DNA from: Pyrenophora tritici-repentis
Taxonomy: Eukaryota > Ascomycota > Dothideomycetes > Pleosporales > Pleosporaceae
Assembly (NCBI RefSeq): GCF_003171515.1
Contig: NC_089390.1
Coordinates: 5,456,001 to 5,520,000, forward strand
Length of the DNA: 64,000 nt
Direction: 5' to 3'
A model generated the notes under the pieces. The model was given only the letters and a program-made list of their open reading frames with translations. It was not told where the DNA came from and made no database searches. Below are positions 1 to 64,000 of this stretch, piece after piece; position 1 is the stretch's first letter, and every line of letters begins with the position of its first letter. A program made the position numbers and the translations under genes.

Positions 1-1222
1 CCCCGCTGCACTCCTTCTGCGGCACTCTGACTCTGTAACGCGAATAGATCTTTGGAGGCGTGAAAAAGGCGATTTAATCACATGCCCGTGTCGCTGATGA
101 GATGCCGGCTTGTATAATCATAACTGCAATAGCATATGATCGCAAGGCAACAGCTTCGCGTGCTCACCCATCTCGCGACCACCCGCATATCTCCATACGT
201 CTTCGCAACCGCTGATATCGCGGATCTTGTTCGGAGGACATCCAATTCTGTAAAGATTCAACATGAGCAGCGCGCCTTCCGTCTTGGTGACGATCAAGAC
301 CTCCTCACCAATCCTCGACCTTGCCGAGCCAAAGCCACTAACTATCCGACTTGAACTCAAGCTCTTGTAACATCGCGCAATCACAATTTACAAACCATTT
401 GCAGGGCCCCTTGATGGCAAGGCTATCCACCAAGACAGTCTTACATTCACTCAAACCGCGACCGGACGGCAGGTGCTGTAACGGGCTGAGTCCTAGGTCA
501 CATGACTAGGCCGCTGGCCTAGTCGCTTCCTTCCTTCTATCACTCCTTCCCCCAGCAGCCCGTGCGCCGTGCGCCAACCCAAACAAAGCGAGATGGCCGC
601 CCACTTTCATCTTCTTCTCTTCATCTCGACTGTAAATAGCATCTGGATTAGGTAGCTGGAATACAGTACCTACAGACCGTTCACAGGTGCCACGCAACAG
701 GATCGAAAGATGCTACATAGGCAGCGATGATGACATCTCGTGGGCAACCCGGAAAGACCACATAACCTTGTACCCATCCCAAGAACACGTTGTAGAAATA
801 GTTCTTCTGGCCCCAAAGAAAATATGAGGGCGTCAATCATGCTTCAATCATGGAACTGTCAAGATTCTCTGGGTTCACAGATGGTGCTGCGTACAGCATA
901 GGGGTTATCAAGGGGGCATTCATTAGAAATTGGTACAAAGGGTCATTCTGGGGGCTATTGGGGTGTAAGATGATTGGATATACACCGGAGCAGATTCACA
1001 GATCGATAGACTATACATTCGTTCAGTCAGATCACTTCATATTCAGAGGGTGTGGAATTTAGGTGAGCCCTGAATCTCTAGATTTTCTACACTTGATATC
1101 AAGACCGCTGTAGCTGGCTTGCTATCATAGATATCCGAAAGGAACAATAGTTAAGACTACGAACATCATACTCCATCGCAAACTCCACTCTTTACCCAGT
1201 GCCGATACTAACGCGTACAATT
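1..1222. other. Left-end stretch, no supported gene
   Basis: No open frame here looks like a known family or has a convincing start plus exon structure; short overlapping frames on both strands at 118-384 look random. One small structural element is visible: a perfect inverted repeat with 9-bp arms and a 3-nt loop at 504-524 (arm GACTAGGCC). Confidence 0.5.
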
Positions 1223-1852
1223 CTACTGCACCGCATCTTCAATCTTATCTCCAAACACATCTTGAATTTCCTTGGTCATAGCCTGGAAAATCTCGCCATG
1301 ACGGTGAAACTGCTGCGGAACCTCACGCTGCTCCACCTTGCCCTGTAGGAAACCCTTGCTAACTTCGCGCAACAACTCTTCGTGCAATTGTGCATTCATC
1401 CTATAGAACCCGTCGAAATGCCATCGGAACTCCAAGTGCGCCATCTCATGCAGCAACGTCTGAACAATATTATCCATGGGTAGGAATACGTTTGCGTCGC
1501 GAGCGCAGCGGACACGCAGTAGGATGTAAGCGTGTTTGCGCGATTGAATTGGAAGACCACGGCTATTCATGGGTTGGTGATCCAGAAAATGGGTTATACC
1601 CCAACAATGAGAGCAGGCGCAAAGCTCGTAGAGGGCGGGGAGTTCCCAACCATGGTGACGCATGATGGGCGTGCAGATGAATGCGGCGCGACGGAGAAGC
1701 TCTAGGGCCTTCTTCTCGTTTGACATACCCACGAGCGTTCCATAGGAGTCGAAGGCGCCACCATCTAGACCGATATAGGGCTGGAGGATGTCTAGATTGT
1801 AGGCCGTGTGGCGGTGGTTTTTGACAATACTGGTGACGAACGGGCGGCTCAT
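1223..1852 (-). CDS. WLM-domain zinc metalloprotease-like protein
   Basis: Single uninterrupted frame of 209 residues starting at an ATG at 1850-1852. The middle of the protein carries HEMAH followed five residues later by a third His and then F (HExxHxxxxxH), the zinc signature of the WLM (Wss1-like metalloprotease) family. The helix after it, rich in Leu and Glu, fits the family pattern. Wss1/SPRTN-type proteases cut DNA-protein crosslinks and SUMO-conjugated proteins, but this is a short WLM-only protein with no SUMO-interacting or Cdc48-binding motif that I can see, so the substrate is unknown. A Cys-rich segment (ELCACSHCWG) lies before the zinc site. It stands alone, upstream of sequence without genes. 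The family call rests on the motif and its spacing. Confidence 0.75.
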   Translation of the reverse strand: MSRPFVTSIVKNHRHTAYNLDILQPYIGLDGGAFDSYGTLVGMSNEKKALELLRRAAFICTPIMRHHGWELPALYELCACSHCWGITHFLDHQPMNSRGLPIQSRKHAYILLRVRCARDANVFLPMDNIVQTLLHEMAHLEFRWHFDGFYRMNAQLHEELLREVSKGFLQGKVEQREVPQQFHRHGEIFQAMTKEIQDVFGDKIEDAVQ

Positions 1853-3231
1853 GGTGTCTAGAACTCGGTATTAGAATACTTGAGACTCTTTTGTACTAAT
1901 ACAAGCGCTTGGAAAGCTCGCCGGTAGGTTACTGTTATCTAGGTTGATGGTCTGAGGGGAAGAAGTTTTAGGTGATTCTTATAGACCCTGTGCGAGATTC
2001 CCTCTTGCAGAGGGCGGTAATGTGTGAGTGAATGATAAGCTTACGATTCATCTAGCTAGGCTTTTACAAACACAGCTAGGCCCGTGAATTTTAGCATGTG
2101 AAAGATTGACTTTGGTGTTCTGAACATGCTTCCCGAAATCACTAGGAGCGATACACAATTTAATTCATGAGATCCTGTGGGAGATAGTGGGCGCTGAAAG
2201 AATTGAAGGATTGGACTGAGGTTGTATTGTCTGAGTCTATAAACTGTATATGTAGGTGGGTGACCGTAAACAGCGCTAGTCCCAGATAGGCATCGTTCCA
2301 TTACAAAGGTAAGTTGCGACTACAGGAGCAGAGCAGGAGAGACCCCAAACCGTGACAGTCATCCATAGGGGCTATCATTTGCGGTTCCTGTATCGACGTG
2401 GATTCGAGTTACATGCTACCCTGTTGATTGCGAACGAGCGCGGTATGGGCAAAATCTATGTGCAGGAGAACTGCTCCGGGCGTGGTGGCTGTTGTGCTCA
2501 AAATTACCGTACCCAAACGACTTGAAACGATTACAGCGACGCACCAACTTCGTGATCGCAATTCTCCTTACAACTAGTGGCTGTTATACCGAGCGTATGG
2601 GCTGACAAAAAGTCGCCGATGCATCGGCGGCGTGTTCGAACCGTAAGTCTAGGCAGCATAGACCATATGTGCACGATCTAAGATCGTATCGCAGCTACCG
2701 TGCACGCACCGAATACGACCGACATGTCTACCCTGGCATCATCCTCCGATCCCAGAAGGACGAATTGTGAGTATTGTGGAGGCAACTGAGCCTCAATGGC
2801 CCCTTCTGGGTCACCTTGGACCACTGAAGCCACAAGGCACGCACACATGCGCTATGGAACTTCGCATCGTCTTCTAGAACTCTTCGGCGTCTTCCTATCG
2901 ACATCAGATTTTTTTTATAGGATCCAGGATAATCACCACTTTGCACCATGGTCCAGTAACGCGCATTTTGCTCCGCTGTTTGATGAAATCCGGGGAGCAT
3001 GACAGCCCAACGTGGGGCAACGGAGAACGTGGATTCCTTCGTACAGTTCTCTGATTCGGTGAACGGAGCGATTTTCGGTTCATCTATCCTGTAGTGAGAT
3101 ATGTGGATGACGCAACCACTGCGATGGACGAATCCGCCTGTTTCTTTCTGCCATCATCGTTCAGAACCTCTTCATCCCTGTATGCAGAGACAGTGCAATT
3201 ATAGTAAAACAATTACCCAATATGCCGGTGG
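1853..3231. other. Intergenic stretch, no supported gene
   Basis: Short frames on both strands show no family resemblance. The only notable structure is a perfect 16-bp palindrome at 2614-2629 (CGCCGATGCATCGGCG). Confidence 0.5.
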
Positions 3232-5259
3232 CTACATCATGAGACATGAGCCCTTCTGCGACTGCACCTCTCGTGCTTTTTCTTCCATCAGCTTTTGCAA
3301 AGCATCTGTTCTCGCAGAACCAAACGCGCCTTTGCAGATGACTTGTATGGTCAGCTCCGGACGGTTGCTGACTAAAATACAGTCCTGGCGAGCACCGTAT
3401 TCTATAAGCAGCTCGCAGGCCTGATACCAAGCAGTCCTTAGGCTGGGTGCCACACCAGCTCCTCCGGAAGCACTTTGGCTTCGCGCTGCCGCCTCGTGTA
3501 TAGAGAGTAAGAACAATGCCCATACTGTCTTTCCATCATTCAAGTGGACTGGTTGATTGGGGTCCGCGCCATGTTCCAGTAGCAACCTTACCATGCTGAT
3601 CTCCACACTTGGGTCGTCGCGATGGGAGTGATACGGCATGCTGATCGGTGTTGGTCTCCGAGGGCGCAGGGCGTAATCTAATAGCGGGCGACCTCGTTTC
3701 TGGAGGTTCCGAGGATCTGTCTCCAATTTTGCGCGGACGTACTTGGTAAGACGTGCCTGCACCATCAACGCTAGAAAATTGCAATTGCCGCCTTCTCTGT
3801 ATACATCCAAGCCCAGAGGATCAGCGGAATCGCGTGCGTGAGTCCAGTGGTTCTTCATCCCGCTCGCGAAATGAGTATTGACGCGATCAAGTTCGTCCAG
3901 AACACCGACTAAGGGATATTCTGCAGTTTCGTCTCTTTTCTCCGTCTCGTGTGCGTAGTATATAAGCTGATCTGTCAAGCCGATGTTGCTGTTCCGGAAA
4001 TAGAAATCGCTGAATGTTTTCGCTGGCAGTGCCTTTAACAACACCAAACACATCCTACACAGACTAACTGTCGAAACAAAGCTAGATCTGAGATTTGCTC
4101 TAAGCTGCGTGTAGTAACTATCTTGCAGAAAGTCACGAACGGTTCTATGCAAGAAATCCACAGGATGGCTCAGGTATGATGAATGAAGAACTATGTCAAC
4201 CGGCTCGTCGTCAACGACAAGAAGGTCGCTGCATCTGTTCCTTATATGTGACTTCCAGGCTGGATACTTGGTGTAAAGATCACGGTCGTGAAGTTCCTTG
4301 ATTGGTGCTTTGATAGCGTAGTCCGGATCCTGGCGTTCTTTTTCCAACAACGAAAACGCGTACAGTGGGAGCGGCTGAAGCTCATCGACTGTGATGAGAA
4401 ATATCTGAGACATTTCTTCTAGGTATTGAGGTCGGATTGAGTTGATTATACGCTCGAAGTACTCCTCCAGGTCGGTGGGAAATTGGAGAATGATCTTCCG
4501 GAGCGTATCGACGCCCTCATCGCGATTGACTGCAATCTTCAGGTCGCGCGTGACGAGGAACACCCATAACCAGACGCCCTGAGCAAGTTCAGCAATCATC
4601 TTTTTGATATCTTCGCAACGTGATTCGATGGACTCTAAGCGTCGAAAGTTCTCGTCCTCGTAGAGCTGGTGCTGGACGTGCTGCATCATGTCTGCCTTTG
4701 TGAATCTGGCGATGTCGAAAGCACGGGCGCTATTGCAGAAGAATCTCTCAAAGACAGAGCGGGGACGGGTTGATGCGCATATCTTGATGGCGTTCGAAGT
4801 GGACAGGAAAGTCAACATCTCAACAACCTCCTCTTCGGCACCGTTGTATTCATCCAGGCCGTCAATAAAGAAGCAATACTTGACGTTGAGTTCAGTCTGA
4901 CCCGCGATACGTTCAAATGTCGCTTTGAGTTCCTCGACCTCCCATTCTTCGTGCTTGAGTCTATTCTGAATGACCAGTGGTATCAGATCTGGGGCTGATT
5001 TGAGAATCTGGTACAACAGCGACTGAAACAGACCAATTTTGTTCTTCTGCATTTCGTAACCTTGGTTCCAGAAAAAATAGCTTGCTGTGTAGAGTTTAGC
5101 TGGACCGGCCCACTTCTCTAAGCTCTCAGTCGTACGAGGGTCCTCGGAGATGTATTTCATCAGCGTAGACTTTCCGCTGCCTGCCTGGATGAGTATAAGA
5201 AGTATGTTTGCTAATCAAGCGCACAATTGAAACTTGCCTTGCCGGTAATGCAAAATAGT
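3232..5259 (-). pseudogene. NACHT/NLR-like STAND protein, 3' part (NTPase to C terminus), separated by a copia insertion
   Basis: This is the downstream two thirds of a gene whose 5' part lies at 11359-12273. From 5259 the frame runs to 5238, crosses a 53-bp GC-AG intron (5185-5237, donor GCAAGT) and continues open for 651 codons to a TGA at 3232. Joining the exons creates a Walker A loop (GKAGSGKST); a Walker B-like FFIDGLDEY follows about 100 residues later. The region matches the nephrocystin-3-like/NACHT NTPase of fungal STAND proteins, followed by a long helical region and one or two weak ankyrin-like units near the C terminus (MVRLLLEHGADPN). Fungal NLRs act in non-self recognition and cell death. 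Apart from the insertion the frame has no stop, so the loss looks recent. Whether any transcript is made from this half is unknown. Confidence 0.8.
5185..5237 (-). other. GC-AG intron inside the NLR Walker A codons
   Basis: The donor is GCAAGT, the optimal form of the rare GC-AG class, and the acceptor is CCAG. Removing these 53 nt joins a Gly-Lys codon pair to the codons for AGSGKST in phase 0 and completes the P-loop; reading through it does not. Confidence 0.75.
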
Positions 5260-5264
5260 GCATC

Positions 5265-5456
5265 TGTCGGATCGTGAGTATCGGTAGAGACGTCGGCTGC
5301 TGGACACTTCGGCCCGACTTCGGCCCACCTTGCGCAAGAGCTTAGGTATACCTTCGTAGCACCTATGTTCGTAGATATCAATTAGAACCACCGAACAGAA
5401 TGCATTCCTAGTTATCGTTATTTCCCTTTACGCACTTAGTGCAAAGCCAACCAACA
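5265..5456 (+). repeat. 5' LTR of copia element 1
   Basis: 192 bp, TGTCGG...CCAACA, apparently identical to 11167-11358. It is preceded by target-duplication copy GCATC at 5260-5264. Confidence 0.93.
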
Positions 5457-5641
5457 CTGATCAGTGATTGCTTGAGGCGATCACAGACAGCAAGGAAGAA
5501 GAGACAGACCGCATCTTTGACAGCCTCCCTAACGCACGACGTTATACTCCTGAGAGAAGATTCTGTGCTAAGAACAGAGCGAGGCAGAGATAACGCATAG
5601 CGATCAAAACCTCCCTCTAAGCTGCTAATCCAGGCCGAAGC

Positions 5642-5815
5642 TCGATTACAGCGCGTCAGCAACGCACAAAGACACACTGTTGAAATCCCGACGCGAGAAG
5701 TCTTGGGACGACTACAGCACGTCAGCAGCGCAGAGCGACAGACTATTGATATCCCGACGCGAGAAGTCTCGGGACGACTATAGTGCGTCAGCAACGCGTA
5801 GCGATTCCGTACGAG
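5642..5815 (+). repeat. Tandem 66-bp repeats in the copia leader
   Basis: About two and a half copies of a 66-bp unit lie between the 5' LTR and gag. Each full copy contains CCCGACGCGAGAAGTCT and ends near a CGTCAGCARCGC stretch. The copies differ by a few transitions. They sit in the untranslated leader, where such repeats could affect packaging or translation; no function is shown. Confidence 0.7.
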
Positions 5816-5910
5816 CGTCCCCGGACGATCCTATCACGTACAACCACAAGCGCTGGAACCGACCAACCAGCTAGACAAGACAAGGCAACGCGTCAATATA
5901 CACCGGCACG

Positions 5911-6738
5911 ATGGCAGGCAGCCAGAGCAACTCTGGCGATACAGACGCTGATGTTCAAGAGCAACTACTCAACTATCCATCCGAACGCAATACAAGCAAG
6001 CGCGCAGAAACTATATCCCCAGGAGCGAAGTTTACTGCTGAACACCTTATGCGACACTGTCCATACACAGTCACGTTTGACTATATCAACCCATCTCTCT
6101 GGGGTGTACCCGCACCAGAGGATGCAGACGAGACGCACGCAACAACCTGGGTCGCGAAGGCTATCCACGACTACCATGTAGGAATGGAATGGGATGAGAG
6201 ACTATACTTCGACTACCAATGGGACTTTGAAGGATGGACACGAGAGCTATTCCAGAAGGTTGAGCGCACTACGCTAAGATCTCTGAAGACTGTGCTCCGG
6301 TATAGGGGAGTCTATACAGGCAAATTTCGGGCTAGAGTAGCTGATTCCCTCTTCAACTTACTAGGAGGAGAAAACGCTCCCGAATGGGACCCTGCAGAGT
6401 TCAAGGCCGAGAAGTTTGACGAACGTTCTGAGGCGTACCAGCGTCAGCAGAACGCACATCTAGCAGCCCCTATAGATAGACAAGCGCAGCAGCCACTGCA
6501 ACAGACGCAGCCACTGGAACCGCTACAGCCGCAGCCACAACGTCCGTCACAGGGCGAGCAGTATAGAGTGAGACAAGGCGTTCGAAGCCACCCGCAATAT
6601 CAAGAGCTACAACAACCGCCCTACGCGATCAATGCCTATGCAGGACCACAGCCTCGACAAACGGAGCAGGCTATGCAACCACAACAATGGTACCCGCAGA
6701 CACAGACACGACCCCAGCGACCGCATACCGCGAGGTGA
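5911..6738 (+). CDS. Copia element 1, N-terminal Gag frame
   Basis: Frame of 275 residues from an ATG at 5911. The first 170 residues (for example YFDYQWDFEGWTRELF) resemble the N-terminal Gag part of the single-frame element at 26233-31068. After this comes a Gln/Pro-rich tail that runs out at a stop where the next frame (6687-8066) takes over with a 52-nt overlap. In the related element the two parts are continuous, so the break here is most simply a small indel in the Q-rich linker. A programmed shift is not excluded but no slippery site is obvious. Confidence 0.7.
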   Translation: MAGSQSNSGDTDADVQEQLLNYPSERNTSKRAETISPGAKFTAEHLMRHCPYTVTFDYINPSLWGVPAPEDADETHATTWVAKAIHDYHVGMEWDERLYFDYQWDFEGWTRELFQKVERTTLRSLKTVLRYRGVYTGKFRARVADSLFNLLGGENAPEWDPAEFKAEKFDERSEAYQRQQNAHLAAPIDRQAQQPLQQTQPLEPLQPQPQRPSQGEQYRVRQGVRSHPQYQELQQPPYAINAYAGPQPRQTEQAMQPQQWYPQTQTRPQRPHTAR

Positions 6739-8066
6739 CACCTTTCCCTCAGCAACCTACAAACCGAGTACCTGACAGACCCCTTGGCCTACCACATGAC
6801 CCGTACAAGACGCTACCGCCGCGATGGTCTCGCAACGATCGGCTCGAAGCCAATACGATCACGCAGTTCTCTAAGCTATGGGACAATAGCAACAAGTATA
6901 CAGGGAATGCGTACGATCTCCTAGACGATAAGATTAAGATCTTCTTCAGCATCTGCTGGCAGGTAGATATCCAGGAGGAGCAGTTTCACGCAGTGTTTCC
7001 CCGTATCCTTACCGGGCGTGCAGAGACGTTCTACATACAGGTTGTAGAGAGAGATGATAGCTTTGCTGATGCGTACATGGCAATCAAAAACCACTTCGAC
7101 CATGACGTCCATCACCAGCACTACTACACAGACTGGACGACTACAACCTTCGCTCGCACCCGCGCAGAGAACCCTGATAAGGGACTACACGAGGTTCTGC
7201 AGATCCTGCTTGACAAGCTGCAGCTATGCCAGCGTGCCCTTGGCAAGAACTTTGAGGGTGAGGATGCCCTCCGCACTACGGTCATCAATGCCTGCCGAGG
7301 AGTACCAGAACTTGAGATGGCACTGTTCAAGCCAGCCACAATCTGTGAAGGACTCTTCTCAGATCTACGATCCGCAGTGGAAACACACCTAGCACGGCAA
7401 CACACCGCCCAGTTGGTCACAGAAGATCAATACTACCTAGACCGCCGATACAACGGCAATGGAAGGATCCGAGGTGGATCTCGAGGTGGAGGAGGATTCA
7501 GAGGCGGATCCAGAGGAGCATACCGAGGAGGCGAGCAGCGCGACGACAACGGACGAGGATTCAAGCCACGTTGGAGGAAGAAATGCTTTGTTTGCCGGAA
7601 GGAAGGATGCTGGTCTACCAACCACACAGATAAAGAGCGCAAAGATGCCCGTGCGCAGTTCTTCTCTACGCTATACTTTACAGGTGCACAGCCCCTGAGG
7701 ACTTCTCCGTACATCTTGCAGAATACGAAGGGATCGAGCACACCAGCCAGTACAATCAGAGAGGCTGGAGAGAGGAGGAAGACTGCGAGGATGACGAGGA
7801 TGACGACGTCGCGGAAGCACATTCTGAACACCAGTTCTTCAAGGAGCAATGCCTTGCAGACCAGGCGTTCTTGCATCATATCTCGGGCGACGACATATAC
7901 AGCCGAGACGCGCCGTCAGCACCAGCATCGCAGTTCCTGCTTGAGGACCGCTACACACGATCTGTGTACCAAGGAATCCTACCAGATACAGGCGCTGCAA
8001 ACGTATCCACGGTCGGCAAGGAGCAATACCTCGCACTTACGAGAGAAGATCCGACGGTTAAGTTAG
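6687..8066 (+). CDS. Copia element 1, central Gag frame with zinc knuckle
   Basis: Supplies the main capsid-like Gag region (NKYTGNAYDLLDDK, then ILTGRAETFY) and, near 7585-7640, an RG-rich stretch followed by a zinc knuckle of the form C-x2-C-x4-C-x4-H (CFVCRKEGCWSTNH). The related intact element has the same knuckle. The useful part ends near 7690. Beyond it the meaningful reading moves to the third frame, which carries an acidic linker (EEEDCEDDEDDDVAEAH) that this frame misses, so the tail from about 7690 to 8066 is out-of-frame translation. The start at 6687 is nominal. Confidence 0.65.
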   Translation: MVPADTDTTPATAYREVTPFPQQPTNRVPDRPLGLPHDPYKTLPPRWSRNDRLEANTITQFSKLWDNSNKYTGNAYDLLDDKIKIFFSICWQVDIQEEQFHAVFPRILTGRAETFYIQVVERDDSFADAYMAIKNHFDHDVHHQHYYTDWTTTTFARTRAENPDKGLHEVLQILLDKLQLCQRALGKNFEGEDALRTTVINACRGVPELEMALFKPATICEGLFSDLRSAVETHLARQHTAQLVTEDQYYLDRRYNGNGRIRGGSRGGGGFRGGSRGAYRGGEQRDDNGRGFKPRWRKKCFVCRKEGCWSTNHTDKERKDARAQFFSTLYFTGAQPLRTSPYILQNTKGSSTPASTIREAGERRKTARMTRMTTSRKHILNTSSSRSNALQTRRSCIISRATTYTAETRRQHQHRSSCLRTATHDLCTKESYQIQALQTYPRSARSNTSHLREKIRRLS

Positions 8067-11000
8067 ACACATCTACAGCAGGGAAAGCGTCTATTAAATT
8101 CGGAAAAGGCGAGGCTACAGCGTCGATTGGCACCGTGCAGGTCTCTACGGAGATCGGAAAAATCAACTTCGAAGTGCTCGAGGCGCCTACGCCGTTCTTG
8201 CTATGCCTTGCAGACATGGACCGCTTAAAGGTATACTTCAACAATACGACAGACGAGCTGGTTCAGGATGACGTACACATCCCGGTGATTCGCAAATGGG
8301 GACATCCTTGGTTCCATCTAAACAAGAGAGAGAGAGCAACTATGTTCCTAACGGAGACAGAATTGCGACGGCTCCATCGACGGTTTGGACACCCAGCTGT
8401 TACGCGACTAGTCAAACTCTTAAAGGATGCTGGCCATAACGACTTCGAAGAAAGAACCCTAGAAGAAGTCACTAAGTTCTGCCACCACTGCCAGCTCCAC
8501 AGCTCCGCGCCGCGCCGATTCAAATTCACTCTTAAGGATGATCACCACTTCAACTATGAGATCCTGGTGGACGTAATGTACCTAAGCAACAAACCTGTAC
8601 TGCATGTGGTCGATTCCTCAACAGCGTTTCAAGGCGCGAGGTTCCTCAGCGCTATCTCAGCTAAAGAAACATGGCAAGCACTGCGGATACTATGGATCGA
8701 CACCTACCAGGGACCACCCGACATCATCACGCATGATGCAGGTACTAACTTCGCGAGCGCAGAGTTCCGCGCAGAAGCAAAGATCATGGGAGTCACATGC
8801 AAGCAAGTACCTACGGAGGCGCACTGGTCTATCGGCAAAACTGAGAGGTACCATGCCCCTCTACGCCGGGCATGGGACATACTCCATGCAGAACTCACTG
8901 ACACTATGTCCGACGACGCGATTCTCCAGATGGCTGTGAAGGCTGTTAACGATACTGCTGGCCCTGATGGACTAGTCCCGACGTTACTAGTCTTTGGAGC
9001 GTACCCACGAATGACTGCAGAGTCACCGCCATCACCATCAATGGTCAAACGCAGCGAGGCTATTCAAAAGGCGACGAAAGCCCTGCGCAAGCTCACTGCA
9101 GAGCGCCAAGTTGCAGACGCCTTGAACACCCGCAATGGACCAGCCACTGCAGACATGCTCGCGCTCCCACTCCAGAGCGAAGTCTTAGTATGGAGAGAGA
9201 GTGATGGCTGGAATGGCCCGTACAAGATCGCCAGTACAGATGGCCACAACATCACTGTCGACATGGTTAATGGTCCAGCGACATTCAGATCAACTGTCGT
9301 TAAGCCATACTACAGACCAGACCACCTGTGGAGCGACCCTGATGCGCCACACGCGCCGAATGAGCCGAATGAGCCGCACGAGCCGATAGCAGTACCTCCG
9401 GCAGCGCAACCACGTAGAAGAGGCCGCCCTCCAGGGTCAAAGAACAAGCGGAAGGCGCACGCGTACATCACCAAGAAGGAGCAGGACGATCTTGAGCTAG
9501 CTATCAAGCTACGGAACGATGGCGTGATCACAACCTCAGGCGCCCCCTTTGAAGCGTCTGATGACCAAGAGATCAGCGACCTAGTAGGTCGTGGAGTCTT
9601 CAAGTTTGAGCAATACGACGAGAGGCTACACAGCAAGATCCGGATCTTTAAGTCACGCCTAGTACGTGAGGTCAAGGGAAAGACAACTAAGCCTTATGAG
9701 AAATCCCGTCTGGTTATCCAAGGCTACCAAGACTATGGCAAGGAGGCTATCTTAACGCAGTCGCCAACCATCCAGCGATGTAGCCAGCGCCTGATTATGT
9801 CGCTGGCGCCTGGGCTAGTACAAAGCGGCATGAGCGTTGAGCTACGTGATATTACGCAGGCATACCCACAGGCTCAGACAACACTGAAGAGGACGATACT
9901 CGCACACCTCCCTACCGAGCTGGTACATCGATATCCAGAAGGCACGATACTCCACGTGATCAAGCCACTATATGGGATCGCGGAGGCAGGAGTCCACTGG
10001 TGGACAACATATCACGGACACCACTGCAAGGAACTAGATATGTCAACATCTACGTACGACCCATGCCTGTTGATCACGAACAGCGACGACGCAGACGTCT
10101 TCGGCATCGTCGGTATGCAGACAGACGACACCCTCATGCTCGGAACGACCGCGTTCTTATCACGCGAAGAGAAAAAGATCCAGAAGGCGCAGTTTAGATC
10201 AAAACCAAAGGCTATGCTGACACCAGAGGTGCAGTTAGACTTTAATGGATGTACACTTACGATGGACGCCAGCAGAGTCTTAATCCTCAGGCAGAAAGGA
10301 CAAGGAGGAAGGATCAGGCTTGTTGATATTAGGGCACCCGACCGCGCGCAACAGTACACCGAGCAACGCGCCCGCGGAGCGTACATCGCATCAACATGCC
10401 AACCAGAGGCATCATTTGATCTGTCCGTAGCTGCTCAAGCGCAGCAACCATCAGACGAGGACATTAAGGCACTCAACAAGCGCCTGAAATGGCAGATGGA
10501 GAATCTCACTCGTGGCCTACGCTACGTCACTGTCAACCTTACGGAGGCTAAGTTGATAGTCTTTGTAGACGGCTCCTTTGCCAACAACAAGGACCTCAGC
10601 TCACAGCTAGGCTTTGTCCTCATGCTCGTCAACGAGTCCATTGGCGCCAACACCTTCACAATACAAGGCAACGTGATCCACTACAGCTCTACAAAGTGCA
10701 AGCGCATCACACGGAGCGTACTGGCCTCAGAGATCTACGGCATGGTCAACGGCTTTGACATAGGCATCGCGGTTGCAACCACGCTAAGGATAGTTACAGA
10801 ACGACTTGGACTACCTGCAATTCCCTTGGTTATCTGTACAGACTCGTACTCCTTGTACGAGTGCCTAGTAAAGCTTGGGACAACGAAGGAGAAGCGCCTC
10901 ATGATCGATATTATGGCGCTGCGCCAATCATATGAGCGTCGCGAGATCACGGAGATCCGCTGGATCAATGGCGAAGACAATCCTGCAGACGCCTTCACGA

Positions 11001-11101
11001 AGGCATCGCCAAACCGCGCTCTTGAACGCTTTATTGACGGCAATAAGCTGACAGTCCGAGTAGATGGATGGGTGCAGAGGCCAACAAGCTTTGATGTTTA
11101 A
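7634..11101 (+). CDS. Copia element 1 Pol: protease, integrase, RT, RNase H
   Basis: Open from 7634 to a stop at 11101 with no ATG required, as expected for the Pol part of a polyprotein. In order: acidic linker; aspartic protease (LPDTGAANVS); integrase zinc finger (LHRRFGHP...CHHCQ) and D,D,E core (DAGTNFAS, then EAHWSIGKTERYH); a basic linker (RRRGRPPGSKNKRK); reverse transcriptase (SRLVIQGYQD, YGIAEAGVHWW) whose catalytic loop reads QTDDT instead of the usual copia YVDDM; and RNase H (VFVDGSFANNKD). All expected domains are present. The protein can only be made here if upstream frames are joined by frameshifting, or if the element is helped in trans. Confidence 0.85.
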   Translation, partial: RAQRCPCAVLLYAILYRCTAPEDFSVHLAEYEGIEHTSQYNQRGWREEEDCEDDEDDDVAEAHSEHQFFKEQCLADQAFLHHISGDDIYSRDAPSAPASQFLLEDRYTRSVYQGILPDTGAANVSTVGKEQYLALTREDPTVKLDTSTAGKASIKFGKGEATASIGTVQVSTEIGKINFEVLEAPTPFLLCLADMDRLKVYFNNTTDELVQDDVHIPVIRKWGHPWFHLNKRERATMFLTETELRRLHRRFGHPAVTRLVKLLKDAGHNDFEERTLEEVTKFCHHCQLHSSAPRRFKFTLKDDHHFNYEILVDVMYLSNKPVLHVVDSSTAFQGARFLSAISAKETWQALRILWIDTYQGPPDIITHDAGTNFASAEFRAEAKIMGVTCKQVPTEAHWSIGKTERYHAPLRRAWDILHAELTDTMSDDAILQMAVKAVNDTAGPDGLVPTLLVFGAYPRMTAESPPSPSMVKRSEAIQKATKALRKLTAERQVADALNTRNGPATADMLALPLQSEVLVWRESDGWNGPYKIASTDGHNITVDMVNGPATFRSTVVKPYYRPDHLWSDPDAPHAPNEPNEPHEPIAVPPAAQPRRRGRPPGSKNKRKAHAYITKKEQDDLELAIKLRNDGVITTSGAPFEASDDQEISDLVGRGVFKFEQYDERLHSKIRIFKSRLVREVKGKTTKPYEKSRLVIQGYQDYGKEAILTQSPTIQRCSQRLIMSLAPGLVQSGMSVELRDITQAYPQAQTTLKRTILAHLPTELVHRYPEGTILHVIKPLYGIAEAGVHWWTTYHGHHCKELDMSTSTYDPCLLITNSDDADVFGIVGMQTDDTLMLGTTAFLSREEKKIQKAQFRSKPKAMLTPEVQLDFNGCTLTMDASRVLILRQKGQGGRIRLVDIRAPDRAQQYTEQRARGAYIASTCQPEASFDLSVAAQAQQPSDEDIKALNKRLKWQMENLTRGLRYVTVNLTEAKLIVFVDGSFANNKDLSSQLGFVLMLVNESIGANTFTIQGNVIHYSSTKCKRITRSVLASEIYGMVNGFDIGIAVATTLRIVTERLGLPAIPLVICTDSYSLYECLVKLGTTKEKRLMIDIMALRQSYERREITEIRWINGEDNPADAFTKASPNRALERFIDGNKLTVRVDGWVQRPTSFDV

Positions 11102-11166
11102 TGCTATACACTGTCACTACCGATACAAGCAGAGTTACTAGCTATCCAGAAAGAAAAGACTTCCAG

Positions 11167-11358
11167 TGTCGGATCGTGAGTATCGGTAGAGACGTCGGCT
11201 GCTGGACACTTCGGCCCGACTTCGGCCCACCTTGCGCAAGAGCTTAGGTATACCTTCGTAGCACCTATGTTCGTAGATATCAATTAGAACCACCGAACAG
11301 AATGCATTCCTAGTTATCGTTATTTCCCTTTACGCACTTAGTGCAAAGCCAACCAACA
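11167..11358 (+). repeat. 3' LTR of copia element 1
   Basis: 192 bp, apparently identical to 5265-5456, followed by target-duplication copy GCATC at 11359-11363. Confidence 0.93.
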
Positions 11359-12273
11359 GCATCGGCGTTTTCTTGACTTTCTAGCCATGGCTTGAAAGAC
11401 GTTTTCTCTGTGTTGAACACCCAATCATTCGACAATTGATCTGCTTGTGGTATCTGGTTCCATCTTCTACGTAAAACTGGGAGGTATAAGCTACGTATGA
11501 CATCTGCTTGCTTGACACATTCGAGGTGTTCCTTTTGCAGAATGTCAAACTTTGTTTTGAGACTGGCTAGCTCGGCCATCTGAATTGCTGGCGAATTGGC
11601 GGAGCTTTGCTGGACCAAGGATAGTATCTCGTCACGGATAACGTCCAACTTGGCGTCATAATTCATCTTTAATGCCTCTTGCAGTCGCTTTATGTTGTCC
11701 AGTTTTGTCGAGATGGCAGAGTACTCTTCACTAGGAGAACGTTAGCGTTATTTCAAACCTCTTATCGTCGAAAGATCGTAGGCTTTGACTTGTGCTCAGC
11801 TCACGTAGCTGTCAGCAAACTGAGGAGACATACCCTCTTATCAAGTGCTTGATGTTGTCTCTGATTCTCTTGTCTAGGCTATCCAGCCTTTCGCGTAGGG
11901 AATCGATGTATCTCTGCTTTCGAAGCGTTTGAAAAGCAATGCGACCGTTTTCCAAAGTCCTTGATCGCCAGGTCCGGACTTTGAGCTTTTCGATAGCTTT
12001 TTGTAATTCATATGCCACATTGTTACACTCCCTAACCATAGCTAGGATGGCGGCTTCGTGTTTAGAAAGACTTCGGCCCAGCCTTTTCTTATCTCTAATC
12101 TGATCGTTGTACCTTCGCACGTCGGCCAAAATGAGTTCTAGTTCGTGGATATCTGCAGTCGTTCCGTGCATTGATTCCCGGACATTGCGAACACCAGAAG
12201 CGACCTTGAGACCAAAGTCGATGAACGCTATAATATTCGTTACTAGGCCTATGATGGCCAATGCCTCTGCCAT
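11359..12273 (-). pseudogene. NACHT/NLR-like STAND protein, 5' part (N-terminal domain)
   Basis: Start ATG at 12271-12273 (protein begins MAEALAIIGL). Exon 1 ends at 11834. A 103-bp GTATGT/CTAG intron (11731-11833) follows in phase 2, then exon 2 runs to 11359, where the copia element begins. Crossing to 5259 restores the frame exactly: 440 + 394 nt before the next intron is 278 codons, and the whole gene would encode about 928 residues. The N-terminal 170 residues are helical with a hydrophobic first helix, typical of the effector/adaptor-like N-terminal domains of fungal STAND proteins; I cannot name the exact subtype. In the present allele the frame reads 14 residues into the LTR and stops. 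Confidence 0.75.
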
Positions 12274-12682
12274 GATAGACGTTGTAGATAGAAGCTGGAA
12301 GGAGATGGGAAATGGGAAACAAGTGGTAGCCTTGTGCGTGGATCCGAGCTTCACCGGCTGATCTACAAGATTGGTGGGGGTTAGGCAGGACATTTGGGGG
12401 CCGAAACGTGATGACGGCGTGGCGCCTGCCGCCTTCAGCTACGCCTAAACCTCAGCTATTCCTTACATCAGCTGGGAGTTGCTGGCTACAACACAACGGC
12501 TGCCTCGTACGCATTACAGTGTTCCTCGGTGTATTCGATTGAGGCAGCGGTTGTTGATCGCGACTTGCGCCCGTCCCTACAGTTGCTGTGCCACGCAAAG
12601 CTGATGTAGTCGAACTATGAGCAGCGCGAAGATGTATACATGCTGGTACATGACCTCCCCATGCCGCGCTGATTCTTTCCAG

Positions 12683-13037
12683 AGCACCCGAACCAGTCAT
12701 TCGCTCCGATAATGTAGAGAATAACGAGCAATTACCACTCTTCGGTCGAAACTTAAATAGTCGCACACCGTGGTCGCAACACGACAATGTCTGCATTCGC
12801 GCGCCCTGTCAATTCGTCCTCTGGCTACCAACAGGGATAGCCAACGCAATCAGGGGGTTATTCAGAATCATTACCGATTACGCCAAGCTCATTTACTGGA
12901 ATTGTTTGTTTGCGACAATGATTGGAGCAGGCATCGCGATGTGCATTTCCCTAAGTCGCAACGAATTCCCCCTGTGGTCGCTCATCATCGAAAGCGCATC
13001 TCTGCTAACCTTCGCGATATCCACTCGTCTTGCTTGA
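12683..13037 (+). CDS. Possible last exon of a small membrane protein
   Basis: An open stretch begins right after a good acceptor (TTCTTTCCAG at 12673-12682) and runs about 118 codons to a TGA at 13035-13037. It has no internal ATG near its start, so it would need an upstream exon. It encodes two hydrophobic segments that could span a membrane (LIYWNCLFATMIGAGIAMCI and the stretch starting FPLWSLII) after a polar N-terminal half. I do not recognise the family and could not fix the first exon in 12274-12682. This may be chance. Confidence 0.25.
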
Positions 13038-13627
13038 TAAGTTGATGGAATCTGTTGCGACGACTCTAGCACACTTCGATCGCGAAGGCTTCCAGTAAAA
13101 CCGACCGGGCCGGGAAGATGTCGCTACATGTGCGCGGTGCCCCTGAGTATACTCGCGTCTCAGAAGGAATGGATATAGGAGATTTAGGGCGATGATGTGG
13201 TCGTAGGATAGCTTTTTTGTTTTATCAGGATGGTTGTCAGAGGAGGGAGCAGGCGCAGCCGAAGGAGTTCCTTCTGCTCATCGGCACTAGCACGCATACG
13301 TCATCACTCGACCAATTCAATCGTCAAGCAGATACGATGAGGAGAAGGAAGCAGGGAAACATTTGCATCCTCATGGGTACCATAGGACTTTAGCGAGATC
13401 ACAGAAAAAAATCATTCAGATTCCCGTACCACGGAACACTTGCACGGCGTAGCTGTCATCCAACCGCACTAGTCCATGACAGGTGCTAAAGCTCTATTCA
13501 AACACCACTCTTTCTCAGTACACAAAGTACAAATACACTTTCTTTCGTCTACATGATTTTATCCCCCCAACTGGCTACACGCATGACTTTGTAAACCTGC
13601 ATGTAGTTTTTAAACACGGTCACCCAT
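13038..13627. other. Intergenic stretch, nothing supported
   Basis: No frame of useful length or recognisable family; no repeat structure seen. Confidence 0.5.
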
Positions 13628-13893
13628 CTAAGAAAGCGTGACAGTGCCACTGGCGCTATCCTCGACGAAGATACCGCCATAGACAACACCTTCCAAAATG
13701 CCACTCTCCTGGAATCCAGACCTCAGCACATCCGTACCGGGACTCGTGGGGTTCTTGTTAGCGCCAAAGTGCAACTGGCCACTGCCTGAAAGATCGTTGG
13801 CCAAAGGTTCCGTGGCCTTTGCAAGAGGCGCATTGTCAGACGACTGGAATACCTGGATGGTGTTGGCGTTAAAGTCCATCTGAAGCGCAAGGT
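13628..13893 (-). pseudogene. C-terminal fragment of a secreted GH131-like or concanavalin-type enzyme
   Basis: About 88 codons ending in a stop at 13628, reading NLALQMDFNANTIQVF at the start and GGIFVEDSASGTVTLS at the end. The alternating beta-strand pattern and the ending recall C termini of fungal GH131-like glucanases, but this is memory of a family pattern, not a search. A possible intron acceptor (TAATATAG) lies just upstream at about 13894. Beyond it the sequence becomes decayed pogo transposon, so the rest of the gene is missing. It is probably the stump of a gene cut by transposon insertion or deletion. Confidence 0.4.
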
Positions 13894-13897
13894 TTGT

Positions 13898-15980
13898 CTA
13901 TATTAATAGTATCAGCGTTGCATGTGCGCGAGTTGTGCCCGGTCTCCTTGCACCTGGTGCAGCGCCTTTGAGCCCGCTGGCTGACGCCTGATCGCGCTCC
14001 TCCTTAACGCTCTTCATGAGCAATCTGCTGGTCAGCCTCATTTTGAGCCAGTATATCCTCTCCAGCTCCCTTTGTAAGTACTCCATGCTTCTGTATACGC
14101 CTTTTAGAGCGCCGCCTACGCGCTGAGGCTGCGCTGTTAGCCTTCTCAAGACTAGAGATCTAATCGCGCATCAGCTTAGCAGAGAGCATTATCACCTCAG
14201 CGCCCTTCTTTAGCTAGTTAATTGCCTTAATAATCGAAGCTGGTGATGAGCTCTTGTGCTGGCGCACGCGCTCACCTATTAGGCTTGACTGAGCCTTAAG
14301 CTCACGCGCGTTGCTCGGCGTTTGAGCTACCTAGGGAGCCTCTGGCAGAGCTGCTGGAGGAATAGGTGTACGTAGCTGTACATCTACCTTTGATAGAAGA
14401 GCCTTTAGTTGTAGAGGAACAAGGCCTGCGCCGTAGAAGGCTAAGCAGATGTTAGCTAATATAAATGCTCTATTAAACGCTATCTTAAATGCTAGCAGAA
14501 ACTCTAGCTTAGTAATGTAGTTAATGTGGTTACATATGAGGCTCTCCACCTCACGGCTATACGCGCGCTTTAATGGCGAGAAGCAGCTAATATTAAGTAG
14601 CTAAAGTAGGTAAGATAAGTAAGGAGGCATATAGAGCGTATAGATATTGTTCTCCTTATTAGAGTTCTTAAAACTCTAGAGATTAGTGGCTCTTATAGCT
14701 ATTAATAATAAGCAGGCGACGCGCGCCTATAGTACGAGCCTGCGTGTGAGCGTTAAAGTGCTTTAGCCACTTAACTCTAAGCTTATTATTCGTCTAGCCA
14801 TTGTCGCTGACTGCGATCGCCTAGTCGCGTGGGATATCCTCCTCATACCACGCTGATAGGTGGTACTAGCTAGCGAAGATAAGGAATAGTGGCACTAACT
14901 AGCTAGCAGCGCTAATATGTAAGGGGCTACGCTCAGGGAGCAATCGCACAGGTATACTGGAGTTGTATTCGATGGGGAAGAGAACTACAAGCTATCTCGT
15001 GCTAAAGGTTATTCAGAGAGCGGCTCGGAATAACCTTCTGCCTATGGACTGTGCGGATGGTCTGAGCGTCGTTCGGACCGAGATATCATCGAGGATTCAC
15101 CATGTCAGATAATAGCACTGTTGAAGATAAGAGCGTACAGACGCTGGGTTAGACTAGCGCGACCCGGCATCTGAGAGAGCCAATCGGATCACAGGAAGGC
15201 TTGGCACCCCCCAGGTGTGCCCACAACGGTAGACAGAACCAACACACAATGAATCATCAATATCATCACGATCATTACCCATTTCATCAGTATTCCAGAT
15301 AAGAGTGAATATCTGACACACCAACTGGGCTCTAGCCCATCACATAATAGCAGCGATCAGCGTTACCTACTCGCGATTGCCTAGCTAAATACTCTTTGGC
15401 CTGCCTCTCCTCTCTACTCCTGTTATAACTAGCTGCGTTGTAATCTGGCCTATTATAAAGCTAGCTTTATCAAAGTTGTAGACGTCCTTATCGCAGATAC
15501 CCTGCTTAGCCTTTATCTTTTCTACAAGCTTAAACCACCTCTTTATTAATGTCGCATCCTTATACAGAGCTCTCTGCCTATCGTGTACTTAGTTGAAACA
15601 CGTCCGAAGACTGTCTGTACGCTTGACAAAGTTGGCTGGCTACTTCTGCCTAACCTAGCCAGCGCCGCGCCGCGTGCAGCCAGAAGCTTATCAGCCATAT
15701 CACGTGCAGCTGCGTAGGTAGGCGCAAACCCGCGCTGATCGAGGTGAAGTATATAGCTGATAATCACCTCCTCTTCTCTCTGGGTAAGCTTCCTTGAGTT
15801 GGGCTGGCAATCGCGTCGGGCAGGTATACCAGCGCGTCGGCGGCGGAGCGTTGTTTCGGCTACGTTGTAGACTACTGCAGCAGTACGGGTACCTTGGATC
15901 TGGTGCGCATTAATAGATGAGATAGCAAGCTGAATATCTGCTTCATTTGATAGTAATTGAGTAGCGCTGCGTTGAGCCAT
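13898..15980 (-). pseudogene. Decayed pogo/Fot1-type DDE transposase
   Basis: Pieces lie in transposase order on the minus strand. 15980-15600 holds the N terminus with psq and CENP-B-type HTH (TLRRRRAGIPARRDCQPNSR, later ILHLDQRGFAPTYA). A frameshift follows, then LYKDATLIKRWFKLVEK and YNFDKASF, where the family has NFDETGF, so a catalytic-site residue is changed. 14549-14331 holds the conserved C-terminal region (ITKLEFLLAFKIAFNRAF, ending near LRTPIPPAALPEAP), and 14149-13898 a coiled tail. Many TAG and TAA codons and an AT-shifted sequence suggest RIP. A solo LTR sits inside at 15103-15318. A terminal-type motif just upstream (about 16010-16035, GGTGGGGTGCGCCGCTCGC) recurs at 24150, next to the second relic. 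Confidence 0.7.
15103..15318. repeat. Solo LTR, 216 bp
   Basis: Starts TGTCAGATA and ends TATCTGACA (9-bp terminal inverted repeat, TG...CA ends). It is flanked by the 5-bp direct repeat CACCA at 15098-15102 and 15319-15323. A second copy in the same orientation is at 23769-23983. No internal retroelement sequence is attached, so this is a solo LTR left by recombination. Confidence 0.85.
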
Positions 15981-16965
15981 TCTAGATTGAGATTAGTAAG
16001 GTGAGTAAAGTTGGTGGGGTGCGCCGCTCGCTTGCCAACTATGTTAGTAAAAAAGAATCATGCCTTTGTTAAAGCGCTAACAAACACAAGCACGATTACA
16101 ACCACGCCAAGATATATTCATTCCCTCGTGTTTTCTTCTTGACCAAATTCGTCCAAGGTATATCGTCTAGAACTGAGCAAGTGCGACGGAAACAGCCTGA
16201 TCGTCTGAGTGGCTGATGCTAACGTTAATCTTCTTGACGCCGACGCGCTTGGCCTCTGCTTCGGCTGTACCGTAGAGCTATGCTAATACTAGTACATGAT
16301 CGCAAACTGTGTCCGCAGTGACAACGTACCTGGACAGTCGGCGCACCAGACTCGTCGTTCATAATCTCAATGTCCTTGAGCGCAGCACTGGCGCCTTGGC
16401 CTGCAGCAACCAGTGACTTGAAAACAGCCTCCTTGGCAGACCACTTGCCAGTGAAGCTTGCCTGTGGGTTTGGTGCTTTCTTGCAGTAAGCAACCTCACT
16501 GTCCGTGAAGTTGCGCTCGATAAAGGTCTCATTGTCAATGTTTAGCGCACTGAGGCTCTCGACGTCTACGCTGACCTTAGTGCTACCAGAAGCAGTTGCT
16601 TGGGTTATCTGCTCAATCATCTTCATCATTTCCTGTGCTTTCTTGTCTTTCTTGGGAGCCTGTACTGAGGTCTTTGAGAAGCTGTATGTTGATGTCTTCT
16701 TATCCACGGCAACACGTGCCTTTGGGTTGAGGAAGACCTCTTCCATCATGTCATCGTCGTATGGAGCCTTGTCTTTGGCGCGGAACATGGTATTGTTGAT
16801 GAAACCATCATGGAAGTATCGGTATGCCTTCTTCTGGCGGGCCTCAACTTTGAGCTTGTAAGCCGCATATTGGTGTTGTTCGAGCGGGGCGTAGAGGTAT
16901 TTGGGGTGGATACCAATAGCCTGGGTACCCTTCTGGCCGAAACCGAAGGAAGTAAGTGTGAAAGC

Positions 16966-17127
16966 TAGACTCCGCAACAATCAATTCAATCCGGTCACTC
17001 TCCTAGACCCACTTACCTATCTAGGTAGGGCTTAAACTCCTATAGGTAACTACTAGGCTTAAAGCGGTAATCAATCAATCCAATCTGAACCTTCTAGGAC
17101 CCACTTAATTGATTGTTGCGGACTGTG
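16966..17127. mobile_element. Small non-autonomous hAT-type element (MITE B) in FAS alpha
   Basis: 162 bp with imperfect terminal inverted repeats sharing CCGCAACAATCAATT, flanked by the 8-bp direct repeat GTGAAAGC (16958-16965 and 17128-17135). The 8-bp duplication is the hAT hallmark. It interrupts the FAS alpha frame between the ketosynthase and the phosphopantetheinyl transferase. There is no coding capacity. Its ends match MITE A at 18477. Confidence 0.9.
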
Positions 17128-18476
17128 GTGAAAGCTTTGATGCCATCGGTCTGGATGCTTTGCGATGGGTAGACAATGTAGTTGAAGTTTTCCATGACCT
17201 TATCAATATTATCGGCGTTGCGATTACCTGGGACGAAACCCGTGTTGAGAACCTGCAAGCATCCATTGAACATCCAGGCACCAGCAGGACCCTTGGGATG
17301 ACCAGTGAGGAACTTTTGGTTAATACCAAGCAGCGCATTGCCCTTCTTGCGGCCAAGATGGCGCATCTGCTGGCACACAACATCGGATTCGTTCTTGTCG
17401 TTGGCGACGGTGGAGGTACCGTGGAAGGAAGCGACTCCGAGATCGTCGATTGTAAGGCCCCATGTAGCGAGAGCACCGCGGATAGGAGCTATGCGTGAGT
17501 CTTGCCTCCAGAAGTGGTTGCCAAGGTTCTCGAGTGCATTCTTCTCTTGCCGCTTGGCCTCCGACGCAATGTTGGCAGCACGTTCTTCGAGATATGCAGT
17601 CTCATCAAAATCATCGTCGGAAGTAGCCTTTATCGCTGCAGCCTCTTGTTGAAGATAGAAAATCTCTGATTCTTGCCATTGCTTGATCTGCTTGCGTCTA
17701 AGGTTCATCTGTCGTCTCCTGTACTTGATGTCAAGTAGTGGTGATGGGAAATTGGATGGTTGTTCGCGAGCAGTCGTCAGTATACCCTTGCCCGGCGCAG
17801 GAACTGAACGACCAATCTTGTCGGTAGCTGTGGCAGTGAATGCAACGATGCCATAGATGGGCACACCCATGTCCAAGGCAAGCTGGGCATCCATCATAAT
17901 TTGCATACCGGCACCCTGCGATTCCATGAAGCCGTTTCTAGTGGTAGTGGTGGGACGAGACATCTCCTGGGGTGTGCGACCGTGGGAAAACTCGTCCTCG
18001 GCGTTGCTGGTAGCCTTCATGTTGGCAAACTCGTATGAACCCTCTTCCTGGAATTCATCGAAACCACCGACCAAGCAAACACGGGCCTTTCCGTCAACAA
18101 TGGTGTCGTAACCAATATCAATAGACTCAACGGCAGTAGCGCAAGCACCGACAGGCGTCCTGATGGGTCCAGTAGATGACAACAGCAGCATGTTGACCCA
18201 TGCGCTCATGGTATTGATGAATGACTCTTGCAGAATATCTTTCTGCACTGGCGTGTCCAAGAAGCGGTCCTTGTACATACCGCGAAGAGCAGTAGTACCA
18301 CCCATACCGGAACCTATGCAGTTACCGACCTCAGACAGGTGGACATACTTGTAGAACTCATATGGGTCGGTGATACCACTTGAAAGGAGACATTCGACAC
18401 TGGAGACAAGCACAAACAGCGTAACAGGGTCGACCTGCGAGATGATGTCGTCGGGAACGCCGTACTTCTTGGCATC

Positions 18477-18604
18477 CAGACTCCGCAACAATCAATCGAT
18501 TGACATGATTGATTCCTATATAGGTTAAAGAATTACTTCATTAGGCAGCCTTTAACCTAGATAGGAATCAATCATGCCGATCCGATTGATTGTTGCGGAG
18601 TCTG
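18477..18604. mobile_element. Small non-autonomous hAT-type element (MITE A) in FAS alpha
   Basis: 128 bp with terminal inverted repeats of about 22 bp beginning CAGACTCCGCAACAATC, flanked by the 8-bp direct repeat TTGGCATC (18469-18476 and 18605-18612). Most of the element is self-complementary (GATTGATTCCTAT pairs with the distal AGGAATCAATC), so its RNA would fold into a long hairpin. It splits the codons for GWDAKKYG in FAS alpha. Confidence 0.92.
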
Positions 18605-21600
18605 TTGGCATCCCAACCAGTGGGAATCTGACCAGCGACAAGGCGGTCGAAGCGCAGAGCTTTGGGGATGAGAAGGGCAGCGCCTCTCTTCAGACGAACC
18701 GTGCATTCGCCTGACTCTTCGATCGCGAAGACTTCAACCTTGTCGCCATGCTCCCTCTTGAACTCTTCTGCTAGCTCCTTGGAGGCTTCGAAGGGTTCGA
18801 GATCCTCCTCAATCTGAATTTCTTGCATAAGCTGCTTGTTCCTGGGGTCATAGCCGTTGAAAAGCTCGGGCTCGATGAGTCGGATACCGGAATGTTCAAG
18901 AATGTACTTCTCGTACTTCGGCTTGACATCCTTGTCGTCAATTGGCTCACTAGTCTTGGCGTCGACCCAACCAGAGTAGCTCTTGCCCTTGAGAGGACCG
19001 TTGTGATTCTTGATGAGACCCATGATCCAAGCCATTTCGACGCATCCTTCAATGGAGAACTCGCCGTAGGCTTCCATCTCCCAACGTGTCCTCGAGTTAC
19101 CCCAAGGACCGACCTCAGCAAAGCCGGTGACGACAACGACCTTCTCGAGATCGACCATACCCTTGAGATTCTCGTCAAGAGGCTTGACCTCCGTGTCCCA
19201 GTCGGGAGCTTGGGGAAGTCGAACTTCATGTTTGCTCGTGGTTCGATCCTGGCCTTCTTGTACAGAGCCTCGCTAGCCTCGCCGTTGACGACCTTGTTCT
19301 CGATAGCGTTCTCCTTGATGACAGCCTTGCGGATGTCACTCGTTTCGGTAAGCTCCTTGCGGAGATCGGTCATGAGGTCCTTGAGGTTAGGGATGTACTG
19401 GAAGCCACCGTTGAGATCCGCCCATACTGGCTCGACCTGGCACAAGTTGACGATAGCTGGTGCCATGAGTCCGAGCAAGTTGAAGGCCATCTCCTGCTGA
19501 GAGAATGTTCGTACACCGTACTTCTCAATACCTTCAGCAACGATGTTGTTCGCGCCCATGAGGCCTGTACCGCGAGTCCAACCGATGACAGCACCACAGA
19601 TTGTGAGGTAGTTACCCCAGCTTTCCGAATGCCACCTTGAGAAGAGGGTCTCAAGCGACATCTTGGATTCAGAGTAGAGACCGTCGTTACCGAAGGTACC
19701 GTGGTTAGGCGACAAGGGCAGAATAACTTGTGCTGGGCGGGTTTCGTAACCGTAGGCCTGCTTCTGCTTCTTAACAGCTCCGAGCATACGGAGAAGGTTA
19801 GTCAACATGATACGATGAGCGAGCTCAGACTTGGAGTCAATGCTATCGATCTCACGGCCGTTCTCGGGAATAGCGGCGAAGGGAACGATGAGATCGAGGT
19901 CCCAGCCGAGACCCTTCTTGACGTCGAAGATGTAATCGATCAAAGCCTCCACGTCCTGGTTGCTACCTTGGTTGAAAGGCACAACAATCAGCTGAGAGCC
20001 ACGGGCACCGTAGCGCGAGTACATAGATTGGTAGTACTCAGTGACTTTGCGTGAGAATCTGGAAGTTGTGACGACCACCTTGGCACCACCACTGATGAGA
20101 CCCTGAAGGACTTGGGCACCGATGGAACCGGCACCGGCACCCGTCATGAGAGCGTACTTGCCCTGGAACGTAACACCAGACTTGGCAGCATCCTCGAGGC
20201 AATCTAGGTAGACACCAGTCAGCTTCTTGCTGTACTCCCAGCCGTGGTCGTCCTTCCTCTTGAGATGGAGGAAGGGGATGGTCTCGACCTTGCCCTGCTT
20301 GGCTGAGGCGTTGACGCGACCGTTACGACCGCACTTGCCACCAGCAGCCTTGCCGTTTTCGCTGGGCATGATCTGGCCCTCATTCATCGAAAGAGAACGA
20401 ATGACGTTGCTGTACAAGCTCTTGATCTGGAGTTGCGATGACTTGGAAAGCTTGTGTTGTTGCTTGATGAGCTTGTAGATTCGCTGCAAGTCGTTTTGAA
20501 CTTTGGTGCGGTTGCCGTATTCTGACAGCTTTCCTCCCTCAGCCATCTCGCGCACGTAATGCTCAAGCTTGCGAACACTCGCTCTTGGGGCTTCCTTGTA
20601 GTTCATGTTGCCCTTGGCGTCGATTTCCAGGTGCGGGGCAGTGGGTACTGCGACATCCTTGTAGACGGGCGCCTCGTTGAGGACCTCCTTGCAGTTGTCG
20701 ATGAGCTGTTGACCAAGCTCCTTTGCAAGCTCATAAGTCTCACCGCGCTCGGTGGGGCAGTGATCCATGTGGTACTGCATGAAGTCAAGGAGCACTGGGT
20801 TTGACCGGTTCATGATGGCAATGCATCGGCTGACAATCTCGCGATCAACCGCCGTGAGCTTGCCGAAGATGATGTCGTAGTACATGGTCAGGGCATCTTG
20901 ACGAGCCCAGTTCCACGATGAGTCGTAGACGCGAGCCTTGAGTGGTGTGAATTGAGGCTCAATGCCGGACGCGTAAAACTCGCCGTGCTCGGTGGTCCAG
21001 AGGTCAAGCTGGGCCTGGAGCGCTGACTGGGCTTTCTGCGAGTCGACAAATGACCTGTCTCCTGCACGAAGGTCGATCTTGAGGTAACGCGCAAACAGCT
21101 CAAGTTGTTGCTTGAAAAGTTGGCGTTGGTCCTTGGTGAGGGCATCGATGGCTGCGGGGTCCATCATCATGCCACCGCCAGAACCGCCTGCGTCGCCACC
21201 GGCTGTAGGAGCGGACAGGCTGATTCCAGCAATGCCTGCGTACTTGTTCGCCTGTTCGTCCAAAAAGGCCTTTCCATCGGCCTCGGAGGCAAGACGCGCT
21301 GCAGGCTAGCTGGTGATGGCGAGCAGCAGAACTCCGTCCTGTCGTCCTTGTGCCAGTCCCCATCTTGTCTCCAGATGCCTTCGCACAGCTGTGATGTTGA
21401 AGCCACCAGGCATCTTGGAGGACACCATGCGGGCAATGAGGGAGGAGGATTGCTTTCCAAGCTGACCATTGAAGGTTGCCTGCATTGAAGCACCGAGTTC
21501 GTCGAGGGGGGTATCTTCGGGCTTCTCGGGGGTCGAGCCGAATTCCTTGCCCAGGTCTCCAAGAATTTCGTTTTGGAGCGTAGACTTGCCTATGCACGCG

Positions 21601-22165
21601 TTGGTGGATATTTCGTGGTAGAATTGCCATTGAGCTTACCTCCAACCAAATCTTTGATGGCCTTGGTGAGCGGAATGTCCATGAGCGGCTTCTTCAGCTT
21701 CTGGGCTACCAATGTCCGCAGAATATCGGTAGCTGTGACTGGAGCATCTGGCACCTGGGATGCAGGCCCAGCACTCGGTGGTGGGGGAGCGGCAGCCGCT
21801 GGTGCTGAGGCGGCCGGGGCAGACGAGGATGCTGCTGGAGCTCCCCCGCTGCTGGGTGCCGGTGCCTCTGGCTCCTCCTCTATGGGGTCTACATCGTAGT
21901 AGATGTCCTTTGCGTCCTTGTTGTAGCACAGGATTTGACGCTGCAGTGACCGGGCAGCATCATGTCCTTCATATTTGCTGGCAAGTGTGCGCTTGGCCAT
22001 TACGCCGAGTGTGTCTGCGGGGCCAATCTCGACGATGCGCTCCGTCGTCTTCTCGCCGAGGACGACATCCTGCGTCTCAATCCACCTCACGGGCGAGGCG
22101 AATTGGTATGCGAGCAGCTCGATGAGCAGCGTGTGCGAAAGCTCCTGCTCGACCTCGGGACGCAT

Positions 22166-22948
22166 GGTGAGACAAGGTAGTTGGGGGAGGAAGGAGCGAT
22201 TGGCGGGGAGGAGGGTGTATTGAAGCTCAGCAGAGCTCAATGGGTATTTCTATTACAAAATAGAAGGAGGGTATTCGTGGGTCAAGGAAGAGAGAAAATG
22301 CCAGGAAGAAGACGCGCTATTAGGTAAGTGGGTAGTGTATAGTCCGATGAGGGCACGACACTTGGAACGCTTCAAGGGTCCGGGAAGGGCGAATTGTCTC
22401 CTCGCGAATGATTTACTTTTTCTTCTTCTCAAATGTAGAAGAGTAGTGAGCGAGTGTTCAAGGAAGAGGAGACCCATCGCGTTGATTGTTTATCTCTTCT
22501 TGGACAGGACAGCGGCTTGCGTTGATATGGCAGGACGTTGAGGCATCCTCCCGCCTCGGGCTGGGGGCACTAAAATTTCAGACCCCTGCGGCTGCAGCTT
22601 GTTACTGCTTTGGCCGGTGCTCAACGAACTAATCTCGCCTAGAAGAGATAGGCTTCCGAGCGGTGCGAATGCAGCCATCAAGACGAAAGGTGATTCTAGT
22701 TGGACTGACGAGATGATCAGTAACTCAATTAGAGGATGATGACCTAGTCCACTGTGTTCTCAACAGCAGCGTGGGCACGGACAAGCGCATTTACATCCGA
22801 ACATGCCGTCCGCGGGCAGACCCCTGTCGGCGCTATCGTGCCTGACGGCGGCGTGCCCGGGACTGCAGTATGCCCGCTCCGCCCCACCAAAACCACCACA
22901 AGAGTGAGGCAGTAGAGCCACACTAAATAGCTATTACTGCAAGATATC
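22166..22948. other. Upstream region of FAS alpha; no gene seen
   Basis: Contains the former FAS alpha promoter and 5' leader. No supported frame or repeat. Confidence 0.5.
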
Positions 22949-23784
22949 TTGGCGTTGCGATCTAGGAATAGTTTTGCAATATTCTGTTCACTTCAATTTA
23001 GCTGGCAACTTGATATCGCGCCCACGTCGCGATTGAATCGGCGGTGGTCTTGTTGTGCGAGTAGATGGCTACGCATGACCACTACGGTTACTAATGATAG
23101 GGTCTTTCGGTTTCGGCTTTGTACGAGCTTTAGAAACCTTCTTCTTACCCTTTTAGGAAGTTTTGATAGCTTGTTGAAGCCGTTTTGCTGCTTTGCGGGC
23201 TGCTTAATGAGCTGCTCGCTCAGCGGCTTCATCAGCCCTCTGCTTTTCCATTAGTAGCCTCGCGCCTAACGCTCCGCGTTAACCTCGCGTGCTTTAATCA
23301 GCTTTGAATCCTCCCGAGCTTAGATCGCAGCAGCTTTTTGTTGTCGTAATAGGTCTTAATCGCGCTTCTTCTGCTCGTGGAGGCTGCAAGCTTCCCGCAC
23401 CTTCCGCGGCGACCAGAAATCAGCTCTACCATGATGATCTTCAGATCGCTCGAGTGCTCCAGACTGAGATCGCTGCTTCCGCTATCGCTCATTGATTAGA
23501 GCTTCTCGCAACTTCTCAGTCTCGCGCCGAACAAGCTTTGATTGGGTAAATAGCTTCATGATAATTCGATTGAGCCGCGAGATCTTCCTACTCTCTATGT
23601 GATTGACAGCGCAATCAATAAGATGCCTAATCTTTTTCCAATCAGAAGCGCTAAGGTTAGAAGACTCGCTATCGCTCTCGACATCTGTAGATCTAAGCTT
23701 TTGGAGTATCTTCTCTGGATTGAATGGTTGGTTGGTTGGTTGGTTGGTATTCATTTTCCGTCTAGTTGTGTCAGACAATAGCAC
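22949..23784 (-). pseudogene. Second pogo/Fot1 transposase relic, C-terminal part
   Basis: The open piece 23784-23482 reads NTNQPTNQPFNPEKILQKLR, then NLSASDWKKIRHLIDCAV and ETEKLREALINER. This is the coiled C-terminal tail pattern of fungal pogo-type transposases (a DWxxIRxLL segment and a leucine-rich helix ending ALxNE). Further 3' the same reading continues, broken by stops, as a Lys/Arg/Glu-rich tail to about 22950. The catalytic core is missing. A 4-bp microsatellite (GGTT repeated, about 23723-23742) encodes the QPTNQP stretch. Confidence 0.55.
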
Positions 23785-23983
23785 TGTTGAAGATGAGAGC
23801 GTACAGACGCTGGGTCAGACTAGCGCGACCAGGCATCTGTGAGAGCCAATCGGATCACAGGAAGGCTTGGCACCCCTAGGTGAGCCCACAACGGTAGACA
23901 GAACAACGACACAATTAATCATCAATATTATCAAGATCATTACCCATTTCATCAGTATTCCAGATGATAGTGAATATCTGACA
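23769..23983. repeat. Second copy of the 215-bp LTR, without target duplication
   Basis: Starts TGTCAGACA and ends TATCTGACA; clearly the same repeat as 15103-15318, with scattered transitions and small indels. Its flanks (AGTTG and GCTAT) do not match, so either a larger element or the flank was deleted. It lies between the pogo C-terminal relic and a pogo-type end motif at about 24150. Confidence 0.8.
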
Positions 23984-24542
23984 GCTATTATCTGACAGCT
24001 CTAAGGCGCTGCAGTAGGTGTAAAGAGACTAGACATAACTTACGTACGTGCGAAAAGGATAGTTAGATACTACTAAATCTACTCTATAGATATCTCTATA
24101 TTATATAACTATATTGTTATGATACGTTACTTTAAAGGTGCGAAAGTTAGTGGGGTGCGGCGCTCGCCCGTGGAACACGTTACCACTGAAGGGAGAATAC
24201 CGCGCTGGAATTGGCGGTACAGTTAGCGGAGGAGTATGGAGTCCGGGCGTCCTAGAGAGCATCAGGGGATCACATGAGATTGTTATTTGAACAATTGGTG
24301 TGCATATTATGGGGTTTTCACCCGATTGGGGGGATGGGCTAATGATAGCATCCACGGTTTCTTCTACCAATTGGAGGCATGGAGTAATGATAGCGATTAA
24401 GCTTTTGAATGCAATACAGATGTTTTCTACTAGCAATGTGCTCATACTGATCGTGAACGTGATTGTGATTGTGCCACACATAAAAGGATCAGTTGGCCAA
24501 AGATGACAAAGAAGTTGGGGAGAGCAAAGATTCAGATAAACT
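23984..24542. other. AT-rich stretch with a pogo-type end motif
   Basis: Around 24140-24165 is TTAGTGGGGTGCGGCGCTCGC, nearly the same as the motif upstream of the first pogo relic (16010-16035), so it probably is that relic's terminal sequence. The rest shows no supported gene. The LINE target site begins at 24543. Confidence 0.45.
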
Positions 24543-24803
24543 TTGCTAAAAGAGTATTATTATTATTATATTTCCATTAGAGTCCTGTATCAGTCGGTGA
24601 CTATGTAGGACTTTGGCTAAGCCGTTCTATGTATGATGGTCGTTGTGGAGTTTCTATGGGTCTTGTACAATTTGGGTGGTGTTTTGCGTACTCCAATTTC
24701 AGAGCTAGTCTTCCATTGGCGCGGGTGCTAAAGAGCAGTGTGGTGAATAGAAAGAGATGTAGCAGCGGGCTCTTTTAGATAAGGAAATATTGTTTTTGTA
24801 GTT

Positions 24804-25845
24804 TTATACAGTGTCTGTCTGTTCGGTGGTTTGCCCAAGGTGCCATTTTCTCGTGCCAATCCTAGTACTTGCAATAAAGGCTAGAGTAGCTTTGATGCCT
24901 GTCTTTGTTTGGAGGAGGAGTGGGAGGGTGATGGGTCTGTGTGGTATTGCTTCTTTGAGTGTATTTCGATGTGTTTTGTACTGTTTGCAATCTAGAAGTA
25001 GATGCTGTGGTGTTTGTGGTTTGTAGCATATACATAGATTGCAGTCTCTCTTGTTGAATCTCTTAAGGTAGGAGTTGAAGTATCCATGTCCTAGCTTGAG
25101 TGAGTAGAACGCGCTCGAGATTTCTCTTGGTGTTCCCTTCGGGACTTTGATTGTTGTATGTGTGTTGAGCTTGAAGATCCTTGAGTAGGAGCTTCTGTTT
25201 TTGGTGGGCCTGTCGGTATACCTCTTGTACTCCATCAGTTGTTCTGTTTTTTGTATTTTGTTGATTTCTGTGCCTAAGTAGGCTAGGCTCGCTGTGGTCG
25301 ATGTTGTTGGTCTCTCTTTAGCTGCTTCCTTTGCTAGCGTGTCGGCTTTTTCGTTGCCCTTGACGTCGTTATGTCCTGGGGCCCACTGCAGGTGGATCGA
25401 TGCTTTCTTTGTCGTTATTCTCTTTGCAGCTCTGATGCATCTTAGTAGCCACTGTTGTCCCGGGTTGTCCGATAGGTTGTTAAGCCTATGGATTGCTGCT
25501 TGGTTGTCTGCGTATACGTAGATCTCTTGGCCTTCTTGTGCCACTGTAGCCGCGTGTTCAAATGCCTGTGCTATCCCCTCTAGTTCACCGTTGTAGACTA
25601 GTTGGGAGCATCCAATGTTTGTCTTTTGAGAAAAGGTTTCTTCGTGGGTGGAGCTGTACGCTACTACACCTACGCCGATCCCTATTCCCTTGTCGTGTTG
25701 TGAGGCATCTGAGTAGATTGCGGTGAAGTTATCTCCGCTCCTTGATAGGATATAATCCGTGTGTGCAATTGCCTCTTCCTCTTTGCTCTTTTTTGATACA
25801 GTAACCTTGTAGTTAAGACTTTCCCATGGTCTGAACCTATATGGG
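24804..25845 (-). pseudogene. LINE ORF2, RNase H and C terminus
   Basis: Open to a TAA at 24804. RNase H motifs: Asp in YSDASQHDKGIGIG near the start, Glu in NGELEGIAQAF, DNQAAIHRL, and the closing WAPGHNDVKGNEKAD. These are the four-residue active-site contexts of cellular-type RNase H as found in I/Tad LINEs. A C-terminal Cys-containing segment (CNLCICYKPQTPQHLLLDC) follows, a zinc-knuckle-like feature common at this position. No stop codons interrupt it. Confidence 0.85.
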
Positions 25846-26051
25846 TGTTGATACGGCTAAGGTATCGGAATCACCTTCGTTGCAACGAGTTGAAATGATT
25901 GTGATTGTTCTTGTTGTTCTATGGAGGTGGAGGGAGGTCGGCAGTAAGGCAGCAGCTAGAGCTCGGACCACACGGCTTAGTCAGCCGTGTAATCCAAGCT
26001 CGTGCATGCAGCAACCAGCTGCCTTATCTACCGCAGGTTCGATTCCCAACA
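25846..26051 (-). repeat. 3' LTR of copia element 2
   Basis: 206 bp, apparently identical to 31346-31551. On the plus strand it ends with GGTTCGATTCCCAACA, which contains a perfect tRNA B-box-type sequence. Confidence 0.93.
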
Positions 26052-26232
26052 CTGACTATCTTTTCTTTTTGTGCCGGGAGATCAGATCCGTCCCCAAATC
26101 CTCCAAATCTGTAATAATATCCTGCTGCCGAAATGTAGCTAGTTGCCTATCTCGGCTAGCGCTATACGCCTTCCTGTATGCCCTTATGTCCTCCTCTTGT
26201 GTCCTTCGTTATCGCGCACACGTGCCCGTTGA

Positions 26233-29200
26233 CTACTTGGTGCCTTCAAGGTTGCTGAGCTCGGTGCTCTCGGTCGTGGGCTTGGTGTTGCGATCACGGT
26301 TGACCCACCCTTGCACTCGGAGGTTGAGCTCGTTAGAGTTGATGAGGTTCTCTATCGCGGCGTTGCAACCTGCCTTTGTCATAGAGTCTGCTGGGTTGTC
26401 GCGACCGTCGATCCATCTGATATCCATGAGTTCGCTGCGCTCGTAGGCTTCGCGCATTGCCATGATGTCAATCATAAGGCGTTTCTCCTTGGTGGTGCCG
26501 AGCTTGACAAGGCAATCGTATAGCGATCGCGAGTCGGTGCATACCACGATGGGGACCTTAGGTAAGTTGAGTCGTTCCATGACCATATCAATGGTGCCGC
26601 CGATCGCGACTGCGATATCTACGCCGTGCGCCATCGCGTAGATCTCGGAGGCGAGGACGCTCCTGGTGATCCGCTTGCATTTGACTGAGGACCAGTGGAC
26701 GATGTTGCCACGTATCCCGAAGTTTGTGTCGCTTGAGGTGACTTCATTGCCGAGTACGATGACGAATCCCATCTGGGAGCTCATATCCTTGTTGTTGGCA
26801 AAGGACGCGTCGACTAGGGTAAACAGCTTGAGGTTGCGTATGTCCAGAGGTACGTAGGTCAACCCATGGCAGAGGTTCTTCTTTTGCCATTCGATGCGTT
26901 TGTTTAACTTGGATATTTCTTCTTTTGTAGGCTCACTCGCTTGCGCAGCAGCGGCGAGGTCGAAGCTTGCTTCGGGTTGACAGATTGTCGCGATGTAAGC
27001 GCCACGTGCGCGTTGTTGAATGTACGTCTTCTTGTCAGTTGCGATCTCCAGTTTCTCACCTTGTTTCTTTTGGCGTAGTGTGATCACGCCGTCTGTTGTG
27101 AGACTAACGACGCACCCGTTAAAGTCGATAGGGTTGTTAGTAGTAAGAAACTGCTTCTCTTTGGCGCTGAAGCGCAGCTCCTTGCTCTCCTTATTGGCAA
27201 ACACGTCATCGGACAGACCGAGCGTGTCATCAGTTTGCATGCCGACAATACCAAAGCCTAACGCCGTTGGCTTGGTGATTAAGAGGCACGGGTCATAGGT
27301 TGATGTTTCCATCCCGAGTGTCGTGGTATGGTGTTTGAAGTAGGTTGACCACCAGTACGCTCCTGCCTCGGCGATGCCGTACAGCGGCTTCACGACCACC
27401 ATGATGGTGCCTTTGGGGTAGGCATCGCGGAGTTGCGTGGGAAGATCCGCGATGATCGTGCGCTGGAGATGGTCATCGGCTTGCGTGTACGCCTGCGTGA
27501 TATCTCGAAGCCATAGCGTCATGCCCATTTGAAGCAGTGAGGGTGCAAGCGCGATAATAATGCGCTGACTGGCGCGCTGGATCGTCGGGCTTTGTGTGAG
27601 CACAATCCGTTTTCCATCATCGGCATAACCCTGAACAACGAGGCGCGATTTCTCGTACGGCTTAGTGGTAGTTTTGCCTTTGACCTCGTTGACAATCCGT
27701 GACTTAAAGACGCGGATGCCACCATGGCGCTGAGGGTCATACTCCTCGAAGCGGAACACTCCGCGAGTGATCAGCGCGTCAATCTCTGCCTTGGTGGATA
27801 GTTCGAATGGTTCGCCTAGGGTTGTGATCTTGCCAGTGGCACGCAGCTTCTTGGACAGCACTAAGTCGTCCTCCTCGCGTTGCGTGAGGTTGACGTCGTT
27901 GGTCTCGATGGGAGCTGGTTTTGGCTTGTTTTTGGAGCCTTTGGGGCGACCGCGCTTTCGTGGAGGTGGAACTTCTGTCTCTGGGATAAACTCGTCATCG
28001 TCCGCATCCCCGCAATTGTCGTTGTCGTCGTCGTCGCGCGGGATAACGGTGGAGTTGTTGCGGTGGTATGGCTGCACCGATGTGACTCGAAATGTCGCCT
28101 GCCTGCCGTCGACGTCGACAATCGCGGCGGTTAGGTCGTCGTTCATGGCGATGAGGGTATGGGGACCAGTCCAACCGCGGTTCTCGCGCCAAACCTTTAC
28201 GCTGCTCTGGATCGGGAGCTGAAGCGTTTCAATGACGTTCGGTCCGTTGCGTGTCGCAAGTGCGTCGTTCACCTGGCGTTTTGCTTTGATCTTGCGGACC
28301 TCCGCCATCGCGTTCTTTATCGCTTTCGCGCGCGCGCTGATGGATGGTGATGGCGGCGATGTCTTGGATAGGCGGGGGTAGGTGCCAAAGACGAGGAGAG
28401 TAGGCACAAGGCCATCTGGACCAGCAGTGTCGTTGACGGCTTTCACAGCCATCTGGAGGAGGTGTTCAGATGACGTGTCGCTGTCTATGTCGGCGGAGAT
28501 GACTTCGAAGGCACGGCGGATGGCCGCATGGTACCGCTCCACCTTGCCGATGGAGTTATGCGCCTCGACAGGCACCTCGTCAACCTCGATGGCCATTGTC
28601 TTTGCATTGTTGACAAACTCCTCGCTCGCAAAGTTCTTGCCAGCGTCGGTGGCTATGACATCAGGCGGACCAACGTACATGTCGATCCACATGGCGCGGA
28701 GTGTGTCCCATGTTGTGCTTGCTTTCATGTCGGTGAGAAAGCGCGCTGCTTGGAAGGCAGTTGCTTCGTCAATAGCATGAAGTACTGGCCTCTGATTAAT
28801 GTACATCACGTCGACGATAAGTCGATAGTTGAAGTTGATATCGTCGCGGAGGGTAAACCGAAATCGTCCTGGCGCCTTGCCAGTAATCTGACATTGGTGA
28901 CAGAACTTGTTGATCTTTTCGATGGTCGCCGCATCGACTTCGTCATAACCTGCTCTCGCGAGGACCTTGTAGAGTCGTCCCGCAGCTGGATGACCAAAGC
29001 GCCGATGGAGTTGCGCAAGCTCTACCTCGGTGAGGTAGTGCGTCGCGGTCTCTTGGTCGTCGAGTAGGAGCCATGGGTGTCCCCATTTGCGCACAATGGG
29101 GTACTCCCGTGACTCGTGTACAAGCACGTTGTCAACATTGTTGAGGTAGATCCCGTGGCGGTCCATGTCTGCAAGGCACAGCAAGAAAGGCGTGTTGGTC

Positions 29201-31068
29201 GGCATCACCGCAAAAAGTATAACGCCGAGCGGGGTTTTGACCTTCACCTCGCCAAGTGAGAGACACTCTGGGTTATCTCCAAATCGAATTCGGTGGCGAC
29301 CTGCCGTGGACTCATTGATCGTGGCCGATGGCTGGAGGCGTTGCAGTGCCATGACCTGGGTCTTTCCTGCAGTGGAGACTCCGGCCGCGCCGGTGTCGGG
29401 CATGATGCCTTGGAAACAGTGAGCACCATATCGGTGATCGAAGGTGAACATGTGGGGTGCCTCCTTTGCAGTCTCCGACGCGTATGGGTCGATCCCAGTG
29501 ATCGTGTGGGTCGCCGCGGCGTCGTTGAGGTTGATGGTGAGCGCTTGCCCGTCGATGGTTCCGCAAGCAGCGGTGTTGAATTGTTCATGTTGGAAGTACG
29601 CATCGAGGTCATCAACGCGGTTGCCGTCGTCGTCCTCTGCCTCGTCATGAAGCTCGATGCCTTCGAATCCGGCGAGGAACACGTCGTAGTCGTCATCGAG
29701 ATCGTGGTTTTGGACATAAGTCTTGAAGCGTTGGTGCGACTCATTGCGCTCCTCGTGTGAATGTCGCGTTGACCAGCATCCTTGTTTGCCGCACACATAG
29801 CACTTTTTATCGTGCGAGCGGCGGGGAGGGTATCGCGGTCGTGACAGCGTCGGTCCGCGGTTGAAGCGACCGGTGCCATAGCCTCGGGGTCTGTCGCGAG
29901 GTTCGTCGTTTCGGTTGTATCGTCGGTTTGTGTAGAAGATGTCATCGTCTGTCTGTTCATTGTCATAGTTGAACTGCGTTCGAGCATGCGGGTGACAGCG
30001 TTGCCAGTTACCGACGGCGTTGCGGAGCTCTGAAGCGACTGCTTCAAAGGTCGACGCAGGTCGGATCAGGACTGCGCTGCAGGCTTCGACACCCTGGCAT
30101 GCTGACACAAGTTGTCCGGTGAGGCTTGACTCGCTGAGTCCATTCTGCTGAGCCATCGCTTGGTACAGCTTGTGGAGCTTGTCGATGAGCAAGTCAAGGC
30201 ATTGCGCAATTGTCTTGTCAGGATTACTTGCGATGACGTCCTTTAGCATAATGGTGCGCCATTCGTTCAAGAACAACTGGTAGTTCTCGGTAGTGTGGAA
30301 GTAGGCGCCCAGTTTCGCGATGATGTCTTCGTATCCAAGGTCAAGTGGAGCGATAGATTGGTAGTAGTAAGTTGACGCTTTGCCAGTAAGCATAGTAGAG
30401 ATGGCTAGCTTGTAGCGGTCAGTTTGGCCAGGTTGAATGCCGACTTTGGCGCAAAGCTCTCGAAAGATGACCAGTTTGTGACTGAGCACGTCATACTTGT
30501 CACCACTGAACTTATCGTTGTTATTGTACAGCTTCGCGAGGTTTGTGAGTGCTGTCACGTTGAGTTGAGCTGGCGACGGTGAGTACTGTGCTTGTGGGTA
30601 TCCTGTTGGTGGCTGCGGAGGGTTAGGGTAACTGTAGTTGCTGTTTGTGAGCTGTCGACACTTGAAACCGTCGACGAGTCGCATAAGCTCAAGCTCGTCG
30701 TCAGGCCATATCGGGCACGACGAGAGATGGAGGAGGTTGTACAGTTGCGTTATTACTGTGTCACGACTGTTGATCTGGATGTAAATCCCTCGGTGTCGGA
30801 GCAATTCCTTGACTGCTTTCCGGAGCCGCACGTCGACCGCACTTATGATATCTTGAGTCCAATCCTCGAAGGACTTTTGGAACTCCTGGAGGATGAAGAG
30901 GTCGAACTGTCCATCGTCTTCAACTTGGACGACCCAATCGAGGACGACAGTGTTCAGTTTGTCGGTGTTTATGACTGTGTCGGTCGGGTCGAGTTCCGCG
31001 TTGACATACTCACTCTTGTGCATCTCGGAGTACCACGATCGGTACTTGACGCTCTTGTATGGTGCCAT
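26233..31068 (-). CDS. Copia element 2 Gag-Pol polyprotein
   Basis: ATG at 31066-31068, stop at 26233, about 1611 residues; the frame is also open upstream but without a better ATG. Order: Gag, zinc knuckle (CYVCGKQGCWSTRH), acidic linker, protease (MPDTGAAGVS), integrase zinc finger (LHRRFGHP...CHQC) and D,D,E core (DAGKNFAS, EAHNSIGKVERYH), basic linker (PPRKRGRPKGSKNK), reverse transcriptase (SRLVVQGYAD; YGIAEAGAYWW; catalytic GMQTDDTLGL) and RNase H (LVDASFANNKDMSSQMG). Gag and Pol are fused in one frame, so the Gag:Pol ratio must be set by something other than frameshifting. It is clearly related to element 1 but not the same family, because the LTRs differ. Confidence 0.92.
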   Translation of the reverse strand: MAPYKSVKYRSWYSEMHKSEYVNAELDPTDTVINTDKLNTVVLDWVVQVEDDGQFDLFILQEFQKSFEDWTQDIISAVDVRLRKAVKELLRHRGIYIQINSRDTVITQLYNLLHLSSCPIWPDDELELMRLVDGFKCRQLTNSNYSYPNPPQPPTGYPQAQYSPSPAQLNVTALTNLAKLYNNNDKFSGDKYDVLSHKLVIFRELCAKVGIQPGQTDRYKLAISTMLTGKASTYYYQSIAPLDLGYEDIIAKLGAYFHTTENYQLFLNEWRTIMLKDVIASNPDKTIAQCLDLLIDKLHKLYQAMAQQNGLSESSLTGQLVSACQGVEACSAVLIRPASTFEAVASELRNAVGNWQRCHPHARTQFNYDNEQTDDDIFYTNRRYNRNDEPRDRPRGYGTGRFNRGPTLSRPRYPPRRSHDKKCYVCGKQGCWSTRHSHEERNESHQRFKTYVQNHDLDDDYDVFLAGFEGIELHDEAEDDDGNRVDDLDAYFQHEQFNTAACGTIDGQALTINLNDAAATHTITGIDPYASETAKEAPHMFTFDHRYGAHCFQGIMPDTGAAGVSTAGKTQVMALQRLQPSATINESTAGRHRIRFGDNPECLSLGEVKVKTPLGVILFAVMPTNTPFLLCLADMDRHGIYLNNVDNVLVHESREYPIVRKWGHPWLLLDDQETATHYLTEVELAQLHRRFGHPAAGRLYKVLARAGYDEVDAATIEKINKFCHQCQITGKAPGRFRFTLRDDINFNYRLIVDVMYINQRPVLHAIDEATAFQAARFLTDMKASTTWDTLRAMWIDMYVGPPDVIATDAGKNFASEEFVNNAKTMAIEVDEVPVEAHNSIGKVERYHAAIRRAFEVISADIDSDTSSEHLLQMAVKAVNDTAGPDGLVPTLLVFGTYPRLSKTSPPSPSISARAKAIKNAMAEVRKIKAKRQVNDALATRNGPNVIETLQLPIQSSVKVWRENRGWTGPHTLIAMNDDLTAAIVDVDGRQATFRVTSVQPYHRNNSTVIPRDDDDNDNCGDADDDEFIPETEVPPPRKRGRPKGSKNKPKPAPIETNDVNLTQREEDDLVLSKKLRATGKITTLGEPFELSTKAEIDALITRGVFRFEEYDPQRHGGIRVFKSRIVNEVKGKTTTKPYEKSRLVVQGYADDGKRIVLTQSPTIQRASQRIIIALAPSLLQMGMTLWLRDITQAYTQADDHLQRTIIADLPTQLRDAYPKGTIMVVVKPLYGIAEAGAYWWSTYFKHHTTTLGMETSTYDPCLLITKPTALGFGIVGMQTDDTLGLSDDVFANKESKELRFSAKEKQFLTTNNPIDFNGCVVSLTTDGVITLRQKKQGEKLEIATDKKTYIQQRARGAYIATICQPEASFDLAAAAQASEPTKEEISKLNKRIEWQKKNLCHGLTYVPLDIRNLKLFTLVDASFANNKDMSSQMGFVIVLGNEVTSSDTNFGIRGNIVHWSSVKCKRITRSVLASEIYAMAHGVDIAVAIGGTIDMVMERLNLPKVPIVVCTDSRSLYDCLVKLGTTKEKRLMIDIMAMREAYERSELMDIRWIDGRDNPADSMTKAGCNAAIENLINSNELNLRVQGWVNRDRNTKPTTESTELSNLEGTK

Positions 31069-31345
31069 GGTGCTGAAGTCAGTCGATTGTTTGCTGTTAG
31101 TTGCAGGCGTTGTCAGTTGTTTTTGTGCGTGGTTGACGCAGATCTTTTCGTTCAAGATCTCCTTCAGGACTGTCGGCGAAAGCGCTACCTTGATAGGTAG
31201 TCTCTGCGGGCGGTGCTGTACTTCGCACTCCTTGCTACTGTGAGGTAGGAGGAGTCGCTTCTTGGCCAAGACTACACAGCAAAAGAGCTGATGGGTCTCC
31301 TTGTCAGATATCTAGCCGATCTGTGGTGTAGCAACCACTGATCAG

Positions 31346-31551
31346 TGTTGATACGGCTAAGGTATCGGAATCACCTTCGTTGCAACGAGTTGAAATGATT
31401 GTGATTGTTCTTGTTGTTCTATGGAGGTGGAGGGAGGTCGGCAGTAAGGCAGCAGCTAGAGCTCGGACCACACGGCTTAGTCAGCCGTGTAATCCAAGCT
31501 CGTGCATGCAGCAACCAGCTGCCTTATCTACCGCAGGTTCGATTCCCAACA
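31346..31551 (-). repeat. 5' LTR of copia element 2
   Basis: 206 bp, apparently identical to 25846-26051; followed on the plus strand by target copy ATGGG (31552-31556). Confidence 0.93.
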
Positions 31552-31556
31552 ATGGG

Positions 31557-31852
31557 ATTATCTTTTCTACGCTATTGTTGTCTCTCTCTGGGATTGACTT
31601 AACAATAGTGTATAGTTGTCTATGCTGGTTTGGCTTTTTGTAGCTAGCTTTGTCTGTATTTGTGATCCTTGTAATTGCTTTCTGGATTGGGTGGTTGCTG
31701 GATAGCTGGTGTGCTCTAGACGCATACTTTCGGTTGTTGGTGTTGAGTCTAATTGCAGGTGACGTAAGTCCGGATTCAATGCTTGTTGGTAGGGATGGTG
31801 ACGTTCTAAACACTCCAATTATCTTTCTACACGCCAGGTTGTGCAGTGATTG
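31557..31852 (-). pseudogene. LINE ORF2, segment between RT and RNase H
   Basis: About 100 open codons between the hAT and copia insertions, beginning SLHNLACRKIIGVFRTSP. This is the conserved region after the RT thumb in I/Tad LINEs. One 8-bp hAT target copy (31845-31852) borders it on the right and one 5-bp copia copy on the left. Confidence 0.8.
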
Positions 31853-34800
31853 CATACTTGTCAACGAGCGAGCCGGCTCGCTCAGCTCGCTCGGCTTGGA
31901 CGTTTTGACCAAGCCGAATGAGCTGAGCGCGCAGTGCGCGCTTGCAAGCCGAGCGAGCTTAGGGATAGGCGCTCGCTCAGTCAGCTTGCTTAGCTTGGTT
32001 GGATGGAGCGGTTGGAAACTTGGGGCTGAAGGACTTGGTGGAGGGGCAATCTCACGATGATTTTTAGGTGTAGTGCGTAAGTTCGAAACCTAGTTATAAC
32101 CTAAAATACACTCTTTTTTGCTATATTTCTAGCAAATAAGCTACTAAATTTCCGGCTAACGGCCTGGCAACAATATTCTCCTTCTGCGACACTTCACTTA
32201 CTACTTATCACCCACCACACTCACCTATACTCCACCAACGCGTCTCTATTTGCAGCTATTATCTACCTCGCCGTTGCTATAATGCCAGCAAAAAGAACAT
32301 GCGTTAATGCTCTAGAAATCGCGACAACTTCGAAGCGCCCTAGAGTCGCAGCGCGTCATCGCGGGACTGCCAGCCAACCTGTGCTAGTCGATACTCAGCC
32401 ATTCTCACCATCTCCACCTCCTCCACCGCTGTCGCCGCGTCAAGCTCTCGTTGCCGCGCCACAAGCACCAAATTTTGAAGCGACCCTCCGAGAGTCGCGC
32501 GCCGAAGAGACGATCATCCCACCACCTAAGGGCAGCGAGCATGCCACTGTTGCAGCTTCAGGAGCAGCTAGCGAGGCTGTCGACAAGGGTTTCGTATAGG
32601 TAGAGGACAAATACGACGGCTTTAATTAGAGTCGCTACCCAAAGCACTGCAAGCCGCCCACATCACTTTCGAACCGAGCAAGCTGGGTATACAGCCATGG
32701 CTATCGCATCGCCTTGCGCAGCAACGTCGCAAAAGTTACGTGGATCTGCCACTATTGCTATAAGCACAAGTTCACTACTGTTGGCCGTGGCATACATAAC
32801 GTCTCGCAGTCTCCATCAGCGCCAGCACGTCATCTCGGAGAAGACAAGAAAGTTCATGGCTTGAAGCCTCCAAGTAAGCGCACTACCGTCGCTCCTCGGA
32901 AAGAAACTCTCCTCGAACGCGCCCTTCAGAAGGGCTGCTCTTAGGCTGTTGCCAACGAGCTTACCAACTTCAATATACAAGAGTTTAGGCTTGCGGCCGT
33001 TACCTAGCTCGTCGAAAACAACCTCCCACTCTCACAATTCGAATCATCGTCTTTTCGCAATATGATATAATTAGCTAGCGTAGAGGCAGAACGAGCCTTG
33101 TGGGCATCTTATAACAGCGTCTCACGATACGTTATACGCCTGTACAACTACCTGTTACTAAAGGTTATCGCAAGCCTTTCAGAATCAATGAGCAAAGTCT
33201 ATGTAAGCTTTGACGGATGGACGACAAAAGGTGGCAAGCGCGGTTACTTAGGTATCGTCGCCCACTACGTTGATAGCTCTGGCGAGCTCAGGGACTTGCC
33301 TATTGCGCTCCCACAACTGACAGGTGCCTACACCGGCGAGGCTATGGCTGAGGTCGTGATGGCAATATTCAAGCAGTTCGAAATCACTGTGGGCAAGCTC
33401 GGTTACTTCGTCCTCGACAACGCACATAACAACAACACCACGATTAACACTCTCGCCTTGCAGATAGGCTTTAGCGCTACTGAGCGTCGCCTTCGCTGCG
33501 GTCCTTATACGCTTAATCTCATTGGCCAGATGCTACTCTGGGTGAGGAGAAAGAGTCCTACGACAACGAGGAGACTGAGCGCGTGAACGAAGCTGAGAAT
33601 ATGGCTACTTGGCGAGGCGATGGACCATTAGGAGTGCTTGTCGCGGTTATTAACTACATCAAAACACCACAACAGTACGCTCTTTTTGAGAAGTATCAGA
33701 AGCTCGCTATTAGGGACCAGCCTGTCAACGCGCCAACAGAACAGCACAAAATCAAGGAGCCCGTTAAGTTAGTTGTTACTCGCTATAACTCTTACGTTTC
33801 GTGTTTTAAGCGCGCTGTTGAGTTGTAATTAGCGGTTAATAGGTACGCCAACTACCATATTTAGAAGATTGAAACTGAAGACGCGTACGCCCGAAGTCGT
33901 AACAACAAGCTGCCTGCAGCGCCGGATTGGATGAGTTCTGATGGGATCAATGCCCATGACTGGCAGGTGATTGCTGAGTATATTGATGTGCTTAGGCCAC
34001 TAAAACAAGCTACAAAACGGCTTGAAGGCCGCGGCAAAAGCGGTGCTTTTGGAGCAATCGCTGAGGTTATTCTAGTATTTGAATACTTACTTGGAGTCTA
34101 TGAGGACCGCTTGCAAAGCTATGAAGACGTCATTTATGATGAGCATACAGAGTCACCCGAAGACCACCTTGCTATCAACCTCCGCGCTGCCCTAGTTAAA
34201 GCCCGCGAGTACTACAACAAGCTCGACCTCTCGCCAGCTTACTATGCTGCTATAATCCTTCATCCTCGCTACAAAAGCTACCTTGACGCAGCGTGGGCGG
34301 ATAAGCCTGATTGGCTAGAGAGCAGCAACCGCAAGTTTCAACATTTGTGGGCGGAGTACAAAAGCTTACCGAAGCCGCGCTTACGCTCTAAAGTTAGGCA
34401 CAATGATATAGAAGACGCTATTAACAGCTTTATTAAGCCGGCAGGGCTTACGGAGAACGAGGAGGATGAATATGAGGCTTAGAAACGCAGCGAACCGATC
34501 GCTAGCGAGGGCGTCGACCCTATAAAATACTGGGTAGGACTCCGCGATCGCTACCCCAGCCTTAGCAAATTTGCTATCGACATGCTATCAATCCCAGGCT
34601 CAAGCTGTGAGTGTGAGCGCTTATTCAGCGAGCTGGGTGACCTCCTCGAGCCCCGTCGGCGCAGCATTTCTCCGCAACTTCTAGCAGCAATACAGTGCGA
34701 TCGACGATGGATAAGAGCTAGATTTGGCAGTGGTGAGGTGCCTGTAAAGGAGGCTATCAGCGATGAGGAGATGGACGCGAAATACGGTGTACATAAGTGG

Positions 34801-34992
34801 GATATTAGCTGAGAAACTCAACACCAAGGTTTCTATATAACTTTCCTAATCGGGACTGAGCCCATCAAGCCGAGCGAGCTGACAGCCCTGTTTCAGCCAA
34901 TCCGAGCGAGCCGAGCGAGCTGCTGGCCTCCGCTCAATTGGCTGAGCAAGCCAATTGGCTGAGCTCGCTCAGCTTGCTCATTGACATCTGTG
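31853..34992 (+). mobile_element. hAT DNA transposon 1, point-mutated
   Basis: 3140 bp flanked by the 8-bp direct repeat AGTGATTG (31845-31852 and 34993-35000). The ends form a 21-bp imperfect terminal inverted repeat sharing TGTCAAYGAGCRAGC. Both ends hold clusters of short GC-rich repeats (GAGCGAGC and its complement). The transposase frame is destroyed by eight stops and one frameshift. It is inserted in the LINE, whose flanking frame is clean. Confidence 0.92.
32282..34812 (+). pseudogene. hAT transposase, inactivated by transition-type stops
   Basis: Same protein plan as the intact copy at 37392-39956: basic N terminus from ATG 32282, BED-like zinc finger (WICHYCYKHK), DDE region (VSFDGWTTKGGKRGYLG and YFVLDNAHNNN) and C-terminal dimerisation domain (CECERLFSELGDLLEPRRR). 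Stops near 32600, 32626, 32942, 33004, 33067, 33826, 33862 and 34480 are all TAG or TAA. Compared with the intact copy, several replace Trp (TGG to TAG) or Gln (CAG or CAA to TAG or TAA), the pattern of RIP. A one-base deletion near 33540 shifts the frame. Confidence 0.88.
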
Positions 34993-37000
34993 AGTGATTG
35001 TAGGAGGCTAGTGGCGTAGCTTTGGTTCTTCCAGTATATTTGTGATCCGTAGTCTGCAACGCTTGTGACGCATGCTAGGTATAGTTGTCGTACTGCTTTT
35101 GGGGAGAGTCCTCTTTCGATGTTGGCTAGTCTCCCTAGTCTATAGAATGCTTTCCTTGCTTGGCTTACGCGTGTAGCAATATGTTCCTTGAAGGACAGTC
35201 TATTGTCTATGTGGATACCTAGCCATTTGATTGTGTCTTTCGGTTCTACAATGGTGTTGTCTGGAAGCTGTAGGCTTCTCTCTTTTCTCTCTTTCTTGGC
35301 GGTAAAGTGGATGAGCTCTGTCTTAGCTATATCGAACATAATCGCTAAGTTTTTCCCTCGGTGAGATAGTAGGCGGACTTGCTGTTCTAGTATTTTGACA
35401 TTTTTCTTTAGCGATGTTGAGGATGTCGATAGAGATAGGTCGTCAATATAGGATAGGTTGAAGCTTTGTAGTCCTGGGAAGAGGTCTCTGGTGTAGATAA
35501 GAAAGAAGATTGGAGACACTGGGCTGCCTTGAGGTATCCCAGCTATTATCTCGGAGAATTCTTGTGTCTTATTGTCGAAGGAGAGTCTTAGCGATCTGTT
35601 TGAGAAGAAGGATTTTGTCCAAGCGATAAGACTAATTGGAAGGCCTAGCTTCTTAAGCGTTCGCAGGAATTGATTGTGTGAGACGTGGTCAAATGCTCCC
35701 TTTACGTCTAGGAAGATAGTTGATGTTATTTGGCCTTTCTGTTTCTGGTGCTGAATTTGGTCGATGAGTAGCATAGCTGCATCTATTGCAGATTTCTTGA
35801 GTCTACCCCCAATTTGGGTTGGGTGTAGTAGCTCTGTGATTTCTGCTAGATTGCTCAGCCTACTTGCGGTGATCCTCTCGTTAATCTTTCCTAAACAGCT
35901 TAATAGAGTGATAACTCTGTAGGCTTTTGGGATTGAATAGTCTGGTTTTGATGCCTTTTTAAGAACAGCTCCTGTAGCTTGTTTCCAGCATTTTGGGTGG
36001 TATCCATAGTTGAATAGGAGTGAGAAAGCTCTAAACATTGTTTGCGGTTGAGCTTTGTACGCGGCTGTGATTATGTCTTGTGTTATTGCATCTGGTCCTG
36101 GGGTGCTACTTTTGACTTGACTTGAGCATGCTCGTTCTAGTTCAGTCGTGGATAGTGCTGGCCAATCCCATCTCTTTTCCTGGTAGTTGGTGAATGTGGG
36201 CGCTTCGGTTATGGGCGGTGGTGGGAATAGCGTGTTGCGGAACGCTTGGCATTTCTTGTCGAATGATGTTTCTCCTTGTATAGGTGGAATTCTTTCGACT
36301 TTGTTATCCTTTGTATATGCCATGGCTTTGTAGATTGACTGCGGGTCTTCCTTCTCTAGGAATTCATTCCAGTGTTTCCTTTTAGCGTCTTTGATTGCCT
36401 TGTTGTAGGTGTTTCGTGCACGTAGGAAGTCTCTTTTCTCTAGGTAGGCGTCGTGTATCGCAGTAGTTTCGAGCTTTTCTTTAAAAATCCTTCTATAGTG
36501 GGAAGTGTCTTGTCGTAGCTTTGTCAGCTCTTTGTTCCACCAAGCTTTTGGTTTTGGACCAAGTCTAGTGATAGGGATAGCTTTGTTTGCTGCAGTTTGG
36601 ATTGCTTGAGTTATTGCTTTACCAATCTCTTCTAGCTGTTGCTCTAGCTCTGTATTGTTGCCGAGGAGGAGGTCCATTAAGTCTGCCTTTCTTGGATCAC
36701 TGATCTGGTCCATATCTTGCAAGGTTTGACTGTTTTGGATTGCCGTTTCTAGTTCTTTGTTGAAGGTGTCCCAGTTAGCCTTTGCAGTATTAAATCTGGG
36801 TTGGTTTGTCGGGTTTTCTACAAGGTCTGCGTTTGTTTGGATGGAGAATAGGAGGCCGTAGTGATCTGATCCAGTTTCAGGTATAGTCTGCCAGTCCGTA
36901 GCTTTGCTAGCCAAGTCTGGAGTGACAAGTGAGAGGTCTAGGACTGTTTCTCTAGATAGGTGTGGTCTGAAGAATGTGCCTACTCCTGGTGTGTTTAGGA
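34993..37000 (-). pseudogene. LINE ORF2, endonuclease end and reverse transcriptase
   Basis: About 670 open codons. The start completes the endonuclease (PGVGTFFRPHLSRETVLDL, then ETGSDHYGLLF with the conserved SDH). RT follows with the fingers/palm motifs (TIFLDVKGAFDHVSHNQF; AGIPQGSPVSPIFFLIY; catalytic YIDDLSL near 35441) and thumb (IKWLGIHIDNRLSFKEHI). No stops, so this LINE copy was intact in this part when it inserted. Both ends are interrupted by hAT elements. Confidence 0.92.
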
Positions 37001-40000
37001 CAGACTTTCCAAAAAGCAAGTTGACTTGGATTACTTGCTTGACTTGCTTGGTTTAAACCAAGCAAGCAAGTCAAGTAAGAGCTGGGCAGCTAAGCAAGCA
37101 AGTCAAGTCAAGATACTTTGCTTGCTTGGCTTACTTGGTTTACTTGGTTGTTTTAGCGTTACTGTGATGAGGGTGCTAAAACTGCTGTACGGTAGATGTC
37201 GCGATGGTTTTGAAGTGTTGCAGTTGCCTCGGTTGAGTCCCAAACAGGCTAAGCGGCTATCAAATAACGTTAGCCTTAGTCTAGCGCATTGCTCCAATCT
37301 CGACGTACGCCTGTCTAGAAGCCTATCGCAATGCAGTATCCCCTATAGCAACGCGTTTTCCAGTGATTTATACTGCCCTGATACCCCCAATATGGCCAAA
37401 CGTCGCCTACCACAAACTTCTGCTCGGAGCAAACGTACGAAAGTAGCCGCTGCCACCAACAACGTCGCCTCAACTCCTGAGGCTTCACCTGAGCCTGCAT
37501 CTAAGCCTGCATCTAAGCCTAGACCTCAGCGTCGATCACCTCGCAAAACCCTAGCTGCCGCAAGCCAGGCTAACGCCTCGCCGCCAATACCTACCTTCGA
37601 GTTGCAGTTCTTAGAGTCGCAGGCGGAGGCTGAGATTGTCGCGCCCACCGAGGGCAGCCGAGCTGGCACGGTGGCTACAACTGAGGCTGGAGAGGGTGGT
37701 CAGGATGAGACAAACAGCGCACTAGTTGAGAACTTTGACGGCATTGACTGGGCACGTTTACCTGATTTTATCAAGCCATTGGCGCGTTCTAAGCGCCCAA
37801 AAAGTTGGATCTTTCAGTATGGCTACCGCGTTGTTGAGCGCCATGCTACATCTCGAATCTGGTTTGTGTGCAAGTACTGCCATGTACACAAAACTATCGA
37901 CGCTGGCCGTGGTGGTTTGTTTAACATTACTCAGGCTACAACCTCAGCAGCCACCCATCTCAGCCAACCAAAGCCTGGCCACAACCTTACGAAAGATGGC
38001 CCAAAGTTAGCGCAGAGAGCTCGAGGCCAGCTGTCGTTGCGGCAAGCTTTTGACGCTGGTTTAGACGTACAACAAAACACTGCTAACGCGTTTGGAAACT
38101 TCGACGTAGAGGGCTTTCGAACAGCCACTGTCATGTGGCTTGTTAACCGAAACCACCCGCTCAGCGAACTTACGACGCCTGATTTTAGAGAGATGATGAG
38201 ATTTGCCAACCCAGAGGCAGAGGCAGCGTTGTGGGTAAGTAATACCAGCGTTTCTACCTTTGTGATGAGGTTGTTCCGGTCTATACGACCGCAAGTTATC
38301 GACACCCTGTCAGGCTCAGTAAGCAAAATACACGTAAGCTTTGATGGCTGGACAACAAAGGGTGGTAAACGTGGCTTCTTTGGAGTAGTCGCTCACTTTG
38401 CCGACGCAGCTGGAATAATACGAGACTTACCAATCGATCTGCCTGAGCTCGCTGGCGCCCACACCGGTGAGGCTATTGCCAAAGCTATCTCGACGACGCT
38501 CTCAGCATACGGAATAACAAGCGACCGATTAGGCTATTTTGTACTCGACAACGCTACCAACAACGACACTGCGATCGCCGCGCTCGCGCGCGAGTACGAA
38601 TTTGAGTCCGCTCACCGGCGCCTCCGCTGCAGTTGTCACACGCTTAACCTCATCGGCCAGGCTATTATATTTGGCACCAACAAAGACGCCTACGGCAACA
38701 CTCAAGAGCAGTACAATACCGAGGAGCAGTATATGCGAGAGTGGCGGAAAGATGGCCCTATTGGAGTGCTAGTTGACGTCATCAACTATATCAAAACGCC
38801 GCAACAGTACGAGCTTTTTCGTGGCTACCAGCGCCTTGCCAACAACAACCTGCCTGCTGAAGGGCGTCTCAAAGTACTCGAGCCAGTCAAGCCTGTCGTC
38901 ACTCGCTGGAACTCATACTATGCTGCTTTTGAGCGCGCTACCAAGCTTCAAGCCGCGTATAACTTGTACGCTGAGCATCATATCAATAGGGTTATCCTTG
39001 AAGATGCGCACGCTGCGCAGCGGAATAATAAGCGGCCCGACGCCCCAAACTGGATGAGATCAACTGGGCTCCGAGCTGCTGACTGGGCGGTGATTGCAGA
39101 GTACCAGGACTGCTTAGAGCCGCTCAAGTACGCCACAAAACGCCTCGAGGGACGCTCTAAGGATGGCAAATACGGCGCAATCTATGAGGTTATACCCGTT
39201 TTTGAGTACGTACTCAGCAAGCTTGAGGCCCGGGCGCGCCCGTTCGAGCACGTCGACTTCAACGCTCATGCCGAGGCTCCAGAGGATCACCTCAACGTCA
39301 ACCTCCGCGCCGCGTGGAGCAAAGCCAACGACTACTACAACAAGCTCGACGACTCGCCCGCTTACTACGCCGCTGTTTGCCTACACCCGTACTACAAGAA
39401 CTACTGCGATGTGGCGTGGGCAGACAAAGCTGATTGGCTTACTAGTGCCAACGCGTCGTTCCAACAGCTTTGGGCGGCATACAAACCTCAACGAGCACGC
39501 CAGCGGTATACAACTGCGCCGAGTAGCAACAACATAGACGAGGCAATTATTGCTATACTTAGCCGCAACAATGACCGAGAGGCTCCACTTGACGAGTTTG
39601 AGCGCTGGAAAACACAAGAGCCGCAGTGGACGCAGGAGCAGTACAACGCAGATGGAAATCCTGTCCAATACTGGATACAACTACTGCCGAAATACCCGCA
39701 TTTAGCGCAGTTTGCAATCGATATCATGACTATCCCAGCATCAAGCAGCGACTGTGAGCGCCTCTTCAGTGAGCTTGGCGACCTTCTTGAACCTAAACGA
39801 CGTGCTCTGGGCAGTGAGCTACTCGCAGCTCTTCAATTAGTAAGGTCATGGGTGCGAGCTGGTTATAAACCGTACAACTGTAGCGAGGCTAAGCTTTCAG
39901 ATGAGCAGCTTGTAGGAGATTACAACATACTAGAGTGGAACACTGAGTTTTGGTAATTTGTATGTAGCTTAATCTCTTTGTAGTAGTCAAGTAATCCAAG

Positions 40001-40132
40001 TACTTGCAAGTAATACAAGCAAGTCAAGCAAGTAAAAAAATCACCCCAAGCAAGTCAAGTAAAGCCTATGTTTGAACCAAGCAAGTCAAGTTTAGAGCGG
40101 TGACTTGCTTTACTTGCTTGTTGGAAAGTCTG
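37001..40132 (+). mobile_element. hAT DNA transposon 2, open transposase frame
   Basis: 3132 bp flanked by the 8-bp direct repeat GTTTAGGA (36993-37000 and 40133-40140). Terminal inverted repeats begin CAGACTTTCCAAMAAGCAAG. Both subterminal regions (37020-37150 and 39985-40120) are packed with ACTTGCTTG and CAAGCAAGT motifs in both orientations, as expected for transposase-binding sites in hAT elements. It disrupts the endonuclease codons of the LINE. Complete ends plus an open frame make it a candidate autonomous element. Confidence 0.94.
37392..39956 (+). CDS. hAT-family transposase
   Basis: ATG at 37392-37394, 854 residues, stop at 39956; the frame is open further upstream but that part is subterminal repeat. 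Basic Ser/Pro-rich N terminus; BED-type zinc finger around residues 140-190 (WFVCKYCHVHK with a downstream His); catalytic Asp in VSFDGWTTKGGKRGFFG (about residue 316) and in YFVLDNATNND (about 383); the RCSCHTLNLIGQ insertion-domain motif; and a C-terminal hAT dimerisation region (SSDCERLFSELGDLLEPKRR, about 785). Every landmark is intact. It is a paralogue of the mutated copy at 32282-34812 and could mobilise it. Confidence 0.93.
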   Translation: MAKRRLPQTSARSKRTKVAAATNNVASTPEASPEPASKPASKPRPQRRSPRKTLAAASQANASPPIPTFELQFLESQAEAEIVAPTEGSRAGTVATTEAGEGGQDETNSALVENFDGIDWARLPDFIKPLARSKRPKSWIFQYGYRVVERHATSRIWFVCKYCHVHKTIDAGRGGLFNITQATTSAATHLSQPKPGHNLTKDGPKLAQRARGQLSLRQAFDAGLDVQQNTANAFGNFDVEGFRTATVMWLVNRNHPLSELTTPDFREMMRFANPEAEAALWVSNTSVSTFVMRLFRSIRPQVIDTLSGSVSKIHVSFDGWTTKGGKRGFFGVVAHFADAAGIIRDLPIDLPELAGAHTGEAIAKAISTTLSAYGITSDRLGYFVLDNATNNDTAIAALAREYEFESAHRRLRCSCHTLNLIGQAIIFGTNKDAYGNTQEQYNTEEQYMREWRKDGPIGVLVDVINYIKTPQQYELFRGYQRLANNNLPAEGRLKVLEPVKPVVTRWNSYYAAFERATKLQAAYNLYAEHHINRVILEDAHAAQRNNKRPDAPNWMRSTGLRAADWAVIAEYQDCLEPLKYATKRLEGRSKDGKYGAIYEVIPVFEYVLSKLEARARPFEHVDFNAHAEAPEDHLNVNLRAAWSKANDYYNKLDDSPAYYAAVCLHPYYKNYCDVAWADKADWLTSANASFQQLWAAYKPQRARQRYTTAPSSNNIDEAIIAILSRNNDREAPLDEFERWKTQEPQWTQEQYNADGNPVQYWIQLLPKYPHLAQFAIDIMTIPASSSDCERLFSELGDLLEPKRRALGSELLAALQLVRSWVRAGYKPYNCSEAKLSDEQLVGDYNILEWNTEFW

Positions 40133-40222
40133 GTTTAGGAGCTCTAGATCTTGTTCTTCAATCCAGTCAATAAATGGCTGTGCTCCTTGGCTCGTCGTTG
40201 GGCATAGCGGGTCCCACAATGG
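40133..40222 (-). pseudogene. LINE endonuclease stub at the truncated 5' end
   Basis: Reads QPLWDPLCPTTSQG and then FIDWIEEQDLELLN, the end of an apurinic-type endonuclease, and joins exactly to the piece at 37000 when hAT 2 is removed. The LINE ends here against target copy 40223-40236, so everything 5' was never copied. Confidence 0.8.
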
Positions 40223-40318
40223 TTGCTAAAAGAGTAGTTAGGGTAAATATATACAGCATTGAAGAGAAAACTGCCAAACCACCCCACATACCTCACACAC
40301 ATACATCTACATCCCCAT

Positions 40319-41847
40319 CTAAACACCAGCACCAGCACCAGGGAACTTCGAAAACAGCGACTTATCATACTTGCCCATCTGCGGGCACGCAAGCGTTGCC
40401 AAAATCGGATTCAGCGCATCCGTCAACGACTGCACAGCAAGCAAAACGTTACCAAGCAGACCCTTGAGGATATCCGGAGCAGCGGAGTTGACAGCCTGGA
40501 ACGCAAAGCACATGAGGTTGTTTCCCTCAAGCAGTGTCTCGGCGTTGAAGACGCCACCAGTCAGATCCGCGATGTTGACGCCGGTGAAGGTGTTGGGTTT
40601 TCCGGTGTTGCCGCCTACAACAGCCATGTAGGGAAGGGCCTTGAGGGCACCTACGGCGTCGAGAGTGAATTCTGCGATCCCATAGTCATTGCCGAAAGCG
40701 CGACGGTACCACTGTGGAAGAGGTTAGCAGATGTGGGAGATCAATTGGAGTGTGGGGTACGTACGTTTTCGGGGATCCTCTCACGTCCAGAAGCCCACTT
40801 GAAGCTTCCTGGGCTACCAGTGACGCCCTCAAATGACTTCAGTGTCTCTCCATTGAGATAACCTTCAGGGTACTTCGCAGAGTGGTTGGCAAAGAAGTGG
40901 TAGGTGAACAGGTATGTCGCAGTGTTGATGGCAAAATGTGTGACAGGTCCGGCCCAGTAGCGTCCGTTGGTAGCGACGGAGTCCTTGAATCGCTTGCCGC
41001 GGAAGGGATGCATGACTGTGAGGTCGTAGCCATTGGGACCGAGGGGCATGGCATAGAGTTGCTCGAATTGGGGAACGTTGAGGGACACTGGGTCGCCACT
41101 AGAACTGTTCAGTCTTAGAATCTTACGTTCACGAACGATACTTACGTTTTGTACAAGTCCGCTCGCGTAGGAGAACAGTCGGCCTCGAAGCGGTTGTGTG
41201 TCGCACTCAGACCTTGCGGTTCTCCAAGGAGGTCCAATCCGGTAACGAGTCCGCCAACAAGACCAAGAAGTCCTTCTTGCCTCTTTGGCTTACCGCCAAT
41301 GGAAGCTGCAGTGATGTTTCCACCCATAACAGAGGCGTACACTGACAGGAAGGCGGAGAGATCAAGCCCCATACCGAACACTATGACGCTGTTAGTTCAT
41401 GTGATGATGTGAACTTGCTGGGATTATAATTCACCTTCGTTGGATGCGAGAGTCATCTGCACGACTGAAGCAATACCATTTCTGGGAAGATAGCCATGGT
41501 TCGCCATGACATTCAAACCAGGGCATGGCCCACGAATGTCATCTGGACCTGGTGGAATCTGTGGCGATATCAGCCATCAACATGATCCAAATCTCTCTTC
41601 CTATAGATCCACGTACGTATCGCCATTTGCCAGTGGTGCTGATACGTTGAGCATCTGCGTCGAACCCAGGAGGGAGGATAGAAGCGCCAAGTTGACGCTT
41701 AGTCTCTGCCTCTCTTGTGATCTTTGCCGCTATCTCGGTGATTTCTGCCAGAGCTTCTGCACTGAGGTCGTTGTTGAGAAGGTTTGCAGGGAAGGCGTAG
41801 GTTGCCAGAGTGAAGAGAGTCGCGCTACACAACAATGATAGCTTCAT
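40319..41847 (-). CDS. Secreted chloroperoxidase-like haem-thiolate peroxidase
   Basis: ATG at 41845-41847. Five exons with introns 41559-41616, 41381-41434, 41099-41145 and 40712-40764; the spliced length is 1317 nt, 438 residues. A signal peptide is obvious (MKLSLLCSATLFTLATYAFP). The family signature RGPCPGLNVMANHGYLPRNG carries the proximal Cys that ligates haem, and FEADCS further on matches the acid-base E-x-D-x-S region. This family includes chloroperoxidases, unspecific peroxygenases and the StcC-type peroxidases of secondary metabolism; the actual substrate cannot be told. Exon boundaries were chosen by frame and consensus splice sites. It ends only 83 bp from the LINE target site, so its 3' region was altered by that insertion. 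Confidence 0.88.
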
Positions 41848-42686
41848 GATTACAAAAAGACCTTGTTGAACAGAAAGGAGTGTAGGTAGATACGATGACG
41901 GAGAAAAAGAAAAACGGCGAATGCAGTCGCACTATATGTATACAGCCTGTCCGTGATGGCAGGTATTGACGAGGTGGCCATCCATATTGCAGCGGGGTTC
42001 GAGTTCGAAGTTTAATTCTCTAGTTATGTGCCTAATCGGCGAATTGGGTACTTTGAACGAGGGCAACCTGCCTACTGCGGGAGCGTAGAACATCGAATCG
42101 CTTCTAGGAGCGGCCGAGAGAACGGCCGAAGCGGGTGAAGGTTGTTGTCAGTGCAGCCTCAAAGTTCGTCTGATGCCTGCGACGGGGACTAGTAATCACG
42201 TGGCAAAATGCGTCCTTTCTGACTGGACCGGTGCATGGAACCGACGTATGTACTTGTGGCGGCGATGCCCTCACGGTTCGTGTTAGAGGGTGTCCGGGGA
42301 TACTAGGCTTTTCCGTGGTTGTGGGTCTGCATTCGTACTACTATCTGGGAACCCGCTGAGGCGTTGCGGGCGGCGCATGGGGCATGGGGATCTTCGCTTG
42401 CCGCTAGCCGTAAACGGACCGCAATCTACGCAAGGGACAGGGGCGAGTAGGAGGCCAAGACTGAAGATACCAATGCGTTATCGCTCCAGTGACTCGCGTG
42501 CTAGGTGGTTGGGGCATTAACAAGGATTTGGCGAGAGCTACCAGGAATTCGAATCTTAGGTATTCATGCAAGGCTGTTGTTGGGCGATGCCGGTTGTTGA
42601 CCGGAATTCTCATCTGAGACCACCAACATAACATTACTTGCAATACAATTATGGGTATTTACTATTGTTCATATTTTTTATTGGTA
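41848..42686. other. Intergenic stretch
   Basis: Promoter side of the peroxidase gene and 3' side of the SAT4-type gene. No supported frame. Confidence 0.5.
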
Positions 42687-44220
42687 TCATGATACAGAAC
42701 TGCTTGGGGGTGCTGTGCCCAGATGTTGTCCACAACAACAGATCATCGGTGTGGAGCCTTCTCCATGTGAGACAGGGTGAATTCCCAAAGGCCAATGCTC
42801 ATCGCGCTCACCACGTATGTGTACAGGTGATATATGGACTGGAATCGACTCCGTAGTCTCGGGAGTCAAAGCTGTGACGCGCCCAGTCTTCTCATCGACC
42901 ACGAGATCGTCCAGCTCTATGTGACCTTCTTTTGAGCCGCTCTCCAAGTCAACGAACAGGGAATCTGTGCTGGTGTGCTCCATCGTGTGTATCGTGTTCC
43001 TTTTGGAGCGCTGTTTGTTTTCGCGTGCAATTGCACTCGCGTTCTGCGAAGGTTGAGAAGGATTGCTTCCAGAAGCGTTGGTTCTGGACTTGCTTCGGCT
43101 TGATGAGTTCTGGTAGCTGGTGATGACTTCCCTGATCCTCTGCTTAAAGAAGACTCGCAGTATGGGGATGGATGTAGCAACGATAGTCATTGCACTCTCT
43201 GCTGCTGACCATATGACGGAATTGTAGGCCTCATCTAGGTTTGTCAGCCATTGATGGAAGATAGTCTTTGGTTTTCTCACAAGACAGGTCCTCTTCTTGC
43301 AGCTGTTCAACATATCTTGCACGGACAATAGCTGTGGCACCTGCTCTTTAAATTGGTTAGCACGGCTCCGTAGACAAACAGCAGGTCAACCTACAAGATG
43401 CCCAAGCTCATGGCGATACCAACTCCAATCTTCTCCGCAAAACGCATCTGAAGTCCCCAAAGAACTTTCCAAGGCAACAATGCCAGAGATATATCCATAA
43501 TTGCGGCCCACACTTCACTCCATATCAGCTGGGTGCTCGGGGTGGAGTGATATGGGTAGCTTTGCATACGAACCAGCTTGGAATCTTCCATATATTACAG
43601 AGGGATGCTTATCAACACATTCGCCGGGGAGTATATCCACGAACGTTTTCGTGATAGGCTTGCAAAGTACCCATGGGATGATGGCAACCGGTACCGCAAA
43701 TATGAATAGAGTGGCAATAGCGAACCAGACCCATGCCTTGAGCCACCCTTCTGTCAATCGAAGTAGAGTGAGCCCAAAGGAAATCTTGCTCAGAATGATA
43801 GCAAAAATGGAGACTGTGAGCCCGGATGCACCATAATAAGTGATGCGTTCAAAGTTGGCAAAGTTGACTGTATCTCACGTTAGAAAAGATACCCCGTACA
43901 GCTCCAAGGAAGTGACTTACTATCAAGCGCATGCTTTCCAAAGCCCAAGTTTATGTTGAGTTGGTTCAAGATTATTTGCACGAGTAGCAGGAACTGCATC
44001 GTATGAGTGATAAGCCATCTACCTATAGTTCCATGTCGCTTACCCAGCTGACCACAAGTACACCGTCATCATACCAAAACTTTTTTTGCTTTTGACGAAT
44101 GTAGCAACGGATGACCAAGAAGAGAAGAGAAACACCCCCCATCGCCCACAACGAGATTGCCATCAAAGAACCATGCGTTTCCTCCGGGTTGCTCGTCCAG
44201 TTCTGGAATTGGGACGACAT
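42687..44220 (-). CDS. SAT4/Pth11-type seven-helix membrane protein
   Basis: ATG at 44218-44220 (MSSQFQNWTSNPEETHGSL). Six exons with introns 43994-44043, 43868-43920, 43529-43598, 43346-43394 and 43235-43280 sum to 1266 nt, 421 residues, all in frame. The fungal SAT4-family core is clear: first helix ending in a basic stretch and WYDDGVLVVSW, a Cys-containing loop (ILPGECVD), AAIMDISLALLPWKVLWGLQM, EKIGVGIAMSLGIL and the last helix TIVATSIPILRVFF. A long Ser-rich cytoplasmic tail follows. The family includes Pth11-like receptor proteins linked to surface sensing in plant pathogens, but most members have no assigned ligand. I also considered a longer start at 44607, but the family normally begins close to the chosen ATG. 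Confidence 0.82.
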
Positions 44221-46598
44221 TATGAGCGCGTTTGCAGAGGATCGTAGGGCAGATGTCACGAAAACGTCCAGGCGCTCTGTTAGGGTCGGTCGTAGTTCCC
44301 AGTCGAATGGACATGCATCCGTCTTGGGATAATAACCCGATCTATATGCAACAGTTCGGTGGATACCGACCAAGATGTAGCTGTAAGCTACAGGGTGAGC
44401 TAGTGCCTGAGACCCGACCGCATCTCCAGATTCCGGCGAAGATCTGGCCGAGAATCTTTGGAATGCATCCACGTTCCGGTAGTTCGTGAGTGTGCAGTTT
44501 CCTACACGCCTAAACACGGATATCCACAGTGGCATCTGACAAGCGTGACTCTCGTATGGGACCAGCCTAGTCTCGGTATCAAATCTCCTGATGCGTGCAT
44601 TGTTCACTTGTCCAGCGTGGACTCTAACTGTGATTCAGAAAGCCGCAATTCGAGCCCAGCCATCGTCATGTTTCACCGATGTGACCAATCGCTGTTTTTT
44701 TACCCTTTACTAGCTCGCGCGAACTAGGGCTCGGGCGAAAATCTCACGTCCTCACCAGAAATACGATCCCGGTCAGACGATCAAGGCTACATATTCGACC
44801 AATGAAAGGCTCTAGGACGTGATTTTTACCCCTTTGAGACTGCCAAGTGCTGAAAGGGCTCGTAAATCTATCAAGGTTCCGTATGACGTGCACCGGCACA
44901 CTAAACAGGTACACTAGTGACGGGCTTGTATATCCGGAAGTGATTCCATCCTTTTGGGCTTCCTGTTCATACCTACGGTCTCGACCAAGAGGTATCACGA
45001 GTAATACGAACGTGCCTCGTACCTGCGGTCGCAATCTCCAACTTTGAGGTAGCGCTGTGATTTTACCGTCGCATGACGATCAGTGCCCGGATCAAGGGAT
45101 GCTTGCTCGGCAGTCCTGCTCTCAAATATCAAATAGAGTTTGGTGTAGCGCCATCGGTCGACAGCCACACCACCTCTGATGATCTGGAATTCATCAGGGA
45201 CAGACTTGTCCTGTAATTCCTCATAGAAACCCATGTCCCCATAGAAAACAGCAACGAAGTGGGACACCGGCAATGAACCGTCGCTTGCAGGTAGCCTCGT
45301 GTGTGCAGTTCGCATCGAGGCAGCCTCGCGAAGGAGGTTCGGGGTCTTTAGGTTCATGACAGCATGCTGACCAACTTCTAACTTAACCAGGGTGATTGGT
45401 AGCAGATTAGGATGTTGTTGGTGCTGTCACATGCGCTGGACAGACATACAGGTTTGGTAGTCGTGCACCAGTAACTGAGCCTGGAATCATCCGATATAGA
45501 GATGCTACAAACCTAAAAGCCTATGCCAGCAACACTTTGCATGCATATCGAGCGACGACGAAGTATACAAGGTGACCATGTATATGTTATCTCATAGCGT
45601 ATGGAGAGTTTTACGTAAATTGTTTTTCTAGTAGCCAGGCAGGAGATTTACGTTGGATAGGTCATGGAACCGGCCGCTGAACGGGCCGTAAGTATGCTTC
45701 CGGAGATATATCCTTTATTCCAATCCGAGGTTCTCCCTCGATACCCCGCGCACTTTATTGACGTTGGGCATGATGCTACTAGAAGATAGTAGGTGCGTTG
45801 GCTTGAACCCGATGACGATGTGAGCAGCCCTGCGCAGCTGTTCCTGCAATTTGCCTAGTGGAGTAATGCCCGGTATGCTCAGGAACCTAAGTAGGATCAT
45901 CTATCGAAAGCGTTGCGCAGGTCCACGGGTTTCACTCGGGGTGGAATCGACGCAGTAGTAGCCCACCGGTTTCAGGATGAGCAATCCTAGTCGGATTTTG
46001 GGCGTTGCCTTGCAATGTCAGCATTTATTATCAGATTCATGACTCTACCATGGCGGCGATGACTGCCGCGACCAGCAGCTTGACGGCTTGATGGCAAAAC
46101 AACATGGTGGAGATGACGGCGATATTCAGGGTGCTTGCATGCGCTGGCCGCCACCAGGCCCACAACCAGCGATTCAGGAGGCCAAGAGATCTTGACTGTG
46201 CCGCACTCGATCGTTTGCGACATTAGACTGGGAGACAGTGACAGTGAGGTAGCGTCGTTCAAGGGTCTTCCGATGCTCAAGGAATAGAGATGATCAGAAT
46301 TGCAAAAGTAACCTGCCGTGACGCGCGATACCGAGCTCGGTATTGATATACACAGGTGCGCAAGGTGAGTGACTCGTGGGTCGGAACGCTTCTGTTCCGG
46401 TTCCGATCGTTCCGATCGTCCCGAGGCTCCAAACCATCCGTCACAACTTTATAGGGAATTGATTGGAGAGTTGAGTTAAGATCGTCAAGACCCAAGCGTC
46501 AGCGTGTACTGTGTATATTGGGGAGTTGGGATGCAGGGGCGCTCGACGCGTCTAGGTACGGGTTCAGTCTTCGTAGCGGATACCTCCGCCTGGAATCA
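44221..46598. other. Gene-poor stretch
   Basis: No family recognised. The best frame is 44995-45357 on the minus strand (about 120 residues, containing VSHFVAVFYGDMGFYEELQD), possibly an exon of an unknown gene. Other frames look random. No repeats noticed. Confidence 0.4.
44995..45357 (-). CDS. Unrecognised open frame
   Basis: About 120 codons with reasonable amino acid composition and an ATG at its 5' end, but no motif, signal peptide or membrane segment that I recognise. The frame is closed by a stop at 44995, and no compelling continuation through an intron was found. It may be non-coding. Confidence 0.2.
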   Translation of the reverse strand: MNLKTPNLLREAASMRTAHTRLPASDGSLPVSHFVAVFYGDMGFYEELQDKSVPDEFQIIRGGVAVDRWRYTKLYLIFESRTAEQASLDPGTDRHATVKSQRYLKVGDCDRRYEARSYYS

Positions 46599-47423
46599 TT
46601 AGGTCCAGTGGGCTCTTGTTAGCGTGGTGATGAAGAATACAAACAAATCTCTCATATGGTTGGTTGTTGATTCACTATTGCGTGTCCACGTCAATGTGCA
46701 ACAAGAAGGTGGACTGGACGATGACGGCATGTTGTCACAGCTTTCCGCCAAACACTTCGGAAGTTCTTCATTTCGGCAGGTCGTGTTAGCTTTTAGATGT
46801 ACTGAAACGCCTTTGTCGACTTGGATTGTGGATTCGTTTGTTCTGACTACCTGTATAGACTCTGCGATGGGAATGTGACCCAGTACGGCGGAGGCGATTG
46901 GACTAGGCAGTGCAATGTTCTGTATGGGCGTGGCTTTCTCGTGGCTGGCTAAGGATGCGTTGTTTTTCTGTAAACCATCGTTCATCTTGGACGGTTCATA
47001 TGCGTATCTGACTCCTCTGGTCGAGCTAGGTGTAGCCGGCGTTGATGGTCGTTGCTGTGGACTGATTCCAGCAGGATACAGTGGACCCATAGAACATGTA
47101 AAAACAACCCATGACAAGGTTTGCAATTCATACCCTTTGGTAGATGGTATGAATGGGCGACACTCACCACGGGAAACGCGAGCTCCGGTCGGTGCTTGCC
47201 ATTGGAGGCTTTGTTGCGGCTTTACTGTTTGCAGGGCCTGCGGATACTCAAACGTGCAAAAGTGAGAAACGAAAACTGGTGGGCATTCTCCTCTAGACTG
47301 AGAGTTCAGGAGCTGACTGGGAAGGATTTCCAGCGGGACTTCTGGAAAGTGCTTACCGCTTGCCATCGGTTCGGCAGTCGAGATGCCATCCATCAGGGTA
47401 ATGACGACGACAGCGCCTTCCAA
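46599..47423 (-). CDS. Unrecognised open frame
   Basis: A 274-codon open stretch, long for chance in this composition, rich in Ser, Thr and Pro with several Cys near its C-terminal end. I see no domain, signal peptide or membrane helix, and the apparent start may be a non-ATG codon. Short frames also exist on the opposite strand at 47121-47495. It could be a remnant or the tail of a gene with upstream exons. Confidence 0.25.
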   Translation of the reverse strand: MEGAVVVITLMDGISTAEPMASGKHFPEVPLEILPSQLLNSQSRGECPPVFVSHFCTFEYPQALQTVKPQQSLQWQAPTGARVSRGECRPFIPSTKGYELQTLSWVVFTCSMGPLYPAGISPQQRPSTPATPSSTRGVRYAYEPSKMNDGLQKNNASLASHEKATPIQNIALPSPIASAVLGHIPIAESIQVVRTNESTIQVDKGVSVHLKANTTCRNEELPKCLAESCDNMPSSSSPPSCCTLTWTRNSESTTNHMRDLFVFFITTLTRAHWT

Positions 47424-47727
47424 AAACTATTATCGGCGCATTTTGATGCGTACCGATGCACTGCAGAGGAAGTGGCGGCTCTCACGTGGACCTGACGATA
47501 ATGCAGGCCGCGAACACGACGGATGGTGTAAGGGGTTTGCGGATACTCCATATCTCGCAAATCGAAGCAGCCAACATGATTCCTAGTAAATATTCGTCTC
47601 TCAATGCTTAGGACTCTTGCGCAGCTTCTGGAAAGTGGTGTCTAGTCTAAGGGGCTAGCCCCCCTCGGCGGGTCGGCACATTCTCACCACCAAAGTCAAA
47701 AAATGGCAAAAAAGAAGTTTTCTGTGC

Positions 47728-47732
47728 AAAAA
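47728..47732 (-). terminator. Pol III terminator after tRNA-Glu
   Basis: A run of five T on the minus strand begins 9 nt beyond the tRNA discriminator base, a normal position and length for RNA polymerase III termination. Confidence 0.7.
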
Positions 47733-47740
47733 GATACATG

Positions 47741-47885
47741 TTCCGGTACCGGGAATCGAACCCGGCTCTCGTCGGAAGCTGGCATGTGAGACATGAAAGC
47801 GACGGATGCTAGCCGATCTGGGAGTTATTAGAATCGTAGTTGGAAGGCGGGGTATTGTGAGGATGAACTTACACACCATACCGGA
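47741..47885 (-). tRNA. tRNA-Glu (UUC) with a canonical intron and an extra 55-nt D-arm insertion
   Basis: Exons read 47885-47873, 47817-47794 and 47775-47741 on the minus strand; together they are exactly 72 nt. Acceptor strands TCCGGTA and TACCGGA pair fully. D stem GTGT/GCAT pairs (G-U, U-A, G-C, U-G) around loop ATCGGCTA; anticodon stem CGTCG/CGACG surrounds CTTTCAC (anticodon UUC); T stem CCGGG/CCCGG surrounds TTCGATT. An 18-nt intron lies after position 37, the standard place. A second, 55-nt insertion lies between positions 13 and 14 (47818-47872). The B box is perfect but the A box is split by the insertion. If the insertion is not removed from the RNA, the gene is dead. Standard tRNA finders would probably call only a 3' half or a pseudogene. 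Confidence 0.75.
47818..47872 (-). other. Spliceosomal-type intron candidate in the tRNA D arm
   Basis: It begins GTAAGT, contains TCTAATAAC 7 nt from its end (branch-point-like) and ends CCCAG; 55 nt, the usual size of protein-gene introns in this window. Removing exactly this piece gives the best D stem of the alternatives tried; other cut points create mismatches. Confidence 0.55.
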
Positions 47886-48858
47886 TTAATTGATGAAAGA
47901 CTGAATAGTTTAGACATTTATATTCTTGACAAAAGAAATTGGAAACGGGCGCTTGAGGTACACTTCCAGTGGACGCTGGACATGACAACACGCTGGCTCG
48001 CATAGTGGAGCTGTTGGTATACCCCGCTACCTGCTCTGCATGCTCCAGAAGGGTTGGCACACTAGTGGTTCAGTGCTGTGGAACAAAGACGCGGAGACGG
48101 GCGATCCGTGGCCGGAATCATAGAGCCTTTTTCACTCGGACAGATACGGCACGGCTTAAATGCCGAGTCTAGCAGTCCTAGTGAATTTGTTCACTGGTTG
48201 GCTGCTTTTGTGGTGTCGAACAATGGATGGCTTGTTGCCGGCGGGCTTAGTCAGGGGGGTCGGCAAACCTTCCCCAAGTGATGGCGTTGTGCCGCGAACG
48301 AACACCATAACTTGGTGGGGATAACGAGCATCAAGACTTCAATGTTGTGCCATATTCAAAAGAGCAAACAGATATGATACAGCATGGCTACATTCAACAT
48401 TGCGTGGATATATATAACTTGCTCCCCAAAATTGCGAAGGCCTCCTGACCCCGCCATGTTCTCGTGTACAACGGTGGGGTATCCATTATACTCATCTGCA
48501 CTCGCCAGCACACCGCAACATCACAACTCCCCCGTGAATGAACGCACGGCCATCTCGCCGCTGATCTCAAATCATGTATATCTTTCCGCGGACCCGGGAT
48601 AACCGCGAGTTTCAATTCATCAGCGTCGTCATCCACGCCAAACCCATTTCCGTCAACAATCAAACAATGAATCCATGTCCCACCCACCACGTCGTCGGGT
48701 GCCTTTGTCCAGTGCGAAAAATGTTCCATTCGCAGCCAGCATGGCAAATCAATGGAAAGACATATCACAGAGACAAGCTTCACAGGTAACAGCAACAACA
48801 CCCAACTGAACACTTTGACTAAACCTCACTGCGAACCTCATACCCTACTTACACGATC
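47886..48858. other. Intergenic stretch
   Basis: No supported gene or repeat; includes the upstream region of the following SAT4-type gene. Confidence 0.45.
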
Positions 48859-50182
48859 ATGTCTTCCTCTCTACGTATAGCCGCATATTTTATGACATGG
48901 TTCTGTTTCCTACTCGGGATCTTCTCATGTCTACTTCGGGTGTACAGTTGTGTGTTCGTGAAGCATGCGTGGAAATCGGATGATTACTTGGGTCTTTTGG
49001 TTTTGGTGAGTTCACTTCCCCTATACAAGATTATGTACTGATATACCGAGCATAGGCTGCTCTGATAGGCGCCTTGTATTTCTGGGAAACAGCTTTGATA
49101 TTGGGGTGTGGAAAGTAAGTTACTCAACTCACCATCCCTCTTTTTCTATACACGCATTTACACGCCGCACATATAACTGACAAAGCTCAGGGCCCCACCA
49201 AACAAATGCAACTACCTCGACCCCGGCGAGAAACTTGTCCAAGTACGCCCCATCCCCTCCCTTCCCATTCCCATCTGCCCCTAACTAACCACCCCCAGTA
49301 CCTCTACGTCCTCGCGATCTACTACTCCCTAACGCACTTCCTCATCAAGTCCACCTTCCTCGCCTTCTATCTCCGGCTATCACCAAACCGCACATTCCGC
49401 CTCTGGACAGGCATCGGCATTGGGTTGAACATCGGTTCTCTGCTGATAAACCTGCTCATCATCATTTTCCAGTGCATTCCCGTGTCGGCGGCGTTGCATA
49501 CATTTGCGAGGTTGAAAGCAACTTGTATGGATCGGGATTTTGTGTTGATCGGACCTGCTGTTGTGGTACGCTTATCTTCCACCCTTTCCCCCTCCTTTTG
49601 CCAGTCCAACCCGTCCCCATGTCCTGATATGATAGAGGGGGAGATAAAGCTAACACACAACAGAACGTCCTCCTAGACATCTACGTCTTCATACTCCCCA
49701 TCCCTACACTCCTAGGCCTCCACATGCCCACAAAGCGCAAACTAGCCATCCTTTCCGTCTTCCTCTTCGGCGGCTCCTCCGTCATCATGAGCTGCATCCG
49801 CTTCCACTCTGTCGTCTACGTGCAGAGTCTGGTAAACACGTCAAAGAACATTGGTGAGGTCATGATTGTGGTGGCGTTGGAGTTGAACCTCGCGGCTGTA
49901 GCGGTTAATTTACCTAGTATACGCGCGATTTGGGTCAAGGGGTGGAATGGGAGGAGGGGTGCTGCCGAGGCGGGGACGGGAGGGTCGGGCGCGTTGAATG
50001 GGATTAGTAAGAGGCAGACGTATACCGTGTCGCATGGGGATTGGCAGGGTGGAGTGGAGATGGGGAGGGTAACGAATGCGAGTGAGATGACGGGTGGAGG
50101 GGGGACGATGAGATCGTTTGTGTCGAGGTTGCCGCTGCTTTCGTCAAGGCGGGGGAGGGAGGAAAGTGCGACTGATGTGTAG
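48859..50182 (+). CDS. Second SAT4/Pth11-type membrane protein
   Basis: ATG at 48859. Five exons (48859-49005, 49056-49114, 49191-49242, 49299-49565, 49664-50182) sum to 1044 nt, 347 residues. Introns use GTGAGT, GTAAGT, GTACGC and GTACGC donors with CAG or TAG acceptors. Helices: FMTWFCFLLGIFSCLLRVYS followed by HAWKSDDYLGLL (the family WxxDDY motif), then LAIYYSLTHFLIKSTFLAFYLR, IGSLLINLLIIIFQCIPVS, LLDIYVFILPIPTLLGLHM (the DxxxxxLPIPxLxxLxM motif), KLAILSVFLFGGSSVIMSCIRF and EVMIVVALELNLAAVAVNLP. A basic, Gly/Ser-rich cytoplasmic tail ends the protein. It is probably a plasma-membrane receptor-like protein of unknown ligand. It is only distantly related to the 42687-44220 protein and on the opposite strand. 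Confidence 0.82.
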
Positions 50183-50390
50183 ATTGTTTGACGGATACTA
50201 TGATACTTGCGGCACAATAAAGAATTGAGTGCCGTACGCTTTGACACCGCGATATGTCACTGCAAATCGGAACAATAGTCATGAAATGTTATTAGTTGCG
50301 TCCATTAATCTTCTACCTCATCATCACGAACTACCAGTCAGACCAGGAAACCAGGTCAAGTGACGCAGAACACCTCCAGCTTCAAGTCTC

Positions 50391-52232
50391 TCATCCCATG
50401 ACAGCCTGCTTCTGCATCTTTTCACCGCTCTCATCCTCAGGCTGCAGGCCCGCTTTGGCAGGCCCACAAAGCTGTATTCCGTCCTTGCTGAACCGACTAC
50501 CATGTACAGGGCAATCCCAACTCTTCTCTGTCGTGTTCCAGCACACCACACCCTTGAGATGCGGGCATAGAGCCGAGAACTTGTGGATCTGACCTCCTTC
50601 GTCCTTGTATACGGCCAGCGGCTTCTCAGTGCCCTTGTTCAAGACACCGCCCTCACCAGGGACAAGGTCTTCAATGTCGCGGATATCAGATTGGGCGAAG
50701 CGTTTGTACTGCGCGTTGATTTGGAGATCGTGGCTGAGCATGCTGCCGGCGGACTTTGCGATAGAAGCAAGACGCTTAGGGTCGTAGACGCTGATCCATG
50801 GGTTGGCTTGTTCGGTGATGGAATCGGCAATGAGCTTGCCAGCCAGGACACCGTGAGTCAGGCCGTTGCCAGAGTCGCCGGTGACGATGTAAATGTGCTT
50901 GTTACCTTGATTCTTGCCGATAAACGCCATGTAATCTACAGGCTCAAAGATCTGTCCACTCCACTTGTAGTCGATCGTAGTAGCTTGAGGAAAGCGAGCA
51001 CGGGTCCACTCCTCGAGCTCCTTGAGCGGCGCGACTGTGTCATCCTGGCCGACCTTGTGATCGCCACCTCCAACAACCAGATAGTCGTCCTTGTCGTCAC
51101 AGCGTGTGAGTCGAACGTACTTGTACGCTTCGGCCGAATCGTAGAACAGAGCATCCTCGACGGAGCCTTTGGGGACGCGAATGGCGATGCAGTAGGTGCG
51201 GTAGAATTCCTCTTCAGCAATAACCGACAACTTCTGGAGCGGCACGCACGTTGCTTCAACAGCATCAGTGCACTTGATAGTGTGACCGTCAATTGTCTTT
51301 ACGTATACGTCCTTGTGACCCAAGCCCATAATCTCAATACCCTTCTCCTGCACGTCCATGCATCGAGTGTTTGTGTAGCAAGCAAAGTTGGGCTGTTTCT
51401 TAAGATGTTCGAGGAGGCCAACGACGTACTTGGTCGGGTGGAACGTCGCCTGTCCGGAGTAGATGACGGCATCGCGCTGGTCAATCTTGCCTTCCCAGCC
51501 CTTGAGCTTGAATCCCTCCTTGTATTCTGTGGAGATGCCGAACTCCATGGCCTTTTTACCATCCTCAATCAAAGTCTCCATGTCACTGGCATGGTCTTTG
51601 GAGTCTTTGGGGTACTGCGAAAAGTCATAGCCAGGCAATTGGCGGTACTCGCACTCGATGCCCAGCTGCTTGGAAAGCTCCCCAACGCGGTTCAGCGCCC
51701 ATGTGTGTGACTCTGCCGCAGCCTGTGCGCCCTTGTCTCCATGCTTTTTCGCAATCGCAGTGTAGCCGTCGTCGAGATCATTGGCGAGATGACCGCTGGT
51801 GCGTCCAGTTTCACCCGAAAGCACCTCGCGAGCCTCGATCAAGACGACATTGAGACCACGGCTAGCAAGCTCATAGGCAACCGAGACACCAGAAATGCCA
51901 GCGCCGATGATGCAGACGTCAGTCTCGAGGTCCTTCTCAAGCTTTGGAAACTTGGGCATGCTCTTGAAGGGCAACTCATGAACCCAGACGGGATCAGTCT
52001 CGCCGCTGGTATATCGGAAGTGCTCAGGGCTCGACATTTTGGCCGTAGCTACAGATGCGTCACCAGTCATGGTCGCCATGCTTGCTCGTTGTCTAGCAAA
52101 CGCGGGTGTAGGTTGGTGTTTGAGTGCAGTTCTACTATTGGAAGTGCTATAGGAAGCTGCGCGTATCGAGGATAATCGTGAGGTGTTTCGTAAGGCAGAG
52201 GAAGTGAGGAGACGACGAGTAAGCAAGGACAT
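50391..52232 (-). CDS. FAD-dependent oxidoreductase with C-terminal Rieske domain
   Basis: Single exon, 613 residues, ATG at 52230-52232. The first 45 residues are basic and Ser/Arg-rich without acidic residues, as in a mitochondrial presequence. A DAO-type FAD fold begins near residue 105 (CIIGAGISGVSVAYELASRG), with GETGRTSGHLANDL and the closing YIVTGDSGNGLTHG. A Rieske [2Fe-2S] domain lies at about 520-590, with both ligand pairs intact (CPHLKG and CPVHGSRF). DAO plus Rieske proteins are widespread in fungi and bacteria, and their reaction is mostly unassigned (electron-fed demethylation or amine oxidation are suggestions). It is next to the siderophore genes on the same strand as the SidI-like gene, but nothing shows that it belongs to the pathway. 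Long antisense frames here are shadows. Confidence 0.85.
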   Translation of the reverse strand: MSLLTRRLLTSSALRNTSRLSSIRAASYSTSNSRTALKHQPTPAFARQRASMATMTGDASVATAKMSSPEHFRYTSGETDPVWVHELPFKSMPKFPKLEKDLETDVCIIGAGISGVSVAYELASRGLNVVLIEAREVLSGETGRTSGHLANDLDDGYTAIAKKHGDKGAQAAAESHTWALNRVGELSKQLGIECEYRQLPGYDFSQYPKDSKDHASDMETLIEDGKKAMEFGISTEYKEGFKLKGWEGKIDQRDAVIYSGQATFHPTKYVVGLLEHLKKQPNFACYTNTRCMDVQEKGIEIMGLGHKDVYVKTIDGHTIKCTDAVEATCVPLQKLSVIAEEEFYRTYCIAIRVPKGSVEDALFYDSAEAYKYVRLTRCDDKDDYLVVGGGDHKVGQDDTVAPLKELEEWTRARFPQATTIDYKWSGQIFEPVDYMAFIGKNQGNKHIYIVTGDSGNGLTHGVLAGKLIADSITEQANPWISVYDPKRLASIAKSAGSMLSHDLQINAQYKRFAQSDIRDIEDLVPGEGGVLNKGTEKPLAVYKDEGGQIHKFSALCPHLKGVVCWNTTEKSWDCPVHGSRFSKDGIQLCGPAKAGLQPEDESGEKMQKQAVMG

Positions 52233-52658
52233 CTCTCACGATAATGAGCGCGACTGCTATTCACGTGGAGGCACATGTTATGTATGTGCCTAAACAGTCA
52301 ATAATCATGACGAGCTCATGTAATGCCTCGCTCATCATTGGCCATGGCTCACAGTATAGTCAGGTGTCAAGTGTGGAGGCAGCTGGGCACCGCGCCATGG
52401 TGTATCTTTGACGATATACTGACGTCTGTTGCGCGCAGCACACAGCTCCGAGGAGCTCGAAACAAAGCAAAGCCATTTAGCTCGAAATCAGCCCAGATCG
52501 AGAGAATACAATCAGAAGAGACGTATGAATTGAATGCGATGCCATGAAATGCAATAAGAGGAATTGTTACATTGAAGACGTGGAATAGACGATGAAAATG
52601 ATGCAGAATGCCAACACGCTAAAACTCGACCGCGGCACGTCCGCACGTGACCTCAATC

Positions 52659-54593
52659 TCACCTCTGCCCCAACAACTTCTCCGCAACATCTCTTAGCAC
52701 GAACTTTTTGATCTTCCCGCTCCCGGTCAGCGGTACCTCTGCATCGCAGTCTTCGCCTAGCCAAAATATATGCACGGGTGCTTTATGCCGGCCTAGCACC
52801 ATTCTCACCCATTTCTGCACCTCAGCCAAGTCGGGCTTTCCAGTACCGGACTCATGTGCTAGGAATGCAACAGGAACCTCGACGTAGCGCGGATGCGATA
52901 CGCCCACAACGATGGCACGCGCAATCGACGGATGCGCGACTAGTCGTTCTTCAATCTCGAGGGGATAGATGTTCTCGCCGCCTGTTTCGTCAGTCTTCAT
53001 CCCCAGCCAACAATGTGACAACATACCGCGAATGATGATATCCTTGAACCGCCCCGTAATCGTACAATAACCATCAACATCCAACACAGCCTCATCACCC
53101 GTATGCAACCAAGGCTCGCCATACTCATCCCTAACAATGAGTTCCGCCGTCTTCTCCGCATTCTCCCAGTAACCCCGACAGACTTGATATCCCGCAACGC
53201 ACAGCTCACCCCTCACGCCAATTGGCACAACAACATCGTTCCGATCTACAATCTTGACCCTCGCATGTGGCATCACCGTACCTACTGTTGTCAACCGTGC
53301 ATGTAGAGAATCATTCGTATGTGCGTTAAACACCGTCGGGCTGGCCTCTGTAAGTCCGTATGACGAAGTAAAGTCGGTCATGTGTAGTTCATTGACCATG
53401 CGCTCCATTAGCCATTTTGGTACGGGGCTACCTGCTACAATGCCTGTTCGGAGCATACTGGTCCAGCCAGCGGGTCGCGGAACGTCCATGATGGATTCCA
53501 TCATTGCGGGTACACCATGCAGTGCGGTACAGCGTTCTTCGTCAATAGCGCGCATACACGCTACTGGGTCAAAGGATTCGGCTGGAAACACAATCTTCGC
53601 ACCGTGCGTGAGGACGGCGAGAACACCCAGCGTGAGACCGAAGCAGTGGAAGAGCGGGGGTGGACAACAGAGGGTGTCGTTGGGTGTCAAGTCCATGCGG
53701 TCACCGATAAAGCGCGAGTTGTTCACCAAGTTACTTGTGAGACGTCAGTCTAGATCCTCAAGTTTGGACATGGTAAGGGAAACTTACTGATGCGTCAACA
53801 TAGCCGCCTTGGGATTCCCCGTACTCCCACTTGTAAACTGCAAATTCGCGACGTCATGCGGACTTGTGATACCACCAAAGATATCTAGGATCTGCTCCGG
53901 CACATATTCTCCTTCTTTTCTGAAAGTCTCGTAGCTCACAAACTCGCCGAACTGCCCGCGGATCAAACACACACTCTTGAGGTCTGGTAGTACATCGCCA
54001 ACATCATCTCTCCCCAGCCTCTCCAGTAACGGCATATTGTCGAACCGCGCAATCTTCGGTGTGGTAAATAACATCGTACACCCTATCCGCCGTCAGTATC
54101 TCTCACCAAACCCATCCGGTTCGAAAGAAGAAACACATGAAAAGTACTTACTAGTATGCCTCAGCGCATACTCCACCTCCGTAGCTGTATACGTATTGTT
54201 CAACGTCACACAAACAGCCCCTACCCTCACAGTCGCAAAAACTAACGCAATGTACTTTTCGCAGTTCCCGCTCATGACACCAATTCGATCTTTCGGCCTC
54301 ACACCCTGCTTTAACAACGCACGTGCCAGCAAACTCGACTCCTCCCATAGCTTTTGATAAGTCCATCGTGCACCCGTCCATGGTATCACGACTGCCTCCC
54401 TGGAGGCGTGAAGTGTGGCTTGCTGACGTAGAAGTTGGGAGAGCGTGAGGGAGAGGAGTGGTGGGTCCAGGGGCCCTGAGACAAGGGAGAGGTTGGGGTA
54501 GGGAGGTAGGATATAGGGGTCTATCTGGAGGAGGGTTTGATTCAGGCGATGGAGGGCAGGGTTTTGGTCGTGGGGATGGTGGATTTCCCCCAT
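52659..54593 (-). CDS. sidI-like: SidI-like acyl-CoA ligase (AMP-forming)
   Basis: ATG at 54591-54593. Exons 54593-54152, 54082-53788, 53733-53027 and 52981-52659 give 1767 nt, 588 residues, close to the size of the fungal mevalonyl-CoA ligase SidI. Adenylate-forming motifs are complete: LQFTSGSTGNPKAAMLTHH (A3), YGLTEASP (A5), WLHTGDEAVLDVDGY (A7), GRFKDIIIRGGENIYPLEIE (A8) and GSGKIKKFVLRD with the catalytic Lys (A10). The last intron is 45 bp, a multiple of three without a stop, so unspliced RNA would add 15 residues inside motif A8. There is no C-terminal PTS1; a weak PTS2-like RLNQTLLQI lies near the N terminus. The neighbouring SidF-like gene supports a role in activating the acyl group for siderophore acylation, but medium-chain ligases share these motifs. 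Confidence 0.78.
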
Positions 54594-55567
54594 TGTGGGC
54601 GATTTCGTCTTGACCAAGAGCACGTAGGTAAATTAGGATCTAGGGAAGAGTACTTGGACCCTTTGAACTTCGATCCAGTAACACCTATGCAACGAAATCT
54701 CCGAAACCACACAAAGCGCACGCAGGTACGGTATTCACGAACGAAACAAGTATCGTACACAACTGAAGCGACCACGCGACAAGAAATTTCACAAGCAAGA
54801 CACCAAATCAATTCACACCCTCGCCCATCCTCCCCTGATATCACGCACGCTTGCACCCACACATGGCACCCACAGCAATGACGCACCACAAAAACACGCC
54901 CCAGCTCAATCTCTCGGATCAAATCCTCCTTCCAGACGACGCACCCTTCCACACCATTCCACCCACTGACCCAAGCATGGAAGCGCCGACCCCAGCGAAG
55001 TGGGACCCCCAAGCAAGTCCAAGGCCAAGCCCTTGAAGCTTCTAGCGACCATCCGACGTCCGTTATTCATGTCTCAGACGCGCGGACCGTGGATACGACA
55101 TGTTCCAAAAGGGGCTTCCAGATGCCGAAAATGCCTCGCCACTACAAGTCCAAGACTCTACGACTTGATCTGGAAGTTGAAGCGTGACTGCGTGACTACC
55201 GGCCGGTATCGAGTGTCAAGCTTGGAAGGAATGACACAAATCATGACAAGCCATGACAAGCCATGGATCCTTCTCGGGTGGCGGGCAACTGTGGATGAGT
55301 ACGGTACGGTATGGTATCTTGGTAGTGGATAATGTTCCACAACACTCGCACACTGCAGAAAGAACATGCACAATGTTGCCTGCAAGCAGCTTAGACAAGG
55401 CTGTCAAACAGTCGCCACGTCCTGCAAGTATCGGGCTAGACAAGGCTGCCAAATCACCAGTCAGTCACCGTTGCGAGACCAAGGCAGGCCAGCATAAGCG
55501 AGGGGTCGACGAGAAAAAACAAGGGTCGGACGCAACTATTTTGGTTCATATGTTAGAAAAACATCTC
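54594..55567. other. Upstream region of the SidI-like gene
   Basis: A short frame from an ATG at 54863 (MAPTAMTHHKNTPQLNLSDQ, about 58 codons to a TGA) has coding-like composition but no recognised family and no certain second exon. Nothing else is supported here. Confidence 0.3.
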
Positions 55568-56309
55568 ATCTGATAAGATTAAACGCCCCACACTAGTCAT
55601 CTCCACCAGTCGGTCACCGGGCACGCGACATCGGCTCTTCGCTGGCGTTGGTGTAGAGGAAGAAAATTTATCAGATCAAACCCCAATCCAGCCCAAGCGC
55701 CCCGAGACCCAGAAGCGACAACTAGCGTCAAGCTAGACGTGGTCGGTTGAAAATTTTTATCAGATCGAAAATCACACGCTAGCGCTAAAGTAAAGCACCC
55801 CCACATCCTGCCTGCACTTCCTCCATCCGGGCGAGCATCCGTGGTCGTCGTTCGGCGTGCTGTTTCCGAATTTTTATCTGATCCGTTCAAGCATCTCTGC
55901 GCCACGGCCCATAATCAGATTAATGCCCCCTATCAGATGGAGAGTCAGGCGTCCTGCTAGCTGACTACGGTACGCGAGGCTAAACTACTGCATCTGATAA
56001 TTTTCTACCCACACCAAACGGCAACGGCGTGGCATGATGCCAGCTGCGAGTCACTAAAGTAACCGACAGCCGGTTTCTCTTCTACCGTACGTACGTACCA
56101 GGGCAAAAGTGCTCCACACTATCACCATTAGAAATCACGCTGTTGCTGTTGCTGTCGTGGTTACCCACTCGTACCTCCGCAAAGCCACCGCACCGCATAC
56201 ACGACAGCCCGCTCGTACGTCCGACGACGAGGGCCGTGAAGTCATGGACGGACGGATCAGATAACTTTTTGGGTGGCTTGTGTTGCGGGCTTGCGGTTAA
56301 TTATCTGAT
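55568..56309. promoter_or_regulatory. Cluster of seven ATCWGATAA iron-GATA-factor sites
   Basis: Perfect copies on the plus strand start at 55568, 55992 and 56256, and on the minus strand they occupy 55668-55676, 55757-55765, 55874-55882 and 56301-56309. A one-mismatch copy is at 55930-55938. ATCWGATAA is the published high-affinity motif of the SRE/SreA/Urbs1 GATA repressors, which switch off siderophore genes when iron is plentiful. A 9-bp motif with one two-fold position should occur about once in 65 kb per strand in random sequence, so seven in 742 bp is far beyond chance. The cluster lies between the SidI-like gene (start 54593) and the SidF-like gene (stop 56643), so the SidI-like promoter is the likeliest target. 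Confidence 0.85.
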
Positions 56310-56642
56310 CCGCTGCGTGCATGGCATGGGTTAGTGGGCGCGGTGGGTGGCGTCTTTATTGGCCGAGGGGTGTGGGTGTGCATGCACGGTTCCGTCATGT
56401 GCATGCGTCGTGACGTGAGCGCTGTTTAAGTTGGCGCGGGACGGATTGTTTAGATAGATGCATGCATGGCTGTTTCTTTGTGCACGTTTTGTAGAAACAG
56501 TGTATTGTAGATCCAAATCGGGAGGTTACAGGCGAGGCACGGGATGTAAATGGTCACGCGACATGAACTGCGATGTTGTACGGACTACGTTGAAATCTCA
56601 TGATGCGTACCGCTCGCTACATACAGGAATAAAATACACAAA

Positions 56643-58012
56643 TTACAACTTTGCGCCGAGATCAAGACTCGGTCGTACCCTTCTCTCGCCATCCCAGACA
56701 AAAGAGTTCAGCGTGAAGAATTTCTCCCTGTTGACCATCATGAGGGCACTGCGCTTGTGTGGAAGGTCCATAATCTTCTCCACGTGCAATCCGGTGGCAA
56801 AGTCATATGCTAGCACGGTACTGCTTGTGACCGCCGGCTCGCCGACAATGTTCCAGGTACGCGGCTCATCCAGGAACATGTAGTGCATGACATTGCACCA
56901 CCACACGGAAACGCGGTGCGGGCCTCGGAATCTGACATCACCGACTAGCAAGTGCCTTCCGCGATCATACGGCGAGGATTGATAGTGAGCGCCCATGTGA
57001 TCTTCCTGCAAGACTATTAGTAACTTGTACGATAACACTAATACATATATGAACGTACCATCGCCCAGTAGACTTCAAAATATCCAAAAAATATATCGTC
57101 AAAGGCAGCAAGCATGGTAAGGACGTGGGGGTCCTCATGCAACTTTCGGAGGTACTCTCGGTGCTGATCCAGGGTCCCGGTTTCGTTCCAGCCGGCAGCG
57201 ACACGTGGGTCATTTTGCCACTTATTGAAGAGGCGCAGGTGTTCGTCGTTAGTATAGTCGAGGGCAGTCATAGAGAAATGCTCCTTCAAATGCGGCAACC
57301 AGCGGCTGTAGACGATGGAGCCTGGTTGAGGTTTTGGTTCCCGAACAGGGTGCGTGGTGTGCCGTGGTACTGCCGGCCATTGAGTGGAAGGTGCATTTTG
57401 ATACGGAAAAGGAGGGTAGCGCCTGGTAATGGGCTGACCACTAGCGTCGAGGTGCGGTGCCCAAACTGGACGAACACCAAAGGGCGATCCAGCTCCTTGC
57501 CAAAAGGTAGCTCTGAGAAGCAGGTGACCATCCTGCGGTGCTGTTGGGTTGGATGCCTTTGGATGCGGGTGGAAGAGACCAGTGCCATATAGTTCTTGTG
57601 CTAGTGAGGTTGAGTCCTTTCCGGAAAGGACGACGCGGAAACTCTCGACTAGAGGGTGCAGCGAAACCAATGCATAGGCAACGAGCCATAGCTGCGGGAC
57701 AGACGGCCGATCCTGGTTCCAGCTCACTGTCAGGTATGGTGATCTTCGAGCGCGCGCCCAGGAACTGTTGTCTCGAGTCGGGGGTACTGCGTCTCCGTCC
57801 AAAGTCGCAATATCGGTAAATGATATGGCTTCATTGTGTAAGACTGTGGGTGGAGCAACTTCTTTTCCAGTAGAGGTAGATGGTATCAATTGAATCTGAT
57901 AGCTGGTGGGTTGGCCTGATGGAGCAACATTGGAAATGGTATATGTGGTAAGATATGGGTGAGGAAGCTTGAGGACAAGTGGTTCCTGGCTAGGCTTTGC
58001 TTGTTGCGCCAT
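56643..58012 (-). CDS. sidF-like: SidF-like hydroxyornithine acyltransferase
   Basis: ATG at 58010-58012. Two exons (58012-57059 and 57005-56643) with a 53-bp GTACGT/GCAG intron give 438 residues. The C-terminal half has the GNAT-type fold shared by fungal SidF and bacterial IucB/RhbD/MbtK siderophore acyltransferases: FNKWQNDPRVAAGW, then FGYFEVYW, and a Tyr-Asp-x-Gly-x-His motif (YDRGRHLLVG) contributing the catalytic region. SidF transfers anhydromevalonyl from CoA to N5-hydroxyornithine in peroxisomes. The protein ends in AKL, a good PTS1 signal, in line with the known peroxisomal location of SidF. The N-terminal half (about 230 residues) is the less conserved part typical of the fungal proteins. 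It is divergently arranged with the SidA-like gene at 58544. Confidence 0.85.
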
Positions 58013-58543
58013 TTTGATTACCAGAAAATAATGTAGGTGCTGATATGACTGCGACTGTTGTAGAGGTGTGAGCTACAAAATGTCTATGGTGGTACGGCAA
58101 CAGAGCTTAGCCGAGGTCGTTCCTAGCATCTGGGATAGCTCTGGACACTTTATTACAGAGTCTTAGGCGGATACACTACCCATTTCCCGGCAAGAATCGC
58201 TGGTGACAGGGAGGCGACTGGTTGTGGTACGATGAAAGCTCCGAGTGGGTGGCTGAAATATACTAAGTGGGTCTCATCCGACCCTAGTCTGGCACATACG
58301 TATGTATGCAGGTCGTGGTAGCATCGAGCACTATGCCGACGACGCCAAGGGTCGGTGAGATCGTTGTTTTGGGTGTGGACATCGCTATAGCTGGCAGTCA
58401 CAGGTCAATGCGCAAGCTTCTCGTTTTGTGCGTGAACTGTGCGACTGGTATTTGAAGATTAAATTCTTAGCGTTAGATCATCTTGCAATCTTCAAGATCA
58501 ACCACAACTCTTTTGAACCAAATCGTTTGCCAATTTTGTCACC
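58013..58543. promoter_or_regulatory. Shared divergent promoter region of the SidF-like and SidA-like genes
   Basis: 531 bp between two divergent starts. No perfect ATCWGATAA site is seen here; only single GATA cores. The divergent layout suggests common control, but the sequence itself does not show the factor. Confidence 0.4.
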
Positions 58544-59815
58544 ATGACTTCTCCTGAGATGCATATTTCACCAGGTTCATCTGCGTTGGATGCAACTCGG
58601 TATGATGTCGTCTGTATCGGCTTTGGCGCCGCTCAGCTGGCGACAGCTATTGCGAACCGCGAAACCAAGAAACCTTCAAGTATGCTCTTTCTGGAGCGAA
58701 AATCGACCTTTTCATGGGGCTCGGGATCGCACATGTCGAGGACGCGAATGGAGAGTCCGTTCATGTATGACTTGGCCACACTCCGCAACCCACGAACATC
58801 CTTTAGCTACGTCAACTACCTCCACGCTCGCAAACGTCTCGTCGAATTCGCAAACTCGGACCGGCTCAACCCTCTGCGGGAAGAGTTTGAAGACTATATG
58901 AGGTGGTGCGCAGAACAATTCAAGGAGGATGTGCGTTATAGCAACGACGTAGTTGGTGTGGCTCCAGCAGTGAAATCAGGGCAGGTACAGTGCTGGAGGG
59001 TGTCGGTCAAGGATAATAGCGGCAAATCGTACATTGTACAGGCGGCCAGTGTTGTTGCGCCCTCGCCATCGAGAGCGACTGGTCCAGCTGCGCCGCCGTT
59101 ACCTACGGTCGATTTCCTGGCTGGACAACGAATCATCTCCATGGACGAATACCAGAGCCGAAGGAATGAGTTGCGAGGTGCTCATCAGCCACCACTAAAC
59201 GTCTCTGTAGTCGGCTCTGGAGACAGGACAATCGAGATACTAGACGACCTCCTGTCATGTCCTCGTCTAGGCAACATTACCGTCGTTACAGAGGACGCGT
59301 CGCTTCTCCCATTAACAATCCTCGACGAGGCCAAGCCGCCGCAACCACAGCTATGCTCGATTTGGGCCAAGCCGACCAACTGCCAACCATCTATTACGGA
59401 AGCGTCGGAAATGGTCAAGACGCTTTATATGCGCGCGTACGAGAAGCAGGTCCAATCCAAGGGCGAGTACAGGCTTCGCATCATTATCGGCAAAGACACG
59501 GCGGCCGCGTGCTCAAAATCCGACTTCATCATTAGAGATACTGCCATAAGACCTGCGCCGAGCAACGCTCTGTTTCAGAGCATAGATGGACTAATTCTGG
59601 GCTGCCGACCAAAAGGTGAAAGCTTGGAGGAGGTACAGTTCAAGCGCGATGCTGTCGCAGAGAGCTGCCGGTTGTGGCTAGTGTCATCTAAGTCGGAAGG
59701 AGGGCGTGCACTAGCCAAGGACATTGCACAGACGGCTGGCGAAATCGTGCGCAAGGCATCCTCGGGGTCCACGCAGATACGGGATGGGGGGATGCAAGTG
59801 CAGGCAAGGATGTAA
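58544..59815 (+). CDS. Divergent SidA-like (ornithine N5-monooxygenase family) flavoprotein
   Basis: Single exon, 423 residues, ATG at 58544. The N-terminal half is plainly of the SidA/PvdA family: YDVVCIGFGAAQLATAIAN (FAD site), ESPFMYDLATLRNPRTSFSY (substrate and FAD region) and LEFEDYMRWCA-like REEFEDYMRWCAEQF. The NADPH region is altered (VVGSGDRTIEILDDL, where the family has GSGQS). The blocks expected afterwards, an FVNE-x-FNP-like segment, an ATGY segment and the C-terminal LSDSLLS-type segment, are not found. The protein is also 70-80 residues shorter than usual. Normal SidA makes hydroxyornithine, the first siderophore step. This copy may have lost that activity or changed substrate; a regular SidA is presumably elsewhere. 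No frameshift or stop is visible, so it is kept as a gene. Confidence 0.78.
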   Translation: MTSPEMHISPGSSALDATRYDVVCIGFGAAQLATAIANRETKKPSSMLFLERKSTFSWGSGSHMSRTRMESPFMYDLATLRNPRTSFSYVNYLHARKRLVEFANSDRLNPLREEFEDYMRWCAEQFKEDVRYSNDVVGVAPAVKSGQVQCWRVSVKDNSGKSYIVQAASVVAPSPSRATGPAAPPLPTVDFLAGQRIISMDEYQSRRNELRGAHQPPLNVSVVGSGDRTIEILDDLLSCPRLGNITVVTEDASLLPLTILDEAKPPQPQLCSIWAKPTNCQPSITEASEMVKTLYMRAYEKQVQSKGEYRLRIIIGKDTAAACSKSDFIIRDTAIRPAPSNALFQSIDGLILGCRPKGESLEEVQFKRDAVAESCRLWLVSSKSEGGRALAKDIAQTAGEIVRKASSGSTQIRDGGMQVQARM

Positions 59816-60144
59816 AGCTGGTACGGGTGATGGCTTGCATATTCGCTCGAAAATTTTCGTTTTAGTGTTGATCTTATCTAATCTGATGGGGCCTGGCCCG
59901 AACATCGCCCGCCTATGATGCTAGTGATCCATCCTTCCCCACCCACATTCATTATGGCCGCACATTGCATTTCACGTGACAAAGGTCGCCTGCCCGGACG
60001 GCGTGGTCCTCAATACCCGCTGCACCATGTCGATCTGGGCTGTCGTGTCTTGGTGTGGCCATGGCGCCCTGTCTATCGTCATGCAGGTGTCTTTATGCTT
60101 CACCGTAGCATCTCCTTCTCAGCGGCTGAACATTTGTTGCATCT
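59816..60144. promoter_or_regulatory. Upstream region of the ABC transporter
   Basis: At about 59871-59888 it contains GATCTTATCTAATCTGAT, with one GATA core (reverse strand) and a degenerate ATCTGAT half, reminiscent of but not equal to the ATCWGATAA sites at 55.6-56.3 kb. Nothing else is supported. Confidence 0.35.
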
Positions 60145-63100
60145 ATGGCCATCAAGAAGCCTTCGCGGGCCTCTATAAGGTCATTCTTTGGTTTCTTACA
60201 CCTCCTCTTCTACGCGGACCCAACATGGCTCGACAAGATACTCGTTGTTGTTGGCGCCATAGCAGCCATTGCGGCCGGCGTCCCCTTTCCACTCATTGGC
60301 ATCGTCTTTGGGCAATTGGTTGATGAGATCAATGTAGCAAACTGTAACAACAGGGTTGGCGTCTCCAATGGATCTGACCTAGCCCAAATTAAACCCAAGA
60401 TTCTACTACTCGTCTACATTGCCATTGGCAATTTCGCCTGCCTATACATACACCTAGTATGCTGGAACTTGGCATCACAACGACTAGCGCAGCGCATCCG
60501 AGACCGCTATCTACGGAACCTGCTTCGCCAGGATATGGCCTTTTTCGACAATCTTCAAGCCGGAGAAGTGTCTTCCCGTCTCAACGGTGACATCCAAGCG
60601 ATTGAGAGCGGAACTGGCGCAAAGGTTGGCGTTGCCTTGACCTGCGCCTCGTTTTGTGTAACGGCATACATTGTCGGATTCATCAAGAATGCCGAACTTG
60701 CAGGCATGCTCGTCTCGTTGATTCCCGCATTCTTGCTCATGGCAACAATTGGCAGTCACTTTGTTGGCAAATACAGCGCCAAGGTGGGACATTGCTTTGG
60801 ATCCGCCAGTGCCATTGCATCTGAAGCTCTCAGTCATGTTGGCCTTGTGCACGCTCTCGGAGCTAATGCTAGACTTGAAGCCAAGTTTGAGGGACACCTG
60901 GAAAAGGCCCGCGGGTACGGTATCAAAAAGGCCACGGCTGCTGCTGTACAAGCGGGACTGCTCTACTTTATTGCCTTTTCCGCCAGTTCCTTGGGATACT
61001 GGCAAGGTAGTCGCCGAGTTGCCGACTCTCTAGAGGGCAAGGGTAACGCCACGATTGGTCAAATCTATACCGTCACGTTCATTCTTCTAGATGGTAAGTA
61101 CTTTATCCCCTCTCCATAGTTCCCTCTAACCTTTCCAGGTGCCATTGTCCTCAGTCAAATTGCACCAATGCTGCCACTCTTTGGAGGAGCCGTCTCTGCC
61201 TTTGAGCGGTTGCGCAAAGATATTGAAACTCAGCCCACCATTGACAACACTCGCACATCTGCCGAAAAGCCCACCAGTGTGAGTGGAGCCATCGAGTTTC
61301 GCAATGTCGCCTTCACATATTCTTCAAGACCAGACCATCCAGTCTTGAATAATATATCTCTCAAGTGCGAGGCAGGGCAACTAACTGCCATTGTTGGCTT
61401 ATCTGGAAGCGGCAAGTCAACCGTCGCAAGCCTCATTAGCCGATTCTACGACCCACAATCTGGCGACGTTCTTCTAGATGGTAAGAATGTCAAGGATATC
61501 AACGTCAAGAGTCTCCGTGGTTTCATTAGTCTTGTACAGCAAGAGCCATCACTCCTGGACCGATCCATTTTGGAGAATATTGCTCTCGGTCTCGTCAACT
61601 CTCCACCCCATGCGCATTTGGAACAGACTTTGCTTTCTGGCATTCTTGCTCGTGTGGCCGAGGACGTTCGCAACGGCCAGGAACTCACTCAAGCAGCCGC
61701 CAAAGCTGGTGCCGAGGTATGTGGAATGCTTCCATGATAATTGACGTTTGCTTACTTCATGGCTAGGTGGTGGAAATCGTCCAACTGGTACAGCATGCTG
61801 CCAACCTCGCCGATGTTGCCGTATTCATCGATCGCCTTGAGTTTGGCTTTGCGACCGCTGTAGGCTCAAGCGGCAGTCTTGTCAGTGGTGGACAAAAGCA
61901 ACGTATCGCCCTCGCACGAGCTCTTGTCCGCGACCCTAGGATCCTCATTCTCGACGAGGCTACTGCTGCCCTCGACTCTGCAAGTGAACAGCGCATTCAA
62001 GCAGCCATTGAACGTGCCTCTCGGGGTCGAACAGTCGTTTCCATTGCTCATCGATTGTCAACCATTAGGGCTGCAGCCAAGATCGTCGTGATGAAAAAGG
62101 GCGACATTATCGAACAGGGTACCCACAATGAGCTGATGAACTTGAACGGATCGTACGCCGACATGGTTCGCCTGCAAACCGTAAAGACGGATGATACCGT
62201 ATCTAGTTCCCGGACCAGTCTAGAATCGCAGGATGCCGACACGATATCCGATGAGAAGCAGCATCTCAAGGCATCCGAGGCTGACGTTCCATCAACACCT
62301 GAACCTGCCGAGCCAATCAAGGGCGTAGTCGTTGCAGGCTCTATCCGCAAGACCATGCTTCCCCTAACGCGACCCTATCTACTGCTTGTTGTATTGGCCT
62401 TGTTCGCCGCCTTGATCGTTGGCGGTCAGTACTGCGCGTCTGGTCTTTTGTTTGGAAACGTCATGGGCACAATGTCGCCTTGCAATTCCCCTGACTACAT
62501 CAGATCAAAGGGAGAGTTACTCTCCGGACTATGGTTCATGGTTGCTTGCGTCGCCTTTCTCGCCAACTTTACCAGCTGGGCGGTGTTTGGCCTCATATCC
62601 GAGCGACTGATCTTCCGGGTCCGCAACATGTCACTATCTACGCTTTTGCGACAGCCGTTGCAATGGCACGAGTCGGAATCGAGGAGTCCATCTATGTTGC
62701 TAGAGTACATTACCAAGGACGGCAACGCGCTAGCCGGATTCAGCGGCTCCATCATCGGTACCCTCTTTGCTGTCGTGGTCAACTTCTGCGCAGCCATCAT
62801 CCTTTCCCACATCATTGCATGGAGGATTGCTATTGTGTGCCTTGTTGTGGTCCCGATCCTTCTGGGTGCTGGCTACATGCAGCTACGCGCCATCGGACGT
62901 TTTGCCGTCAAGCACGCTGGGGCCTTTACCTCGTCGATCGGGGTGACGATTGAAGCCGTCTCAAACATCAAGACTGTCCACGCGCTCTCTATTGAGGACG
63001 AAATTGTGCAGACATATCGGAGGTCGCTCAAGGCTCCGCGCAAGGAAATGGTACGACAAAGCTTCAAAACCAATGTATGGCTAGCAGTTGCCAATTCATG

Positions 63101-64000
63101 CGGTAGCTTCATCTATGCTTTTGCGTACTGGTGGGGATCCAAGAATATTGTAGAAGGAAGGTACACCACGACGGACTTCTTCATCATCCTCATTGCCATG
63201 CTCATTTCTGCGCAACTATGGGGCCAGCTCTTCACTCTTGCTCCCGAGATTGAAAAGGCCAATAGTGCAATCTCTCGCATTTGCGGGTTGATTGAGCTAG
63301 GTCAAGATACGTCTGGACCTAAAAATTCCAACGAAAAAGGCGATGTCGAGGCCATGGCGGATTCGCCGCTACCGGCATCGACGCATGGCGGAGCGCGCAT
63401 TGTTTTCCGGGACGTGGGCTTCTCATACCCTGCCCGCCCTGGCGTTCCTGTCCTCATATCTCTATCGCTAAACATACAGCCTGGTCAATTCTGCGCCCTC
63501 GTTGGACCTTCAGGTGCCGGCAAGAGTACCGTTCTGGCTCTCTTGGAGAGGTTCTATACGCCCTCATCTGGAAGCATCACGATCAACGGGTTCGACATTG
63601 CGCGTCATCACGGCACATCATTCCGCGACGATATTGCCTATGTGCCGCAAGAGAACGTGCTTTTCCAAGGAAGTATCAAGTTCAACATTGGATTAGGAGC
63701 ACGGCCTGGACACACACCTTCGGATGAGGAAATTCAAGAAGCTTGCAAGCTGGCCAATATTCATGAAACCATCATGGAGCTTCCACAAGGCTACGATACC
63801 GAATGCGGTTCCAGTGGCAACCAGCTTTCCGGTGGACAACGTCAGCGCTTATCGATCGCCCGAGCTCTTGTGCGTAAACCAAAGTTGCTATTATTGGACG
63901 AGAGCACTAGCGCACTTGATGCAGAGAGCGAAAAGGCCCTAGAGCTTGGCCTCGAACGTGCGGTCAAGGGCCACGGCGTCACAGTCATTGCTATTGCGCA
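60145..64000 (+). CDS. ABC-B full transporter next to the siderophore genes (3' end outside window)
   Basis: ATG at 60145. Introns 61094-61138 and 61717-61766; exon 3 runs off the right edge, so the C terminus is missing. The order is TMD-NBD-TMD-NBD. NBD1 has Walker A GLSGSGKST, signature LVSGGQKQR, Walker B ILILDEA and the H-loop IAHRLST. NBD2 has GPSGAGKST, LSGGQRQR and LLLLDES, and is cut just before its H-loop. Each TMD shows six hydrophobic segments. This is the Ste6/MDR-type full transporter. In fungi, extracellular-siderophore clusters (around NPS6/SidD) often contain such an ABC transporter (SitT-type), so siderophore or breakdown-product transport is likely but not proven; general multidrug efflux is the alternative. 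Confidence 0.9.

Follow-up and report, generated by a model that had tools for sequence, protein, structure and literature searches.

tRNA maturation and mRNA splicing are regarded as separate systems. In fungal U6 snRNA genes, a short mRNA-type intron lies within a small Pol III RNA gene, and these introns are thought to have arisen by reverse splicing (PMC10484740). The U6 gene of fission yeast, made by Pol III and carrying an mRNA-type intron, had been offered as a parallel to the present locus in an earlier reading of the sequence (the first-pass annotation), and it is indeed described in that source. U6 differs in being part of the catalytic centre of the spliceosome, which tRNAs are not, whereas the genes considered here are nine in number and represent nine isoacceptors and seven insertion sites. 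Fungal U3 snoRNA introns resemble those reported here in their GT-AG ends, in their GTRWGT and RCTRAY motifs and in the occurrence of paralogues with and without the intron, Dothideomycetes included, but they reside in a snoRNA, have a mean length of 92 nt and are nearly all found in the first stem-loop (PMC5832005). The ectopic spliceosomal introns of lichen-fungal rDNA are likewise of the mRNA type and lie in a structural RNA that Pol II does not make (PMC8527467), but their hosts are Pol I transcripts. Among tRNA genes themselves, introns in the D arm, the anticodon stem and the T arm occur in nucleomorphs, Cyanidioschyzon and archaea; those of Cyanidioschyzon and archaea involve a BHB and the tRNA endonuclease (PMC4090602), whereas the introns described here carry mRNA splice signals and form no such BHB. 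Canonical tRNA introns lie at 37/38, and the gene in our window also has one, from which its longer intron differs in both position and motifs. Among the matches listed from the open-licence literature, no paper described mRNA-type introns within tRNA genes.

The window analysed is a stretch of 64,000 nt (C1:5456001-5520000) of the 40.9-Mb, 41-contig assembly of Pyrenophora tritici-repentis. The protein encoded at 50391-52235 has its best named matches in Pleosporales, namely Coniothyrium glycines (84%) and Plenodomus tracheiphilus (82%), and its top match, at 92%, carries no name. A tRNA-Glu(UUC) gene within the window carries a 55-nt insert at 13/14 as well as an 18-nt intron at 37/38, and we confirmed this arrangement (Table 1). 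The longer insert reads GTAAGT...TTCTAATAACTCCCAG on the minus strand (47872-47818). The GTAAGT, TAATAAC box and CCCAG pointed out in the first-pass annotation are all present, and the motif that this insert has in common with the eight others described below is an overlapping CTAAT. When both inserts are taken out, a 72-nt tRNA with 21 of 21 stem pairs results, as had been proposed, and both pairing and ARAGORN supported the 18-nt intron. It had also been claimed that the acceptor and D stems are perfect only without 47818-47872. We considered the 73 possible 55-nt excisions, with the 18-nt intron already removed: 21 pairs were obtained in 11 of them, seven invariant tRNA features of our own choosing were kept in 14, and the excision at 47872 was the only one to combine all of these pairs and features. 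A single placement of the insert yields this product, and that placement is GT..AG. In addition, the gene possesses the cloverleaf, invariant residues, B box and terminator of a functional tRNA-Glu(UUC). Its A box is split by the 55-nt intron. The unspliced gene was missed by ARAGORN, and Rfam at gathering scores detected no RNA, in the 64-kb window. For the spliced RNA, minimum-energy folding predicts a structure other than the cloverleaf.

Table 1. Features of the window tRNA-Glu(UUC) gene (window positions) and the nine tRNA genes with an insert outside 37/38
Feature	Location	Strand	Insert site	Length	Basis
tRNA-Glu(UUC) gene, whole	47741..47885 = C1:5503741-5503885	minus			sequence reading, cloverleaf pairing
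Exon 1 (positions 1-13: acceptor 5' strand, 8-9, D-stem 5' strand)	47873..47885	minus		13 nt	cloverleaf
Predicted mRNA-type intron (GTAAGT donor, TTCTAAT/TAATAAC branch region, CCCAG acceptor)	47818..47872	minus	13/14	55 nt	
Exon 2 (D loop, D-stem 3' strand, anticodon stem 5' strand, loop to A37; anticodon TTC)	47794..47817	minus			
Ordinary tRNA intron	47776..47793	minus	37/38	18 nt	ARAGORN after removal of the 55 nt: ttc with an 18-nt intron
Exon 3 (anticodon stem 3' strand, variable loop, T arm with B box GGTTCGATTCC, acceptor 3' strand, A73)	47741..47775	minus			
CATCAA element, putative start region, 10 nt before gene	47890..47895	minus			
TATA-like element (CATCAA 28 nt downstream of TATA)	47918..47923	minus			
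T5 run, putative Pol III terminator	47728..47732	minus			
T6 run, second putative terminator	47708-47713	minus			
Glu-UUC	window gene		13/14	55 nt	
Glu-CUC	L064		8/9	53 nt	
Gln-CUG	L074		11/12	63 nt	
Leu-CAA	L100		15/16	51 nt	
Pro-CGG	L070		20/21	52 nt	
Asp-GUC	L078		30/31	54 nt	
Arg-CCG	L099		52/53 (T stem)	57 nt	
Leu-UAA	L136		52/53 (T stem)	55 nt	
Lys-CUU	L145		52/53 (T stem)	62 nt	

Elsewhere in the window, Copia-like elements occur at 26233-31311 (RVT_2 below the Pfam cut-off) and 7634-11101 (RVT_2 above it). GGTTCGATTCCCAACA words, which look like the LTR ends of a Copia-like element, lie 5.5 kb apart near 26036 and 31536 and recur at many other places. A LINE-like reverse transcriptase (RVT_1, 34893-37052) adjoins a hAT transposase ORF (36999-39956).

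The genome contains a second tRNA-Glu(UUC) gene, L068 (C4:2260877), which carries only a 37/38 intron, and the same is true of the tRNA-Glu(CUC) gene L065. Both have C12-G23, the pair given earlier as usual in fungal tRNA-Glu, whereas the window gene has G12-C23. In the alignment of the spliced window gene with these two paralogues, 63 of 63 cells are paired, and both-sided changes are seen in 7 of the 21 pairs, compared with 2.3 +- 1.2 in shuffled data; none of 500 shuffles reached seven, and all six slid controls gave 0. The window gene differs on both sides from L068 and L065 at 5-68 (columns 5-67), 12-23 and 27-43, and the partners of 5-68 and of 12-23 lie on opposite sides of the 55-nt insert. 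The paired change in the D stem, from which selection on the spliced form had previously been suggested, is one of three double changes peculiar to the window gene. We take these compensatory changes as evidence of selection on the spliced form, drawn from three sequences, which are few. Because an ordinary tRNA-Glu(UUC) gene, L068, is present elsewhere, the window copy need not be essential. Ordinary tRNA-Glu(UUC) genes elsewhere, in combination with a silent locus, had been named as grounds for rejecting the intron; the first half of this combination was found, in the form of that one ordinary copy.

B-box pattern searches of the same genome, reading of their matches and a tRNA model search defined 48 nuclear tRNA genes in an incomplete census; an insert outside 37/38 is present in 9 of them and absent from 39. 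Asn, His, Ile, elongator Met, Phe, Tyr and Trp are examples of nuclear isoacceptors that this census did not encounter. The absence of such inserts from the 39 was judged by eye and with ARAGORN, and the insertion sites were numbered by our own count on the cloverleaf. The tRNA model search scored 63 of 1172 candidates. Among the B-box searches, one gave 181 places, 76 of which have GGTTCGATTCCNA (16 of the 76 were read, all LTR-like); a second gave 61, of which 44 were read, with 15 belonging to an 84-nt tRNA-like family and 2 mitochondrial; a third gave 44, of which 19 were read and 25 assigned to rDNA by spacing; and a fourth gave 40, all of which were read, while 104 places of a related search outside these 40 were left out. 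In further searches we read 7 of 104 places, 16 of 18 (all 18 fetched) and, of 90, L065 alone. The B box survives an insertion at 52/53 because GTTCGA, placed directly after the terminal AG of the intron, reconstitutes GGTTCGA; B-box searches therefore favour genes interrupted at this site.

Two tRNA-like loci were counted in neither group. L159 (C3:2073140-2073430, plus strand) has CATCAA upstream, a 7-bp acceptor and T runs; the long stretch between its D arm and T arm holds a CCTCGAATG/CATTCGAGG hairpin, and ARAGORN calls it Met-CAT with a 74-nt intron. L111 (C2:2302755-2303035, plus strand) reads GGCCGAGTGGTAGAGTGG ... GGTTCGATTCC with CATCAA upstream and is rejected by ARAGORN. The census also touched two multi-copy tRNA-like (SINE-like) families that begin with GGGGGATGGCGCAGTGGT, one including L036 and L080 and the other L032 and L101. 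About 22 loci of one GGGGGATGGCGCAGTGGT family were read, with tRNA-Gly as the ARAGORN call, and the 84-nt GGGGGATGGCGCAGTGGT family was found at 19 places in the tRNA model search and at three further loci. Contig C41 (183 kb) looks mitochondrial, and its tRNA matches occur twice in opposite orientation (376/62342, 4639/58052, 83972/179899 and 89031/174839), which suggests large inverted repeats. In the rDNA stretch (9701 nt, 4900 of them N), the 5' end of the 18S alone was recognised.

All nine inserts begin with GT[A/T]NG[T/C], end with YAG, contain a CTAAY whose A lies 10-13 nt from that end and measure 51-63 nt. Each allows 1-4 equivalent placements, one of which is GT..AG, so that GT..AG ends are available in nine of nine cases. 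The donor is GTANG[T/C] in eight inserts (GTAAGT twice, GTAAGC once, GTACGT three times and GTATGT twice) and GTTCGT in one; the branch motif is CTAAC in six and CTAAT in three, and the acceptor CAG in six and TAG in three. These features are close to the published consensus of fungal U3 introns, namely GTRWGT, RCTRAY, YAG and a branch distance of 6-36 (PMC5832005). The branch-to-acceptor distance falls within 6-36 nt in all nine inserts, while the stricter RCTRAY branch occurs in five, the TCTAAT of the window gene not matching it. With placement fixed, the whole grammar of donor, branch and acceptor was found in none of 400,000 random inserts versus nine of nine real ones, a comparison that measures the tightness of the grammar and is no blind test, because the grammar was written after the nine had been viewed. 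In 164 kb of nuclear DNA, counting both strands, the pattern occurred 23 times versus 8.8 +- 2.8 in 20 shuffles, and at least 4 of the 23 matches are tRNA introns; by our own arithmetic, the shuffled rate corresponds to approximately 0.1 matches in 48 genes of 90 nt. TTTT was seen in none of the nine introns versus 3 of 19 elsewhere, a difference that is not significant (p 0.53).

The inserts could in principle be non-canonical introns that the tRNA-splicing endonuclease excises, with ends that resemble those of mRNA introns by coincidence. Non-canonical D- and T-arm introns do exist in nucleomorph tRNA genes, with similar ones in Cyanidioschyzon (PMC4090602), and the 37/38 introns of this genome imply that the endonuclease is presumably present. 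However, no role in endonuclease cleavage is known for donor, branch and acceptor motifs such as those common to the nine inserts, and the inserts are 51-63 nt long versus 3-24 nt in Guillardia (PMC4090602). BHB junctions were considered for all nine and rejected: the central helix of the archaeal-type motif, the only part scored, forms 0-2 of its 4 pairs when the register is strict and no more than 3 in any of nine registers. Of the two introns of the window gene, the 18-nt one lies at 37/38 and the 55-nt one does not. We therefore regard cleavage by the endonuclease as very improbable. Since an archaeal-type BHB is absent, the 37/38 rule does not apply and mRNA splice signals occur in all nine, removal of the inserts is assigned to the spliceosome.

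Sister genes lacking the insert were compared in three families. The Gln genes L075 and L079 have no insert at the point where L074 has one, and the Lys genes L119, L139, L140 and L144 have none at the point interrupted in L145. For Glu-CUC, TCCGATAT runs directly into GGTCTAG in L065 and is separated from it by 53 nt in L064; this comparison was made by eye, the automatic alignment being inadequate at the 5' end. The intron boundaries were fixed by comparison with paralogues, by counting pairs and by scanning excisions; minimum-energy folding and ARAGORN shifts did not fix them. ARAGORN is a weak control in this respect: it accepted shifted excisions, identified L064 and L145 correctly without any splicing and assigned a wrong anticodon to the spliced Gln gene. 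For the other five isoacceptors, Asp(GUC), Leu(UAA), Leu(CAA), Pro(CGG) and Arg(CCG), one genome-wide DNA search gave no close intron-free copy, and the spliced exons matched only their own loci; this search could miss diverged copies, as a genome search with the window gene did not report the diverged L068. No substitute isoacceptor is known for Asp(GUC), nor for Leu(UAA) in the reading of UUA. If the result for these genes holds, their introns must therefore be excised for the cell to survive.

These findings also bear on the possibility that the nine tRNA genes are silent or pseudogenic, with inserts that resemble introns by chance. Inserts in the D and T arms of eukaryotic tRNA genes are usually read as signs of pseudogenes (PMC4090602), and the Glu-UUC, Glu-CUC, Gln and Lys copies could be dead because intron-free paralogues of them exist. 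The genes with no intron-free copy found argue against that usual reading, and so do the intact cloverleaf of the window gene with its compensatory changes, motifs identical in kind across the nine inserts, a T5 run after every gene and upstream elements before most of them. We consider it extremely improbable that the nine are dead copies.

A T5 run starts no more than 10 nt from the end of each of the nine intron-bearing genes. CATCAA is present within 70 nt upstream of 6 of the 9 and of 23 of the 39 ordinary tRNA genes, while it occurs in 3.5% of background 70-mers; a TATA-like element lies upstream of 7 of the 9 and 27 of the 39, with a background of 10.9%. Where both elements occur, their spacing, measured by eye, is approximately 26-29 nt in both groups of genes. 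Arg L099 has neither element, Asp L078 lacks TATA, and Leu-UAA L136 and Lys L145 lack CATCAA. T runs, together with upstream elements as frequent as in ordinary tRNA genes, point to Pol III, by which the nine genes are probably transcribed, and it may be argued from the split A box that the upstream elements are the main promoter of the window gene. That same split A box could instead favour transcription by Pol II, in which spliceosomal introns would sit in longer or capped transcripts from which the tRNA is processed out; spliceosomal introns usually reside in Pol II transcripts. The T5 run directly after each gene and the promoter spacing of ordinary tRNA genes speak against this variant, as does the Pol III-made U6 of fission yeast with its mRNA-type intron (PMC10484740). 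We regard it as unlikely, and it overlaps with the explanation we prefer.

That explanation, which we hold to be very probable whichever polymerase is involved, is that these are spliceosomal introns in working tRNA genes. The best reading of the data is that at least nine nuclear tRNA genes are interrupted by short introns, predicted to be of the U2 type, at non-canonical sites. The first-pass annotation had left a choice between an mRNA-type intron that entered a tRNA gene and a chance mimic of one. The former is favoured, and the latter appears very unlikely, because eight further tRNA genes show the same grammar, insert-free paralogues exist and five genes have no intron-free copy that we could find. 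Under the preferred reading, the window gene would be transcribed from the external TATA/CATCAA promoter and the intact B box, with Pol III as the most likely polymerase; the spliceosome would then cut out the GT-AG intron in the nucleus, so that the cloverleaf can fold; and the tRNA-splicing endonuclease would next excise the separate 37/38 intron and the ends would be processed, in this presumed order.

Should the inserts indeed be spliced out as predicted, the mRNA-splicing machinery would contribute to the tRNA production of this fungus, and the spliceosome would be able to work on pre-tRNAs that have not yet folded. Functional introns of this kind in tRNA genes would link mRNA splicing with tRNA maturation. 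They could also account for tRNAs overlooked by annotation. The non-canonical intron search of tRNAscan-SE 2.0 is described for the archaeal mode (PMC8450103), and the eukaryotic mode would seem to run without it.

The introns themselves may have originated by intron copying or reverse splicing. Beyond the fixed motifs, 2 of the 36 intron pairs are similar (p = 0.0005, the floor of the test): those of L099 (Arg) and L136 (Leu-UAA), which occupy the same T-stem site, and those of L064 (Glu-CUC) and L100 (Leu-CAA), which occupy different sites. For these two pairs, the likeliest origin would be that one tRNA gene passed its intron to another through reverse splicing or gene conversion. The similar pairs would also suit a large introner-like family inserted widely in the genome and into tRNA genes by accident, and introner-like elements have been described in Dothideomycetes (PMC4457414). 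However, the window gene with its intron has no second match in the genome, blastn-short (E 1) of the nine introns against 362 kb of the genome gave no match longer than 15 nt at other places, and five of the nine lack a strongly similar partner. Such a source, which concerns origin and is compatible with the preferred reading of spliceosomal introns in working tRNA genes, is improbable. A bolder proposal, which we advance tentatively and at somewhat less than even confidence, is that the spliceosome has become an essential tRNA processor in this lineage, the sole Asp(GUC) and Leu(UAA) genes found being readable only after spliceosomal excision of an intron from a Pol III transcript, and that the introns spread from tRNA to tRNA by reverse splicing into a homologous tRNA and subsequent gene conversion; the support cited for such spread is the T-stem site common to Arg, Leu and Lys and the related sequences in the two pairs. 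If these are indeed working spliceosomal introns, gains at identical sites, together with intron-free paralogues in one genome, would allow intron gain through reverse splicing to be tested directly.

Two further observations were made in passing. L117, L118, L120 and other loci belong to a highly uniform repeat with GGTTCGATCCCTGTCTGGG, of which more than 20 near-identical copies were read, and a pattern scan of viral contigs returned 25 stretches.
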